From the NCBI GenBank assembly GCA_016177775.1, contig JACOUQ010000005.1, positions 1 through 64,000 on the forward strand: a DNA stretch of 64,000 nucleotides, read 5' to 3'. This DNA comes from Geobacter sp. (GTDB lineage Bacteria > Desulfobacterota > Desulfuromonadia > Geobacterales > Geobacteraceae). The notes beneath the pieces are model-generated. The model was not told the DNA's origin. It saw nothing but the letters and a program-made list of their open reading frames with translations, and did not search any database. Position numbers and translations under genes: made by a program. Below, in pieces: positions 1 to 64,000 of this stretch (position 1 is its first letter; each line of letters starts with the position of its first letter).

Positions 1-1
1 G

Positions 2-130
2 CGGACCTCAAAAAATCGTGGGCTCGTTTTCTATCGCCTTATGGAACAGGCCATGGCGACCAAGCCGGTCACATTATCTGATGTAACTTGCGGATATAAT
101 TGGAACCATTCGGCAGGAGGAGCTAACTAG
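2..130 (+). CDS. C-terminal end of a protein, possibly IS1595/ISXO2-like transposase (5' end outside window)
   Basis: An open frame runs from the window edge to a TAG at 128-130. The visible 42-residue tail contains GLVFYRLMEQA and PVTLSDV, which resembles from memory the C-terminal end of ISXO2-like (IS1595 family) transposases; this is a weak match on a short fragment. The stop overlaps tail-to-tail with the antitoxin stop on the other strand, both using the CTAG at 127-130. No terminal inverted repeat could be recognised after it. It could equally be the end of another gene or a decayed fragment. Confidence 0.35.
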   Translation, partial: RTSKNRGLVFYRLMEQAMATKPVTLSDVTCGYNWNHSAGGAN

Positions 131-393
131 CTACCCCCTTTCCACATATCCTCGTCCACCTTCTCGAAAACGGAGATGGCCCGGTCGAATTCGGCCGCGT
201 CCTTTTTGCTCCAGGTGCCGGCCAGGTGATCCAGGTCGTCATAAACTGCGCCCCGCTTCTTCTTCTCGATCCCCAACGACTCCTTGAGAATCCGCAGCAT
301 AAGCGCATTGACGCTGGTCCCTTCCTTCCGGGCCTTTTCTTTGAGAACAGCGGCGATTCTGTCGTCTATGCCGCGCAATGTCATGGTCGCCAT
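127..393 (-). CDS. FitA/RHH-type antitoxin of a VapBC-like module
   Basis: This 88-residue protein has a ribbon-helix-helix N-terminus (MTLRGIDDRIAAVLKEKARK, then SVNALMLRIL), as in FitA-like DNA-binding antitoxins. Its acidic C-terminal tail (DDLDHLAGTW, then DEDMWKGG) is the part that normally wraps the PIN toxin. GAGGAA lies just upstream of the ATG at 393. The gene starts 14 bases after the PIN toxin ends, so the toxin is transcribed first, the reverse of the usual vapBC order. The expected role is to neutralise the toxin and repress the shared promoter. Confidence 0.85.
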   Translation of the reverse strand: MATMTLRGIDDRIAAVLKEKARKEGTSVNALMLRILKESLGIEKKKRGAVYDDLDHLAGTWSKKDAAEFDRAISVFEKVDEDMWKGGS

Positions 394-407
394 AATATTT
401 CCTCGCT

Positions 408-803
408 TTATACTCTGTTCGCCAGCAGCAATCCGCTGACATGGCTGAAATGGTCATCATAGGTCGCCAGCGCCAGACCGTGCTGAAGAGCGGAAGCCGC
501 CAGCCAGAGGTCGTTCGACGGTATCGGCCGCCCCTTTTGTTTCAATTCGTGAAAAACCTGCGCATAAAACTCGGCAGTTTCGTGTTCGATTGAGAGAACA
601 TTAACACGGGGAGAATCCAAAAACTGATCCAGCTCCTGCCGGTTCTGCTCTTCCCTGCTGCCGCACCGGAAACCAGCAAGCAACTCTCCCAGGATTACCG
701 TGTTGACGCCGATAAATTCGGCCCGACGCAATAGGTCCACAGCCGCAGCGTCACTCTTCTTGAATGCCGCGTAAAAATTCGTATCAATGATTATGCGCTT
801 CAT
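408..803 (-). CDS. vapC: PIN-domain ribonuclease toxin (VapC family)
   Basis: This 131-residue single-domain PIN protein begins MKRIIIDTNF and carries the family's acidic residues in the expected places: D7 in IDTN, a Glu in GELLAG, an Asp in PSNDLWLAA and an Asp in TYDDHF. VapC enzymes are Mg-dependent endoribonucleases that cut tRNA or rRNA and stop growth when not bound by antitoxin. The antitoxin gene follows 14 bases downstream. A promoter with TTGATT and TATAAT lies about 60 bases upstream on the same strand. Length and motifs are complete, so the toxin looks intact. Confidence 0.88.
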   Translation of the reverse strand: MKRIIIDTNFYAAFKKSDAAAVDLLRRAEFIGVNTVILGELLAGFRCGSREEQNRQELDQFLDSPRVNVLSIEHETAEFYAQVFHELKQKGRPIPSNDLWLAASALQHGLALATYDDHFSHVSGLLLANRV

Positions 804-865
804 GCAGCCCCTTTGCCATGACGCATGTCGAATATGCCATCACATAATGAATTCAATATGCAATC

Positions 866-893
866 ATTATAAACAAAACGCTGCGGTAATCAA
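866..893 (-). promoter_or_regulatory. Sigma-70-type promoter of the vapC/antitoxin operon
   Basis: On the minus strand TTGATT (893-888) and TATAAT (871-866) are separated by 16 bases, about 60 bases before the toxin start. An inverted repeat ATAATG/CATTAT (844-849 and 865-870) overlaps the -10 element and is a candidate operator for antitoxin-mediated autoregulation. Confidence 0.55.
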
Positions 894-1371
894 CTCTTGA
901 TTTTCTTCGCCTTTGCAACGGCAAGCCCCAGAAAGCGTAACGCCACTTCCGGTCCGTCGAGATTGCAAAGTTGCAAACTTCGGGGACTGCTTTCTCCCGA
1001 AGGGGGCCGTTCCCAACCATAGGCAGGACAAGGGCAGGACAAGGTGGACAACGCTCTTGCCTATTTTCTATTAGCCAATTCAGATAAATAGACAAGAGCG
1101 TCCCTCCAGGGTTCCCCTCCAGGGTTCCCCGGAAGAGTGGCGGACCATCCTTGCCATGGGTGGGATGGACGACCGGTGACGGCAGCGGCAGGGTAGGTTC
1201 GTGCTGTTGGATCACTCGTTCCTTTTCAACCGTGGCCTGAAAATCTGCATATATGCGCCGGTCAGTGCACCCGGGCAAGTGTGATTGTCACCCCTTCCGC
1301 GGCCTTTCACTTGTCCTTTTTTGTTGTCTGGGGGGCTTTTGTTTCCGTTTTGTATGTAAAACAATTTATGA
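894..1371. other. Non-coding stretch with inverted repeat and short tandem duplication
   Basis: No convincing gene lies here; the open frames show no recognisable domain. A 16-bp inverted repeat with one mismatch (1051-1066 and 1086-1101, 19-base spacer) could form a stable hairpin. Just after it a 13-bp unit CTCCAGGGTTCCC is repeated twice in tandem (1104-1129). A smaller hairpin CTTCGGG/CCCGAAG lies at 978-1002. Confidence 0.4.
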
Positions 1372-1400
1372 TTGAAAGAGTTGACTGTTTCGTATAGAAT
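1372..1400 (+). promoter_or_regulatory. Promoter of hipBA, apparently giving a leaderless transcript
   Basis: TTGAAA (1372-1377) and TAGAAT (1395-1400) are 17 bases apart. The hipB ATG begins at 1407, where transcription would be expected to start. No Shine-Dalgarno sequence is visible before that ATG, so hipB may be translated from a leaderless mRNA. Confidence 0.45.
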
Positions 1401-1406
1401 GCATTT

Positions 1407-1646
1407 ATGCTTTTTGAAATCGGGGAAGAAATACGCAAAGAACGTAAGCGCCGGAAGATATCCCAGGAAAAGATGGCGAAGGATCTGGAGATGGGCCGCG
1501 CCACGATCAGCCAGATCGAGTCGGGTACCGTCCAGGAAATCGGCGTCCGCAAGCTGATCAGGATTTTGGAGTATCTAAGCCTGGAGCTCCGGGTGCGACC
1601 GGCAGGGGCACCGCCGACGTTGGATGAACTGAGGGGCGAGAAGTGA
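1407..1646 (+). CDS. hipB: HipB-like XRE-family antitoxin
   Basis: This 79-residue protein consists of one helix-turn-helix domain of the XRE/Cro type; KISQEKMAKDLEMGRATISQ holds both helices and is followed by IESGTV. It ends with a short tail (GAPPTLDELRGEK). HipB proteins bind operator DNA as dimers and sequester the HipA kinase. Its stop overlaps the hipA start by four bases (GTGA at 1643-1646), which implies translational coupling. No ribosome binding site precedes the ATG, and the predicted -10 element lies seven bases upstream. Confidence 0.88.
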   Translation: MLFEIGEEIRKERKRRKISQEKMAKDLEMGRATISQIESGTVQEIGVRKLIRILEYLSLELRVRPAGAPPTLDELRGEK

Positions 1647-2848
1647 CTACCAATGCCTTGGCCGTATGGGCCGCTGATTGCCGGGCCGGTCTTCTGGACC
1701 GGACTCTGGACCAGCGTCAGTATGTCTTTGCCTACGATCAGGCCGCGGAGTCACCCGACGCCCAAGTATCGCTTACCATGCCGGTGCGCCTGGAGAGCTG
1801 GCTGAGTCGGGATCTCCACCCGATTTTCCAGATGAACCTGCCGGAAGGGGCGCTGCTAGAGGTTATCCGACGCGCAATTGCAAAGCTGACGGGTGAAGAC
1901 GATTTGGCTATTCTGCGTGTTACTGGCGGCAACCAGGTCGGACGCAACCGGTTTTCCCTGCCGGAGGATACGGCTCCCGGCATCGTTGAAACTGTCGAAT
2001 CGCTGGAGGATCTGTTATCCTACCCGGACACGGAGGAACTGTTTCACGACTTGGTGTCGAAGTACGCCCTTCGATCAGGGGTATCGGGCGTGCAGCCGAA
2101 GGTCATGCTGGATGCGACGGAGCGGGGAACCGCCACTGTTGGCGGTTATATCGTGAAATCCTGGGGGGCCGACTATCCCCAACTGGCTGCGAATGAATTT
2201 TTGTGCATGACTGCGGCGCAGCGGGCAGGCTTGCCGGTGCCGGAGTTCCATCTCTCGGAAAACGGCGGCCTGTTCGTGATGAAGCGGTTCGATGTGGCCG
2301 CTTCCGGCGAATCTCCCATGGGCTTCGAGGATATGTGCTCCCTGCAGGCCCTGGGTACCACACAGAAGTATAATAGTACCTACGAACGGGTAGCGCGCAC
2401 CATCAAGGATTTCGTGTCGGGAGAGTTCCTGCGGGGGGCTCGTGAGCAGTTTTTCGCCTCGCTTGTACTATCCTGCATGATAAGGAATGGCGATGCCCAC
2501 CTGAAGAATTTCGGCGTGCTGTACGAGCGACCAGGGCAACCGGTCGGTATGGCGCCCGTGTATGATATGGTGACGACCGTGACCTACATCCCTCGGGATG
2601 TCCCGGCGTTGTCCCTGGCAGGCATCAAGAAATGGTGGCCACGCAAGATATTGGAGAAGTTTGCTGTGACGCACCTGGCATTGCCGGTAGGGAAGGTGGG
2701 GGGAATTTTCGAAGAGGTGGCGGAGGCGGTGACCGATACTCGCGGTTTACTGACTGCCTATATGGAGGACCACCGGGAGTTCCGGGAAGTGGGGAACCGG
2801 ATGCTGGCGGCTTGGAACGAGGGGGTGATGGCAACCTTATCAGGTTGA
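1643..2848 (+). CDS. hipA: HipA-family serine/threonine kinase toxin
   Basis: This 401-residue HipA homologue starts with GTG overlapping the hipB stop. The N-terminal subdomain includes LPEGALLEVIRR. The kinase core follows with the SGVQPK glycine-rich loop, the nucleotide-contacting FVMKRFD, the catalytic NGDAHLKNFGVL loop and the metal-binding PVYDMV. HipA of E. coli phosphorylates glutamyl-tRNA synthetase and induces persistence; the target of this protein cannot be read from sequence. It is slightly shorter than E. coli HipA (440 residues) but shows all core motifs. Together with HipB it forms a type II toxin-antitoxin module. Confidence 0.9.
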   Translation: MTTNALAVWAADCRAGLLDRTLDQRQYVFAYDQAAESPDAQVSLTMPVRLESWLSRDLHPIFQMNLPEGALLEVIRRAIAKLTGEDDLAILRVTGGNQVGRNRFSLPEDTAPGIVETVESLEDLLSYPDTEELFHDLVSKYALRSGVSGVQPKVMLDATERGTATVGGYIVKSWGADYPQLAANEFLCMTAAQRAGLPVPEFHLSENGGLFVMKRFDVAASGESPMGFEDMCSLQALGTTQKYNSTYERVARTIKDFVSGEFLRGAREQFFASLVLSCMIRNGDAHLKNFGVLYERPGQPVGMAPVYDMVTTVTYIPRDVPALSLAGIKKWWPRKILEKFAVTHLALPVGKVGGIFEEVAEAVTDTRGLLTAYMEDHREFREVGNRMLAAWNEGVMATLSG

Positions 2849-3027
2849 GTTCGAAGAGCCAGAACCGAAAGGCCGCAGGTCATCCCGCAAGTCGGAGTCA
2901 GACATTTTCAATTCTCCAGACTTCTTGCGACTGAATCATTTATTGACATGTCAACAAACTTCTCTTGATGAAAAAATATTGTTGACTTTGCTGGTGAAGT
3001 GTCCTGGGCAACTCCGTCATTCATTCT

Positions 3028-3432
3028 TCATCCTTTGCTTAAATTGAATTTGGTGAGCATGCGCTGGCGATAATCGACGATGTCCTTGCGTAAGGACGCC
3101 AGGCTAGCCATTTTCTCATCGACCTTGTTGATGTGGTCGTCGAGTATCTCGACAAGCCGCGGAATCATTTTATCGGTCTGCTTTGCCTCGCCATAAGCGG
3201 TGTAAAGGTCCTGCATCTCCCTGATGGTCAGTCCCAGCTCCTTCAGCTTCATTATGAATTTGATCCGCCGGACGTAATATGGGGTGTACCCGCGCGTTGC
3301 CCCGTCAGCCCTCTGCACGGATTCGATAATGCCCACTTCTTCCCAGTAGCGCAATGTCCTGGTGGTCAAATCGACCGACTGTGCCAATTCTCCGATTGGT
3401 ACGATCTCTTCGCCTTCGTCAGTCCTTTTCAT
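3028..3432 (-). CDS. MerR-family regulator, LiuR-like, of acyl-CoA catabolism
   Basis: This 134-residue protein has an N-terminal winged MerR helix-turn-helix (VPIGELAQSVDLTTRTLRYW, then EEVGII) and the region GYTPYYVRRIKFI. A dimerisation helix and an acidic/basic C-terminal helix follow, with no cysteine cluster for metal sensing. LiuR-type MerR regulators are known to control leucine/isovalerate and fatty-acid catabolic genes in proteobacteria. Its place divergent from icmF, and a shared 16-bp dyad in front of five nearby transcription units, fit that role. The likely ligand is an acyl-CoA or related metabolite, but this is inference. A half-site TTTACGTCAA at 3442-3451 lies between its promoter region and its start. 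Confidence 0.82.
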   Translation of the reverse strand: MKRTDEGEEIVPIGELAQSVDLTTRTLRYWEEVGIIESVQRADGATRGYTPYYVRRIKFIMKLKELGLTIREMQDLYTAYGEAKQTDKMIPRLVEILDDHINKVDEKMASLASLRKDIVDYRQRMLTKFNLSKG

Positions 3433-3527
3433 GTCTTTCCCTTTACGTCAAATTTTAATAAACCTTAAGGCAGAAATAAGCCTTTGTCAACGATTTAAAT
3501 CGAAAGCAGGGCTGGAATAACAAGGCA

Positions 3528-3556
3528 TTAACCACTGTCTGCCAAATCTGTATAAA
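3528..3556 (+). promoter_or_regulatory. Possible second icmF promoter
   Basis: TTAACC (3528-3533) and TATAAA (3551-3556) are spaced 17 bases apart, upstream of the operator-containing promoter. The -35 match is moderate, so this is a weak call. Confidence 0.3.
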
Positions 3557-3572
3557 AATGTTTTAAAAATGA

Positions 3573-3601
3573 TTGACATGCACGTAAACGCAATGTACTT
3601 T
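3573..3601 (+). promoter_or_regulatory. icmF promoter with 16-bp MerR-type operator (site A)
   Basis: TTGACATGCACGTAAA at 3573-3588 is an imperfect dyad (TTGACAT and ACGTAAA halves, 2-base centre). Its left half is the -35 element TTGACA; a weak -10 TACTTT follows after 17 bases. The same 16-mer, with few changes, precedes four other transcription units of this island. A further dyad AACGT-AAT-ACGTT lies at 3686-3698, close to the icmF start. Confidence 0.6.
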
Positions 3602-3735
3602 TATTTATAAAATAACGGCGATATGCTGTTTTGCTTCGTGTTTTCGGGTAGGTTTTTTCGCGGCCAATGGCAGGCAGTGCGCGTAAACGTAATACGTTCA
3701 CCACCTGATAAATCACCACTGACAGGAGGCGCCAT

Positions 3736-6700
3736 ATGCAAGCAAACGCAGAAACCCCATACAAATCCAGGCACAAGATACGGTTTGTGACTGCGACGAG
3801 CCTGTTCGACGGTCACGACGCCTCCACCAACATCATCCGTCGCATGTTGCAGGGTTCAGGGGCGGAGGTGATCCATCTGGGGCACAACCGTTCGGTGGAG
3901 GAGATCGTCACCGCTGCCATCCAGGAGGATGCCCAGGGGATCGCCGTTAGCTGCTACCAGGGGGGGCACGTCCCATTCTTCAAGTACATCCGCGACCTGC
4001 TGGAAGCGCGGGGGGCTGGGCACATCCGCATCTTCGGCGGCGGCGGCGGAGTGATCATTCCCGACGAGATCCGGGAAATCGAGGAGTACGGCATCTCGAA
4101 GATATTCTCCCCCGAGGATGGCCGCCACATGGGGCTGCAGGGGATGGTGAACCACATGATGGAACTGTGCGACTTCTCCCTGGAACGGGATATTGAAGCG
4201 GAAATCGGACGGCTGAAAGAGGGGGATATTCGCGCCGTCAATACCCTCATCTCTCTGGCCGAGCAGTCGGTCCACGAGCGTTCGGCGTGCTATGAAACCG
4301 TGCGTGAACGGATTCGCGGCATGGGGCGCAATGTGCCGGTGCTTGGCGTCACCGGTACCGGCGGTGCCGGGAAGAGCTCCATTACCGACGAGTTGGTGAG
4401 GCGCTTCATCCGCGATTTCCCTGAGAAGAGGGTGGCTATCCTGGCGGTCGACCCGAGCCGACAGCGGACCGGCGGTGCTCTCCTGGGCGACCGGATCCGC
4501 ATGAACTCCATCAATACCGACCGGGTCTACATGCGCTCACTGGCCACCCGCGACTCCCATTCCGAGCTCTCCGCCGCCATGCGGGACGCCATCGACGTGG
4601 TGCAGGGGGCCGGCTTCGACCTGGTGGTAGTGGAGACCTCCGGTATCGGCCAAGGGGACGCCAGGGTGGTGGACGTCGCCGATGTCTCCCTCTACGTCAT
4701 GACCTGCGAGTTCGGGGCGCCGACCCAGCTTGAAAAGATCGACATGCTCGATTTTGCCGACCTGGTAGCGCTCAACAAGTTCGAGCGAAAGGGGGCGGAA
4801 GATGCCCTCAGAAACGTGCGCAAGCAGTATCGCCGCAACCGCAACCTGTTCGGGCCTTCCGACGAGGAACTCCCCGTGTTCGCCACCATCGCGGCCCAGT
4901 TCAACGATCCGGGAACCAACGTCCTGTACCGGGCCGTGCTCGACAAGGTCAAGGAGAAGAAAGATCTCGACTGGCGGTCATCCCTGGATATCCGCGAACG
5001 GGAGAGCCTGAAGAGGTACATAATCCCCCCCGACCGGATCCACTACCTGGGGGAGATCGCCAAGACCATGCGCAACTACCGGACGACAGCGGAGGAGCAG
5101 GCGAAGATCGCCCGCGCCCTGTTCCAGCTGAAGGGGAGCCGGACACTGCTGGGCGCCGCCGGTAAGGACGGGGCGCCGCTGGACCAGCTGATCGCCAGCC
5201 ATGAGGCGAGGCTCATGGAGGAGTCGCGCCGGATCATCGAGGGCTGGCCCGAGGTGAAGAGGGGCTATCGCCAGGACTTCCTGGTGAACAGGGTGCGGGA
5301 CAGGGAGATCAGGACCGGGCTCTTCACCACGACCCTCTCCGGCACCCGCATCCCCAAGGTCTGCGTTCCGGACTACGAGGACTGGGGCGAGATCGTCAAA
5401 TGGAGCATGAAGGAGAACGTTCCCGGATCGTTCCCATATACCGCCGGGGTCTTCCCTTTCAAGCGGGCCGAGGAGGATCCCAAGCGCCAGTTCGCCGGCG
5501 AGGGGACCCCGGAGCGGACCAATCGCCGCTTCCACTATCTCTGCAAGGACGACGATGCCAAGAGGCTGTCAACGGCCTTCGACAGCGTGACCCTCTACGG
5601 CGAGGACCCGGATTACCCTCCCGACATCTACGGCAAGGTTGGGGAGAGCGGGGTCTCCGTCTGCACCCTGGACGACTGCAAGAAGCTTTACGCCGGCTTC
5701 GACCTATGCGCGCCGAACACTAGCGTCTCCATCACCATCAATGGTCCTGCGCCGATAATGCTCGCCTTCTTCTTCAATACCGCCATCGACCAGCAGGTAG
5801 AGCGCTTTCGGGAGAAGAACGGCCGCGAGCCGAGCGAGGCGGAGTACAGCGAGATCCGGGAATGCACCCTGCAAGCCGTACGCGGCACGGTGCAGGCCGA
5901 CATCCTGAAGGAGGACCAGGGGCAGAACACCTGCATCTTTTCCACGGAGTTCGCCCTGAGGATGATGGGGGACATCCAGCAGTATTTCATCGACCAAAAG
6001 GTGCGCAACTACTACTCGGTCTCCATCAGCGGCTACCACATCGCCGAGGCCGGGGCGAACCCGATCAGCCAGCTGGCGTTCACCCTGGCCAACGGCTTCA
6101 CCTACGTGGAGTACTACATCTCCCGGGGAATGCGGATCGACGACTTCGCGCCGAACCTCTCCTTCTTCTTCTCCAACGGCCTCGATCCGGAGTACACGGT
6201 CGTCGGCCGGGTGGCGCGGCGGATATGGGCGGTGGTCATGAGGGAGAAATACGGCGCCAACGACCGTAGCCAGAAGCTCAAGTATCACATCCAGACGAGC
6301 GGGAGGTCTTTGCATGCCCAGGAGATGGATTTCAACGACATCCGGACCACCCTCCAGGCGCTGATGGCCATCTACGACAATTGCAACTCGCTCCACACCA
6401 ACGCCTACGACGAGGCTGTTACCACCCCGACCGAGGGGTCGGTACGCCGAGCCATGGCCGTGCAGATGATCATCACCAGGGAGCTTGGACTCGCCAGGAA
6501 CGAGAACCCGCTCCAGGGCGCCTTCATCATCGACGAGCTGACCGACCTGGTGGAGGAGGCGGTGCTCGCCGAGTTTGAGCGGCTCGACCAGCGGGGAGGA
6601 GTGCTGGGTGCCATGGAGACCCAGTACCAGCGCTCGAAGATCCAGGACGAGTCCATGCTCTACGAGCACAAGAAGCACTCGGGCGAGCTCCCGATCATTG

Positions 6701-6987
6701 GGGTCAACACATTCCTCAACCCGCGGGCGGAGGAGGAGGGATACCATGTGCCGGGGGAGCTGGCCCGCGCCACGCCGGAGGAGAAGGAGCAGCAGGTCGG
6801 AAACCTGCGCGCCTTCCAGGAGAAAAACCGGGAGAAGGCGCCGGTTTCCCTGAAGAAGCTCCAGGATGTGGCGGTCGCAGGCGGCAATATCTTCGCCGAG
6901 CTTATGGAGACAGTGAAGGTGGCCTCGCTGGGGCAGATCACCCGGTCGCTGTACGAGGTGGGAGGCAAGTACCGCCGCAATATGTAA
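3736..6987 (+). CDS. icmF: Fused isobutyryl-CoA mutase IcmF (B12 domain, G-protein chaperone, mutase)
   Basis: This 1083-residue protein has three parts. The N-terminal cobalamin-binding domain carries FDGHDAS, with the lower axial ligand His27. A MeaB/ArgK-like GTPase domain follows (GTGGAGKSS at about 208-215, [28 protein letters not shown] at 347-350). The C-terminal TIM-barrel mutase starts near residue 530 ([24 protein letters not shown]). IcmF interconverts isobutyryl-CoA and butyryl-CoA with coenzyme B12, and known members also convert isovaleryl-CoA to pivalyl-CoA. The G-domain loads and protects the cofactor. Length matches the family. Its partners here are the butyryl-CoA oxidation genes and the leucine genes downstream. 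Specificity residues were not aligned. Confidence 0.93.
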
Positions 6988-6997
6988 GGAGCGAGCG

Positions 6998-8101
6998 ATG
7001 CCTTCCGTCAATCAGAAAAAAACGTTCCAAAGGAGTTGGAGAATGACTCGTCCCATCGACACATCCCGCTCAGTGAACCTTCCACTCGGGAGCGACCCGA
7101 ATCTACGGCGACACTACATGGTGGTCAACCAGCCGCTCCAGGGGAATCTGCGCTTCGGGCTCATGCTAGAAGTGCTGGACAAGGTGGCGGAGGAGACCGC
7201 CCTTGACTATGTGCGCCGCTTCCATCCCGATGCCCGCGTGGTGACTGCGGCCATCGACAACATCTTCATCCGCAACGCGGGCGACGTGATGCGGGACCTT
7301 GCCTTCCACGCCCGGATCAACCATGTGGGGCGCAGCTCCCTGGAGGTGGGGATTCGGGTGGAGCATCCGGGGAGCCCGCCGGTGCATATAGCATCCTGTT
7401 ACTTCACCATGGTCGCCCGGTCCGGGTCGGGGGAGGGGGCGACGAGCCTCGCGCTTCCCCCCCTCGAATATGCCGAACAGCTGGAACGTGAGCGGATGGA
7501 GAAGGCGATAGCCAGCCGCGAGGCATACCGTCGCCAACAGGCGGCGGCCCTGGAGCCACCAAGCCGCGAGGAGTACGACCTCCTCAACCGCCTGCACAAG
7601 GCGCAGGAGGAGCCGGGTTTCACGGGGCTTCTCGCCGGCCGTCTGGTCACCGAGTCGTGGGAGCGCATGTACCCCGAGCAGGAGAATGTTCCCCAGACCA
7701 TCTTCGGCGGATACCTTATCCGGCGCGCCTACGAGCTGTCGTCCATCTGTGCCGAGCTTGTGGCCCCGGAACGGGCGGTCATCGTGGCGGTCAACCGGAT
7801 CAACTTTTTCCATCCGGTTCTCCTCGACGACAAGCTTCACTACACGAGTCGCATCGTCCACACCGGCGGGACCTCGATTACCGTTGAGGCCAACATCGAG
7901 CGGATCAGCCGGGACCGGACAAGCAAGGCCCTGTCAAACTCCTGCCTCTTCACCTTCGTCAATGTGGACCCGGAACTTCGACACCGGCCGGTCCCTCCGG
8001 TCTGTCCCACTACCTATGCCGAGGACGCCCGCTACCTTGAGGCCCACCGGCAGCGAGAGGCGTACCTGATTGCGAAGCGGGAGGGGAAGTTTCATCATTG
8101 A
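6998..8101 (+). CDS. Double-hotdog acyl-CoA thioesterase (ACOT9-like)
   Basis: This 367-residue protein contains two hotdog folds. One covers about residues 40-145 (LEVLDKVAEETALDYVRR, then an ASCYFTMVAR strand). The other covers 215-340 (QTIFGGYLIRRAYELSSI, FHPVLLDDKLHYTSRI). This is the layout of the ACOT9/BACH acyl-CoA thioesterases, which release CoA from acyl-CoA. It starts ten bases after icmF with AAGGAG before the ATG. A second in-frame ATG at 7043 also has AGGAG ahead of it, and MTRPIDTSRS may be the true N-terminus. It probably relieves CoA trapping or recycles CoA in branched-acid metabolism. Confidence 0.8.
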   Translation: MPSVNQKKTFQRSWRMTRPIDTSRSVNLPLGSDPNLRRHYMVVNQPLQGNLRFGLMLEVLDKVAEETALDYVRRFHPDARVVTAAIDNIFIRNAGDVMRDLAFHARINHVGRSSLEVGIRVEHPGSPPVHIASCYFTMVARSGSGEGATSLALPPLEYAEQLERERMEKAIASREAYRRQQAAALEPPSREEYDLLNRLHKAQEEPGFTGLLAGRLVTESWERMYPEQENVPQTIFGGYLIRRAYELSSICAELVAPERAVIVAVNRINFFHPVLLDDKLHYTSRIVHTGGTSITVEANIERISRDRTSKALSNSCLFTFVNVDPELRHRPVPPVCPTTYAEDARYLEAHRQREAYLIAKREGKFHH

Positions 8102-8128
8102 TGCACTCGCAAATTCTCAAAAATAGTT

Positions 8129-8151
8129 CCCTCCCCCCTGGCGGGGGAGGG
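8129..8151. repeat. GC-rich palindromic intergenic repeat
   Basis: CCCTCCCCC and GGGGGAGGG form a 9-bp stem with a 5-base loop, followed by a G-rich tail. Related palindromes occur at 9400-9418 and 19413-19431, so this looks like a dispersed REP-like family. Confidence 0.6.
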
Positions 8152-8213
8152 TCAGGGTGGGGGGGGGCAATGGATACAGATCGACCATTCCAATGAACGG
8201 AGGTGACCACAGC

Positions 8214-9383
8214 ATGACACCGAAGGAAGAGTTCGCCCAGAGAATAGGACGCCTGCAGGAGGAACTGAAGGGGAAGGGGATCGACGGGGCGCTGATCGTC
8301 TGCCCGGTCGATATTTACTACTTCGCCGGGACCAGGCAGAATTCGGTGCTCTGGATACCGGCCGATGGTGAGCCACTCCTGCTGGTCCGAAAGAGCTTTT
8401 CGCGGGCCAGGGGCGAGGCTGCGGTTGCCGATGTCCGGCCATTCCCGTCGAGCAAGGAGTTCCCGAACCTGTTCGGCGAAGAGGTGAAGTCCGTGGGGCT
8501 CACCTACGATGTACTGCCGCTGCAGCAATACAACTTCTACGCCAAGCTCCTCGCGGGGCGCGAATTCGTCGACATCTCGGGGCTGAACCGTGAGCTCCGT
8601 TCGGTCAAGTCGTCCTGGGAGCTGGAGAGGATGCGCGAGAGCGGAGCCAGGCTCTGTGAGGTGTTCCGTCAGGTGCCCGAGTTCCTGCGGGCAGGGATGC
8701 GCGAGCTGGATCTGGCGGCCGAGTTCGAGTACAGGCTGAGAAAGGCGGGGAATGAAGGTTATGTGCGGATGCGCGCCTTCAATCAGGAGCTCTTCCAGGG
8801 GCTGGCTGTCTCGGCTGCCACCGCCGCCCAGCCCGGCTTCTTCGACGGTGCCGTCACTGGCAGGGGACTCTCCGCCGCCTCGCCTCACGGCGCCTCCACC
8901 GCGACGATCGATCCTGGTACGCCGGTCTTCATAGATTTCACCGGTGTCTTTAACGGTTACATCGTGGACATGACGCGGATATTCTGCATTGGCGCCCTGG
9001 ACCCCGAGTTCGTGCGGGCATACGAAACTGCGATCTCCATCCAGAAGTACCTGGTTGACAACCTGAAGCCCGGCGCCATCTGCGAGGAGCTTTTTCTTGC
9101 ATCGGCCGCCATGGCCGAGGATGCGGGCTTCGGCAGGAATTACATGGGCTCTCCGGGTGAGAATGCGCGGTTTGTCGGCCACGGCGTAGGGTTGGAGCTG
9201 GACGAGTTTCCGGTGCTGGCTCAGGGGTTCAAGGTACCACTGCGGGCGGGGCAGACCATCGCCATTGAGCCGAAGTTCGTAATCCCCGGCAAGGGGGTTG
9301 TCGGCATCGAGAATACTTTTGCTGTTAACGAAAAAGGAGGGATGAAGATCACCGACCTGCCGGACGAAATCGTCTACATATAA
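8214..9383 (+). CDS. M24-family metallopeptidase (Xaa-Pro aminopeptidase/creatinase-like)
   Basis: This 389-residue protein has an N-terminal creatinase-type domain (about 1-140) and a C-terminal pita-bread catalytic domain. The metal ligands are visible: two Asp in DFTGVFNGYIVDMTR, His in GHGVGLELDE, Glu in IEPKFV and Glu in GIENTF. The ATG at 8214 is preceded by GGAGGTGA at the right distance; upstream in-frame codons lie inside the palindromic repeat. Such enzymes usually remove N-terminal residues before proline. Why it sits between acyl-CoA genes is unclear; it may supply amino acids for catabolism. Confidence 0.85.
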   Translation: MTPKEEFAQRIGRLQEELKGKGIDGALIVCPVDIYYFAGTRQNSVLWIPADGEPLLLVRKSFSRARGEAAVADVRPFPSSKEFPNLFGEEVKSVGLTYDVLPLQQYNFYAKLLAGREFVDISGLNRELRSVKSSWELERMRESGARLCEVFRQVPEFLRAGMRELDLAAEFEYRLRKAGNEGYVRMRAFNQELFQGLAVSAATAAQPGFFDGAVTGRGLSAASPHGASTATIDPGTPVFIDFTGVFNGYIVDMTRIFCIGALDPEFVRAYETAISIQKYLVDNLKPGAICEELFLASAAMAEDAGFGRNYMGSPGENARFVGHGVGLELDEFPVLAQGFKVPLRAGQTIAIEPKFVIPGKGVVGIENTFAVNEKGGMKITDLPDEIVYI

Positions 9384-9399
9384 CCTCCCCAACCTCGCT

Positions 9400-9418
9400 C
9401 TCCCCCGTCAGGGGGGAG
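9400..9418. repeat. GC-rich palindromic intergenic repeat
   Basis: CTCCCCC-GTCA-GGGGGGAG lies shortly after the peptidase stop. It belongs to the same C/G-rich palindrome family as 8129-8151 and may also act as a transcription terminator stem, although no T-run follows. Confidence 0.5.
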
Positions 9419-9485
9419 GGCGATCAGAAGTGTATTAATGGAGTATTGGTAGATAGTCAAAAATATAAAATAGTGTTACGCGTAG

Positions 9486-9513
9486 TTGACATGAACGTAA
9501 ACTGTTGTATAAC
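9486..9513 (+). promoter_or_regulatory. Promoter with 16-bp MerR-type operator (site B), crotonase/activator operon
   Basis: TTGACATGAACGTAAA occupies 9486-9501; its left half is the -35 element TTGACA. A strong -10, TATAAC (9508-9513), follows 16 bases after the -35. It differs from the icmF operator only at one centre base. It drives the enoyl-CoA hydratase gene and, in operon, the sigma-54 activator. Confidence 0.7.
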
Positions 9514-9581
9514 TCATACGAAGCTGGTTGATCTCGCGGCTGAATAAGTAAATCTCTGTATTGATGAGAACGCTGTAATTT

Positions 9582-9591
9582 AACATCGTTT
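9582..9591 (+). promoter_or_regulatory. AACATCGTTT motif, copy 1
   Basis: This exact ten-base motif also occurs at 12297-12306 and 15445-15454, upstream of both sigma-54 promoters. Here it lies in the leader of the operon that encodes the sigma-54 activator. It is a candidate activator-binding element and could mediate autoregulation. No symmetry is obvious. Confidence 0.35.
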
Positions 9592-9615
9592 GATTGAAGA
9601 TGCTGAGGAGGATGG

Positions 9616-10428
9616 ATGTCTTTGCCGCGGCTGGTTGATTCGACTTTGGAGCTTTCGGAGCGAGTGGCGCTTCTTGCCTTTCGGCGCGACGACGTGCGCA
9701 ATGCCCTGACCGGTACAGGCCTGATCGACGATATCCTCTTGACCATCGACTGGGCCAACCGGACGCCGGATGTGTCGGTCCTGGTCCTCACCGGGGAGGG
9801 GGCGGCCTTTTCCAGCGGCGGGAACGTCAAGGAGATGCAAGCGCGACAGGGGATATTCGGTGGCTCGACCCTGGAGATTCAGGACCGGTACCGGCGGGGC
9901 ATCCAGCGGATACCCCTTGCCATGGAGCGGGCAGAGGTCCCCCTGATAGCGGCGGTAAACGGTCCGGCTATCGGCGCCGGATTCGACCTGGCATGCATGT
10001 GCGATCTGCGGCTCGGCTCGACAAAGGCCCTGGTGGGGGAGACCTTCATAAATCTCGGGATCATTCCCGGGGACGGCGGAGCCTGGTTCCTGCAGCGTCT
10101 TGTCGGTTATCAGCGGGCGGCGGAGCTCACCTTCACCGGCCGCCTGGTGGATGCGCAAGAGGCCCTGCGGCTCGGAATATTCCTGGAGCTGACCGAACCG
10201 GAGGGGCTTCTTCCCCGGGCGCTGGAGCTTGCCGCCCAGATCGCCGCCAAGCCCCCCCATGCGGTACGTATGACCAGGCGGCTCTTGAAGCACGCCCAAC
10301 GCGGGGAGCTTTCCGATTTTCTCGGCCTGTGCGCCTGCTTACAGGGGATGGCACACCATACCGAGGACCACATGGAGGCGATCAACGCCTTCCTGGAAAA
10401 ACGAACCCCCACCTATGCCGGAAAATGA
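9616..10428 (+). CDS. Enoyl-CoA hydratase/isomerase family protein
   Basis: This 270-residue crotonase-fold protein has an oxyanion-hole loop SSGGNVKEM and the helix NGPAIGAGFDLACMCD. The catalytic region is GETFINLGIIPGDGG, in which Glu stands at the usual first catalytic position and Asp replaces the common Ala/Gly near the second. AGGAGG precedes the ATG. It probably hydrates an unsaturated acyl-CoA of the branched-chain or fatty-acid route; the exact substrate cannot be inferred. It shares an operon with the sigma-54 activator 24 bases downstream and has an operator-containing promoter upstream. Confidence 0.85.
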   Translation: MSLPRLVDSTLELSERVALLAFRRDDVRNALTGTGLIDDILLTIDWANRTPDVSVLVLTGEGAAFSSGGNVKEMQARQGIFGGSTLEIQDRYRRGIQRIPLAMERAEVPLIAAVNGPAIGAGFDLACMCDLRLGSTKALVGETFINLGIIPGDGGAWFLQRLVGYQRAAELTFTGRLVDAQEALRLGIFLELTEPEGLLPRALELAAQIAAKPPHAVRMTRRLLKHAQRGELSDFLGLCACLQGMAHHTEDHMEAINAFLEKRTPTYAGK

Positions 10429-10452
10429 CCCGTATCAAGGAGAGAATATTTC

Positions 10453-12249
10453 ATGAATCCAGCGGTAAAGATAGGCACGTGCGGTGCGGTGCGGGATTTG
10501 CCGGCAGGGGCAGTCGGCTCGGGAATCGTCCGGCTGGATGCTGAACTTGGGGTCGTTTCACTGGACGAAACTGCTGGAGAGCTGATCGGAATCCCTCCCG
10601 ACACCCTGTTGGGCCGCAGGATCGGCGAGATCGTCGATCTCGCCAACCTGGGCAACCTCATGCACTCCGGCATCAGCTTCAGCAACCAGGCCATCGTGGT
10701 CGGGACCAGGAGTCTGGCCTGCGATTACGTGCCGATCGTGGAGGATGAAAGGATTGTCGGCGGTGTGATGTCGCTGAAAAAAGCGTTCCCCGAGGACCCC
10801 CCCGGCTCATCGGACGATCTCAAGGAACTCCTCCGTTCGGCCGGCGCATTCATGGACCTTGACTATCACGGCATCATAATTCTCGACCGCAACGGCATCG
10901 TCGTGATGGTCAACCAGGCCTTCGCCGAGGTGCTGGATACAACTCCCCAGGCCATGATCGGCAAGCATGTCCACCAGGCATATCCCAATTCCCAGCCTTC
11001 CCGTATGCCGGTGGTGATGGAAACCTGCAAGCCGGAGATCAGCACCCATTACATGAACGGCAAGGAGGTGTATGCCAGCCGCTTCCCCCTCGTCAGGGGG
11101 GGCAGGGTCATCGGCTGCATCGGGAAGATACTCTTTAAGGATGTTCGCGAGATTACGCTCCTGGCCAACAGGCTTCAGACCTCCCCGGAGGGTAAGGCTC
11201 CCGGCCGGGCCGTGGCGATGAAGGGTGCCATTTTCAAATACGACATCAACAGTATCGTCGGCCAGAGCAGGAAGATTGCCGAACTCAAGGAGGTCCTGCT
11301 CCGGGTGGCCCTGAAGAACTCCAACGTCCTGCTGCGGGGGGAAAGCGGGACCGGCAAGGAGCTTTTTGCCCATGCCATCCACGCTGCAAGCAACCGGCGT
11401 TATGCCCCGTTCATCAAGGTGAACTGCGCGGCCATTCCGGAGCACCTCCTGGAATCGGAGCTCTTTGGTTACGCGGAAGGTGCCTTCACCGGCGCAAGGA
11501 AGGGGGGGCAGCTCGGCAAGTTCGAGCAGGCCCACACCGGAACCATCTTTCTCGACGAAATCGGCGACATGCCGCTATCCATGCAGGTCAAGCTATTGCG
11601 GGTTCTGCAGGAGAGGGAGTTTGTCCCCCTGGGGGGGGCTGCTCCCAAGTCGGTTGACGTCAGGGTCGTGGCGGCAACCAACAGCAACCTGGAGGATCTG
11701 GTCAGGGAAGGAAAATTCCGGGAAGACCTTTACTACCGCCTCAACGTGGTGGCGCTCACCATCCCCTCTCTCCGGGAGCGGATGGAGGACATCTTTTCCA
11801 TAACCAAAAACTTCATCGACCAGTTCAATTTCGAATTTGATCTGCACGTCCAGGGGCTCGACGCCGAGGCGTGGGACATCATCCGGCGCTATGACTGGCC
11901 GGGCAATATCCGCGAGCTGCGAAACGTTATCGAAAGCGCCTTCAACGTGGCCACCGGGCCGCTCATCATGAGGGAGCATCTTCCCAGCCAGCTGTCCCGC
12001 TTTTCGTCCCGAGCCGGCGCGAAGGCAGAGCATGCCGCGGGGCAGGGGGTCGAGGATTACATCAGGGCCTCCATCGGCAAGAAGAATATCAACGAGATCA
12101 TGGACGACCTGGAGAAACTGCTTATCGTGAAGGCTCTTGATATCTGCAACGGCAACAAGCTCCAGGCAGCCCAGCTCCTGGGGATTTCCCGGCCCGGGCT
12201 CTACAAGAAGCTGCAGAAGCGGAGCGGAGAAGTCTGCACCCCGTATTGA
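10453..12249 (+). CDS. Sigma-54-dependent activator with PAS domains (PAS-AAA+-Fis)
   Basis: In this 598-residue protein, residues about 15-115 and 130-235 look like two PAS-type sensor domains (the second includes HGIIILDRNGIVVMVNQAFA). The AAA+ domain has Walker A GESGTGKE (296-303), GAFTGA (343-348) that contacts sigma-54, Walker B IFLDEIG, and the later RLNVVALTIPSLRER. A Fis-type helix-turn-helix closes the protein (AAQLLGISRPGLYKKL). AAGGAG precedes the ATG. No receiver domain is present, so it probably senses a small molecule directly. The two sigma-54 promoters found at 12618 and 15641 are its likely targets. Confidence 0.93.
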   Translation: MNPAVKIGTCGAVRDLPAGAVGSGIVRLDAELGVVSLDETAGELIGIPPDTLLGRRIGEIVDLANLGNLMHSGISFSNQAIVVGTRSLACDYVPIVEDERIVGGVMSLKKAFPEDPPGSSDDLKELLRSAGAFMDLDYHGIIILDRNGIVVMVNQAFAEVLDTTPQAMIGKHVHQAYPNSQPSRMPVVMETCKPEISTHYMNGKEVYASRFPLVRGGRVIGCIGKILFKDVREITLLANRLQTSPEGKAPGRAVAMKGAIFKYDINSIVGQSRKIAELKEVLLRVALKNSNVLLRGESGTGKELFAHAIHAASNRRYAPFIKVNCAAIPEHLLESELFGYAEGAFTGARKGGQLGKFEQAHTGTIFLDEIGDMPLSMQVKLLRVLQEREFVPLGGAAPKSVDVRVVAATNSNLEDLVREGKFREDLYYRLNVVALTIPSLRERMEDIFSITKNFIDQFNFEFDLHVQGLDAEAWDIIRRYDWPGNIRELRNVIESAFNVATGPLIMREHLPSQLSRFSSRAGAKAEHAAGQGVEDYIRASIGKKNINEIMDDLEKLLIVKALDICNGNKLQAAQLLGISRPGLYKKLQKRSGEVCTPY

Positions 12250-12607
12250 CAGTGTATAAACCCCCTCCTACCCTCGCAGGTAATCCTCACATCGTTAACA
12301 TCGTTTTATTTCATCGCCATGAGACCGGTTAGGCTTCAATAGTTGTGCCTTGGAAAATTGTTGCCGCTGCTCTTGTAAGATCCCACAGTATGTAAACGGA
12401 TGTATAACCTGTCAATCAATGTAACAGTGTTATAGAAGTGTTCCTGGCAAAGGTTTGGAAGGAATGTGCCCACAACGTGCCGGTGAGTGTCTATTCCGGT
12501 AAACACACTCTTCTCGCCCCCATATGTCCATAGCCTAGTGTTTCGGTATGAAATATCCGAACAAATGCCGATAGTTAGTCGTGAAAGGTATTTGATTTTA
12601 CACTGAC
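12250..12607. other. Long intergenic region upstream of a sigma-54 promoter
   Basis: No gene is seen here. It holds AACATCGTTT (12297-12306, preceded by a partial direct repeat ACATCGTTA), a perfect 11-bp palindrome TAACAGTGTTA (12422-12432) and GAGTGT/ACACTC (12485-12510). These are candidate enhancer sites for the upstream sigma-54 activator. No T-rich hairpin terminator for the activator gene was recognised. Confidence 0.4.
12297..12306 (+). promoter_or_regulatory. AACATCGTTT motif, copy 2
   Basis: This copy lies about 320 bases upstream of the sigma-54 promoter of the symporter operon, within the range of enhancer sites. The same ten bases occur at 9582 and 15445. Confidence 0.35.
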
Positions 12608-12648
12608 AAACAATGTTTGGCATTTTGCTTGCTTTCCATTTACGTAAA
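12608..12648 (+). promoter_or_regulatory. Sigma-54 promoter of the symporter operon with operator at +1 (site F)
   Basis: TGGCAT (-24) and TTGCTT (-12) at 12618-12634 have GG and GC spaced exactly as sigma-54 requires. An 11-bp palindrome AAACAATGTTT (12608-12618) abuts the -24 element. Immediately after the -12 element, TTTCCATTTACGTAAA (12633-12648) matches the 16-bp MerR-type operator with few changes. Its palindromic core TTTACGTAAA is centred on the predicted start near 12644. A nearly identical arrangement is found at 15631-15671. Confidence 0.75.
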
Positions 12649-12691
12649 ACCCAAGTCTGTGCTTTTCATCAGAGGGTGGCAAAGCAGGGGG

Positions 12692-12850
12692 GCGGTGCGG
12701 GATTACGCTGGGAAGGTGGTGTGCGCCCTGACCGTGCTCGGGCCTTCCTTCAGGATGCTGGCTGGCCGAATTGAATACGAAATCGTTCCATCCCTGGTGG
12801 AGGGGGCCGAACTCCTCTCGATGAAATTCGGCTATGCAAAGGCGGCCTGA
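12692..12850 (+). pseudogene. Remnant of an IclR-family regulator (C-terminal fragment)
   Basis: The frame ending at the TGA 12848-12850 reads AVRDYAGKVVCALTVLGPSF and then ends VEGAELLSMKFGY plus four residues. This matches the C-terminal effector-domain end of IclR regulators (VRDxxGxVVAALSVxGP, then LxxxAxxLSxxLGY). No N-terminal part, start or ribosome binding site accompanies it, and it lies inside the leader of the symporter mRNA. It is most simply a decayed regulator gene left between the promoter and the symporter genes. Confidence 0.65.
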
Positions 12851-12927
12851 AAGGAGGTCCGGGATCGGCTTGAAGTGAATGAATGAGACCTTTAGGGTTC
12901 CAATCCACAAGAAAAGGAGTGTCGATC

Positions 12928-13236
12928 ATGGCAGAAACTCAGTGCAACTGGTCGGAGATAGCCAAGAGTCCCCTCTTCGTTGAACTCCACCGGAAAAAGA
13001 TCGTTTTCCTGTACGGCTGGTGGGCATTTTCCGCAGGATGTTATTTCCTTCTCCTCCTTGGAGCAGGATACACCCCCGGCCTCTTCGGCATCGAGGTGAT
13101 CGGCAATATCAATGTCGGGTATCTCTTTGCCCTTGCCCAGTTCGTCATAACCTTCGGAATCGCCATCCACTACGGCAGGGTTGCCGACAGGGACTTCGAC
13201 CGGCTGACCCGGGAGCTTGTTGAGCAAATCAAATAG
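12928..13236 (+). CDS. DUF485 inner-membrane protein, partner of the symporter (YjcH-like)
   Basis: This 102-residue protein of the DUF485 family has a conserved front (SPLFVELHRKKIVF) and two hydrophobic segments (WWAFSAGCYFLLLLGAG and VGYLFALAQFVITFGIAI). DUF485 proteins such as YjcH are encoded directly upstream of acetate permeases (ActP) and are thought to assist them. The ATG at 12928 follows AAAAGGAG at good spacing; an earlier in-frame codon lacks one. The symporter begins 12 bases after its stop. Confidence 0.88.
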   Translation: MAETQCNWSEIAKSPLFVELHRKKIVFLYGWWAFSAGCYFLLLLGAGYTPGLFGIEVIGNINVGYLFALAQFVITFGIAIHYGRVADRDFDRLTRELVEQIK

Positions 13237-13248
13237 GGGGAGTGATCT

Positions 13249-15210
13249 ATGAAAAATTCAGTTACAGCCTTTCTTCTCGCGCTTTCCCTGGGCGGATTCG
13301 CCCACGCCGCCGAACCGGCGAAGGCGCCTTCCGTTCAGCAGGCCCCGTCAGCCGTGACCGCGTCCGCACAGCAGAGCACGCCACCGGCAGCCGCCATGGT
13401 TGTTCCTGCCGGCGCGGCCAAAAGCGCCGCTCCGGCCAAGGTCAAGACCAACAAGGCGATCACCCTCAGCATGTTCGCCTTGATCATCCTCTCAACCTTG
13501 GGGGTTGTAGTCTGGGCGGCGAAAAAGACCCAGACCGCCGCCGACTACTACACCGCCGGAGGCGGGATCAGCGGTCTCCAGAACGGCTGGGCCATCACCG
13601 GCGACGTGGTCTCTGCCGCCTCGTTCCTCGGGATGTCGGGCCTCATTTCCCTCTACGGAATCGATGGCTTCATGTACTCCACCGGGCCGATTCTCGGCTT
13701 CGTAACCATCCTGCTCCTCATGGCCGAGCCTCTGCGAAACGCCGGGAAGTACACCATGGGGGACATCCTCTGTTTCCGTGCCTCCGCGAAGCCGGTCCGG
13801 GCCGCGGCTGCCATCTCCACAGTGGCGGTCTCCACCTTCTACCTCCTCGCCCAGATGGTCGGGGCAGGGAAGCTGATGCAGCTTCTCCTGGACATACCGT
13901 ACAAGGCCGCAGTCATCGGCGTCGGCACCCTGCTGATCGTCTATGTCGTTTTCGGCGGCATGAAGGCGACCACCTGGGTGCAGATCATCAAGGCGGCGCT
14001 GCTGCTGACAGCGGCGGTGCTGCTGTCGCTTCTGGTGGCGATCAAGTCGGGGATGAACCCGCTCCGCTTCTTCGCCGACGTCGTGAACAACGCCGCCATC
14101 CAGGACCATGTGCGGATGGGGGTCCTGAAGCACCCGCTGCCCGAGGCCGGTTTAGACTACGGCAAGCGGTTCCTGCAACCGGGGCTCTTCCTGAAGAACC
14201 CCCTCGACCAGGTTTCGCTGGGTCTGGCCTGGGTCCTCGGCGCCGCCGGCCTTCCTCACATCATGATGCGCTTCTTCACGGTCCCCAATGCCAGGGAGGC
14301 CCGCAAGTCAATCCGGATCGCCGTCTTCCTCATGGGGGCCTTCTTTATCCTGACCACCTTCCTCGGCTTCGGCGCCGCCATCCACATCACCCCGCAGAAA
14401 ATTGCGGCCATGGACAAGGGGGGGAACATGGCCACACTGCTCCTGGCGCAGGTCATGGGCGGGGGTGAAGGGTCCATCGGCGGCGACCTGTTCCTTGCCT
14501 TCGTCTGCGCGGTGGCGTTCGCCACTATTCTGGCGGTGGTCTCAGGTCTGGTGCTCGCTTGCTCCGCGGCCATCGCCCACGACATCTACGTCAATATCAT
14601 CAAGGACGGCAAGGCCAACCAGCGGGAGCAGGTCGTGACCGCCCGGGTCACCTCGCTCGTGGTCGGCGCCCTCGCCATCTGGATGGGGATCGCCGCCGAG
14701 AAGGAGAACATCGTCGCCCTGGTGGCCCTCGCCTTTGCGGTGGCCGCATCCGGCAACTTCCCGGTGATAATCCTCTCCCTCTTCTGGAGGAAATTCAATA
14801 CGGCCGGGATCGTCTCCGGGATCGTGGTCGGCACCATCGCCGCCATCGGCCTCGTGCTGGTCTCTCCCAACATGACCTATCCGAAGAAGATCGCGGCTGA
14901 CGCGAGAAAGATCGTAGATACGCTGGAGAAGAAGCAGGCGGCTGGCGAGGCCTTGGCCGAGAAGGACCAGAAGGCACTGGAGAAGGCCCGGACCGATTAT
15001 GCCAAGAACAAGGACGGAAAGTCGATCATGGGACTTGACGCCCCGCTCTTCCCGCTCAAGAACCCCGGCATCGTCTCTATCCCCCTCGGGTTCCTGGCGG
15101 CGATCATCGGATGCCTCGCCTTCCGCGACCGGAGGGCCGAAGACATGTTCGACGAGATCTACGTCCGGCAGAATACCGGTATCGGCATCGCCAATGCAAT
15201 CGATCACTAG
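13249..15210 (+). CDS. Sodium:solute symporter, ActP-like short-chain acid permease
   Basis: This 653-residue protein opens with a signal-like peptide (to about residue 20, ending AHA) and an Ala/Pro/Lys-rich stretch to about residue 66. Around thirteen transmembrane helices of the SSS family follow, including DYYTAGGGISGLQNGWAITG and the GLPHIMMRFFTVPN loop. Homologues carry acetate and other small carboxylates with sodium. It is about 100 residues longer than E. coli ActP; the extra length includes a charged, probably coiled-coil insert around residues 545-590 (KKIAADARKIVDTLEKK). Genomic context suggests uptake of acetate or of the branched or straight short-chain acids oxidised by the neighbouring genes. 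Confidence 0.87.
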   Translation: MKNSVTAFLLALSLGGFAHAAEPAKAPSVQQAPSAVTASAQQSTPPAAAMVVPAGAAKSAAPAKVKTNKAITLSMFALIILSTLGVVVWAAKKTQTAADYYTAGGGISGLQNGWAITGDVVSAASFLGMSGLISLYGIDGFMYSTGPILGFVTILLLMAEPLRNAGKYTMGDILCFRASAKPVRAAAAISTVAVSTFYLLAQMVGAGKLMQLLLDIPYKAAVIGVGTLLIVYVVFGGMKATTWVQIIKAALLLTAAVLLSLLVAIKSGMNPLRFFADVVNNAAIQDHVRMGVLKHPLPEAGLDYGKRFLQPGLFLKNPLDQVSLGLAWVLGAAGLPHIMMRFFTVPNAREARKSIRIAVFLMGAFFILTTFLGFGAAIHITPQKIAAMDKGGNMATLLLAQVMGGGEGSIGGDLFLAFVCAVAFATILAVVSGLVLACSAAIAHDIYVNIIKDGKANQREQVVTARVTSLVVGALAIWMGIAAEKENIVALVALAFAVAASGNFPVIILSLFWRKFNTAGIVSGIVVGTIAAIGLVLVSPNMTYPKKIAADARKIVDTLEKKQAAGEALAEKDQKALEKARTDYAKNKDGKSIMGLDAPLFPLKNPGIVSIPLGFLAAIIGCLAFRDRRAEDMFDEIYVRQNTGIGIANAIDH

Positions 15211-15319
15211 CCTGGCAGAATCGTCAGCAAGCTGGTCATTACTCTCAGATCGCGCTGCAGATTGCTGACAAACAGTTAACACCAAAATTAATACTGTTAA
15301 AAAATAAAGACCAAATAGC

Positions 15320-15357
15320 AATGCGCGTTGACGTAGTCTTATCAGCGCGCATTTTTT
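15320..15357 (+). terminator. Rho-independent terminator of the symporter operon
   Basis: AATGCGCGTTGA (15320-15331) pairs with TCAGCGCGCATT (15342-15353), with one G-U pair. The loop has ten bases and a T-run follows (15352-15357). Confidence 0.8.
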
Positions 15358-15630
15358 ATTTCATAATACTTTGCATGTAGAAACAAGAGGTCTAACATTA
15401 TGAAAGGTTTGTGTATACGAACGAATAAAACTGTAAAATAACGCAACATCGTTTATTCAAGGCGTATTTCAGAGGCATCCACCATAGTTGCACATTCGTA
15501 CGACAACTATTGTCTACTTTTGGAGACAGTACCTCATTCTTCCCTACGGAGTATCCCACCGGTTGCAATCGACTCAAAACATCACAAATACAGTAATATG
15601 CGAGCGCAAAGTCAGATAAATTACTATTAC
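15358..15630. other. Intergenic region upstream of the liu sigma-54 promoter
   Basis: No gene is seen. It contains AACATCGTTT (15445-15454), the near-palindrome GACAACTATTGTC (15502-15514) and TGTCT/AGACA arms (15511-15528). These are candidate binding sites for the sigma-54 activator. Confidence 0.4.
15445..15454 (+). promoter_or_regulatory. AACATCGTTT motif, copy 3
   Basis: It lies about 200 bases upstream of the sigma-54 promoter of the leucine operon. The motif is shared exactly with 9582 and 12297. Confidence 0.35.
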
Positions 15631-15671
15631 AAACAGTGTTTGGCATCAGGGTTGCTTTACCTTTCCGTAAA
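15631..15671 (+). promoter_or_regulatory. Sigma-54 promoter of the leucine/isovalerate operon with operator at +1 (site G)
   Basis: TGGCAT-CAGGG-TTGCTT at 15641-15657 has correct sigma-54 spacing. The palindrome AAACAGTGTTT (15631-15641) overlaps the -24 element, as at the symporter promoter. TTTACCTTTCCGTAAA (15656-15671) lies across the predicted start near 15667 and fits the 16-bp MerR-type dyad with two mismatches. A stem-loop TGGCGGAG/CTCCGCCA (15679-15700) lies early in the leader of the mRNA. Confidence 0.75.
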
Positions 15672-15757
15672 TAGTATTTGGCGGAGACCGAGCTCCGCCA
15701 TTCTCCGTAGGCCTCGAACGGGGCAGTTTTCAAAAACCATGCAAGGGGGATTTAACG

Positions 15758-16927
15758 ATGAAAGCATATCCAACACTCAACTTCGACCTCGGCGAGACCG
15801 CCAACATACTCCGGGAGACGGTGAGGAACTTTGCCGCTGCGGAGATCGCCCCGCGGGCGGCCGACATCGACCGGGACAACCATTTTCCCATGGACCTCTG
15901 GCCCAAGATGGGGGAGCTGGGACTTCTGGGGGTCACTGTCTCCGAGGAGTACGGCGGTGCCTGCATGGGGTACCTGGAGCACGCCATCACCATGGAGGAG
16001 CTCTCCCGCGCCTCCGCCTCGGTGGCCCTCGCATACGGCGCCCACTCCAACCTCTGCGTGAACCAGATCTTCCGCAACGGCAATGAGGCCCAGAAGCAGA
16101 AGTACCTCCCGAAGCTGATCAGTGGCGAGCATGTGGGGGCACTGGCCATGAGCGAGCCGGGTGCCGGCTCCGATGTGGTGAGCATGCGCCTGCGGGCCGA
16201 CAAGAAGGGGGACCGCTACATCCTCAATGGCAACAAGATGTGGATCACCAACGGGCCCCACGCCGACACCCTGGTGGTCTACGCTAAGACCGACATGGAG
16301 GCGGGCCCCCGTGGCATCACCGCCTTCCTGATCGAGAAGGGTTTCAAAGGGTTCTCCACGGCCCAGAAGCTGGACAAGCTGGGGATGCGGGGCTCCGACA
16401 CCTGCGAGCTGGTGTTCGAGAACTGCGAGGTGCCGGAGGAGAACATTCTCGGCGGCGTCGGGAGGGGGGTCAACGTGCTGATGAGTGGCCTCGACTATGA
16501 GCGGGCGGTCCTCGCCGCCGGCCCCCTGGGTATCATGCAGGCCTGCATGGATGTGGTGGTCCCCTACCTGCACGAGCGGAAGCAGTTCGGCCAGCCGATC
16601 GGCCAGTTCCAGCTCATGCAGGGGAAGGTCGCCGACATGTACACTACCATGAACGCCTCGCGGGCATACGTATACGCGGTGACCAACGCCTGCAGCCGGG
16701 GGGAAACCAGCCGCAAGGATTGCGCCGGGGCCATCCTGTATGCCGCGGAGAAGGCGACCTGGATGGCGCTTGAGGCGATACAGTGCTTGGGGGGCAACGG
16801 CTACATCAACGAGTACCCCACCGGTCGCTTCCTGCGCGACGCCAAGCTCTACGAGATCGGCGCCGGCACGAGCGAGATCCGCCGGATGCTGATCGGGCGG
16901 GAGCTCTTCAACGAGACGGCGCACTGA
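15758..16927 (+). CDS. liuA: Isovaleryl-CoA dehydrogenase
   Basis: This 389-residue acyl-CoA dehydrogenase oxidises isovaleryl-CoA to 3-methylcrotonyl-CoA with FAD. The subtype is readable: the catalytic Glu is E248 in [16 protein letters not shown], the helix-G position typical of isovaleryl-CoA dehydrogenases. The usual C-terminal catalytic position reads [12 protein letters not shown], with Gly in place of Glu. Other family signatures are [13 protein letters not shown] and [17 protein letters not shown]. Its electrons should go to the EtfAB encoded at 34845-36551. It is the first gene of the leucine operon behind the sigma-54 promoter. Confidence 0.95.
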
Positions 16928-16960
16928 CAACGACAAATCGGACACGGAGACCAACCCGCC

Positions 16961-18568
<1,608 letters not shown>

Positions 18569-18580
18569 TGAGTAAATCGT

Positions 18581-18609
18581 GAGGAGTGAGGAGATGAGGA
18601 GATGAGGAG
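18581..18609 (+). repeat. Short tandem repeat of ribosome-binding-site sequence
   Basis: The 8-bp unit GAGGAGAT is repeated about three times, after a variant copy, directly before the hydratase ATG at 18610. Each unit holds a Shine-Dalgarno-like GAGGAG and an ATG, and successive units fall in different reading frames. Copy-number change by slippage could alter translation of the downstream gene. Confidence 0.6.
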
Positions 18610-19422
18610 ATGAGAGACGAATTCCTGAAGACCCACATCGATGACCGGGGCGTTGCCACCCTGACCATGAACCGGCCGGAGGTCCACAACGCCTTTGACG
18701 ATGCCCTGATCGCCGCTTTGACCGGCGAGCTCCGGCGGCTGGAGGCGGACGACAGAGTACGGGTGGTGGTCCTCGCCGCCGCAGGTCGAAGCTTCTCCGC
18801 CGGCGCCGACCTCTCCTGGATGCGCCGCATGGCTGACTACACCCGGGAGGAGAACCTGGCGGACGCTCTGGGGCTGGCCGAGTTGATGCGGACCCTGAAC
18901 GACCTGAAGAAGCCGACCATCGCCTCGATCCAGGGGGCGGCCTTCGGGGGAGGGGTGGGGCTCGTGGCCTGCTGCGACGTGGCGGTTGCCAGCCGGCGCG
19001 TCACCTTCTGCCTCTCGGAGGTGAAGCTGGGGCTCATCCCGGCGGTCATCTCCCCCTATGTGGTGGAGGCCATCGGCCCCAGGGCCGCGCGCCGCTACTT
19101 CCAGAGCGCGGAGCCCTTTGACGCTGCCGAGGCCCACCGCCTCGGACTCGTGCACGAGGTGGTGGCAGAGGAGGAGCTTGCCACAGCCGTTGACAAGCTC
19201 TCCGGGGCGTTTCTCGCCAACGGTCCTCGGGCCATGACCGCCGCCAAGAAGCTCGTGGCCCGGGTCGCCTCCGGTCCCATCGACGAGGCAATGGTCCGCG
19301 ACACCGCCGAGCGGATCGCCGCTGCCCGTGCCTCCGACGAGGGGAAGGAGGGGCTCTGCGCCTTCCTGGAGAAGCGCAAGCCCGCATGGGTGAACCCCAT
19401 CCCCACCCCGATCCTCCCCTAG
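18610..19422 (+). CDS. liuC: Methylglutaconyl-CoA hydratase (enoyl-CoA hydratase family)
   Basis: This 270-residue crotonase has the oxyanion-hole loop FSAGADLSWMRRM, the helix GAAFGGGVGLVACCDVAV and the catalytic SEVKLGLIPAVISPYVVEAI typical of LiuC proteins. It hydrates 3-methylglutaconyl-CoA to HMG-CoA, inferred from its place between the two MCC subunit genes. The start at 18610 has GAGGAG eight bases ahead, within a tandem repeat. The C-terminal residues NPIPTPILP and the stop TAG (19420-19422) lie inside a GC-rich palindromic repeat, so the tail appears repeat-derived. Confidence 0.92.
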   Translation: MRDEFLKTHIDDRGVATLTMNRPEVHNAFDDALIAALTGELRRLEADDRVRVVVLAAAGRSFSAGADLSWMRRMADYTREENLADALGLAELMRTLNDLKKPTIASIQGAAFGGGVGLVACCDVAVASRRVTFCLSEVKLGLIPAVISPYVVEAIGPRAARRYFQSAEPFDAAEAHRLGLVHEVVAEEELATAVDKLSGAFLANGPRAMTAAKKLVARVASGPIDEAMVRDTAERIAAARASDEGKEGLCAFLEKRKPAWVNPIPTPILP

Positions 19423-19431
19423 AAGGGGAGG
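19413..19431. repeat. GC-rich palindromic repeat overlapping the liuC stop
   Basis: CCTCCCCT (19413-19420) and AGGGGAGG (19424-19431) pair around a 3-base loop. The liuC stop codon is formed by its loop-side bases. It is related to the repeats at 8129 and 9400. Confidence 0.55.
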
Positions 19432-19457
19432 GAGACAACACAAAAAGGATAGAGACC

Positions 19458-21464
19458 ATGTTCGACACCATTCTCATTGCCAACCGCGGCGAGATCGCCT
19501 GCCGCGTGATCCGCACCGCCCGGCGCCTCGGCATCCGGACCGTGGCCGTATACTCCGACGCCGACGCCACCGCCCTCCATGTGGCCATGGCAGACGAGGC
19601 ATACCACATCGGTCCCGCACCGGCGCGGGAGAGCTACCTGAAAGCCGACGCCATCATGGAAGCCGCGGCCCGAAGCGGTGCCCGTGCAATCCACCCCGGC
19701 TACGGCTTCCTCTCCGAGAACGCCGAGTTTGCCGAGGCGTGCGCCAAGGCGGGGATTGTCTTCATCGGCCCTCCCACCGGGGCGATTCGCGCCATGGGAT
19801 CCAAAAGCGCGGCCAAAGGGATCATGGAGAAGGCCGGGGTCCCTCTGGTTCCCGGCTACCACGGCGAGAGGCAGGATCCGGAGTTCCTCGGGGAGGAGGC
19901 TGAGCGGATCGGCTTTCCGCTCCTCATCAAGGCGAGCGCCGGTGGCGGCGGCAAGGGGATGCGGGTCGTGCGGAGTGCGGCGGAGTTCCCCGACTTCCTT
20001 GCCTCGGCCAGGCGCGAGGCCGGGGCAGCCTTCGGCGACGACCGGGTGCTCCTGGAGAAGTACCTCACCAAGCCGCGCCACGTGGAGATCCAGGTCTTTG
20101 CCGACAGCCACGGCAATGTGGTCCACCTCTTCGAGCGGGACTGCTCCATTCAGCGCCGCCACCAGAAGGTGCTGGAGGAGGCGCCGGCCCCGGGGATGAA
20201 ACAGACCCTGCGGGAGAAAATGGGGAAGGCGGCGGTGGCCGCGGCCCGGGCCATCGGCTACGTGGGGGCGGGGACCGTGGAGTTCCTCCTGGACGAGGAC
20301 GGCTCCTTCTACTTCATGGAGATGAACACCCGCCTCCAGGTGGAGCATCCGGTGACCGAGATGATCACCGGCCAGGACCTGGTGGAGTGGCAGTTGAGGG
20401 CCGCGGCAGGCGAGCCGCTCCCCTGCGGGCAGAAGGATCTCGCCATCGGCGGTCATGCCATTGAGGCCCGCATCTATGCCGAGGACCCCGCCCGCGACTT
20501 CCTCCCCTCCATCGGCCTGCTGGCCCACATGCGCACCCCTGCCGAGGGCGCCAATGTTCGGATCGACACCGGCGTGCGCCAGGGGGACGAGGTGAGCATC
20601 TACTACGACCCGATGGTGGCCAAGCTGATCGTCTGGGACACGGACCGGGCCGGGGCACTGCGCCGTCTCCGCAAGGCCCTGGCCGACTACCAGGTGGTGG
20701 GGGTGACCACCAACATCGGCTTTCTCGGGAGCGTAGCGGCCCACCCCGCCTTTGCCGCCGGGGACCTTGACACCGGGTTCATCGAGCGGCACCGGGCCGA
20801 CCTTTTCCCCGACCCCCGTCCCGCGTCGGACCGGACCCTGGCCCTGGCCTCTCTCGACATGCTCCTGCGGCGCACCGACGAGGCGCGGCGAGCGGCATGG
20901 GCCTCCCTTGACCCATACTCGCCCTGGCATCTGACCAGCGGCTGGCGGCTCAACTTCGACAACCATCACCATATCTATTTCCTCGACGCGGAGGAGAAGG
21001 TTACGGTGACCGTCCATTACCGCCCCGGCGGGTATCTCCTCGACCTCCCCGGCGGTACGCTCTTCGTCCGGGGTGAGCTCGACCCTGCCGGCGATCTCCT
21101 GGCCGACCTCGGGGGGGCAAGGGTGAAGTCCACCGTGGTTCGCCACGGCTCTACCCTCACCGTCATGGAGAGGGGACGGAGCCACACCCTCGCCATCCAC
21201 GATCCTTACGCCATCACCGGCGCGGAAGAGGGGACCGGCGGGCGTCTCACCGCCCCCATGCCGGGGAAGGTGGTGGCTGTCATGGTGGAGCCGGGGGAGA
21301 AGGTGGAGAAGGGACGGCCCCTCATGGTCCTGGAGGCGATGAAGATGGAGCACACCATCACCGCTCCCCGCGAGGGGCTCGTGGCCCGGCTCAACTTCGC
21401 GGTCGGCTCCCTCGTGAGCGAGGGGGCGGAGCTTTTGGCCATGGCCGGCGAGGAAGGGGGCTGA
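19458..21464 (+). CDS. liuD: Methylcrotonyl-CoA carboxylase, biotin carboxylase/biotin carrier (alpha) subunit
   Basis: In this 668-residue protein, residues 1-445 form an ATP-grasp biotin carboxylase ([43 protein letters not shown]). A middle domain that bridges to the carboxyltransferase follows. A biotinyl domain lies at the end, with EAMKMEH and the biotinylated Lys629. It carboxylates biotin using ATP and bicarbonate for the LiuB subunit. The start at 19458 has AAGGAT upstream; a longer in-frame N-terminus would be translated from the repeat and is rejected. Its stop is one base from the liuE start. Confidence 0.95.
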
Positions 21465-21465
21465 G

Positions 21466-22395
21466 ATGCGGATGCCCAAGCGGGTGAAGATGGTGGAGGT
21501 GGGGCCGCGGGATGGTCTCCAGAACGAGAAGGCGGTCATCCATACCGGGGTGAAGATCGCTCTGATCGACCGGCTCACCGAGGCCGGGCTCCCGGTGATC
21601 GAGGCTACGAGCTTCGTCTCCCCCAAGTGGGTGCCTCAGATGGCCGACAATGCCCAGGTCATGGCCGGGATCACCCGCAGGGAAGGGGTCGGCTATCCGG
21701 TGCTCGTCCCGAACCTGAAGGGGCTGGATACGGCCATTGCCGCCGGGGCGGACGAGATTGCCGTCTTTGCCGCAGCCTCCGAGACCTTCTCCCGGAAGAA
21801 CATCAACTGTTCCATCGCCGAGAGCCTGGAGCGTTTCGCGGAGGTGATAAACGCCGCCTGCGGGCGCGGGGTTCGGGTGAGGGGGTACGTTTCCTGCGCC
21901 CTCGGCTGCCCCTACGAGGGGGATGTTCTTCCCTCCGCCGTGGCCGCTGTCGCCTCGCTTCTCTATGCGCTCGGCTGCTACGAGATCTCGCTCGGCGACA
22001 CCATCGGCACCGGGACCCCGGGCAAGGCCCAGGCGCTGGTCGATACCGTCGCGGCGCGGGTGCCGCTCGATCGCCTGGCGGTCCACTTTCACGACACCTA
22101 CGGCCAGGCCCTGGCCAACATACTGGCGGCGCTGGAGCGGGGGGTGGCAGTGGTCGACAGCTCGGTGGCCGGCCTCGGCGGATGTCCCTATGCCTCCGGC
22201 GCCTCGGGAAACGTGGCGAGCGAGGACCTCCTCTACATGCTGAACGGCCTGGGGATCGAGACCGGGGTCGACCTCGGCAGGCTGGTCGCTGCCGGCAGCT
22301 ACATCTCAAATCAGCTGGGGAGACCGAGCGGCTCCAGGGTGTCTAGGGCCATGGGGTGCGGGGAGAGTGAGCGAGGCGAACTATCCGAATCGTAG
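21466..22395 (+). CDS. liuE: Hydroxymethylglutaryl-CoA lyase
   Basis: This 309-residue DRE-TIM metallolyase has the signature [10 protein letters not shown], the metal-ligand motif HFHDTYGQ and the catalytic-loop cysteine in [12 protein letters not shown]. It cleaves HMG-CoA to acetoacetate and acetyl-CoA, the last leucine-specific step. The protein carries an extra tail after the conserved [11 protein letters not shown]. The final codons run into a GTAGGGGCG repeat whose TAG is the stop codon. Confidence 0.95.
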
Positions 22396-22445
22396 GGGCG
22401 GGCCTTGCGTCCGCCCAATCGGGTACCCGCAAGGGGTAGCCCTAC
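22392..22445. repeat. GTAGGGGCG-type palindromic repeat supplying the liuE stop
   Basis: The outer arms GTAGGG and CCCTAC enclose the inner arms GGGCGG and CCGCCC. The first TAG is the liuE stop. Similar elements occur at 30662, 32693, 34750 and 40823. Confidence 0.7.
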
Positions 22446-22491
22446 CGTGAATACGATGGCCGCGAGAAAAACAATCAAGGAGGTATCAGCC

Positions 22492-23805
22492 ATGTCCAGT
22501 GTAGCCGTAGCCGTACGCTCATATGAGAAGGAATACCGGCAGAAGCTCTGCACCCCGGAAGAGGCGGCCGCGACCGTCCAGTCGGGGGACCACCTCTGCT
22601 TCCCCATCTGCGCGGGGGAGCCGACCATCTTCGTCAAGGCCCTGGCAGCCCGCAAGCATGAGCTAGAGGGGGTGGTGGTCAACCAGCAGCACCACCTCTG
22701 CCCCGACTACCTCACCGAGGAGTCCCCCCCCCACATCAGGGTGAACTCCTGGTTCACGAGCCACGTCTCCCGCAAGGCCGTGCAGAACGGCTGGGCCGAT
22801 TTCGTCCCCAACTACTTCCACGAGGTCCCGAAGCTGCTGCGGGATTACTGGCCGGTTGACCTGGCGGGAACGGTGGTCTCCCCCATGGACGAGCACGGCT
22901 TCTTCACCTGCAGCCTCTCCGTAGCCTACACCATGGAGGCGATCAAGAAGGCGAAGAAGGTGCTGGTGCAGGTGAACCCCAACGCCCCCCGCACCCACGG
23001 CAACTGCCACATCCACATCTCCGAGGTGGATTTCGTCATCGAGTGCAACGATCCCATCGTGGAGCTGTCGATCCCCCCCGTCACCGAGGTCGAGGAGGCG
23101 ATCGGCGGCCATATTGCCGCACTGATCGAGGACGGTTCCACCCTCCAGCTCGGGATCGGCGGCATCCCGAACGCGGTCTGCAAGGCGCTCCTGAAGAAAA
23201 GGGACCTGGGGATCCACACCGAGATGATCACCGACGGCATGGTGGACCTCATGCTCTCCGGGGCGGTGAACAACTCCCGGAAGAACACCCATGCGGGCAA
23301 GACCATCGGCACCTTTGCCCTGGGTACCAGGCGCCTCTACGAGTTCATGAACGAAAACCCCATGATCGAGATGCACCCGGTGGACTACACCAACGACCCA
23401 TACAACATCGGGAAAAACGACAAGGTCGTCTCCATCAACGCCACCATCGAGGTCGACCTCCTCGGCCAGTGTTGCTCGGAATCCCTCGGCTTCGTGCAGT
23501 GGAGCGGCACCGGCGGCCAGGCCGACTTTGTCCGGGGGGCCAACATCTCCCGCGGCGGCAAGAGCTTCATCACTACGGCGGCCACCGCCAGGAACGGCAC
23601 GGTCTCCAGCATCGTGCCGACCCTGAAGCCGGGTGCCGTGGTCACTACCAACAAGAACGACGTGGATTACGTGGTGACCGAGTTCGGGGTGGCGAAGCTG
23701 CGGGGCCAGACGGCCCGGCAGCGGGCCATGAACCTGATCAACATCGCCCATCCCGACTTCCGGGGTGAGTTGATGGAGGCGGCCCGGCGGATGAACCGTA
23801 TCTAG
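22492..23805 (+). CDS. Acetyl-CoA hydrolase/transferase family CoA-transferase
   Basis: This 437-residue protein belongs to the family of succinyl-CoA:acetate and 4-hydroxybutyrate CoA-transferases. It shows GIGGIPNAVCKAL and the catalytic-glutamate region HTEMITDGMVDL, plus QWSGTGGQADFVRGA and VVTEFGVAKLRGQTARQRA. It transfers CoA between acyl-CoA and a free acid such as acetate, which could activate the incoming acid without ATP. The ATG at 22492 has AAGGAGG nine bases upstream. It stands between HMG-CoA lyase and the 3-oxoacid CoA-transferase. The acid actually used is not evident from sequence. Confidence 0.9.
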   Translation: MSSVAVAVRSYEKEYRQKLCTPEEAAATVQSGDHLCFPICAGEPTIFVKALAARKHELEGVVVNQQHHLCPDYLTEESPPHIRVNSWFTSHVSRKAVQNGWADFVPNYFHEVPKLLRDYWPVDLAGTVVSPMDEHGFFTCSLSVAYTMEAIKKAKKVLVQVNPNAPRTHGNCHIHISEVDFVIECNDPIVELSIPPVTEVEEAIGGHIAALIEDGSTLQLGIGGIPNAVCKALLKKRDLGIHTEMITDGMVDLMLSGAVNNSRKNTHAGKTIGTFALGTRRLYEFMNENPMIEMHPVDYTNDPYNIGKNDKVVSINATIEVDLLGQCCSESLGFVQWSGTGGQADFVRGANISRGGKSFITTAATARNGTVSSIVPTLKPGAVVTTNKNDVDYVVTEFGVAKLRGQTARQRAMNLINIAHPDFRGELMEAARRMNRI

Positions 23806-23844
23806 CGTCAATGAGACGGCCCGGGACCTTTTACGCCTGGGACC

Positions 23845-23888
23845 TGCACCGTGCGCACGGGAACCTCCTTCCTCGTGCGCACGGTGCA
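23845..23888. repeat. Perfect 15-bp inverted repeat
   Basis: TGCACCGTGCGCACG (23845-23859) is followed after 14 bases by its exact reverse complement (23874-23888). The hairpin lies inside the operon, with no T-run, so it is not a standard terminator. It may be a dispersed palindrome or an mRNA-processing or stabilising element. Confidence 0.75.
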
Positions 23889-23909
23889 AATTCACAAAAG
23901 GAGATCGAC

Positions 23910-24488
23910 ATGACCGAAAACTGCTGCGCACAAGGCCTGATGTCATCCCGGAGCGTCCACCCGGACGAGGGGGTCCGCCTCCTTTACGGTCTGAGCAAGG
24001 AACAGCTGGTCGACATCATCGTCGACAGCGCCAAGAACTGGCTGGCCCACGACGGCCTCTGGTTCCAGGCGATAGAAAATACCCACGGCATGGAAGCCGC
24101 CATGGATGCCGACCGCGAGGCATGGCGGAAGTTCACCGTCATCGAGGCCCAACGGATCATGGCGCGGCTCGGGATCGAGCCGGGAGGCGGTATTCCCGCC
24201 TTGGTGGAGTGCCTGAAGCACCGGCTTTACGCCCGCCTGAACCTCCAGCAGGTCGAGGATCTCACCGACACACGGGCGGTCTTCCAGATGGCGGACTGCC
24301 GGGTCCAGTCCGCCCGGAAGCGCAAGGGGCTCCCCGACTTTCCCTGCAAGTCGGTGGGGATCGTGGAGTACGCGGAGTTCGCCCGCACCATCGATCCCCG
24401 GATCGAGACCCGCTGCGTCGCCTGTCCACCCGATGAGCACCCGGAGCATTTCTGGTGCGCCTGGGAGTTCACCCTGCGGGAGCCATAG
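23910..24488 (+). CDS. Conserved protein of unknown function (DUF6125-like)
   Basis: This 192-residue soluble protein has no signal peptide. It contains conserved-looking blocks: [62 protein letters not shown]. It resembles from memory the DUF6125 family, found in anaerobes next to acyl-CoA and amino-acid genes. Several Cys and His residues near the C-terminus could bind metal. The ATG at 23910 follows AAGGAG. No function is proposed beyond a possible link to leucine or isovalerate catabolism through operon membership. Confidence 0.75.
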
Positions 24489-24505
24489 AGAAACGGAGGA
24501 CGTCC

Positions 24506-25195
24506 ATGAAAGTTCAATCGTCTATAGAGAAGGCCCTGGAGGGGATCAGTGACGGGGCGACCGTCATGGTTGGCGGGTTCGGCCTGGTGGGTATCCCCGA
24601 AAAGCTGATCCTCGGCCTGCGGGAAAAGGGGGTGAAGGATTTGACTGTCATCTCCAACAACTGCGGGGTGGACGACTTCGGCCTCGGGATACTCTTGCAG
24701 AACCGCCAGATCAGGAAGATGGTCTCCTCCTACGTGGGAGAAAACAAGGAGTTCGAGCGCCAGTTCCTCTCCGGCGAGCTGGAGGTGGAACTCCTCCCCC
24801 AGGGGACCCTGGCGGAGCGGATCAGGGCCGGAGGGGCGGGGATTCCTGCCTTCTACACCCCGGCTGGAGTCGGCACCCCCCTGGCCGAGGGGCGCGAGGT
24901 ACGAAACTTTGGCGGGAGGGAGTATCTCCTTGAAACGGCGCTTGTCGCCGACTTCGGCCTGGTGAAGGCGTGGAAGGGGGACCGAATGGGAAACCTGGTC
25001 TACAACAAGACCTCCCGTAACTTCAATCCGATGATGGCGGCGGCCGGGAAGGTGACAATTGCCGAGGTTGAGGAGCTCCTGGAGCCCGGGGAGCTGGACC
25101 CGGCATACATCCATACCCCCGGTGTCTACGTGCAGCGGGTCGTCCTGTGTGACAACCACGAGAAGCGGATCGAGCGGAGAACGGTCCGCTCCTGA
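24506..25195 (+). CDS. scoA: 3-oxoacid CoA-transferase subunit A
   Basis: This 229-residue alpha subunit of a family I CoA-transferase has [47 protein letters not shown] and [12 protein letters not shown]. Together with the B subunit 15 bases downstream it moves CoA from succinyl-CoA to acetoacetate. This links HMG-CoA lyase (making acetoacetate) to thiolase. CGGAGG precedes the ATG at 24506. Confidence 0.93.
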
Positions 25196-25210
25196 GAGAG
25201 GAGAGAGGCA

Positions 25211-25867
25211 ATGGGATTGACAAGGGAACAGCTGGCCCAACGGGCTGCGCAGGAGGTTGAGGACGGCTTTTACGTGAACCTGGGGATCGGCATTCCGACC
25301 ATGGTCGCCAACTACCTCCCTTCCGACCGCCGCGTGGTCCTCCAGTCGGAGAACGGGCTCCTCGGGATCGGCCCCTACCCCCGGGAGGACGAGGTGGACC
25401 CGGAGCTGATCAACGCCGGCAAGGAGACGATCACCATGGTCCCCGGCGCCTGTATCTTCAGCAGCGCCGAGTCGTTTGCCATGATCCGGGGGGGGCACAT
25501 CGACCTCGCCATTCTCGGCGGGATGGAGGTCTCGGCCTCAGGCGACCTGGCGAACTGGATGATCCCCGGAAAGATGGTGAAGGGGATGGGTGGGGCCATG
25601 GACCTGGTTCACGGGGCGAAGAAGATCGTGGTGGTGATGGAGCACTGCAGCAAGGCGGGGCAGTCCAAGATCCTGAAAAAATGCACCCTCCCCCTCACCG
25701 GCAGGGGGGTGGTGAACCGCATCATCACCGACCTGGCGGTGATGGACGTCACCGCTGCCGGCCTTGTGCTCAGGGAGCTTGCGCCGGGGGTAAGCGCCGA
25801 AAAGGTGGTCAGGGCCACCGAGGCGGAACTGGCGGTGCCGCCCCGGGTGGAGACGATAAGGGTGTAA
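25211..25867 (+). CDS. scoB: 3-oxoacid CoA-transferase subunit B
   Basis: This 218-residue beta subunit carries the catalytic glutamate E47 in [10 protein letters not shown], and [20 protein letters not shown] and [19 protein letters not shown] as in other ScoB/AtoA proteins. It acts with ScoA to make acetoacetyl-CoA. The start has GAGAGAGG shortly upstream. Confidence 0.94.
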
Positions 25868-25913
25868 CAGCCCGGCATGACGGGGATCCCCCGCGGAGAA
25901 AGGAGGGGTGCCG

Positions 25914-26369
25914 ATGAACGGCTTCCGGAGGAACATCACGCTCGAGATCGGGAGGACGGAGGACAACGGGATTGTGGTGACCGGCACCATGACGGACCGG
26001 TTTCACGACATTTCCGTGGAGTGCGTCGTGGATCCCGCGAGCCTGGCCATCAGGGAGATACGGGCTGATTTTCACCGCTCTCCGACCGACAACTGCCGCA
26101 AGGCAGGATCCCGGCTCGACCTCCTCGTCGGTTTCACGGTGGGGAAGGGGCTGAGCCGAAAGCTCAACGAGACGCTGGGAGGGGGAGGGGGGTGCGGCAA
26201 CCTGCGCCAGCTTCTGACCGGCGCCCTGCCGTTGGCCATCAACGCCAGGGCGGCGGAGGGGATAGACGACGTGGGGGAGATGCTTGACACGATCCACGAA
26301 CAGCTTATGGGGACCTGCATCGGCTACTCGGAATCGTCCGGGACAGGATCAGGTCCGGCATTCCCGTAA
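25914..26369 (+). CDS. DUF2889-family conserved protein
   Basis: This 151-residue protein shows the DUF2889 pattern: an early hydrophilic beta-rich part (TGTMTDRFHDISVECVVDP) and a central Cys-containing stretch (DNCRKAGSRLDLLVG). Helices follow (GLSRKLNETLGG, CGNLRQLL) and a late Cys in GTCIGYSE. Function is unknown; members are often encoded near acyl-CoA metabolism genes. AGGAGGGG precedes the ATG at 25914, and an in-frame GTG six bases earlier is less likely. It sits in the operon after the CoA-transferase. Confidence 0.75.
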   Translation: MNGFRRNITLEIGRTEDNGIVVTGTMTDRFHDISVECVVDPASLAIREIRADFHRSPTDNCRKAGSRLDLLVGFTVGKGLSRKLNETLGGGGGCGNLRQLLTGALPLAINARAAEGIDDVGEMLDTIHEQLMGTCIGYSESSGTGSGPAFP

Positions 26370-26385
26370 CAGGAAAGGAGCACAG

Positions 26386-26700
26386 ATGAGATCATGCAGA
26401 CCGTTACTCGTGATTGCGGCACTCCTGCTTGCCGCCTGCGCCGGCCCCCGGCCGGTCCCTGTGGGAACAGCAGAAGGTTATGTCGAGATTGTCAATCCGG
26501 CATATACCATGACCCCGGATGCGCCTCAGACCATCTGGGTCCCCCGGCGATACACGGAGGGAGTACCGCGTGGCCGCGAGCTGGTCAAGAAGGGGTACGA
26601 GGTGGTGAAGTCCGAGATTGGCAAGGGGGGAGCTGGGGGTGTCGCAACTACCAGCGAAGGTGAGCGGTCCCGGATGGACGATGCCGGCGGGCCGCAGTGA
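26386..26700 (+). CDS. Small putative lipoprotein
   Basis: This 104-residue protein has a clear lipoprotein signal (MRSCRPLLVIAALLLAAC), with the acylated cysteine at residue 18. The mature part is short, Pro/Gly-rich and includes EIVNPAYTMTPDAPQTIWVP and VPRRYTEGV. No known domain was recognised. AAAGGAG precedes the ATG at 26386. Its place between DUF2889 and the porin suggests an envelope role in substrate uptake, but this is only context. Confidence 0.75.
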   Translation: MRSCRPLLVIAALLLAACAGPRPVPVGTAEGYVEIVNPAYTMTPDAPQTIWVPRRYTEGVPRGRELVKKGYEVVKSEIGKGGAGGVATTSEGERSRMDDAGGPQ

Positions 26701-26834
26701 GCGTAGGGAAACCGGCAGCGCAGGTCCTCGGGGACCTGGGGAAGGAGGCATGCGGGGGACGGAGCGGGATTTGTCGGAGGTCGAGGGTGTCAGTATCGGG
26801 AGAAACCATTTCAATTTGAATCAGGAGGCTATGC

Positions 26835-28166
26835 ATGTTCAAGAAAATTTCAGCTCCAGCGCTCGCAGTCGCGTTGCTCGCAGCACCGGTTTTCGCTCAG
26901 GAGGTCCCGCAGACACAGCAGCCCGTGTATAATTGCGATTTCCAGCCATCATGCGAGGTCGCCCCGGGAATTTACGGCAAGATGGCCTCTCCGGTTTCCA
27001 GCAAGTTCAACCTGACCATCGGGGGATACGTCAAGCTCGACTATGCCTACAATTCGGTCAACCTCGGCGCCAACGGGGCTCTGGGGACCCTTCAGCAGAT
27101 GCCGAAGAGCAGCTCGCTGGCCGGCAAGGAAGATCAGTCCATCTTTACCGCCCGACAGTCCAGGATCTGGTTCAAGGCCGCGGGCCCTAACTTTCTTGGT
27201 GCCAAGACCGGCGCCATCATCGAAACCGACTTCTACGGCGGCGGAGGGACCAACGAAAGCCCCACTCTGAGGCTGCGCCTTGCAAACGGTTCCCTGGACT
27301 GGGTCAACACCCAGGTGGTCTTCGGACAGGCCTATGACATCTTCGGCCCTGCAATTGCCTCCACCATCGACTTCGGCTCTGGAAACAAGACCGGCAATCC
27401 CAACAACCCCCGCGTCGCCCAGGTCAGGGTGACCCAGAAGGTCAAGCTGACCGAGGCCAATTCTCTGCGGCTCATTCTCGGCCTTCAGAACCCGGTCCAG
27501 GATACCAATACCGGTACCGCCGGAGGGACGTTCGGCTCCGCGGTCAACGTGGCAGGGCAGGCGATGCTGGTCAGCAAGGCGCTCGGCGTGGCTCCCGGCT
27601 ACTTCGGTCTTCCGATGAACTCGCTCACTGCCGGTCTGTTCGGGCTCTGGGGAAGCGAGAAAATCGAGGGGAACAGGTCTGCCGATTCCTGGGGATACGG
27701 TTTCTATACCTTTGTCCCGCTTCTCAGGTCAAAGGACGGTATGAGCCGGGCCATGACCGCCTCCTTCGAGGGACAGGTATACATGGCGGCCAACATGAGC
27801 GCGAACGGGGCGACGGCCGCGTCTCTCGTCGGCACTGCTCCCAACCAGTCGCCGGCCAAGGGGTACGGAGTATACGGGCAGATTATCTTCTTCCCGACCC
27901 AGGACCTGGGGGTTACGGCCGGCTACGGGCGCCGGAACGCATACAACTATGCAAGCTACAGCGGCATCAGCAATTTCGAGAAATCGAATTCCAACCTCTA
28001 CGTGAACATTTCATACGATCTGAACGCCGCGGTGCGGGTGGCGGCCGAGTACCAGAACATCAACACCAAGTACGGCAACGTCACCAACGGCACCAACGGC
28101 CTGGCGGGCCTGGCGGACAGCGGCACCGCCAACATCGCGCGGTTCGCGGCGTTCTACTTCTTCTGA
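26835..28166 (+). CDS. Outer-membrane porin
   Basis: This 443-residue protein has a cleaved signal peptide (to about residue 21, VFAQE). The rest is made of alternating amphipathic strands (FNLTIGGYVKLDYAYNSVN, SRIWFKAAGP, GFYTFVPLL) and ends in aromatic residues FAAFYFF, as outer-membrane beta barrels do. AGGAGG precedes the ATG. It is the last gene of the leucine operon region and is followed by a terminator. It probably lets organic acids or amino acids through the outer membrane; substrate specificity is not readable. Confidence 0.82.
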   Translation: MFKKISAPALAVALLAAPVFAQEVPQTQQPVYNCDFQPSCEVAPGIYGKMASPVSSKFNLTIGGYVKLDYAYNSVNLGANGALGTLQQMPKSSSLAGKEDQSIFTARQSRIWFKAAGPNFLGAKTGAIIETDFYGGGGTNESPTLRLRLANGSLDWVNTQVVFGQAYDIFGPAIASTIDFGSGNKTGNPNNPRVAQVRVTQKVKLTEANSLRLILGLQNPVQDTNTGTAGGTFGSAVNVAGQAMLVSKALGVAPGYFGLPMNSLTAGLFGLWGSEKIEGNRSADSWGYGFYTFVPLLRSKDGMSRAMTASFEGQVYMAANMSANGATAASLVGTAPNQSPAKGYGVYGQIIFFPTQDLGVTAGYGRRNAYNYASYSGISNFEKSNSNLYVNISYDLNAAVRVAAEYQNINTKYGNVTNGTNGLAGLADSGTANIARFAAFYFF

Positions 28167-28232
28167 TCGTCGTCCCGATGCTGTGCCGGCGTTGACTGCC
28201 AGGGCCCTGAGTAAAAGACCCGCGAGGCTCAG

Positions 28233-28276
28233 CGGAAGCCGACAGGAGGAGTCTTCCCTGCCGGCTTCCGGATTTT
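28233..28276 (+). terminator. Rho-independent terminator after the porin
   Basis: Arms 28233-28246 and 28257-28270 are 14 bp long with one mismatch and a 10-base loop, followed by GATTTTTC. Confidence 0.8.
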
Positions 28277-28357
28277 TCACAGCCTTCACGGCAACGCCCA
28301 CTCTCTCAGCATTTCCGATGGCGCCCCTGCTTGCACGCCTTATACTTACGCAAAAGC

Positions 28358-28373
28358 ATGACATTTACGTAAA
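28358..28373 (+). promoter_or_regulatory. 16-bp MerR-type operator, upstream copy (site D)
   Basis: ATGACATTTACGTAAA differs from the icmF operator at its first base and its two centre bases. It lies 145 bases upstream of the operator in the thiolase promoter and has no good -10 partner, so it may serve as a second binding site for looping or cooperative binding. Confidence 0.5.
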
Positions 28374-28502
28374 ATAATAGCCACTCCTTCTTCGCAAGCG
28401 ACGGGGTCGAGATGAGTCGCCTTGTGTAACTCGGCTAAATTGCAAGATAAAAAACGTAAAAAACCAAAAATCCAACAGTATAAAAAAGTGTTTTACTTAT
28501 GC

Positions 28503-28530
28503 TTGACTTAAACGTAAAATACAGTATGCT
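28503..28530 (+). promoter_or_regulatory. Thiolase-operon promoter with 16-bp MerR-type operator (site C)
   Basis: TTGACTTAAACGTAAA (28503-28518) includes the -35 element TTGACT. TATGCT (28525-28530) follows at 16-base spacing, the same geometry as at 9486-9513. It precedes the thiolase gene by 35 bases. Confidence 0.65.
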
Positions 28531-28564
28531 TTTGGCAGAGCACAAATACGGATCGGAGGAATCG

Positions 28565-29740
28565 ATGAAAGAGATATTCGTGGTGGATGCCTTGAGAACG
28601 CCGTTTGGTTCCTTTTGCGGAATGCTTGCCGACGTGGAGGCCCCGAACCTGGCCGCTGCCGTCATGAAGGGGGTGCTGGAGAAGGCCGGTCTTGCCCCCG
28701 AGGCGGTGGACGAGGTGGTCATGGGTCAGGTGCTCTCCGGCGGGTGCGGCCAGGCGCCGGCCCGGCAGGCGATGCGCGGGGCCGGGATACCCGACTCGGC
28801 CCACGCCCTGACCATAAACAAGGTCTGCGGCAGCGGCCTCAAGGCGATCATGATGGGCGCCGACTCGATCCGGCTCGGCAACTCGCAAATGGTGATCGCC
28901 GGTGGCATGGAGAATATGACGCTTGCCCCCTTCCTCCTGAACAAGGCACGCAACGGTTACCGGATGGGGCACGGCGAGCTGTTGGACCTGATGATCTACG
29001 ACGGCCTGCAGGACCCGTACACCGGAAGGCACATGGGGGAGATCGGCGAGGAGAGTGCCGCTCGCAACGGACTCTCCCGCGAGGAGCAGGACGAATTCGC
29101 TATCCGCTCTTACCGGCTCGCCCAGGCGGCGGTTACGGGCGGGATATTCGCGGAGGAAATAGTTCCGGTCGTGAAGCAGACGAAAAAGGGGAACGTAACC
29201 ATTGATTGCGACGAGGAGCCGTTCAAGGTGGATGTTGCCAAGCTCCCACAGTTACGGCCGGCGTTTCGCAAGGACGGCACCATCACAGCCGGCAATGCCT
29301 CCAGCATCAACGACGGCGCCGCACTGGCTCTTCTCACCGACGAGGCGGGACTCAGGAAATACAACCTTACACCCAAGGCCCGGATTGTGGCGACCGCCAC
29401 CGAGAGCCGCCACCCCGACCAGTTTCCCGAGGCCCCTGTCGGGGCCATCAGGAAGGTCTGCGAGAAGGCGGGAGTGGCGGTTTCAGATATCGACCTCTTC
29501 GAGATCAACGAGGCATTCGCATCCGTGCCCCTCATCGCGATCAAGGAGCTCAACCTCCCGCTGGAGAAGATCAACGTCAACGGCGGCGCCTGCGCCATCG
29601 GTCACCCCATCGGCGCCAGCGGCGGAAGGCTCGCGGCAACGGTCGTCCGGGAGCTCCACCGGCGGAAGGCGCGCTACGGCCTGGCCAGCCTCTGCATCGG
29701 GGGAGGGGAAGCGGTGGCGGTCATTTTCGAGAGGGTCTAA
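28565..29740 (+). CDS. atoB: Acetyl-CoA acetyltransferase (thiolase)
   Basis: This 391-residue thiolase has the acyl-accepting C88 in NKVCGSGLKAIMMG, His in GGACAIGHPIGASGGR and the second catalytic Cys in SLCIGGGEAVAVIFE. It splits acetoacetyl-CoA to two acetyl-CoA and so finishes both the leucine branch and the butyryl-CoA branch. GGAGGA precedes the ATG at 28565; an upstream in-frame codon lies within the promoter and is rejected. It leads an operon running to the ETF genes. Confidence 0.95.
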   Translation: MKEIFVVDALRTPFGSFCGMLADVEAPNLAAAVMKGVLEKAGLAPEAVDEVVMGQVLSGGCGQAPARQAMRGAGIPDSAHALTINKVCGSGLKAIMMGADSIRLGNSQMVIAGGMENMTLAPFLLNKARNGYRMGHGELLDLMIYDGLQDPYTGRHMGEIGEESAARNGLSREEQDEFAIRSYRLAQAAVTGGIFAEEIVPVVKQTKKGNVTIDCDEEPFKVDVAKLPQLRPAFRKDGTITAGNASSINDGAALALLTDEAGLRKYNLTPKARIVATATESRHPDQFPEAPVGAIRKVCEKAGVAVSDIDLFEINEAFASVPLIAIKELNLPLEKINVNGGACAIGHPIGASGGRLAATVVRELHRRKARYGLASLCIGGGEAVAVIFERV

Positions 29741-29750
29741 AGGTTATACG

Positions 29751-29786
29751 ACCTATGAGACCTATGGGTCTTATGGGTCCTATGAA
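29751..29786. repeat. Imperfect 9-bp tandem repeats (CCTATGGG type)
   Basis: Four units close to ACCTATGGG stand head to tail before the hbd ribosome binding site. A related CCTATAGG cluster lies at 38632-38658. This looks like a small dispersed repeat family. Confidence 0.5.
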
Positions 29787-29810
29787 GGATCTTTTGTTCA
29801 GGAGGAACAT

Positions 29811-30656
29811 ATGATCAAGCAAGTCGGAGTACTCGGCGCAGGGCAGATGGGAAACGGCATCGCCCATGTGTTTGCCCAGCACGGGCATGAGGTCGTTCTC
29901 TATGACATAGCGGCGGCCCAGTTGGAAAAGGCCCTCACCACCATCCGTGAAAACTTGATGCGCCAGGCCAGGAAGGGGGCAATCCCCGAAACCCTCATCG
30001 CTGAGACGATGGGGCGGATCAGGGCGAGCCAGGACATGAACGCTCTGGCGGGGTGCGGCTTCTGCGTCGAGGCAGTCACCGAGCATGAGCCGCTCAAGCT
30101 GGAGATATTCAAAAAGCTCGACGAGACAGTGAAAGACGGGGCAATCCTTGCCTCCAACACCTCCTCCATTCCGATCACCAAGATCGCCGCCATCACCAGG
30201 CGGCCCGAGAAGGTGATCGGGATGCACTTCATGAACCCTGTGCCGGTGATGAAGCTCGTGGAGGTGATCCGCGGCCACGCTACCAGCGATGAGACCTTTC
30301 AGACGACGGCTGCTTTGGTCGCCAAGCTTGAAAAGGAGATGGCCGTCTCCCAGGACTACCCCGGCTTCATCGTTAACCGGGTCCTCATCCCAATGATAAA
30401 CGAGGCGGTCTTCGCCCTCTACGAAGGGATTGCCTCCGCCGAGGACATTGACAAGGGGATGAAACTCGGCACCAACCAGCCGATGGGGCCCTTGGCCCTG
30501 GCCGACTTCATCGGTCTCGATACGGTGCTCGCCATCGCCAACGTCCTCTACGATGGTTTCAAGGACCCGAAGTATCGCCCCTGCCCGCTGCTGGTGAAGA
30601 TGGTGAATGCCGGGTATCTGGGGAGGAAGTCGCGCCGGGGCTTCTATTCCTATTGA
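29811..30656 (+). CDS. hbd: 3-hydroxybutyryl-CoA dehydrogenase
   Basis: This 281-residue protein has an NAD-binding Rossmann N-terminus (VGVLGAGQMGNGIAHVFAQ) and the 3-hydroxyacyl-CoA dehydrogenase C-domain. Signatures include SNTSSIPITKIA, GMHFMNPVPVMKLVEVI (catalytic His), DYPGFIVNRVLIPMINEAV and DKGMKLGTNQPMGPLALADF. It oxidises 3-hydroxybutyryl-CoA to acetoacetyl-CoA. AGGAGG precedes the ATG. Length is normal for Hbd. Confidence 0.95.
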   Translation: MIKQVGVLGAGQMGNGIAHVFAQHGHEVVLYDIAAAQLEKALTTIRENLMRQARKGAIPETLIAETMGRIRASQDMNALAGCGFCVEAVTEHEPLKLEIFKKLDETVKDGAILASNTSSIPITKIAAITRRPEKVIGMHFMNPVPVMKLVEVIRGHATSDETFQTTAALVAKLEKEMAVSQDYPGFIVNRVLIPMINEAVFALYEGIASAEDIDKGMKLGTNQPMGPLALADFIGLDTVLAIANVLYDGFKDPKYRPCPLLVKMVNAGYLGRKSRRGFYSY

Positions 30657-30661
30657 CCATC

Positions 30662-30708
30662 GTAGGGGCGCGGTTGCCGCGCCCAGGGCGGGGAGACCCC
30701 GCCCCTAC
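30662..30708. repeat. GTAGGGGCG-type palindromic repeat with two inner hairpins
   Basis: The outer arms GTAGGGGCG and CGCCCCTAC enclose GGCGCGG/CCGCGCC and GGGCGGGG/CCCCGCCC, giving a cloverleaf-like fold. The crotonase ribosome binding site CAGGAG follows directly. Confidence 0.7.
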
Positions 30709-30718
30709 AGGAGAACAT

Positions 30719-31501
30719 ATGGACTTCAAGAACCTGCTCATCGAAACCGCCGCCGGCGTCGCTACCCTCACCGTCAACCGTCCGGAGAGTCTCAACGCCC
30801 TCAACAGCGAGGTGCTGACCGAGCTTGCCTCCGCCCTCTACCAGTTGGAGTACGACCCGGCTGTCAGGGCGGTGGTGCTCACCGGCGCCGGCGAAAAGGC
30901 CTTCGTGGCCGGGGCCGATATCAAGGAGATGGCGGCCATGAGCTCCTTCGAGGGGCACCAGTTCGCTCTGAAGGGACAGCACGTGATGATGGCCATGGAA
31001 AAGATGAAGACCCCGGTAATCGCCGTGGTGAACGGCTTCGCCCTCGGGGGCGGCCTGGAGCTGGCACTCGCCTGCGACTTCATCTACGCCTCGGCAAGAG
31101 CGAAGCTCGGCTTCCCCGAGGTGACCCTTGGGGTCATCCCCGGCTTCGGCGGCACCCAGAACCTGGCGCGGCTAATCGGCAAGAGCAAGGCCAACGAGCT
31201 GATCTTCACCGGGAAGATGATCACCGCGGAGAAGGCCCTTGCCTGGGGGATCGTCAACGAAGTATTTCCTCCAGAGGAACTTCTGCCACAGGCTAAGGAG
31301 ACCGCGGCGGCCATCGCCGGCGCCGGGCCCCTCGGCGTGGCCTATGCCAAGAACGCCATCGCCAACGGCCTCAATATGACCAAGGAGGACGGTTTCCGCT
31401 ACGAGGCCTCCCTCTTCGGGGTGCTCTTTTCGACCTCTGACCAGAAGGAGGGGATGGGGGCGTTCGTGGAGAAGAGGAAGGCGGAGTTCAAGGGGAGATA
31501 G
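30719..31501 (+). CDS. crt: Enoyl-CoA hydratase (crotonase)
   Basis: This 260-residue crotonase has the oxyanion-hole segments FVAGADIKEMAAM and NGFALGGGLELALACDF. The catalytic stretch GFPEVTLGVIPGFGGTQNLA has the Glu at both usual places (one in PEV, the other side Gly-rich). It hydrates crotonyl-CoA to 3-hydroxybutyryl-CoA. CAGGAG precedes the ATG at 30719 and is contributed by the edge of the palindromic repeat. It lies between hbd and bcd. Confidence 0.93.
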   Translation: MDFKNLLIETAAGVATLTVNRPESLNALNSEVLTELASALYQLEYDPAVRAVVLTGAGEKAFVAGADIKEMAAMSSFEGHQFALKGQHVMMAMEKMKTPVIAVVNGFALGGGLELALACDFIYASARAKLGFPEVTLGVIPGFGGTQNLARLIGKSKANELIFTGKMITAEKALAWGIVNEVFPPEELLPQAKETAAAIAGAGPLGVAYAKNAIANGLNMTKEDGFRYEASLFGVLFSTSDQKEGMGAFVEKRKAEFKGR

Positions 31502-31541
31502 GGTTTTGGGGGGAGTTTACAACCAAGGGGAGGAGAGCCAA

Positions 31542-32681
31542 ATGAATTTCGAGCTGAGCCAGGACCACAAGGTATTGCAGGACGCTGTCCGTGATTTCGT
31601 GGAGAAGGAGGTGAAGCCTGTCGCCGCGAAGACCGACGAGGAGCACATGATCCCCGACGAGCTGGTGCGGAAGATGGGGGAGATGGGGTTCATGGGAAGC
31701 TACCTCCCCGAGGAATACGGCGGGGCCGGCCTCGACATGCTCTCCTACGCCATCGTCGTCGAGGAGGTCTCCAAGGCATGCGGCTCCAGCGGCGTCCTGA
31801 TCTCGGCCCACACCTCCCTCTGCTGCGGGCCTATCCATACTTTCGGCACCGAGGAGCAGAAGATAAAATGGCTTCCGCCCCTGAATTCGGGCGAGGTCAT
31901 CGGCTGTTTCCTCCTGACCGAACCGGACGCCGGCTCTGACGCCGGGGCACTCGCCACCACCTATCGCCGCGAGGGTGACGAATTCGTCATCAACGGCTCC
32001 AAAATATTCATCACCAACGGCGGCTACAAGGGGACCGGGGTCCTCTTCGCCACCTCCGACAGAAGCCTCAAGCACAAGGGGGTCTCGGCCTTCATCATCG
32101 ACCTCGATACCCCCGGCGTGGAGATACTCAAGAACGAGAAGAAGCTGGGCATCCGGGGGAGCTACACCACCGCCTTCGCCCTGGACAATGTCCGGATTCC
32201 GGCGGAGAACCTCCTGGGACAGGAAGGACAGGGGTTCAGGATCGCCATGGACACCCTGAACGGCGGCAGGATCGGTATCGCCTCCCAGGCCCTCGGCATC
32301 GCCGAGGGGGCCTTCGAGCGGGCGCTTGCCTACTCCAAGGAGCGCAAGCAGTTCGGCGCCCCCATCAGCGACCTCCAGGCGATCCAGTTCAAGCTGGCCG
32401 ACATGTGGGCCCGGATCGAGACCAGCAAGCTGATGACCTACAAGGCCGCCTGGCTCAAGGACAACAAGAAGAGCTACACCATGGAGTCCGCCATGTGCAA
32501 GATGCTCGCCTCCGAGGCGGCCACCTTCGTGACGAAAGAGGCGATCCAGATCCACGGCGGCTACGGCTTCATCTGCGACTACGAGGTGGAGCGGATGTTC
32601 CGGGACGCCAAGATTACGGAGATCTACGAGGGGACGAACGAGGTGCAGCGGGTGGTCATATCCAAGCTCCTTCTTTCATGA
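31542..32681 (+). CDS. bcd: Butyryl-CoA (short-chain acyl-CoA) dehydrogenase
   Basis: This 379-residue acyl-CoA dehydrogenase has the catalytic base E363 in IYEGTNEVQRVVISK and the FAD-binding motifs GCFLLTEPDAGSDAGA and KIFITNGGYKGTGVLFATSD. It converts butyryl-CoA to crotonyl-CoA and hands electrons to ETF. GGGGAGGAG precedes the ATG at 31542. Short-chain specificity is inferred from the crt-hbd-thiolase neighbours. Confidence 0.92.
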   Translation: MNFELSQDHKVLQDAVRDFVEKEVKPVAAKTDEEHMIPDELVRKMGEMGFMGSYLPEEYGGAGLDMLSYAIVVEEVSKACGSSGVLISAHTSLCCGPIHTFGTEEQKIKWLPPLNSGEVIGCFLLTEPDAGSDAGALATTYRREGDEFVINGSKIFITNGGYKGTGVLFATSDRSLKHKGVSAFIIDLDTPGVEILKNEKKLGIRGSYTTAFALDNVRIPAENLLGQEGQGFRIAMDTLNGGRIGIASQALGIAEGAFERALAYSKERKQFGAPISDLQAIQFKLADMWARIETSKLMTYKAAWLKDNKKSYTMESAMCKMLASEAATFVTKEAIQIHGGYGFICDYEVERMFRDAKITEIYEGTNEVQRVVISKLLLS

Positions 32682-32692
32682 ATGCCATTTGG

Positions 32693-32745
32693 GTAGGGGC
32701 ACCCCCCTGTGGGTGCCCTTGATCTGGGCAGGCACGGGGGCCTAC
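32693..32745. repeat. GTAGGGGC-type palindromic repeat
   Basis: The outer arms GTAGG and CCTAC enclose a hairpin GGGCACCC/GGGTGCCC. It lies just after the bcd stop and before the oxidoreductase ribosome binding site. Confidence 0.6.
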
Positions 32746-32764
32746 CTCTATAAGGAACGGATCA

Positions 32765-34753
32765 ATGGAATCTACGCGCGAAATTTATTGGAACATCGGC
32801 CACGGGGTCGTCATTCCCATGTATCTCCTCACCCTTGCCGCTGTCGGCATCCTGGCCTGGGGGGTCTGGCAGCGGGTGCCGGTCTGGCGGCAGGGCAAGT
32901 CCATCGACCGGTTCGACCGCTATGACGAGCGGGTCAAGCACCTCGTTTCCCGGGTGCTGAGCCAGGAGAAGGTCAGCCGGGTGAAGGCCGGCGGCATCCC
33001 CCATTCCCTCTTTTTCTGGGGCTTTCTTACCCTCTTCGCGGGAACGATGGTGGTGATGGTCCAGGCCGATTTCTTTGCTCCCCTGATGAGCGTGAACATC
33101 CTCACCGGCGAATTCTACGAGGGCTTCTCCCTGGTGCTGGACCTGGCCGGCCTCGTTGCCATCCTGATGCTGGCCGGGCTCTTCATCAGGCGCTTCGTTC
33201 TGAAGCCCGAGGGGCTGGAGACCGTCAACGACGACTACCTGATCCACCAGCTCCTCTTCGCCATTCTCGTCACCGGCTTCTGCGTGGAAGGGGCACGGAT
33301 GGCCGCCACCGAGCTGCGGCAGAACCCGGATCTCGCCCGCTTTTCTCCGGTGGGGCTGCTCTTTGCCCGGCTCTTCACGGGCTATACCGACGACTCGATC
33401 CGGACAATCCACCAGGTCCTCTGGTGGGTCCATTTCGGCCTCGTGCTCGGCTTCATTGCCGCCATCCCCTACACCAAGCTGCGCCACATCCTTACGACAG
33501 GCCTCAACTCGTTCCTGGCCCCCCTTGAGGAGAAGGGGACCATTACCTCCCTCAACCTGGAAGACGAGAGCGCGGAGCAGTTCGGCGCCACGAAGGTGAC
33601 CGACCTGACCTGGAAGGATATCTTCGATGCCGACGCCTGCACCAGCTGCAAGCGCTGCCAGGACCGCTGCCCCGCCCATGCCACCGGCAAGCCCCTCTCC
33701 CCCATGAAGGTGGTGAAGCAGGTGGGGGAGGCGGCCTGTACAGCACCCGATGCCCCCCTTGTGGAGACGGTCACTGCGGACGCCCTCTGGAGCTGCACCA
33801 CCTGCCGAGCCTGCCAGGACATCTGTCCGGCCGAGGTAGAGCATGTGAACAAGATCCTGGAGATGCGGCGCAACCTCTCGCTCATGGAAGGGGAATTCCC
33901 CGGGGATGAGGTCCGCACGGCGGTGAGCAACGTGGAGGTGAACGGCAACCCCTTCGGCCTTGCATACGCCGGCCGGGGGGAGTGGGCCGATGGGCTTCCG
34001 GTGGCCCGGATTTCCGAAGGCGAGGAGGCCGACATCCTCTACTTTGCCGGTTGCTATGCCTCCTTCGACAAGCGGAACCGCGAGGTGGCCCGAAGCTTCG
34101 TGAAGATCTGCGCCGCCGCCGGGGTCCGGGTCGGCATCCTCGGCAAGGACGAGAAGTGCTGCGGCGAGCCGGTGCGAAAGCTCGGCAACGAATACCTCTA
34201 CCAGATGGTGGCCCGGGAGAATATCGAGACCATGGAGGCCAGTGGGGCACGGAAGGTGGTCACCACCTGTCCCCACTGCTTCAACACCCTCTCCCGCGAC
34301 TACCGTGACCTGGGGTTCGCCCTGCAAATCGAGCACTACTCCACTTTTATCCACGGCCTTGTGGAGAGCGGGCGCCTGGCGCTCGCCCCCGACGCCTTCA
34401 CGTTTACCTACCACGACTCCTGCTATCTCGGCCGCTACAAGGACATCTTTGCCGAGCCCCGGGCAGTGCTCGCCGCCGCCGGCGGCGGGCTGCGGGAAAT
34501 GGAGCGCTGCGGGGCCGACAGCTTCTGCTGCGGCGCCGGCGGCGGGCGGATCCTGGCCGAGGAGAAGATCGGGACTAAGATCAGCGAGAGCCGGGTGAGG
34601 ATGGCCGGCGAGACCGGCGCCCCGCTGCTCGTTGCCAATTGCCCTTTCTGTCTCACCATGTTCGAGGACGGTATCAAGACCGGCGGGTTCGAGGGAAGCA
34701 TCCGGGTGCGGGACCTGGCAGAGATCGTTGTCGAAAGGTTAGCGGTTTCGTAG
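32765..34753 (+). CDS. Membrane-bound ETF:menaquinone oxidoreductase, HdrD-like
   Basis: This 662-residue protein has an N-terminal part with about five membrane helices and several His residues, similar to heme-b NarI-type domains. Two cysteine clusters for [4Fe-4S] follow: C292xxCxxCxxxC (CTSCKRCQDRCP) and C344xxCxxCxxxC (CTTCRACQDICP). Two CCG domains come next (KCCGEP, CPHCFNTL, FCCGAGGG), as in HdrD. Proteins of this layout beside ETF genes are known from Geobacter and syntrophs as electron carriers from ETF to menaquinone (EMO). It should pass acyl-CoA dehydrogenase electrons to the membrane quinone pool. The stop TAG lies in a GTAGGGGCG repeat. Confidence 0.9.
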   Translation: MESTREIYWNIGHGVVIPMYLLTLAAVGILAWGVWQRVPVWRQGKSIDRFDRYDERVKHLVSRVLSQEKVSRVKAGGIPHSLFFWGFLTLFAGTMVVMVQADFFAPLMSVNILTGEFYEGFSLVLDLAGLVAILMLAGLFIRRFVLKPEGLETVNDDYLIHQLLFAILVTGFCVEGARMAATELRQNPDLARFSPVGLLFARLFTGYTDDSIRTIHQVLWWVHFGLVLGFIAAIPYTKLRHILTTGLNSFLAPLEEKGTITSLNLEDESAEQFGATKVTDLTWKDIFDADACTSCKRCQDRCPAHATGKPLSPMKVVKQVGEAACTAPDAPLVETVTADALWSCTTCRACQDICPAEVEHVNKILEMRRNLSLMEGEFPGDEVRTAVSNVEVNGNPFGLAYAGRGEWADGLPVARISEGEEADILYFAGCYASFDKRNREVARSFVKICAAAGVRVGILGKDEKCCGEPVRKLGNEYLYQMVARENIETMEASGARKVVTTCPHCFNTLSRDYRDLGFALQIEHYSTFIHGLVESGRLALAPDAFTFTYHDSCYLGRYKDIFAEPRAVLAAAGGGLREMERCGADSFCCGAGGGRILAEEKIGTKISESRVRMAGETGAPLLVANCPFCLTMFEDGIKTGGFEGSIRVRDLAEIVVERLAVS

Positions 34754-34821
34754 GGGCGAGGCATGCCTCGCCCGATGGTGAAAGTCGGCTCAAACAAGGG
34801 CGAGGCATGCCTCGCCCCTAC
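34750..34821. repeat. Two copies of a GGGCGAGGCATGCCTCGCCC palindrome
   Basis: GTAGGGGCGAGG...CCTCGCCC (34750-34773) and its mirror ending CCCTAC (34798-34821) bracket a 24-base spacer. The first TAG is the stop codon of the upstream oxidoreductase gene. Confidence 0.75.
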
Positions 34822-34844
34822 GGGATGGAAATCAGGAGGTAACC

Positions 34845-35621
34845 ATGAAAATTCTCGTCTGCATCAAGCAGGTTCCCGACATGGAATCGCGCTTCAGGCC
34901 CAACGCAAGCGGCACGTGGTTCGAGGAATCCGACCTCGCGTTCCGGATGAACGAGTACGACGAATACGCCGTGGAGCAGGCGGTGCAGCTCAAGGAGCAG
35001 CTTGCGGGCGAACCTGAGGTGACGGTCCTCTCCATCGGACCCGACAGGGTGAATGAGGCGCTCAAGAAGGCGCTCGCCATGGGGTGCGACCGGGGGGTCC
35101 ACATCCAGGACCCGGCCCCGCAGGACAAGGACCCCTGGCAGATCGCGTCGATCATCGCCCAGTTCGCCCAGGGAGAGGGGTTCGACCTCGTCTTCACCGG
35201 CATGCAGTCCCAGGACCGGGGCTCGGCTCAGGTGGGGGTGCTGGTGGCGGAACTCTTGGGCTACGCCTGCGCCACGACCCTGGTGGGGTTCTCGTTCTCC
35301 GACGGTCTTGTGACCGCCAGGCGCGAGCTCGAGGGGGGGATCAAGGGGGTGGTGAAGCTGGGGCTTCCGGCGGTGGTTACCTGCCAACTGGGCCTCAACA
35401 CACCCCGATATCCCACGCTCCCCAATATCATGAAGGCGAAGAAGAAGGATGTCCTGACCATCCCGGTTGCCGACCTGCTGCACGAAGAGGCAGTGGCGGC
35501 CACGGCGCGGTTCTATCCGCCCGAAAAGAAGGGGGGCGGGATTGTCCTGGAAGGCGATGTGGGAAACCTGGTGGAGCAGCTCTACGGGATACTGAAGGAA
35601 AAAACCACGGTTCTGCGGTAG
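34845..35621 (+). CDS. etfB: Electron transfer flavoprotein beta subunit
   Basis: This 258-residue EtfB starts MKILVCIKQVPDMESRF and contains VFTGMQSQDRGSAQVG, LGLPAVVTCQLGLNTPRYPT and a C-terminal LYGILKEK. It pairs with EtfA to carry electrons from acyl-CoA dehydrogenases to the membrane oxidoreductase encoded just upstream. AGGAGG precedes the ATG. The next gene, etfA, is 12 bases away. Confidence 0.95.
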   Translation: MKILVCIKQVPDMESRFRPNASGTWFEESDLAFRMNEYDEYAVEQAVQLKEQLAGEPEVTVLSIGPDRVNEALKKALAMGCDRGVHIQDPAPQDKDPWQIASIIAQFAQGEGFDLVFTGMQSQDRGSAQVGVLVAELLGYACATTLVGFSFSDGLVTARRELEGGIKGVVKLGLPAVVTCQLGLNTPRYPTLPNIMKAKKKDVLTIPVADLLHEEAVAATARFYPPEKKGGGIVLEGDVGNLVEQLYGILKEKTTVLR

Positions 35622-35633
35622 GAGGGGAGAGTC

Positions 35634-36551
35634 ATGAAAACGCTACTTGTCTGTGAATACCGGGAAGGAAAGCTTCTCGATTCAACCTACGAGCTCCTTG
35701 TCTTTGCCGACCGACTAGGCGCCGAACGGGCCATGGTCCTCATTGGAAGCGACGCTGCTCCTCCGGCCTGGGACGGGACGGTCTACCTGGCCGATGCCGC
35801 CACCTGCGGCGAATACAACCCGGACGTGCACAAGCGGATCATCCTAGACGCCGCCAGGCGGGCTGAGGCCGACTGCATCGTGTTCCTCCACTCATCCTAC
35901 GGATGGGACCTGGCCCCCAGGGTTGCCGCGGCCCTGAGGGCCGGCCAGGTGTCGGAGATCGTGGATGTTGTTGACAACGGATTCGTGGTGGGGTGCTGCA
36001 ACGCCAAGATGCGTCGGACGGTGACGCCCAAGAGCGGCAAGACGGTCCTCACCATCCAGGCCGGTGCCTTCAGCTTTCAGGGGCCCACCCAGGGGACGCC
36101 CCGGCTGGAAAGGATTGAAGTGGAGGGAGCGGCCTCGTTGCAGGAGTTCGCAGGCTACGAGCCGGCCGAGAAGAAGGATGTGGACCTGACACGGGCCGAG
36201 GTGATCGTCAGCGCCGGACGGGGGGTGGGAAAGAAGGAGAACATCCCGGTCATCGAGACCTTGGCCAAGGCCCTCGGCGGCGAGCTCGGCGCTAGCCGGC
36301 CCGTGGTGGATGCCGGCTGGTTGGAGCACAGCCACCAGGTTGGGACTACGGGGCAGACGGTGGCCCCCAGGCTCTACGTGGCCTGCGGCATCTCGGGCGC
36401 CATCCAGCACCTGGCAGGGATGAAGAAGTCCGGCTTCATCGTCGCCATCAACAAGGACAAGGATGCCCCCATCGGAGAGGTGGCCGACGTCCTGGTGGTG
36501 GCTGACGTGATGCAGTTCGTGCCGGCCTTCTCGGCCAGGGTGCAGAAGTGA
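35634..36551 (+). CDS. etfA: Electron transfer flavoprotein alpha subunit
   Basis: This 305-residue EtfA has a conserved C-terminal FAD-binding region: [63 protein letters not shown]. No extra ferredoxin domain is present, so this is a non-bifurcating type by composition. AGGAGG lies ahead of the ATG. It acts with EtfB. Confidence 0.95.
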
Positions 36552-36594
36552 TGCTGTCCGGTTTTTAGGGAAAAAACCAGAGAACGGAGCGAGC

Positions 36595-37419
36595 ATGAAA
36601 CCTCTTGACGGTATCAGGGTCCTCAATCTGGCGCTCAATCTTCCCGGCCCGGCCGCGGCGCGACGGCTCCACGAGCTGGGGGCCGAGGTGACAAAGGTGG
36701 AGCCACCCTCCGGAGACCCGATGGAGCGTTACCACGGCTCCTGGTACCGGGACATGGCGGCCGGCCATGCGGTGGCGCGCATCGATCTCAAGGCGGCGGA
36801 TGGGCGCGCCTGCCTCCAGGAACTCCTGGCCCGAGCCGACCTCCTAATCACCGCCACCAGGCCGGCGGCCCTGGCGAGGCTTTCACTCGACTGGCCGTCC
36901 CTGCGGGAGCGCTATCCGCAGCTCTGCCAGGTGGCGATCGTCGGCTATCCCGCGCCCCGGGAAAACGAGGCCGGCCACGACCTGACCTATCAGGCTTCTC
37001 TCGGGCTCCTGGCCCCACCCCAGATGCCGCGTACGCTTCTTGCCGACATGGCTGGCGCCGAGCAGACCCTTTCCGCGGCCCTGACGCTCCTCCTGGCACG
37101 GGAGCGGGGGAAGGGGGGCAGCTACGTCGAGGTTGCCCTCTCCGATGCCGCCGCAAGCATGGCCGAACCGCTTCGGTACCGGACCACGAGTCCTGGGGCG
37201 CTTTTGGGGGGCGGCCTTCCCGAGTACAACGTCTATCGCACGAGCGATGGCTGGGTTGCGGTGGCGGCCCTGGAGCCACATTTCAAGGAGCGGTTGGAAG
37301 GGGAGCTGACGGCGGGGAGCCGTGACGAGTACCAGGCCGCTTTTCTCGGGAAAAGCTCCGCGGAGTGGGAGGCGTGGGCGCAGGAAAAGGACATTCCCAT
37401 CGTTGCCGTCGCTACTTAA
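36595..37419 (+). CDS. Short CaiB/BaiF-family (family III) CoA-transferase or racemase homologue
   Basis: This 274-residue protein begins like the family ([36 protein letters not shown]). It has [12 protein letters not shown] and the catalytic-Asp region [20 protein letters not shown]. Full-length members have about 400 residues, so this one lacks a large part of the second half. The interlocked-ring fold may be altered. It may be a reduced but functional enzyme, because the frame is intact, or a decaying gene. Substrate could be a 2-methylacyl-CoA. Confidence 0.78.
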
Positions 37420-37475
37420 TAGCTGTTATCGATCAAGGCCCTTTAAGGGCGCGGATTGTTGTCACAGGAGGAGAC

Positions 37476-38636
37476 ATGTTTCTCGATCTGACCGAAGAGC
37501 AGAAGCTGATCCAGGATACCGCCCAGGAGTTCGCCCGGGCCGAGCTGGAGCCGGTGGCGGCGCAGCTCGACCAGGGAGACGACCGTGGACCCATGCTTGC
37601 CAACCTGAAGAAACTGGCGGAGCTGGGGTTCATGGGGCTTAACGTGAAGGACGCCTATGGCGGGTCCGAGGCGGGAGTCGTGGCCTTCAGCGTGGCCATG
37701 ACAGAGATCGCCCGGGCCTGCGCCTCCACGGCCGTCACCGTATCGGTCAACAACATGGTCTGCGAGGTAATCCAGGCGGTCGGCTCCGAGGAGCAGAAAA
37801 AGGCCTACATCCCCAAGATATGTTCCGGGGAGTACGCAGCCGGAAGCTTTGCCCTCACCGAGACCGGCGCCGGTTCCGACCCGGCCGGCATGACTACCAC
37901 CGCGGCTCTCGACGGCGATCAGTGGGTCCTGAACGGGGCCAAGCTCTTCATAACCAGCGCCCCCTATGCCGGGGTCTTCGTGGTCTGGGCGGTCACTGAC
38001 CGGGAGGCCCCCAAGGGGAAGGGGATCAGCTGCTTTCTGGTGGAAGCCGGGACCCCCGGACTCATCATCGGCAAGGAGGAGGGGAAGATGGGGCAACACG
38101 CCTCGGCCACCAACGAGGTGATCTTCGACAAATGCCGCATCCCGAAGGGGGCACTCATGGGGAAGCTCAACGACGGTTTCAGGATAGCCGTGGCCGAACT
38201 CGGGGGAGGGCGGATAGGCATCGGGTCGCTGGGCCTCGGGGTTGGCCTGGCGGCCATGGACTATGCCACCAGGTACGCGACCGAGAGGTCCCAGTTCGGT
38301 CAGAAGATCAGCGACTTCCAGGCGATCCAGTGGAAGATCGCCGACAGCTACACCGAGCTGGAGGCGGCCCGTTTGCTGCTGATGAACGCCGCGTTCAGGA
38401 AGGAGCAGGGGAAGCCCTTCGCCAAGGAGGCCTCCATGGCCAAGATGTACGCCACAGAGGCCGCCAACAGGGCCTGCTATCACGCGGTGCAGATGCTGGG
38501 GGGGTACGGTTACACCCAGGACTACCCGGTGGAGCGCTACGCCCGTGACGCCCGCATCACCTCTATCTACGAGGGGACAAACGAGATCCAGCGGGTGATC
38601 GTCTCGCGGGAGATATTGAAGAATTTCAGTTCATAG
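37476..38636 (+). CDS. Acyl-CoA dehydrogenase
   Basis: This 386-residue acyl-CoA dehydrogenase has E366 as the catalytic base in IYEGTNEIQRVIVSR, and FALTETGAGSDPAGM and KLFITSAPYAGVFVVWAVTD for FAD and substrate. AGGAGG precedes the ATG at 37476. It differs from the Bcd in the same cluster and is followed by a GctAB-type CoA-transferase, so it may act on a different chain, for example a 2-methyl-branched or dicarboxylic acyl-CoA. Exact substrate unknown. Confidence 0.9.
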   Translation: MFLDLTEEQKLIQDTAQEFARAELEPVAAQLDQGDDRGPMLANLKKLAELGFMGLNVKDAYGGSEAGVVAFSVAMTEIARACASTAVTVSVNNMVCEVIQAVGSEEQKKAYIPKICSGEYAAGSFALTETGAGSDPAGMTTTAALDGDQWVLNGAKLFITSAPYAGVFVVWAVTDREAPKGKGISCFLVEAGTPGLIIGKEEGKMGQHASATNEVIFDKCRIPKGALMGKLNDGFRIAVAELGGGRIGIGSLGLGVGLAAMDYATRYATERSQFGQKISDFQAIQWKIADSYTELEAARLLLMNAAFRKEQGKPFAKEASMAKMYATEAANRACYHAVQMLGGYGYTQDYPVERYARDARITSIYEGTNEIQRVIVSREILKNFSS

Positions 38637-38658
38637 GTCCCGTACGTCCTATAGGACC
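38632..38658. repeat. CCTATAGG-type 9-bp repeats
   Basis: Three near-copies of a 9-mer (CATAGGTCC, CGTACGTCC, TATAGGACC) lie between two genes, related to the cluster at 29751. Confidence 0.4.
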
Positions 38659-38683
38659 TATAACCGCTTTACAAGGAGGGTTT

Positions 38684-39646
38684 ATGTCAGGCAAGCGCAT
38701 CACCTTGCAGCAGGCCGCCGAGATCATCAAGGACGGCGCGAGCCTTACCTTTTCAGGCTTCACTATCTGGCGCAGACCCATGGCGATTGTTTTCGAACTG
38801 ATCCGTCAGGGTCGAAAGGGGCTCCATCTCATCGAGGTGAACGGCGGCCCCCAGACCGAGTTCCTGGTGGGCGCCGGCTGCGTCGACATCTGGGAGTCGT
38901 GCTGGGTGGGGCATGAGCTGTATGGCAAGTATGGCGCCAACCTCTCCCGCAAGGTGGGTGCAAAGGAGATTCTGGTGGAGGATTACAGCCACGCGGAGAT
39001 GATGTTCCGCTTTGCTGCTGCTGCCTCCGGCGCCCCCTATGTCGCGACCCAGACCTCGCTCGGCACCGACATCCACAACCCGGCGTACGACACTCTTGGC
39101 CGGGCGGGCTTAAGGGACGGCAAGCGCATCCCCAAGGAGAAATACGTCTTCACCGACGATCCTTTCTTCGGCGCCGGCCCGCAGGTGCTGGTTCCGGCGG
39201 CCAAGGTGGACATCGCGGTAATGTGCGTCCAGCAGGTGGGGGAGGAGGGGACGGTAAGGGTCAGCGGCCAGTACTACTCCGACCCGGAGGCGGCCAGGGC
39301 CGCGGACATCACCATCGTCATGGCCGAGGAGATCGTCCCCGAGGAGTACCTGCGCCGCGAGAGCGACCGGAATACCATCACGAGCTTCGAGGTGGATTAC
39401 ATCCTGGAATGCCCCTACGGCGCCCACCCTACCGGGATGTTCGGTCGCTACGACGTGGACGGAGCCTTCCTCAAGGATTTCTACGCCAGGACGCGCACCC
39501 AGGAAGGGTTCGACGCCTTTGCCAGGGAATGGGTCTTCGGCCATGACCAGATGAGCTACCTGGAAAAGCTGGGGTGGCCCAGGATGCTCTCGCTCAAGGC
39601 CAACACCGCGCTCAACTATTCAACAGGCATAAAAAGGGGGCAATGA
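38684..39646 (+). CDS. gctA: CoA-transferase subunit A (GctA-like)
   Basis: This 320-residue alpha subunit of the glutaconate CoA-transferase type has LTFSGFTIWRRPMAIVFELI, CVDIWESCWVGHELYGKYG and TGMFGRYDVDGAFLKDFYAR. It works with the beta subunit that starts one base after its stop codon. The acid could be glutaconate, but in this cluster a fatty or branched acid is equally possible. AAGGAGG precedes the ATG. Confidence 0.85.
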   Translation: MSGKRITLQQAAEIIKDGASLTFSGFTIWRRPMAIVFELIRQGRKGLHLIEVNGGPQTEFLVGAGCVDIWESCWVGHELYGKYGANLSRKVGAKEILVEDYSHAEMMFRFAAAASGAPYVATQTSLGTDIHNPAYDTLGRAGLRDGKRIPKEKYVFTDDPFFGAGPQVLVPAAKVDIAVMCVQQVGEEGTVRVSGQYYSDPEAARAADITIVMAEEIVPEEYLRRESDRNTITSFEVDYILECPYGAHPTGMFGRYDVDGAFLKDFYARTRTQEGFDAFAREWVFGHDQMSYLEKLGWPRMLSLKANTALNYSTGIKRGQ

Positions 39647-39647
39647 C

Positions 39648-40472
39648 ATGACCTGGGAATATGCGACTCCAGAAGAATATGGACTGGCCGACCTTCTCTG
39701 CTGCGCGGCCTCCCGCGAGGTGCAGGACAACGAGATCGTCTTCGCCGGCACCGGCCTCCCCATGGTGGCGATCATGCTGGCCCAGAAGACCCACGCGCCG
39801 AACCTGAAGCTGATCTTCGAGGCAGGCACACTGGACGGCCGCCCCCCCGAGATACCAACCTCCGTGGGGGATGCCCGCTGTGAGATGGGGGCCTCCCGGG
39901 CATCGGGGCTCCACGACGCCTTCAGTATTGCCCAGCGCGGCTATGTGGACCTCGGTTTCCTCGGCGGGGCCGAGGTGGACGAGTACGGCAACGTGAACAC
40001 CACCTGCATCGGCGACTACCTGAACCCCGAGCTCCGTCTCACCGGGAGCGGCGGTAACCCGGACATAAACTCCTTCGCCAAACGGACCGTTTTCATCATG
40101 GTCCACGAGAAGCGCCGCTTCACCCCAAGCGTCAGCTACATAACCAGCCCGGGGTGGCGGGTGAAGAAGTGGCCGGGCGGCGAGTTCGTTCACAGAAAGG
40201 AGCTCTACGGCGCCGCATATCGGGGTGGGCCGTCGGCGGTGATCAGTACGGCCGGGGTCTTCCGCTTTGACGGGGAGAGCGGCAAGATCTACCTGGATAC
40301 TTGCCATCCCGGTAAGATGCCAGAGGAGATCCGGGAGTTGTGCCACTTCGATCTCGACATCAGCCGTGTTTCCGGCGAAACTCTCCCCCCGACCCGCGAG
40401 GAGCTCCACCTCATCCACGAGGTGCTCGACCCGGAGCAGATATTCATCCCGAAGGTGAAGAAGGGGGTCTGA
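39648..40472 (+). CDS. gctB: CoA-transferase subunit B (GctB-like)
   Basis: This 274-residue beta subunit has the probable catalytic E58 in LIFEAGTLDGRPPEIP. GYVDLGFLGGAEVDEYGNVN and PDINSFAKRTVFIMVHEKRR follow. The final LHLIHEVLDPEQIFIP is usual for GctB-like proteins. Operon with the A subunit. Confidence 0.87.
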   Translation: MTWEYATPEEYGLADLLCCAASREVQDNEIVFAGTGLPMVAIMLAQKTHAPNLKLIFEAGTLDGRPPEIPTSVGDARCEMGASRASGLHDAFSIAQRGYVDLGFLGGAEVDEYGNVNTTCIGDYLNPELRLTGSGGNPDINSFAKRTVFIMVHEKRRFTPSVSYITSPGWRVKKWPGGEFVHRKELYGAAYRGGPSAVISTAGVFRFDGESGKIYLDTCHPGKMPEEIRELCHFDLDISRVSGETLPPTREELHLIHEVLDPEQIFIPKVKKGV

Positions 40473-40477
40473 TGATC

Positions 40478-40504
40478 TTGAAGATGTGACAGACGCGCTA
40501 TAAT
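40478..40504 (+). promoter_or_regulatory. Possible promoter ahead of a leader RNA or yacG
   Basis: TATAAT (40499-40504) is an exact -10 hexamer; TTGAAG (40478-40483) lies 15 bases upstream, a short spacing. Transcription would start near 40511. Confidence 0.4.
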
Positions 40505-40510
40505 CGGTTG

Positions 40511-40628
40511 AATTTTCTGGTTGATTGTGCAATACTTCGTTGCCTTTGCGGGTACGGGCATGAAGAATTCGATCCCTGTTTTCCACTCCAGCCAACTACC
40601 CCGGGACGCTTCGGCGCCTGGGGTTTTT
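40511..40628 (+). ncRNA. Candidate small RNA or yacG leader
   Basis: A promoter-like TATAAT and a strong terminator hairpin (40599-40628) bracket about 118 bases without an open frame. It contains a small GCAA/TTGC hairpin near 40532. It matched no RNA family known to me. It could be a free sRNA, or a 5' leader of yacG whose hairpin sits where the ribosome binding site should be. Confidence 0.35.
40599..40628 (+). terminator. Rho-independent terminator with TTCG loop, just before yacG
   Basis: CCCCGGGACGC (40599-40609) pairs with GCGCCTGGGG (40614-40623), with one bulged A and one G-U pair around a TTCG tetraloop. TTTTT follows (40624-40628). The yacG ATG is only six bases after the T-run. 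Confidence 0.8.
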
Positions 40629-40634
40629 ATTGAT

Positions 40635-40826
40635 ATGCACGAAAAAACACCGAAAAAATTCAAGTGCCCCCAATGCGGGAAAGAGGCCGTATGGGAGGGG
40701 AACCCGTTCCGCCCCTTCTGTTCCGAGCGCTGCAAGATGATCGATCTTGGCGCGTGGGCGTCGGAAGATTATTGCATCTCCGGTGACAAGAAGCCCGAAG
40801 ATACGGAACCGGAGAACGATGTGTAG
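40635..40826 (+). CDS. yacG: YacG-family zinc-finger protein (DNA gyrase inhibitor)
   Basis: This 63-residue protein has the YacG treble-clef zinc motif: [10 protein letters not shown] and [20 protein letters not shown]. coli YacG binds and inhibits DNA gyrase. The ATG at 40635 has no recognisable Shine-Dalgarno sequence, and a terminator hairpin ends right before it. Its TAG stop is the start of a GTAGGGGCG repeat. Confidence 0.9.
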
Positions 40827-40904
40827 GGGCGCATGGTATGCGCCCTGACTGGGTGGACAAGCCTGCGCGCTGGAGCGCTATGGCCCGCAAGCGCGTCCGC
40901 CCCT
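40823..40904. repeat. GTAGGGGCG-type palindromic repeat supplying the yacG stop
   Basis: AGGGGCG and CGCCCCT form the outer arms; the inner hairpin is GGGCGCAT/ATGCGCCC. The TAG at 40824-40826 is the yacG stop codon. Confidence 0.65.
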
Positions 40905-40944
40905 CCCATTCATAACGCTTTGCAGCAAAAGAGGAGTTGATCAA

Positions 40945-42348
40945 ATGTCTGAAGTCCGCCTCCGTTTCGCCCCCAGTCCCACCGGCTACCTTCACGTGGG
41001 GGGGGCACGCACCGCGCTGTTCAACTGGCTTCTGGCCAGGAAGCTAAAGGGGAGGTTCATCCTCCGCATCGAGGACACCGATGTGGCCCGCTCCACCCAG
41101 GAGTCGGTGGATGCCATCCTGCAGGGGATGGAGTGGCTCGGGCTGGATTGGGACGAGGGGCCGTTCTTTCAGTCGGACAATTTCCCCCTCTATCGCGAGC
41201 ACGTGGAGAAGCTTCTCAGCGAGGGGAAGGCCTACCGCTGCTACTGTACGCCGGAGGAACTGGAGGCGAAGAGGGAGAAGGCCCTGGCCGAAGGGCGCAA
41301 GCCGAAATACGACGGCACCTGCCGCAATCTGACGGAAGAAATCCCCGGCAAACCGTTTGCGGTCAGGTTCAAGGCCCCCAAAGACGGCGTGACGGCCTTC
41401 GACGATCTGATCAAGGGGCCGATCTCCTTCAACAATGAGGAGCTGGACGACCTGATCATCCAGCGCTCGGACGGGACGCCGACCTACAACTTCACCGTGG
41501 TGATCGACGATGCCTCCATGCAGGTCACTACGGTCATCCGCGGGGACGACCATGTGAACAACACCCCGCGCCAGATCCTCCTATATGAGGCCCTGGGCTA
41601 CCCGGTGCCGAAGTTCGCCCACGTGCCGATGATCCTGGGGGCGGACAAGACGCGCCTGTCCAAGCGCCACGGCGCCACCAGCGTCATGGCCTACCGCGAC
41701 ATGGGCTTTCTACCGGAGGCGATGGTGAATTACCTGGTTCGGCTCGGTTGGAGCCACGGCGATCAGGAGATTTTCAGCCTGGAAGAGCTGATCGAGAAGT
41801 TCTCCATCGAGAATGTGGGGAAGTCTGCCGGAGTGTTCAACCCGGACAAGCTCCTTTGGCTGAACCACCATTACATCAATGAAAGCGCTCCGGACCAGTT
41901 GGCGGAATTGCTGATACCCTTCCTCAAGGAGCGGGAGGTCGACCCGGAAGGGGGGCCGAGCCTGCCTGCGGTGGTGAAGACTCTCCAGGAGCGCTCCCAT
42001 ACGCTGCTGGAGATGGCCGACGGGGCGGTATTCTATTTCAGGAGCGATTTCGACTATGACCCCGAGGCCGTTGCGAAGTTTCTGAAGCCTGATGTTGCCC
42101 CGCGGTATGAGGCGCTGCTGGCAAAACTCGACTCTCTGAACGAGTTCACCCACGACGCCATTGAGGCTGCCTTCAAGGAGCTCTGCGCGGATCAGGGGAT
42201 AAAGATGGGGCAGATCGGGCCGCCGGTGCGGGTTGCCTTGTGTGGCGGGACGACTTCGCCGAGTATTTACGAGGTTATAGAGGTGCTGGGGAAGGAAGAA
42301 ACCCGGAAGCGGATTACGCGGGCACTGGATTCCGTCCGTGGAGGGTAA
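40945..42348 (+). CDS. gltX: Glutamyl-tRNA synthetase
   Basis: This 467-residue class I synthetase has the HIGH-equivalent [20 protein letters not shown] and the KMSKS-equivalent [33 protein letters not shown] and a C-terminal anticodon-binding helical domain complete it. It charges tRNA-Glu (and possibly tRNA-Gln) in the cytoplasm. GAGGAG precedes the ATG. GltX is the known target of E. coli HipA, and a HipA homologue is encoded at the start of this window. Confidence 0.96.
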
Positions 42349-42359
42349 GCTGTGAAAAA

Positions 42360-42387
42360 AGGGGCGCAACCAGTGCGGTGCGCCCCT
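42360..42387 (-). terminator. Terminator between gltX and yhbY
   Basis: AGGGGCGCA (42360-42368) and TGCGCCCCT (42379-42387) form a perfect 9-bp stem with a 10-base loop. On the minus strand it is followed by TTTTTT, so it chiefly terminates yhbY. Confidence 0.75.
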
Positions 42388-42397
42388 CTTTGCGCGG

Positions 42398-42694
42398 CTA
42401 GTTCCCTTTCGGAAGCTCGATCTTCGGCTCACTCGCCTTTCGGTAGAGGAGGATGGTTCTGCCCAGAATCTGGGCCACATCCGCGCCGCACTCCGCGGCG
42501 AGTTGCTCCGCCACCTCCTTGCGGTCGCTCATGCAGCTTTCCAGTATCTTGATCTTGATAATTTCGTGGGCCTCAAGCGCTTCTGCCGTTTCCCTGATCA
42601 GGGAGTCGTTTATTTCCCCCTTCCCCACCATGATGACTGGCTTCAGGTTGTGCCCTATGGCTCTCAGGAAGCGTTTCTGTTTTCCGGTCAGCAT
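42398..42694 (-). CDS. yhbY: CRM-domain RNA-binding protein YhbY
   Basis: This 98-residue protein has a single CRM domain: LTGKQKRFLRAIGHNLKPV, the conserved GKGEIND, HEIIKIKIL, ADVAQILGRTILLYR. YhbY binds pre-50S ribosomal particles and is thought to help ribosome assembly. It is convergent with gltX. Confidence 0.93.
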   Translation of the reverse strand: MLTGKQKRFLRAIGHNLKPVIMVGKGEINDSLIRETAEALEAHEIIKIKILESCMSDRKEVAEQLAAECGADVAQILGRTILLYRKASEPKIELPKGN

Positions 42695-42978
42695 CGATAT
42701 ACTTGTCCTTTCTTGACGTCCGATCTTTTCATTTGTATATCATGGTCCGTTGTCGAAGGCAATCACCCCGAGGATTATCTGCGTGGCAGACGGCTGTGCC
42801 TAATTAATGGACACCATCCCGTGTCGCTGCCTATTAATCGTGCTTTGAAAGGCGGTTTTTTCGGCCAACAGGCATGCCAACTCCTTGATAAACAAGGAGT
42901 AAGTGAATTGATATCTTTTAGGCAAGAGGATTGCAGACAGTATGCAGCCTGTCTACCAAGCGGGCAGCAGAGTTTGGC
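42695..42978. other. Intergenic region between yhbY and glnB
   Basis: Divergent spacer with no convincing gene. It holds a perfect 8-bp hairpin ACTCCTTG/CAAGGAGT (42880-42900) and a 6-bp hairpin AGACAG/CTGTCT near 42932-42951. No clear NtrC-type site or exact sigma-54 promoter was found; TTGGCTTGCTTTTGTT near 42975 has the wrong spacing. Confidence 0.4.
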
Positions 42979-43007
42979 TTGCTTTTGTTACGACATGCAA
43001 TTATACT
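42979..43007 (+). promoter_or_regulatory. Sigma-70-type promoter of glnBA
   Basis: TTGCTT (42979-42984) and TATACT (43002-43007) are separated by 17 bases, about 38 bases before the glnB start. Confidence 0.6.
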
Positions 43008-43041
43008 GCGCGAATAATTATTCCGGACAGGGGGGTGATGA

Positions 43042-43383
<342 letters not shown>

Positions 43384-43421
43384 CCGCCTGAATTATAATT
43401 TCTTGAAAGGAGATTTAGTAG

Positions 43422-44834
43422 ATGACACCAAAACAGGTAGTAGATTTCGCCAAAGAAAATGGCGCCCTCATGGTCGACTTCAAGTTCATGGACTTCGTGG
43501 GGATCTGGCAGCACTTCACCACGCCGATCAGCGAGTTCGGCGAGGACATCTTTGAGGACGGCCTCGGCTTTGACGGCTCCTCCATCCGCGGCTGGCAGCC
43601 GATTCATGCCTCAGACATGATCATCATTCCGGATGCCACCACCGCCAAGATGGACCCGTTCACCGCGCTCCCGACTCTCAGCCTCATCTGCAACATCTTC
43701 GATCCGATCACCAAGGAAGGCTATTCCCGCGACCCGCGCAACATCGCCAAGAAGGCCGAGGCTTACCTTAAGTCCTCCGGCATCGGCGACACCGCCTTCT
43801 TCGGTCCCGAGGCCGAGTTCTTCATTTTCGACGACGTCCGCTACGACTCCAGCGCCAATCAGTCCTTCTACGCCGTGGATTCCGTGGAAGGCGCCTGGAA
43901 CACCGGCCGTGAAGAGTTCCCGAACCTCGGCTACAAGCCGCGCCACAAGGAAGGTTACTTCCCGGTTTCCCCGACCGACTCCCAGAACGATCTCCGTAAC
44001 GAGATGGTGATGGAGATGCAGAAGGTGGGTATCCAGGTCGAGTGCCAGCACCACGAAGTTGCCACCGGCGGCCAGGCCGAGATCGACATGCGCTTCGACG
44101 CCATGGTTACCATGGCTGACAAGCTCCAATGGTTCAAGTACATCGTCAAGAACGTTGCCTACCGCAACGGCAAGACCGCAACCTTTATGCCGAAGCCTCT
44201 CTATGGCGACAACGGTTCCGGGATGCACTCCCACCAGTCCATCTGGAAGGACGGCGTCAACCTCTTCGCCGGTGACAAGTACGGCGGGCTTTCCCAGATT
44301 GCCCTCTGGTACATCGGCGGGATCATCAAGCACGCCAAGGCTCTCTGCGCCTTCACCAACCCGACCACCAACTCCTACAAGCGTCTGGTGCCGGGCTTTG
44401 AGGCTCCGGTGAACATGTGCTACTCCAGCCGTAACCGCTCTGCTTCCCTCCGTATCCCGATGTTCTCCAGCAATCCGAAGGCGAAGCGGATCGAGTACCG
44501 GACTCCGGACCCCTCCTGCAACGGCTACCTTGCCTTTGCCGCCATGCTGATGGCCGGCCTCGACGGGATCGAGAACAAGATCGATCCGGGGCAGCCGCTC
44601 GACAAGGACATCTACGGTCTTTCCCCCGAGGAGCTCAAGGACATCCCGTCGGCTCCGGGGACCCTGGAAGAGGCCCTCAACTGCCTCAAGGAAGACCACG
44701 AGTTCCTCCTCAAGGGTGACGTCTTCACTGCCGACGTCATCGAGAAGTGGATCGAGTACAAGACCGAGGCCGAAGTCAACCCGGTCCGCATGCGTCCGGT
44801 TCCGATGGAGTTCGCGCTTTATTACGACATCTAA
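43422..44834 (+). CDS. glnA: Type I glutamine synthetase
   Basis: This 470-residue GS-I has the N-terminal [14 protein letters not shown] and [11 protein letters not shown], metal-ligand [18 protein letters not shown], and the adenylylation-site tyrosine in [10 protein letters not shown]. It makes glutamine from glutamate, ammonia and ATP. AAAGGAG precedes the ATG. A terminator follows the stop. Confidence 0.97.
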
Positions 44835-44857
44835 ACCGTTCGTAAATATGCAGTACG

Positions 44858-44890
44858 AAAAGGCGGGAGAGTAATCTCCCGCCTTTTCTT
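44858..44890 (+). terminator. Rho-independent terminator after glnA
   Basis: AAAAGGCGGGAGA (44858-44870), GTAA loop, TCTCCCGCCTTTT (44875-44887): a perfect 13-bp stem followed by more T residues. Confidence 0.92.
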
Positions 44891-44995
44891 TTTGATGCCC
44901 CGTAATATACTTTGAGCAGGGGAAACCCGTTGTCTTTCCCACGCGTCTGCGCTAACATGCGCGATTACGCATCCAATACATGTCTGGAAGGTGAG

Positions 44996-46525
44996 ATGAT
45001 GAAAGAATGTTTCGGATTCACCATACGCTGCTGTATTCTGACCGGAGCGTTGATTCTGTTCGGCTTGGCATCGGCCTGGGGCGAGGAACCGACGCTCAAC
45101 CTTGGCTTGAAGGAAGCCATACGGCAGGCCGTGGAAAAGAACCTGGACGTTCGCGCCGAGCTTTATAATCCAGCCATTGCAGAGGCAGACATCGGTAAGA
45201 ACCGGGGAATTTACGACACCCATCTGACGCTCCTGACCGATTACAAGGATTCCACGACCCTCCCTGCCAGCACATTTCTTTCCGGCGCTCAAGTGATTAA
45301 GCAGCGCACTCTCCGGTTCAATCCAGGCGCTAACCAGTTGATCCCCCTCGGCGGGACCCTCGGGTTCACCTTTGACAACACCCGCAACAGCAACAATTCG
45401 TCCATTTCCCTCAATCGCTACTACCAGACCGACCTCACTCTGACCTATGCCCAGCCCCTGTTGAAGAACTTCGGCCGCGAGGCGACCGAGCTGAACATCT
45501 CCGTTGCGGTTTTCACCAAGGATGCGTCACTTGACCGCTTCCGGACCAAGCTGACCAGCACCGTGGCTACTGTGCGCAACGAGTATTTCAAGCTCTACAG
45601 CCTCCGCCAGGACCTGGAGGCGAAGAAGAGTTCCCTGGAACTTGCCCGGAAGATACTTTCCGATACCCAGGCGCGTGTAAAGGCCGGGGTGCTGCCGGCC
45701 ATGGAGATTCTAAATGCCGAATTCGGCGTGGCCTCGCGGGAAAAGGAACTGATCGACGCGGAACGCGCGGTGAAGGACGAGGTGGACGTGATCCGTGTCC
45801 TGTTGCAGGTGCCAGTCCCCGGAGAGCTCATCCCTGTTGACACCCCGTCCAAAGAGCCGCTTGAGGTGAAAGAGGATGAGGCGATCAAGCATGCCATTGC
45901 CGGCCGGCCGGAGCTCTTGGAGCAGCGGACGAACCTGCAATCTGTCGAGCTCCAGACCCGGGTTGCCGCCAACAGGACCCTGCCCGACCTGACCTTTACT
46001 GCCAGCGGCGCCATAACAGGCCTCAACCACGAATACGACGAGGCTTTCGACAAGATGATGACGTTCAATTACCCGGTCTGGTCGGTGGGGCTCCAGTTGG
46101 ACTACCCGCTGGAGAACCGGGCCGCCAGGAATGAGTTGACCAGGAACCGGCTGAAGGTGGAGCAGGCGAAGACCCAGATTATCAGCCTGGAGGAGGGCGT
46201 GGCCAATGAGGTGAGGGCCGCTGTCCGCGCGATCCAGGCCACTTACAAACAGCTGGAGGTGACCGACCGGGGGCGCTCCTATGCGGAGGAGGTTCTCCAG
46301 GCATATATCAAGAAGCAACAGGTCGGTCTTGCCACCACCAAGGATGTCCTGGATGTGCTGAACAACCTGGTGGCGGCAAGGACCAGCCAGATCCAGGCCC
46401 TGGCTAATTACAACAACGCCATCACCCAGTACTGGAAGGCCACCGGAGAGCTTCTGGAGCGGGAGGGTGTCACCGTCAACGGTAAAGAGGCGGATGCGCT
46501 TTACGGAAAAAGCAGGAATCGGTAA
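44996..46525 (+). CDS. Outer-membrane efflux protein (TolC family)
   Basis: This 509-residue protein has a signal peptide (to about residue 31, ending SAWG). Two OEP repeats typical of TolC follow, starting LNLGLKEAIRQAVEKNLDV and LEVKEDEAIKHAIAGRPELL; long heptad-rich helices come near 235-275 and 390-450. It forms the outer-membrane channel for the RND pump encoded downstream. GGAAGG precedes tandem ATGs at 44996 and 44999. Confidence 0.9.
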   Translation: MMKECFGFTIRCCILTGALILFGLASAWGEEPTLNLGLKEAIRQAVEKNLDVRAELYNPAIAEADIGKNRGIYDTHLTLLTDYKDSTTLPASTFLSGAQVIKQRTLRFNPGANQLIPLGGTLGFTFDNTRNSNNSSISLNRYYQTDLTLTYAQPLLKNFGREATELNISVAVFTKDASLDRFRTKLTSTVATVRNEYFKLYSLRQDLEAKKSSLELARKILSDTQARVKAGVLPAMEILNAEFGVASREKELIDAERAVKDEVDVIRVLLQVPVPGELIPVDTPSKEPLEVKEDEAIKHAIAGRPELLEQRTNLQSVELQTRVAANRTLPDLTFTASGAITGLNHEYDEAFDKMMTFNYPVWSVGLQLDYPLENRAARNELTRNRLKVEQAKTQIISLEEGVANEVRAAVRAIQATYKQLEVTDRGRSYAEEVLQAYIKKQQVGLATTKDVLDVLNNLVAARTSQIQALANYNNAITQYWKATGELLEREGVTVNGKEADALYGKSRNR

Positions 46526-46543
46526 AGCCAGGAAAATCGTAAG

Positions 46544-46625
46544 ATTAGCCACGAATAACACGAATGAACACGAATATATAAAACGGATTTACCATTTGTG
46601 AAAATTCGTGACATTCGGGGCTAAT
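46544..46625. repeat. ATTAGCCACGAAT-type inverted repeat
   Basis: ATTAGCC at 46544-46550 pairs with GGCTAAT at 46619-46625. Inside are repeated ACACGAAT units and the partly complementary ATTCGTGACATTCG. This is a dispersed-repeat type; a short AT-rich centre separates the arms. Confidence 0.55.
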
Positions 46626-46652
46626 TCATTTGAGAGGTTTGGAGTAGTACAG

Positions 46653-47807
46653 ATGAGACGATTTATTTCTATTGCTTGTCGTTCTGTAATTACTCTCGTT
46701 TGTTTGACGTTCATCGCCTGCGGCAAGAAGGAGGAGCCGAAGGGGAGGCCGCCCGTGCCGGTTTCCGTGGCTGCCGCCGTGCAGAAGGACGTGCCGCTGC
46801 AGGTGCGCGCCATCGGCAATGTGGAGGCGTACAATTCGGTGGCGATCAAGTCCCAGGTGAACGGGACCATTGCCAGGGTCCACTTCACCGAAGGGCAGGA
46901 CGTGCAAAAGGGGGCGCTCCTTTTCACCATCGATCCGCGTCCCTTCGAGGCAGCCCTCAGGCAGGCAGAGGCCAACCTGGCCAGGGACCTCGCCCAGATG
47001 CGCAATGCCCAGGAGCAGGCGCGGCGCTATGGCGCCCTCCTCAAGGACGGCATCGTTACGCAGGAGCAGTATGACCAGTTGAAGGCCAATGCAGAAGCCC
47101 TCACGGCCACGGTGGCCGCGGACCGGGCCAGCATCGAAAATGCCAGGATCCAGCTCGGCTACTGCTACATCCGCTCCCCCATCAGCGGCCGGACCGGCAA
47201 TCTGGCCATCAACGTGGGGAACATGGTGAAGGCGAACGACGTGCCGGTGCTGGTCACAATCAACCAGATAAACCCGATCTACGCCACATTTGCCGTTCCC
47301 GAGCGGGATATGGTGGATATTCGCAAGTACCTCGCGATGGGGAAACTGAAGGTGGAGGCACTGGTCACGGGTGAGGAAGCGAAGCCGGAGGAGGGGAGTG
47401 TCTCCTTCCTGGACAACACGGTGGATACTGCCACCGGCACCATCAAGCTCAAGGGGACCTTTGCCAACCAAGGCCGGCGCCTCTGGCCGGGGCAGTTCGT
47501 GAACATCCTCGTGACCCTCACCACCAGGGCGAATGCCGTTGTGATCCCGAGCCAGGCGGTACAGACCGGCCAGCAGGGGCAGTTCGTCTTCGTGGTCAAG
47601 CCCGACTCAACCGCGGAGCAGCGACCGGTTGTGACGGGGATCAGCCATGAAGGATTCACCCTCATCGAGAAGGGTGTGCGGCCGGGGGAAACTGTTGTGA
47701 CCGATGGCCAGATGCGGCTTGTGCCGGGGGCGAAGGTGACTGTGAAACAGGGGCTGGGGACCGGTGATCGGGGACCGGCAAAACCTGTTGAAACATCAGG
47801 CAAGTAG
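46653..47807 (+). CDS. RND efflux membrane-fusion protein (periplasmic adaptor)
   Basis: This 384-residue protein has a lipoprotein-type signal (ITLVCLTFIAC), Cys about residue 23. A barrel-sandwich half-motif (NSVAIKSQVNGTIARVHFTE) and an alpha-hairpin (about 95-155) follow, then GYCYIRSPISGRTGNLAINV and PVLVTINQINPIYATFAVPE. It links the inner-membrane pump to the TolC-like channel. The start has GGAG some distance ahead; the upstream repeat argues against an earlier start. Confidence 0.92.
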   Translation: MRRFISIACRSVITLVCLTFIACGKKEEPKGRPPVPVSVAAAVQKDVPLQVRAIGNVEAYNSVAIKSQVNGTIARVHFTEGQDVQKGALLFTIDPRPFEAALRQAEANLARDLAQMRNAQEQARRYGALLKDGIVTQEQYDQLKANAEALTATVAADRASIENARIQLGYCYIRSPISGRTGNLAINVGNMVKANDVPVLVTINQINPIYATFAVPERDMVDIRKYLAMGKLKVEALVTGEEAKPEEGSVSFLDNTVDTATGTIKLKGTFANQGRRLWPGQFVNILVTLTTRANAVVIPSQAVQTGQQGQFVFVVKPDSTAEQRPVVTGISHEGFTLIEKGVRPGETVVTDGQMRLVPGAKVTVKQGLGTGDRGPAKPVETSGK

Positions 47808-47809
47808 CA

Positions 47810-50800
47810 ATGAACATCGCCGAGCTCTTCATCAAGCGCCCCATAATGACCTCACTGGTGATGATGGCGATTCTGCTGTTCGGCATCGTCGCCTACCGGG
47901 CGCTGCCGGTGAACGACCTCCCCACTGTAGATTACCCGACCATACAGGTCTCCGCCGCCCTTCCCGGCGCCAACCCGGACACCATGGCCTCTTCGGTGGC
48001 CACGCCACTGGAGCGCCAGTTCTCCACCATCGCCGGGCTGGAGACAATGACCTCCACCAACGGCACCGGCATCTCCCTCATCACCCTCAAGTTCGTCCTC
48101 GACCGGAACATCGACGCTGCGGCCCAGGACGTTCAGGCGGCCATTTCTCGGGCGCAGCGCCAGCTTCCCCAAGACATGCCGAGCCCTCCGTCGTTCCAGA
48201 AGGTGAACCCGGCCGATCAGCCGGTCCTCTACCTGGCTTTGAGCTCTCCAACCCTGCCTCTTCACGAGGTGAGCGAATACGCCGACACCGTCATCGCCCC
48301 ACGGGTCTCCATGATCAGCGGCGTGGCCCAGGTGCAGGTGTTCGGCTCCCAGAAGTACGCGGTGCGCGCCCAGGTGGACCCGCGGGCGCTGGCCACCCGC
48401 AGGATCGGCATCGACGAGGTGGCGGCGGCCCTCCAGAGGGGAAACGTCAACCTCCCCACCGGCGTTCTCCAGGGGAAGAGTCAGGCCCTCACCATCCAGG
48501 CCACCGGCCAGCTCTATAATGCCGAGGCGTACAAGCCGCTGGTGGTTGCCTATCGCGGTGGCGCTCCGGTCCGCCTGGGGGAAATCGGCCGGGTTATCGA
48601 CAGCGTGGAGAATGACAAGATCGCCGGCTGGTACAAACAGACCCGCGCCATTGTCCTCGCCATCCAGCGCCAGCCCGGCACCAACACCATCGAGGTGGTG
48701 GACAGCATCAAGAAGCTCCTCCCCCAGTTCCGCGTCCAGATGCCCGCCGCGGTTGACCTCAACATCCTCTACGACCGCTCGGTGCCGATCCGCGAGTCAG
48801 TGGCCGACGTCAAGTTCACCCTGTTCCTCACCATCTGCCTCGTCATCCTGGTGATCTTCCTCTTTCTGCGCAACGTCTCCGCCACTGTGATCCCGTCCCT
48901 GGCACTACCCCTCTCCATCATCGGCACCTTTGCCGCCATGTATGCCATGGGGTTCTCGGTCAACAACATCTCTCTCATGGCCCTGACCCTGTCGGTCGGT
49001 TTCGTGGTGGACGACGCCATTGTCATGCTGGAGAACATCGTCCGCCACATGGAGCAGGGCGAAGGGGTGATGGAGGCGGCCCTCAAGGGGTCGCGGGAGA
49101 TCAGCTTCACCATCCTCTCCATGACCCTTTCGCTGGTGGCGGTCTTCATCCCGGTCGTTTTCATGGGGGGGATGCTGGGGAGGCTCCTCCACGAGTTCGC
49201 GGTCACCATCAGCTTCGCCATCCTGATTTCCGGCTTCGTCTCGCTCTCCCTCACCCCCATGCTCTGCAGCCGCTTCATCCGGCCGCCGTCCGCCGAAAGG
49301 CATGGCCGCCTTTACATGATCATGGAGCGCTTCTTCGATGGGCTGCGCAACCTCTACGAGCGGACCTTGAAGATGGTCCTCAACTGGCGCCGCGCCACCA
49401 TGCTGGTCACTTTTGCCATGACCTTCGCGACTGTCTGGCTATTTATCAAGATGCCGACCGGCCTTCTGGCCAGCGAGGACTTCGGCGCGATCTTCGCCTT
49501 TACCGAGGGTGCCCAGGGGATATCGTTCGAGGACATGAAGCTTCACCAGCAGCGGCTGGCAGCGATCGTTGCCAGCGACCCGAACGTGGAATCGTTCATG
49601 TCGTTCGTCGGTGCCGGCGGGACCAGGGTCTCCTCCAACTCCGGCTTCATGTTCGTCCGCCTGAAGCCCCGGGAGGATCGCAAGCTCAACGCCGACCAGG
49701 TGATCCAGGAGCTCCGCCCCAAGGTAATGGGCGAGCCGGGGATCATGATGTTCATGCAGAACCCGCCCCCCATCCGCCTGGAGGCGACCCTCGCCAAGAG
49801 CCAGTACCAGTTCGTGCTTCAGAGCCCGGATACCGATGAACTCTACCGCCATGCCGCTGAATTCGAAGCAAAGCTGCGCGGCCTGCCGCTCCTCCAGGAC
49901 GTCACTAGTGACCTCCAGATGAAGAACCCGCAGATAAACCTCAACATCGACCGGGACAGGGCGTCGGCCCTCGGGATAACCGCCCAGCAGGTGGAGGACG
50001 CCCTCTACTATGCCTACGGCGCCCGCCAGGTCTCCACCATCTACTCGCCCACCAACCAGTACCGGGTGATCCTGGAGCTGGAGCCGCAGTACCAGATGGA
50101 CCCGGCCGCCCTTGCCATGCTCTATGTCCGGTCCAACACCGGCAGCCTGGTTCCACTCAACAACCTGGCGACCCTGTCCCGCAGCCTGGGGCCCCTGTCG
50201 GTCAACCACCTGGGGCAGATCACCGCGGTCACCATCTCCTTCAACCTGAAGCCGGGCACACCCCTGGGCGACGCGGTGAAGCTCATCGAGCGGGAAGCAA
50301 GAACGCTCCCCGCCACCATATCCACCGGTTTCCAGGGGACAGCCCAGGCATACAAGGAGTCCACCACGGGGCTCATAGTCCTGATCATCATGTCGATCCT
50401 GGTGATCTATATCGTTCTCGGCATCTTGTACGAGAGCTACATCCACCCGATCACCATCCTCTCCGGCCTTCCGTCGGCCGGGTTCGGCGCGCTCCTCACC
50501 CTGCTCATGTTCGGCAAGGAGCTGAATCTCTACGCTTTCGTCGGGATCATCATGTTGGTGGGGATTGTGAAGAAGAACGCCATCATGATGATCGACTTCG
50601 CCCTGGAGGCGGAGCGGAAGGAAGGGAAGGCCCCGCTGGACGCCATTTTCGAAGGGGCGCTGATCCGTTTCCGGCCCATCATGATGACCACCATGGCGGC
50701 CCTCATGGGTACTCTCCCCATCGCGCTCGGCTTCGGCGCCGGCGCCGCCTCCCGCCGTCCCTTGGGGCTCGCCGTTGTCGGCGGCCTCGTCGTATCCCAG

Positions 50801-50902
50801 CTCCTCACCCTCTACATCACGCCGGTGGTCTACTACTACATGGACCTGTTCCAGAAGTGGGTCATCGGCTTGAAAAAAAGAGGCGGCCTTAGAAAGCCTT
50901 GA
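47810..50902 (+). CDS. RND-family efflux pump inner-membrane protein (MdtB/MdtC-like)
   Basis: This 1030-residue, 12-helix RND transporter has the proton-relay Asp pair in VVDDAIVMLENIVRH, the N-terminal DLPTVDYPTIQVSAALPGAN, and a C-terminal NAIMMIDFALEAERK. Sequence style is nearest the MdtB/MdtC branch of the HAE1 group. It drives export of hydrophobic compounds with proton import. It starts two bases after the adaptor stop. Confidence 0.94.
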   Translation: MNIAELFIKRPIMTSLVMMAILLFGIVAYRALPVNDLPTVDYPTIQVSAALPGANPDTMASSVATPLERQFSTIAGLETMTSTNGTGISLITLKFVLDRNIDAAAQDVQAAISRAQRQLPQDMPSPPSFQKVNPADQPVLYLALSSPTLPLHEVSEYADTVIAPRVSMISGVAQVQVFGSQKYAVRAQVDPRALATRRIGIDEVAAALQRGNVNLPTGVLQGKSQALTIQATGQLYNAEAYKPLVVAYRGGAPVRLGEIGRVIDSVENDKIAGWYKQTRAIVLAIQRQPGTNTIEVVDSIKKLLPQFRVQMPAAVDLNILYDRSVPIRESVADVKFTLFLTICLVILVIFLFLRNVSATVIPSLALPLSIIGTFAAMYAMGFSVNNISLMALTLSVGFVVDDAIVMLENIVRHMEQGEGVMEAALKGSREISFTILSMTLSLVAVFIPVVFMGGMLGRLLHEFAVTISFAILISGFVSLSLTPMLCSRFIRPPSAERHGRLYMIMERFFDGLRNLYERTLKMVLNWRRATMLVTFAMTFATVWLFIKMPTGLLASEDFGAIFAFTEGAQGISFEDMKLHQQRLAAIVASDPNVESFMSFVGAGGTRVSSNSGFMFVRLKPREDRKLNADQVIQELRPKVMGEPGIMMFMQNPPPIRLEATLAKSQYQFVLQSPDTDELYRHAAEFEAKLRGLPLLQDVTSDLQMKNPQINLNIDRDRASALGITAQQVEDALYYAYGARQVSTIYSPTNQYRVILELEPQYQMDPAALAMLYVRSNTGSLVPLNNLATLSRSLGPLSVNHLGQITAVTISFNLKPGTPLGDAVKLIEREARTLPATISTGFQGTAQAYKESTTGLIVLIIMSILVIYIVLGILYESYIHPITILSGLPSAGFGALLTLLMFGKELNLYAFVGIIMLVGIVKKNAIMMIDFALEAERKEGKAPLDAIFEGALIRFRPIMMTTMAALMGTLPIALGFGAGAASRRPLGLAVVGGLVVSQLLTLYITPVVYYYMDLFQKWVIGLKKRGGLRKP

Positions 50903-50961
50903 TCCCGTCTCCCTTCCTCCCCCCTTGCCATTGCCTTCGCGTTGGTTATAGTTCTATAGCC

Positions 50962-51540
50962 ATGCAACCATTCTATTCCAGACCGAAAATTTCACGCCAA
51001 GTGTTTCTGGCGGCGTGCTTGTTGCTGTTCCTGACCGGATGCGTGCCCAGGCCGTTCCTTCTAAACAGCGGCAAGGAGAGCGACGTTGTCATCATGCAGG
51101 ATGGAAAGCCGGCTCCGACCGGTGCCGACGGCGCGATTCTCCTGCGCAGGGATGCGTTCGAGATCCGCTCGCGTTGGTCGGCGGTGAGTGTCTGCGTGAC
51201 GCGCTCTGTTGAGGATATCGGAAAGATCGGGGTGGGGATCGATACCCGACGGGAGCAGGGTACCTGCTTCAATGCCAAAAGATCGTATTCCATGGGCCGG
51301 GATGCGGATTACCTTGTTCTGGGGGACGGTTTCAATGCGCTCAATACTCCCCATGGCATGAGGAAAACGGAATGGTACTATCTGTTCACGGTTCTTGCCT
51401 TTCACGATTCGCGGAGCAGGAAGGAGATGCCCCTGATCCAGGCCAGGGGGCGCTACCATGCCGTCCTGTGGGTCGACAGGAACGGGGACATGGTGCTGGA
51501 TGGCGGGGAATTTCTGATTATTGAGCTTGTTTTTGATTAG
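50962..51540 (+). CDS. Putative lipoprotein of unknown function
   Basis: This 192-residue protein has a lipoprotein signal (VFLAACLLLFLTGC), Cys about residue 27. The mature part has RRDAFEIRSRWSAVSVC, a central DADYLVLGDGFNALN, and ends RNGDMVLDGGEFLIIELVFD, which resembles a short EF-hand-like Asp/Gly loop. The ATG at 50962 has no clear ribosome binding site. No family recognised. Confidence 0.65.
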   Translation: MQPFYSRPKISRQVFLAACLLLFLTGCVPRPFLLNSGKESDVVIMQDGKPAPTGADGAILLRRDAFEIRSRWSAVSVCVTRSVEDIGKIGVGIDTRREQGTCFNAKRSYSMGRDADYLVLGDGFNALNTPHGMRKTEWYYLFTVLAFHDSRSRKEMPLIQARGRYHAVLWVDRNGDMVLDGGEFLIIELVFD

Positions 51541-51543
51541 AGG

Positions 51544-51591
51544 TCAGGAAAGTCCCCAACCCGCTGCCTTGTGAGGGTGTTCCTGATTTTT
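51544..51591 (+). terminator. Terminator after the lipoprotein gene
   Basis: TCAGGAA (51544-51550) and TTCCTGA (51580-51586) pair, with further CCC/GGG pairing inside, and a TTTTT tract follows. Confidence 0.5.
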
Positions 51592-51593
51592 GG

Positions 51594-52826
51594 CTAGTCC
51601 TGGAATATCCGCACCTTGCCGAACTCCCCGTCGTAACCTGGGGAGATGGCGACATTGCCTGCGCGCATTAGCTCGATGGCTTCGGCCAGGCGGGGGGACG
51701 ATGCCTTGGCTATTTCAGCGGCGGGGGTGTCCAGGAGTATGGTGAACTCGCTCCCCAACTGCTCCAGTACCTCGAAGTAGAGGCGCTGGACCTTCTTGCT
51801 GGCAACTCCGACACCGAGCACTTCGGAGATGATTTCCTGCAGGGGAATGATGGAGCGGAACGGGGGGGCGCCGGGCGGTTGGCTGTTCCCGGTACGGTCA
51901 GCCAGGAGCTCCACCCGGTGCAGCACCCCGACGGTCATCTTTTTCCCGCAGGCCGGGCAACAGCCCTTGCTGGCAATGGTCTCCGGGGGGGAAAGCCTGA
52001 CGCCGCAGTCGCGGTGTCCGTCGGAGTGGTATTTCCCCTCCTCGGGGAAGAATTCGATGGTTCCCTCGAACCCCTGGCGGGTCTTGAGGGCGTTGGCTAT
52101 CCCGGCATAGGAGCGCTCGCAGGAGAGGACGTTGGCCTCACGCCCCAGCTTGGCGGGGGAGTGGGCGTCGGAGTTGGAAATTAGCGTGATCCGGTCGAGG
52201 GCTGAAATGCGCCAGTTCATGGGAGGGTCGGAGGAGAGGCCGGTCTCGATGGCGTGGATATGCGGGGTCAGCTCGTCGAAGCACTCTTCCAGTGAATCAA
52301 AGCCAGAGGCCGCGCCGAACACGGAAAAATGGGGGGTCCAGGCGTGGGCTGGGATCAATATGGCGTCGGGCGAGGCATCCAGAACTATCTTGAGCAGCTC
52401 CTTGGCATCCAGTCCCAGGATGGGGCGGCCGTCGGCGGAGAGGTTGCCGATTCTGGCGAGTTTCGCGTTGATTTTCTCAACGGTGCTGAAATCAGGTGCC
52501 AGGACGATGCTGTGGACCTTCCTGGTCCTGTCGTTCTTCCTGTAGATGCAGCTGATCTCGGCTGAGGGTAGGAAATGGACCTCGCTGCGGCACGAAGCCG
52601 GGACTTCCGGGGTGCGGAGTTTTTTTCTGAGGACATAAAGGCCGTTGCCGGCGGGCTCCAGCTTTGACTTCAACTCGTCCAGCCAGAGCGGATGGGTGAA
52701 ATCGCCGGTGCCGATGACCCCGATCCCCTTCAGCTGCCCCCATCGCCAGATATTCTCCGGGTCGAGGTCGCGGCTGCACGCCCTGGAGTAGCGGGAGTGA
52801 ATGTGGAGATCGGCAATGAAACGCAT
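51594..52826 (-). CDS. PHP-domain nuclease, EndoQ-like (endonuclease Q family)
   Basis: This 410-residue protein starts MRFIADLHIHSRYSRACS, the PHP metal-binding motif. Further metal residues lie in GTGDFTHP, ILIPAHAWTPHFSVFG and SNSDAHSPAKLGRE. A zinc-finger-like block (CGVRLSPPET, GCCPACGKK) and a helical C-terminus follow. This layout matches endonuclease Q, which in archaea and some bacteria nicks DNA 5' to deaminated bases (hypoxanthine, uracil). AGGAGT precedes the ATG. Functional transfer to this protein is inference. Confidence 0.8.
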   Translation of the reverse strand: MRFIADLHIHSRYSRACSRDLDPENIWRWGQLKGIGVIGTGDFTHPLWLDELKSKLEPAGNGLYVLRKKLRTPEVPASCRSEVHFLPSAEISCIYRKNDRTRKVHSIVLAPDFSTVEKINAKLARIGNLSADGRPILGLDAKELLKIVLDASPDAILIPAHAWTPHFSVFGAASGFDSLEECFDELTPHIHAIETGLSSDPPMNWRISALDRITLISNSDAHSPAKLGREANVLSCERSYAGIANALKTRQGFEGTIEFFPEEGKYHSDGHRDCGVRLSPPETIASKGCCPACGKKMTVGVLHRVELLADRTGNSQPPGAPPFRSIIPLQEIISEVLGVGVASKKVQRLYFEVLEQLGSEFTILLDTPAAEIAKASSPRLAEAIELMRAGNVAISPGYDGEFGKVRIFQD

Positions 52827-52911
52827 GGGTGGGACTCCTGTTGCTACTTTCGGTTAGAACTTTATACTTGATTGAACAGGCCATGGCAAACAGATTTTGA
52901 GGTGTTCGGGC

Positions 52912-55389
52912 ATGCAGACACTTGTTGACATCTTCAGTACTTTTAAGGATCGGGGCAATGCCACAGCCTTTGTCTATCGCACCGGTGTCCGCCGTTTCAC
53001 GTTTTCTTACGGCGAGCTGTATGACCTTGCTTTGCGGATGGCCCGCCTGCTGGAAGAAAAGGGAGTGAATCCTGGAGACAGGGTCCTTCTCTGGGCACCC
53101 AATTCCCCCTGGTGGGGGGTGGTATTCTGGGGGTGCGTGGCGCGGGGGGCCGTGGTGGTGCCGGTGGACTTCATGTCCGGGAGGGAACGGGCCGAAGGGA
53201 TTGCCGGCCTTGCCGAAACCAGGCTGGTTGTGCAGAGCCGCGCCAAGGTCGAAAGGATCGATGGGGCATCAATGCTCTTCGCCGAGCATCTGGAGTTCCT
53301 GCTGGCGGAACGGAAGCCGCTGGAGAAGATCTACCGGCCGAAACTGGATGATACCGCTCAGCTCATCTATACCTCCGGGACAACCGGCGCCCCCAAGGGG
53401 GTAATCCTGACCCACGAAAACCTGATGGCGAACCTGGACCAGGTGAACCGTCACATACCCGTCGTGACGCCGGAGTTCAGGTTTCTGTCGCTGTTGCCCC
53501 TTTCCCACATGTTCGAGCAGATGGGCGGGTTCTTTATCCCCCTTTCCCATGGCGCGTCAATCGTCTACCTGCGGATCATGAAGCCTTCCGCCATGGTGGA
53601 GGCGTTCCGGGAGGAGGGAGTCGACGCCCTGGTCACCGTCCCCCGCCTGTTGCAGCTGCTGAAAAGCTCTGTAGAGCGGGAACTGACGGAGAAGGGACTG
53701 GAGGGGCCGTTCCGGTGGCTGGTGGGTGCGGCGCAAAACCTTGGGCAGGGGATAAAAAAGTTCCTCTTCTTTCCGGTCCGCCGCAGCTTCGGGAGTCGCC
53801 TCCGCCTCTTCTTCTCCGGCGGCGCCGCCCTCGACCCGGAGGTATTCGCTTTCTGGGACGCGCTTGGGTACACGGTGATCGAGGGGTACGGTCTCACGGA
53901 ATGCTCGCCGGTCCTGACCGCCAATACCATGGAGCGGCAGATCCCCGGCTCGGTAGGAAAGGCGCTGCCTGGCGTGGAGCTGAAGCTGGACGAGGGAGAG
54001 CTCCTGGCCAGGGGGGCAAACGTTTTTCCGGGCTATTTCCGCAACGAGGAGGCAACACGGGGCGCTTTCACGGCTGACGGGTGGTTTCTCACCGGCGACC
54101 TGGGAGAGATCGACGCCGAGGGGTGGTTGCGTATCAAGGGGCGGAGCAAGGAGCTGATTGTAACCGGCGCGGGGATCAATGTTTATCCCGATGAGCTGGA
54201 GGAGCTTCTCAACAAGGCGAAGGGGGTGAGGGAGGCATGCGTGGTGGGGCTCAACCGTGGGTCAGGGGAGGAGGTCCATGCCGTGCTTCTTTTGGACGAC
54301 AGCGGACGACCGCCGGCGGAGATCGTCGGGGAGGTAAACCAGAGCCTCGATGACCTCCACCATATCACCGGCTACTCGGTCTGGCCCGAAGCGGAGTTTC
54401 CGAAGACCACGACCCTCAAGATCCGAAAGTTCAAGGTAAAAGAACAACTCGCCAGGAAAGCGGAGGGAGCGGTGCCGGCGGCCGGCGCGGAACGCCTGGC
54501 AGTGCTCATAGCCGGCGTGACCGGGGCTTCGTTGGATGAGGTAAGGGAAGAATCGGTGCTCGTGGCGGATCTGGGGTTAACCTCCATCGGGAGGCTGGAG
54601 CTGGTGAACCGCCTGGAGCAGGAATACCGGCTCGACCTGGACGATGCCCTGATCGGTCCCCAGACCAAGGTGGCGGACCTGCGGGCCATCCTGGACAAAC
54701 GCGAGAAGGCGGTGGTGTCGGGGAAGTTCCGCTTCTGGACCAATTCACGGCCGATATGCTGGTTGCGGATGCTGGCGGACTGTCTTATCAACCGCCCCCT
54801 TTTCTCATTCTTCGTGCGGCTTAAGGCAGAAGGGGCGGAGCATTTGGCAAAGGTGGAAGGGCCGGTGATATTCGCGGCGAACCACATGAGCTTCCTGGAC
54901 CAGCCGGCAGTCATGTTCTCCATGCCGGCTGATGTCCGCTACCGCACCGCCACGGCCGCGTGGGCGGAATTCTTCTTCGTGAACTTCCGCAACCAACTCC
55001 AGAAGCTCTGGAAACGCCTCTGCTACGAGTACGGGACCCTGGCGCTGAACCTCTTTCCCCTTCCCCAATCCTCCGGTTTCCGCGAATCGCTCCGTTTCAT
55101 GGGGCGGCTTGCGGACAGCGGCAGGAACATCCTGATATTCCCGGAGGGGGCGCGCTCACCCGACGGCAGGTTGTTGCCGTTCGAGCAGGGGTTGGGGCTG
55201 GTGGTGCACGAGTTGCGCCTGCCGGTCATACCGGTTAAGATCAAGGGGTTGGAGCATGTATTGCCGCGAGGGGCGAATTTCCCCAAACGCGGTGATGTGG
55301 GCGTAACGTTCGGCAAGCCAATGGAATTCGGGCTGGAGGAACCGGAGGCGGTGGTGGAGGCTATCCGGAAGGCGATTGAAGGACTGTGA
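52912..55389 (+). CDS. Fused acyl-ACP/CoA synthetase, acyl-carrier domain and PlsC acyltransferase
   Basis: In this 825-residue fusion, residues 1-520 are an adenylate-forming acyl synthetase (QLIYTSGTTGAPKGV at about 145-160, GYGLTECSPVL, WFLTGDLGEID). Residues about 520-605 form an acyl-carrier-like domain with the probable phosphopantetheine Ser558 in DLGLTSIGRLEL. Residues 630-825 form a PlsC-type acyltransferase (NHMSFLD at 657-663, FPEGARSPDG). It resembles Aas (lysophospholipid acyltransferase/acyl-ACP synthetase) but has its own carrier domain and the synthetase placed first. GAGGTG precedes the ATG at 52912. Likely role: membrane lipid acyl recycling. Confidence 0.88.
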   Translation: MQTLVDIFSTFKDRGNATAFVYRTGVRRFTFSYGELYDLALRMARLLEEKGVNPGDRVLLWAPNSPWWGVVFWGCVARGAVVVPVDFMSGRERAEGIAGLAETRLVVQSRAKVERIDGASMLFAEHLEFLLAERKPLEKIYRPKLDDTAQLIYTSGTTGAPKGVILTHENLMANLDQVNRHIPVVTPEFRFLSLLPLSHMFEQMGGFFIPLSHGASIVYLRIMKPSAMVEAFREEGVDALVTVPRLLQLLKSSVERELTEKGLEGPFRWLVGAAQNLGQGIKKFLFFPVRRSFGSRLRLFFSGGAALDPEVFAFWDALGYTVIEGYGLTECSPVLTANTMERQIPGSVGKALPGVELKLDEGELLARGANVFPGYFRNEEATRGAFTADGWFLTGDLGEIDAEGWLRIKGRSKELIVTGAGINVYPDELEELLNKAKGVREACVVGLNRGSGEEVHAVLLLDDSGRPPAEIVGEVNQSLDDLHHITGYSVWPEAEFPKTTTLKIRKFKVKEQLARKAEGAVPAAGAERLAVLIAGVTGASLDEVREESVLVADLGLTSIGRLELVNRLEQEYRLDLDDALIGPQTKVADLRAILDKREKAVVSGKFRFWTNSRPICWLRMLADCLINRPLFSFFVRLKAEGAEHLAKVEGPVIFAANHMSFLDQPAVMFSMPADVRYRTATAAWAEFFFVNFRNQLQKLWKRLCYEYGTLALNLFPLPQSSGFRESLRFMGRLADSGRNILIFPEGARSPDGRLLPFEQGLGLVVHELRLPVIPVKIKGLEHVLPRGANFPKRGDVGVTFGKPMEFGLEEPEAVVEAIRKAIEGL

Positions 55390-55392
55390 AAC

Positions 55393-55824
55393 TCAAACGT
55401 CCAGCACCACCGTTGCTTCCCATCCTGTGTCGGTTTTTGAGGCCTGAAGCCGGTGCATGGTGACCGCCTTGACATCCACCAGCAAGGGATGACGGGAACG
55501 GTCGATGGTTTCGCCGCGGGCAATAGCCTCCAGGCGGAAGCGATCCCCGCCAGTCTCCACGTTGATGGATTCGATTGTCAGGAGCAGTTGCCGTGCGTCC
55601 TTGTAATAAATCAGCTCGGCCAGAAAGTCGAACAGCAGCAGGTCCAGCTCGTAGTTTTCCAACGCGATCCGGACCTCGGTATTCTTTCCGAGCGAGCCGG
55701 GATCTTCCAGCATGACGGCGAGGAGCGCCTCGGCCGCGGCAATGAACATCTCCTCCAGCGTCTCTCCGGTGGACTGAAAGGCCACGTCCGCCACGGCTAT
55801 GTCTTCAAGGTAACGAAACGGCAT
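55393..55824 (-). CDS. Archease
   Basis: This 143-residue protein has the archease pattern: MPFRYLEDIAVADVAFQSTG, MFIAAAEALLAVMLE, LDLLLFDFLAELIYYKDA, HPLLVDVKAVTMHRL. Archease activates the RNA ligase RtcB by promoting its guanylylation. No rtcB is seen in this window. AGGTGG precedes the ATG at 55824; an in-frame TTG upstream is less likely. It is convergent with the synthetase-acyltransferase fusion, three bases apart. Confidence 0.85.
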   Translation of the reverse strand: MPFRYLEDIAVADVAFQSTGETLEEMFIAAAEALLAVMLEDPGSLGKNTEVRIALENYELDLLLFDFLAELIYYKDARQLLLTIESINVETGGDRFRLEAIARGETIDRSRHPLLVDVKAVTMHRLQASKTDTGWEATVVLDV

Positions 55825-55901
55825 ATCCCACCTCGCGATCTTTTTCAAAGGTATATCACATGCTCAAGCAGATTGCCAGGGACCGGCACTACTGTAGGTA
55901 G

Positions 55902-55920
55902 AGACGCATTGCATGCGTCT
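55902..55920. repeat. AGACGCAT-TGC-ATGCGTCT palindrome
   Basis: The 8-bp arms 55902-55909 and 55913-55920 surround a TGC loop, flanked by GTAG and TAC-like ends. This is of the same general style as the GTAGGGGCG elements. Confidence 0.5.
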
Positions 55921-55945
55921 ACAAAATGAGGCATGCCGGAATGCA

Positions 55946-55973
55946 AAAGGGACGGCCTGATGGCCGTCCCTTT
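55946..55973 (-). terminator. Terminator after purC
   Basis: AAAGGGACGGCC (55946-55957) and GGCCGTCCCTTT (55962-55973) form a perfect 12-bp stem around a TGAT loop, with T residues after the stem on both strands. Confidence 0.8.
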
Positions 55974-56000
55974 CCTTTTGGTTATATTATGGGATGCTCG

Positions 56001-56891
56001 CTATTTCCCTTTTCCGGTCAGCCTCACGAGCGCTTCCATATACTTCTCGCCGGTCTTCCGCACGATTTCTTCGGGCAGTGGCGGTGCGGGAGCGGTCTTG
56101 TTCCAGTCCAGCGTCTCCAGGTAGTCGCGCAGGAACTGCTTGTCGAACGAGGGCTGGGGACCGCCCGGTTGATAGCCGTCCTTGGGCCAGAAGCGGCTGG
56201 AGTCGGGGGTCATGCACTCGTCGATGATGATAAGCTCGCCGTCGAACAAGCCGTACTCGAACTTGGTGTCGGCGATGATGATCCCCTTGGTGGCGGCGAT
56301 GTCGCGCGCCTTCTTGTAGATTGCGATGGTGATATCGCGGATCTTCCCGGCAATCTCTTCCCCGACCAGTGCCACGGTCTGTTCGAAGGAGATGTTCAGA
56401 TCATGCTCCCCCAGGTCCGCTTTCGTGGAGGGGGTGAAGATCGGCTCGGGGAGACGGTCGGACTCCACCAGCCCTGCCGGGAGCTTGATGCCGCAGACAG
56501 CGCCGGTTGTCTTGTAGTCTTTCCAGCCTGAGCCGGAGAGGTAGCCGCGCACTATGCACTCCACCGGGAGCGGTTTGGCCTTCTTAACCAGCATGGAGCG
56601 CCCTTCCAGGATGTCTGCGTATTTCTGGCACTCCGCGGGGAATTCCGCGAGATCGGTGGAGATGATGTGGTTCGGGATGATGTCCTCCATCTGGCGGAAC
56701 CAGAAGGCGGATATCTGGGTGAGCACGAACCCCTTGTCGGGAATCCCCTCGTTCATGATTACGTCGAAGGCGGATATCCGGTCGGTGGTGACGATCAGGA
56801 GCTTGTCGCCCAGATCATAGATGTCGCGCACCTTCCCGCGGCCGGCAAGTTTCAGATCGGGGAAATTTGTTTCAAGAACAAGCTTGGACAT
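56001..56891 (-). CDS. purC: SAICAR synthetase (phosphoribosylaminoimidazole-succinocarboxamide synthase)
   Basis: This 296-residue PurC has [49 protein letters not shown] and [10 protein letters not shown] followed by [13 protein letters not shown]. It joins aspartate to CAIR with ATP in purine synthesis. GGAGGA precedes the ATG. It is downstream of ppiD in the same direction, 49 bases apart. Confidence 0.96.
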
Positions 56892-56940
56892 ATATAAGGT
56901 TCCTCCATTTTCAACTAGTTATAAGTTACCAGTCACCGAA

Positions 56941-58521
56941 CTAATCGGAAAGAAGCGCCGGATTGATCTCGATCTTGGCCTTCTTGCGCAGCTCCTGCAG
57001 CCAGGCATTGACTGCCTCTTCCTGCTTCCGGGGGAGCATGGTCTGCTTTACCTGTTCCTTGGTGTGGGCGAAGTTTTCCTTGTTGGTCTCGATGCGGTTT
57101 TTCAGCTTGATGGCATACCAGCGCTCGCCCACCTTGAACGGCGTCTTGGCGGCAGGCGCAGCAGAGGTAAGATTGAAGGCCGCCTCCATCATCTCCGGAG
57201 AAGCGCCGACTTTCGGAATATCACCCTTGGCCGAGAAGCCGAAGCTGCCGGTCTCCTGCACCTTGGCAGGAACGGCCCCCTTGGCCAACTGGGCCAGGGC
57301 ATCCTCGGCCTTTTTGCGGGCCAGTTCCTGGGCCTTCTCAATGGCCGCCTTCGCTTCAACCTGGCTGCGGATCTGGGCAAGAGGTGGGACGTCAGCCGGT
57401 TTGCGGTCCTTCACCTTGAAGAGGTAGATGCCGCGTGCGGTTTCCACCGGACCCCCGAACTCGCCGGTCTTGGCGATGAATGCCTTTCTGAGGAGCTCCA
57501 CTTCTCCAGCGATAGATGCAGGAGGCGTCTTGGCGGTAAAGAGGGGGGTGTCGGTTACCTTGGAGCTCAGCTCCTTCGCTGCTGCGGCGATGTCGCCGCT
57601 CTTCATCTGCTTGTTCAGCGTGTCAGCAACGGTTTCATAGGCATGCTTGGCAGCCTTGAGCTTGAGGGCGTCGGCCTTGGCGCGCTCCCTCACCTTCTCG
57701 AAGGGGAGGATTTCCCCCTTTTCCTGGTAACGGTCGATGTTCTTCTGGTAGAAGGCCTGCGCGTCGTCGTCGGTCACAGTGAGTTTGCCGGTGAACTGCG
57801 ACGGCTCGACCAGAAGGTATGAGAGGCTTATCTGTTCGGAGGTTTTGAATTCATCCTGGTGCTTCTGGAGATACCCCTGGAGGTCCTGGTCGGTCAGCTT
57901 GACCTCGCCCCTTACCTCGCTAGGCGAGAAGGAAGCGAACTGGAGTTCCACCTTGTCGTTCTGTTTCTTGAAGGCCTGCAGCGCCTCGTCGTCGGTGATC
58001 GTGACCTTGTCCTTGATGGTCTGACGGGCCTTCTGGGCCATCATGGCGTCTTTCTGGCTATCTTCGAAGGCAGCGGGGGATATGCGGTTGAATGCAAGCA
58101 CCTGCTGGTACTGTTGGAAATCGAAGGCGCCGTTTTTCTGGAAGCTCGGGTTTTTGGCGATTTCGGCCTTGACATCATTATCGCTCACCCTTACACCCAT
58201 GTGCTTTGCCTCCTGCCGGATCAGCATTGCGTCGACAAGGCTGTTGATGGCAAGCTTCTTCAGGTTTAGGCTCTTTTCCAGCTCCGGCGTGTAGTTGGCG
58301 CTGTAAAGCTGCTTGTAGATGCCGCTCAACCGGCCGTAGCCCTGCTGGAACTCTTCCATGGAAATCTTCTTGCCGTTGACCTTGGCGGCGTAGGTAGACT
58401 TTTCGGCCTCTTGCCCCTTCCCCCAGATGAGGAAAATCGTCCCGATGAACGAGAGCACGATTACCCAGAAGATGATCTTGATGACAGGGGATTTCTGATA
58501 TTTTCTCATGATTCCTAGCAT
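56941..58521 (-). CDS. ppiD: Membrane-anchored periplasmic peptidyl-prolyl isomerase/chaperone (PpiD/SurA-like)
   Basis: This 526-residue protein has an N-terminal anchor helix (KIIFWVIVLSFIGTIFLIWG) and a SurA-type N-domain (SLVDAMLIRQEAKHMGVRVS). Long helical linkers and a parvulin-like region toward the C-terminus (GSFGFSAKGDIPKV, GERWYAIKLKNRIETN) follow. It should help fold outer-membrane and periplasmic proteins. The start is taken at 58521 (MLGIMRKYQKSP), the usual family start, with AAGGAG upstream; a longer form is open to 58569. Confidence 0.88.
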   Translation of the reverse strand: MLGIMRKYQKSPVIKIIFWVIVLSFIGTIFLIWGKGQEAEKSTYAAKVNGKKISMEEFQQGYGRLSGIYKQLYSANYTPELEKSLNLKKLAINSLVDAMLIRQEAKHMGVRVSDNDVKAEIAKNPSFQKNGAFDFQQYQQVLAFNRISPAAFEDSQKDAMMAQKARQTIKDKVTITDDEALQAFKKQNDKVELQFASFSPSEVRGEVKLTDQDLQGYLQKHQDEFKTSEQISLSYLLVEPSQFTGKLTVTDDDAQAFYQKNIDRYQEKGEILPFEKVRERAKADALKLKAAKHAYETVADTLNKQMKSGDIAAAAKELSSKVTDTPLFTAKTPPASIAGEVELLRKAFIAKTGEFGGPVETARGIYLFKVKDRKPADVPPLAQIRSQVEAKAAIEKAQELARKKAEDALAQLAKGAVPAKVQETGSFGFSAKGDIPKVGASPEMMEAAFNLTSAAPAAKTPFKVGERWYAIKLKNRIETNKENFAHTKEQVKQTMLPRKQEEAVNAWLQELRKKAKIEINPALLSD

Positions 58522-58576
58522 TGCAGAACAGGCTCCTTTTTCTGAAGGGTCGTTAATACGCAGGGACAACGGCTAG

Positions 58577-59749
<1,173 letters not shown>

Positions 59750-59781
59750 CAAAAGTTTGATACAGTCTGGTTGAAATCATG

Positions 59782-59831
59782 AAAAGACGGTATTTCGTGG
59801 GAGTTATTCCTGGGAAATGCCGTCTTTTTTT
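59782..59831 (+). terminator. Rho-independent terminator after mreB
   Basis: AAAAGACGGTATTTC (59782-59796) and GAAATGCCGTCTTTT (59814-59828) form a 15-bp stem with one G-U pair; T residues continue to 59831. Confidence 0.88.
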
Positions 59832-59922
59832 GTCTCGAAGATTTGTGATTAATATTTGCCATATTTTTCACATGTTTCAGTGGCGGAGTTTTTGTGCTGT
59901 CAAGTCCCAGGGATGCTTGTCC

Positions 59923-59951
59923 TTGACAACCATGCCCGAAGATGGAAGAAT
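59923..59951 (+). promoter_or_regulatory. Possible promoter of the surface-glycan locus
   Basis: TTGACA (59923-59928) and AAGAAT (59946-59951) are spaced 17 bases, 57 bases before the dehydrogenase start. Confidence 0.45.
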
Positions 59952-60007
59952 GTGAACCGCTTTCAGGTAGTGTTTACGGAATAGTCGGTCATTAAAGGAT
60001 ATATAAT

Positions 60008-61285
<1,278 letters not shown>

Positions 61286-61369
61286 TTGCGCAATCATTCA
61301 TAAGGAAAGCTTTTTACGCGTGTCAACGTTTGTGTAATTAATCTTAAACGCCAAATCGAGGAGTATCGG

Positions 61370-62380
61370 ATGCTTCGGGGTAAGTCAATATTGGTCACAG
61401 GCGGTACAGGCTCATTCGGGAAAAAGTTTGTTGAGACGATATTGGCCGAACATCCGGGAATCGAACGGTTGGTGATTTATTCTCGTGATGAACTGAAGCA
61501 GTTTGAAATGGCCCAACAGTTCAGCGATGCGGAATTTCGGCAGCTGCGATATTTTGTGGGGGATGTTCGGGACCGCGACCGGCTTTTGCGCGCCATGGAG
61601 GGGATCGACATCGTGGTCCACGCAGCCGCGCTCAAGCAAGTACCTGCTTGCGAGTACAACCCTTTCGAAGCCATCAAGACCAACATAATCGGGGCTCAGA
61701 ATGTCGTAGAAGCGGCCATCGACAAGGGAGTGAAACAGGTCGTTGCCCTCAGCACCGATAAGGCGGCTGCACCAATCAATCTCTATGGTGCCACCAAGCT
61801 CTGTTCTGACAAGTTGTTTATAGCCGCGAATAACTTTAAAGGAAAACATGATATCAAGTTTTCCGTGGTTCGTTATGGTAACGTCATGGGTAGTCGTGGC
61901 AGTGTCATCCCCTTTTTCCTGAAAAAGCGTCATGAGGGGGTCCTGCCGATTACCGACGAGAGAATGACGAGGTTCAATATCACTCTCGAAGAGGGAGTGA
62001 ACCTCGTTCTTTATGCTCTTGAAAACATGTGGGGAGGCGAAATATTCGTTCCCAAGATCCCCAGTTATAAAATCACCGATGTTGCTGAAGCCTTAGCCCC
62101 TAACAGCGAGAAGAAGATCGTTGGTATCCGGCCGGGTGAAAAGCTCCATGAAGAGATGATTACCATGACCGATGCCCTGTGCACGCTGGAATTTGACAAG
62201 CACTACGTAATTCTGCCTTCTATTCGGCAGTGGGATATCGACAAATATGCTTCAACTTTTGATGGCAAGTTTTGCGCCAATGGTTTCTGCTATAACAGTG
62301 GGACGAACAGTCAGTGGCTTTCCGTCGAACAGATTCGTGAACTTGTCAAATCTCACGTTGACCCAGACTTCGTTGTGTAA
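61370..62380 (+). CDS. pseB: UDP-N-acetylglucosamine 4,6-dehydratase (inverting), PseB
   Basis: This 336-residue short-chain dehydrogenase/reductase has ILVTGGTGSFGKKFVETIL, the YSRDELKQFEMAQQF signature of PseB/FlaA1, AALKQVPACEYNPFEAIKTN, STDKAAAPINLYGATK with the catalytic YxxxK, and GIRPGEKLHEEMI. It makes UDP-2-acetamido-2,6-dideoxy-L-arabino-hexos-4-ulose, first step of pseudaminic acid synthesis. GAGGAG precedes the ATG. Base composition is noticeably more AT-rich than upstream genes. Confidence 0.93.
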   Translation: MLRGKSILVTGGTGSFGKKFVETILAEHPGIERLVIYSRDELKQFEMAQQFSDAEFRQLRYFVGDVRDRDRLLRAMEGIDIVVHAAALKQVPACEYNPFEAIKTNIIGAQNVVEAAIDKGVKQVVALSTDKAAAPINLYGATKLCSDKLFIAANNFKGKHDIKFSVVRYGNVMGSRGSVIPFFLKKRHEGVLPITDERMTRFNITLEEGVNLVLYALENMWGGEIFVPKIPSYKITDVAEALAPNSEKKIVGIRPGEKLHEEMITMTDALCTLEFDKHYVILPSIRQWDIDKYASTFDGKFCANGFCYNSGTNSQWLSVEQIRELVKSHVDPDFVV

Positions 62381-62393
62381 TCGGAGTTGACAG

Positions 62394-63575
62394 TTGGAGA
62401 AATCAATCATCCCCTATGGCAGGCAATGCATTTCTGAGACCGATATTCGGGCGGTTGTGGATGTACTTCGTTCGGACTGGCTTACGCAGGGGCCGGCGAT
62501 AGAGCAATTTGAAAAGGCGGTCGCGGAATATTGCGGGGCAAAATATGCTGTGGCTGTCAACAGTGCCACGTCTGCCCTCCATATTGCCTGTTTGGCGGCC
62601 GGCCTTGGTGCGGGTGACATGCTCTGGACATCACCCAACACCTTTGTGGCTTCAGCAAACTGCGGGCTGTATTGCGGCGCCGGGGTAGATTTCGTCGATA
62701 TCGACTCGCGCACCTATAACCTCAACGTTGCCGAGTTGGAAAAGAAACTGGAGATCGCTCTTAAGAGCGGCAGAGTGCCCAAGATTGTGATCCCAGTTCA
62801 TTTCGCTGGTCAATCGTGCGAGATGGACAAGATTGGCGATCTTTCAAGGAAATATGGCTTTTCCGTGATTGAGGATGCCTCCCATGCCATTGGCGGTAAG
62901 TACTTGGGGGCACCCATCGGCGGTTGCCAGTTTTCGGACATGACAGTCTTCAGCTTTCACCCGGTGAAGATCATCACTACCGGTGAAGGAGGAATGGTTC
63001 TCACCAATAGCGAAGATCTCCATGAGCGCCTGATCAGGCTGCGCAGCCATGGCATTACCCGTAATCCGCAACTGATGGAAGGGGAATCTCACGGACCTTG
63101 GTACTACCAGCAGATCGAGCTTGGCTTCAACTATCGCATCACGGATATTCAGGCTGCACTTGGGCTTAGCCAGATGAGTTGCCTGGATGCCTTCGTGGCG
63201 CGGCGCCATGAACTGGCAACCAGTTACAATGAAGCTCTTTGCGAACTGCCGATTACTATTCCGTTTCAGCATAAAGATGTTTACTCTGCTTTTCATCTTT
63301 ACGTGATACGGCTGAATCTTGGACAGCTGGCTATGTCACATCGCGAAGTATTCGATGTATTGCGAAGCAAGGGAATTTTGGTCAATCTTCATTACATCCC
63401 GATTCATTTACAGCCTTATTACCGGAAGCTCGGTTTCCGTCAAGAGACTTTTCCCGAAGCGGAAAAATATTACGGGGAAGCAATAACTTTACCTGTTTAT
63501 CCTTCCATGACCGAGGATGATCAGGATAAGGTGATAAAAGCGCTTCGTGAATTGTTCATAGCGGGCAAGAGATGA
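62394..63575 (+). CDS. pseC: Pseudaminic-acid pathway aminotransferase, PseC
   Basis: This 393-residue DegT/DnrJ/EryC1-family PLP aminotransferase begins MEKSIIPYGRQCISETDI. It has NSATSALHIACLAAGLGAGD, VIEDASHAIGGKYLGAPIGG and the PLP Lys in FSFHPVKIITTGEGGM, plus LGFNYRITDIQAALGLSQM. It adds the 4-amino group to the PseB product. The start is TTG at 62394, with CGGAG eight bases upstream. The next gene starts 13 bases downstream. Confidence 0.92.
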   Translation: MEKSIIPYGRQCISETDIRAVVDVLRSDWLTQGPAIEQFEKAVAEYCGAKYAVAVNSATSALHIACLAAGLGAGDMLWTSPNTFVASANCGLYCGAGVDFVDIDSRTYNLNVAELEKKLEIALKSGRVPKIVIPVHFAGQSCEMDKIGDLSRKYGFSVIEDASHAIGGKYLGAPIGGCQFSDMTVFSFHPVKIITTGEGGMVLTNSEDLHERLIRLRSHGITRNPQLMEGESHGPWYYQQIELGFNYRITDIQAALGLSQMSCLDAFVARRHELATSYNEALCELPITIPFQHKDVYSAFHLYVIRLNLGQLAMSHREVFDVLRSKGILVNLHYIPIHLQPYYRKLGFRQETFPEAEKYYGEAITLPVYPSMTEDDQDKVIKALRELFIAGKR

Positions 63576-63587
63576 GCGGGAGAATTC

Positions 63588-64000
63588 ATGCCTAATTTGC
63601 CACTGTTTGTTGCTGAAGTGTCCAGTAATCACAATCGAGATATTGATCGCTGTTATCAATTCATAGACACAGCTGCAGCCATAGGTTGTTTTGCTGTGAA
63701 ATTCCAGCTTTTCAGAATTGACGAACTCTTTGCTCCGGAGATACTTGCGAAGAGTGCGGTCCATCGTCAACGCAAAGAGTGGGAGTTGCCTATAGAGTTT
63801 ATCCCCCGACTGGCTGAGCGTTGCAGGGAGCGAGGGGTTCAATTCTCTTGTACACCGTTTTACATCGAAGCTGTGTGGGAGCTTCTGCCTTTCGTCGATT
63901 TCTACAAGATAGCGTCCTATGAGCTTCTCTGGCATGATCTTTTGTCCGCTTGTGCTCGCACCGGTAAACCAGTAGTTCTTTCCACAGGTATGGCTAACAA
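63588..64000 (+). CDS. NeuB/PseI-like sialic/pseudaminic acid synthase (3' end outside window)
   Basis: The visible 137 residues start MPNLPLFVAEVSSNHNRDID, then CFAVKFQLFRIDELF, VQFSCTPFYIEAVWELLP, DFYKIASYELLWHDLL and PVVLSTGMAN. They match the N-terminal TIM barrel of NeuB-family enzymes, which condense an amino sugar with phosphoenolpyruvate. With pseB and pseC next to it, pseudaminic acid synthase is the likely role. GGGAG precedes the ATG. Confidence 0.85.
   Translation, partial: MPNLPLFVAEVSSNHNRDIDRCYQFIDTAAAIGCFAVKFQLFRIDELFAPEILAKSAVHRQRKEWELPIEFIPRLAERCRERGVQFSCTPFYIEAVWELLPFVDFYKIASYELLWHDLLSACARTGKPVVLSTGMAN

Follow-up and report, generated by a model that had tools for sequence, protein, structure and literature searches.

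Can a single bacterial protein activate a free fatty acid, hold it on a carrier of its own and pass it to a membrane lipid? The question is raised by a gene in a Geobacter sp. contig (JACOUQ010000005.1, assembly GCA_016177775.1), the first 64,000 nucleotides of which, read on the forward strand, were analysed and are here called the window. The gene encodes an adenylate-forming synthetase, a carrier domain and a PlsC-type acyltransferase, joined in that order in one chain. From sequence and conservation, we consider it the most probable reading (about 0.6) that the protein is a self-contained free-fatty-acid-to-membrane-lipid acyltransferase with its carrier built into the chain. If so, free fatty acids would reach membrane lipids independently of the common ACP and CoA pools, and would do so in several phyla, which would matter for lipid repair and for getting around drugs that inhibit fatty acid synthesis.

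Gene and domain organization

The reading frame opens with an ATG at 52912, closes with a stop codon ending at 55389 and contains no internal stops. It carries three Pfam domains, so that the single 825-residue chain and the domain order proposed in an initial annotation of this DNA hold. A longer version that starts with TTG at 52897 is less likely, since a ribosome-binding-like hexamer lies 7 bases upstream of the ATG and all rows of a 23-row alignment share Met1. The features of the gene and its protein are as follows.

52899..52904 (+): GAGGTG, ribosome-binding-like hexamer 7 bases 5' of the ATG, read directly from the sequence
52912..55389 (+): coding sequence, synthetase-carrier-acyltransferase protein, 825 aa (ORF list, translation, Pfam)
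52948..54039 (+): AMP-binding (adenylate-forming) N-domain, residues 13-376 (Pfam PF00501, E 3.3e-76)
54193..54414 (+): AMP-binding C-terminal domain, residues 428-501 (PF13193, 22.6 bits, under the 24.5 cut-off)
54418..54420 (+): Lys503, invariant in 54/54 aligned sequences and 4/4 named relatives
54454..54492 (+): Ala/Gly-rich linker 5' of the carrier, residues 515-527 (poor conservation; pLDDT below 50 at 518-525)
54493..54696 (+): carrier (phosphopantetheine) domain, residues 528-595 (PF00550; model helices 528-537, 558-572 and 587-595)
54583..54585 (+): Ser558, presumed phosphopantetheine site, opening helix 558-572 in the model; invariant in 54/54 and 4/4
54748..54807 (+): helix 613-632, before the acyltransferase core (predicted models)
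54820..55245 (+): PlsC-type acyltransferase domain, residues 637-778 (PF01553, E 2.5e-13; fold match to 5kym)
54883..54900 (+): HX4D catalytic motif, His658 to Asp663, both residues in 54/54 and 4/4
55066..55068 (+): Gln719, at the motif II position that is Arg in stand-alone PlsC (alignment of the clade)
55138..55158 (+): motif III FPEGARS, residues 743-749 (sequence)

The N-terminal part belongs to the adenylate-forming superfamily by its PF00501 score (257 bits against a cut-off of 29.9) and by the conserved Lys503, which we take to be the C-domain lysine of these enzymes. Fold matches extend its C-domain to about residue 513. Among curated synthetase families, a long-chain fatty acid ligase subfamily scores best, though below cut-off. 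In the FAAL subgroup, a specific insertion blocks the use of CoA.

An AlphaFold2 model built from 38 alignment rows had a mean pLDDT of 84.8, lower in the carrier region (54-75 by blocks), and the acyltransferase domain modelled alone reached 92.9. The synthetase model matched many CoA ligases, such as 2v7b (Z 47.9, rmsd 2.0, 377 residues), and the whole-model Foldseek and VIA matches listed were taken up by this part. Among Foldseek matches, adenylation-carrier didomains aligned over both the synthetase and the carrier parts. The carrier assignment rests on a PP-binding match at residues 528-581 (E 5.7e-6, 26.9 bits against a cut-off of 20.8) and on a DLGLTS motif that sets the carrier serine at residue 558, where the initial annotation had placed it; in the model this serine starts a helix (helix II of the carrier), which is the position of the serine in carrier proteins. 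The acyltransferase domain has the PlsC fold, aligning with Thermotoga maritima PlsC (5kym; Z 19.9, rmsd 2.9, 191 residues), and its HX4D motif lies within NHMSFLD (residues 657-663). The preceding helix, 613-632, may contact the membrane, judging from the models.

Distribution and conservation of the family

The initial annotation treated one protein; judged by its sequence relatives, the arrangement is that of a widespread family. A full-span match was found in 31 of 38 near genomes, the genome of the window included, and in none of the other seven; among the 31, one match lies at a contig edge and five genomes carry two copies. Across the phylum, at least 33 of 395 genomes encode a full-span protein (30 listed and three extended by pairwise alignment), a lower bound because two candidates per genome were scored. 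Matches at E 1e-60 or better occur in 79 of the 395 genomes, many of them to the synthetase only. Full three-domain proteins are also present in Acidobacteria, Bacteroidales, Bacteroidaceae and Opitutales metagenome assemblies; these make up 5 of 80 loci listed, which is no measure of frequency since the loci came from general synthetase motifs. Full-length relatives occur in Fusobacterium vincentii, Ilyobacter polytropus and Rubrobacter radiotolerans, and the Ilyobacter and Rubrobacter records give the product only as 'AMP-binding protein'. In I. polytropus two three-domain proteins lie in tandem (L175:5197-10364), both with all the catalytic residues checked.

All 10 relatives scanned with Pfam have AMP-binding, PP-binding and Acyltransferase domains in the same order. 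Since spanning the query was the condition for aligning a relative, a common architecture among these proteins follows from selection; the conservation of single residues does not. Ser155, Glu330, Asp396, Arg411, Lys503, Ser558, His658, Asp663 and Glu745 are identical throughout an alignment of 54 sequences (the query with 29 close and 24 distant relatives) and in four named relatives, so that Lys503, Ser558, His658 and Asp663 are kept in 58 of 58, Fusobacterium, Ilyobacter and Rubrobacter among them. Residues 516-523, just before the carrier, are the least conserved (mean column identity 0.38), as a flexible linker would show. The distances between the active residues are nearly fixed in the 30 close rows, at 54-57 residues from Lys503 to Ser558 and 100-101 from Ser558 to His658.

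Five relatives are longer, at about 1400 aa. Pfam scans of two of them, L036:1300-5493 (-) and L045:1-4233 (+), revealed an N-terminal NAD_binding_4/Sterile (fatty acyl reductase-like) region before the synthetase-carrier-PlsC core; the other three (L037, L040 and L046) were assigned by length. These reductase-bearing proteins may make an alcohol or ether-type lipid.

Relationship to Aas and other known systems

The nearest familiar enzyme is Aas of E. coli, which works with LplT and likewise joins an HX4D acyltransferase and an adenylate-forming acyl synthetase in one chain, with a motif II that lacks Arg. Its domain order is reversed, as the initial annotation had noted: an excerpt of PMC11416262 places the transferase at residues 1-203 and the synthetase at 204-719, with no carrier in the chain and a separate holo-ACP. 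The Geobacter protein cannot be called an Aas, given its domain order and carrier, its curated family scores and its position in a synthetase tree. It scored 190 bits against 1349 for PRK06814 and 163.1 against 1221 for PRK08633, and PRK08043 was absent among the 25 NCBIfam matches listed for it. The initial annotation also called the ACP used by Aas 'free', which appears to be a simplification, as older work reportedly described ACP as a tightly bound Aas subunit.

In a quick tree of synthetase domains, six Aas rows grouped in a single clade (support 100) that joined FadD-type rows (support 99), while the window protein fell in a separate clade (support 100) with the Acidobacterial L058/L059 and L034/L035. 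The reference synthetases were picked by similarity to the query, with 28 drawn at random from those found, and an OleC-like row with a long branch was dropped from the second tree; the trees are limited to this extent. Independent origins of the fusion were considered, as the first tree gave three groups, yet holding 44 three-domain rows as one clade improved the likelihood by 23.7 with a p-AU of 0.88, and the data are thus compatible with a single origin.

The PRK08633 and PRK06814 proteins also fuse an acyltransferase to an acyl synthetase. They differ in having an N-terminal MFS transporter and in placing the acyltransferase before the synthetase, and none of the seven MFS-PlsC-synthetase proteins scanned gave a PP-binding match. 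PRK08633 scored above cut-off in 16 of the 38 near genomes, namely 15 of the 31 that carry the three-domain fusion and one of the seven that do not. A plain Aas role for the fusion would be redundant in those 15, and simple replacement of Aas was therefore rejected as a general account. The frequent coexistence suggests that the two systems serve different acceptors, fatty acids or conditions.

In the literature found, the closest functional idea is that of AasR and AcpR in Caulobacter. According to an excerpt of PMC9386255, a synthetase there is dedicated to a specialised carrier and free fatty acids are directed into one lipid; these are separate proteins, and the acyl group goes to serine palmitoyltransferase in sphingolipid synthesis and not to a PlsC-type enzyme. 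The adenylation-carrier didomains of nonribosomal peptide synthesis (NRPS), such as the EntE-EntB fusion and the McyG A-PCP, resemble the Geobacter protein in that an adenylation domain is followed by its own carrier, and differ in having no PlsC domain. NRPS didomains use amino or aryl acid substrates in peptide synthesis. T. maritima PlsC, which shares the fold and the HX4D motif, is a stand-alone LPA acyltransferase, and the motif II Arg of stand-alone PlsC is missing in the window clade.

Among the family matches listed, none to a curated family of assigned function spans the whole protein, and no description of the synthetase-carrier-PlsC architecture was found in open-licence PMC literature, which does not prove its absence elsewhere. 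The architecture is real and conserved. No characterised member was found, and by its sequence features the family would represent a new form of Aas-like enzyme.

The acyl acceptor

The acyltransferase domain departs from stand-alone PlsC at motif II. Gln occupies this position in 34 of 34 members of the window clade (all 30 close rows together with L034, L035, L058 and L059), whereas 22 of 24 stand-alone PlsC taken from the same genome set have Arg; the 24 are PF01553 matches with a fetched locus, a sample that favours high scorers. The corresponding residue is Arg in E. coli PlsC and Pro in E. coli Aas. The residue is never Arg in 21 other three-domain proteins, and Arg is kept in all five relatives of about 1400 residues. 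The stretch between motifs I and II is also longer in the window clade than in stand-alone PlsC or E. coli Aas. Motif III is more variable, with Arg in 21 of the 30 close members, the window protein among them, and His in nine.

Excerpts of an acyltransferase review (PMC4280512) connect two residues with AGPAT activity and with binding of the acceptor, LPA or G3P: the Arg of motif II and the one that follows PEGT in motif III. They also mention a single contrary proposal, in which motif II binds acyl-CoA. The window clade thus lacks the motif II Arg expected of PlsC as an LPA acyltransferase. With Arg replaced by Gln, and with E. coli Aas also lacking the Arg, the acceptor is probably not lysophosphatidate; by analogy with Aas, a lysophospholipid that bears a head group is the more likely acceptor. 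A uniform non-LPA acceptor would not fit neatly with the motif III Arg of 21 of the 30 close members, so that motif III agrees in part.

Genome content and gene neighborhood

The Geobacter assembly comprises 3.42 Mb and is 85% complete. It encodes PlsX, one AcpS-type transferase, two stand-alone PlsC and three PP-binding proteins, two of which are free carriers, and de novo phospholipid synthesis would therefore be independent of the fusion. Four AMP-binding proteins were found: the fusion, an OleC-like protein whose best curated matches are PRK09274 and the olefin beta-lactone synthetases (below cut-off), and two proteins close to PaaK, a phenylacetate-CoA ligase, slightly below cut-off. No DegV/FakB-type protein was present in this 85% complete assembly. 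These contents hint that, at that completeness, the assembly has no other evident general fatty-acid activator than the fusion. The OleC-like protein (L162:1108-2850 (-)) raises the possibility of long-chain olefin synthesis in this organism; the neighboring gene presumably encodes a GNAT-like protein.

The neighborhood of the fusion gene is variable and says little about function. In the window it stands alone on its strand with opposite-strand genes on both sides, which we take to encode an archease-like protein downstream and a PHP-domain protein upstream. In 8 of 20 near relatives a gene for a calcium-pump-type P-ATPase lies just downstream on the same strand (for example L139:3304-5931 (-)); it is missing from the window and has no clear lipid link, and was set aside as a functional clue. 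Three of the 20 relatives (L139:9112-9741 (-), L144 and L150) have the gene for PgsA, the phosphatidylglycerophosphate synthase, upstream on the same strand, and an MFS gene starts within 20 bases 3' of the fusion in 2 of 20, both of one genus (L149:8478-9755 (+) and L147). The L149 MFS protein has a weak curated match only, and the two MFS proteins are presumably spinster-like, to go by their look. The spinster family includes lysophospholipid transporters in animals. By curated match, no lysophospholipid transporter was present among the neighbor genes of the 20 relatives.

Proposed mechanism and alternatives

In the favored reading, the N-terminal domain would convert a free fatty acid and ATP to fatty acyl-AMP, and the acyl group would then be passed in cis to a phosphopantetheine arm on Ser558. 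Swinging on its linkers, the carrier would reach the PlsC-type domain at the C-terminus; there His658 and Asp663 would hand the acyl group over to a hydroxyl on an acceptor lipid at the membrane. The net reaction would be the two-step reaction of Aas, except that the carrier belongs to the same chain, and by this analogy the protein probably works like an Aas with a tethered carrier, perhaps in the recycling of fatty acids. The in-cis mechanism is likely: a working in-cis carrier is the best reading of the domain order, the carrier serine and the conservation, in 58 of 58 proteins, of the residues required at each step. If it holds, the single chain would allow one serine mutation to probe both the loading and the transfer of a carrier-bound fatty acid.

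That the synthetase is instead an acyl-CoA ligase and the carrier a vestige, with the acyltransferase drawing acyl-CoA or acyl-ACP from the pools of the cell, is very improbable. The nearest curated synthetase families and the fold matches are indeed CoA ligases, but a vestigial carrier should lose its serine, and Ser558 is kept in every one of the 58 sequences, with PP-binding above cut-off in all 10 Pfam-scanned relatives. It also seems unlikely that the PlsC domain acts as a normal LPA acyltransferase, with the fusion as an alternative entry of scavenged fatty acids into the de novo synthesis of phospholipids. The fold match to PlsC, the motif III Arg of the window protein and 21 of 30 close members, and the adjoining PgsA gene in 3 of 20 genomes would agree with such a role; the change of the motif II Arg to Gln in 34 of 34 speaks against it, as do the two stand-alone PlsC of the assembly, one of which scores above the 1-acylglycerol-3-phosphate acyltransferase cut-off.

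In-cis loading could also be real and the acceptor something other than a lysophospholipid, the clade making another acylated lipid and hence coexisting with the Aas-type fusion. We regard this as doubtful. PRK08633-type proteins do coexist with the fusion in 15 of 31 genomes, the motif II Gln and the longer motif I-II stretch are not found in stand-alone PlsC or E. coli Aas, and distant relatives carry an added N-terminal reductase; no biosynthetic pathway is co-localised, however, and the lipid-related neighbors among the 20 relatives amount to PgsA in three and the MFS protein in two. Somewhat tentatively, the tethered-carrier enzyme can be pictured as an insulated assembly line that keeps recycled or foreign fatty acids from the ACP and CoA pools and uses an acceptor that is neither LPA nor a substrate of Aas. 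Were this so, bacteria would have a third way of using free fatty acids, a widespread one next to Aas/AasS and FakAB, and in this organism it would be the only one.

Apart from this family, weak PF01553 matches were seen in open frames of 723-763 aa at G025:C7, G006:C18, G004:C191 and G008:C20, which point to another multi-domain acyltransferase.
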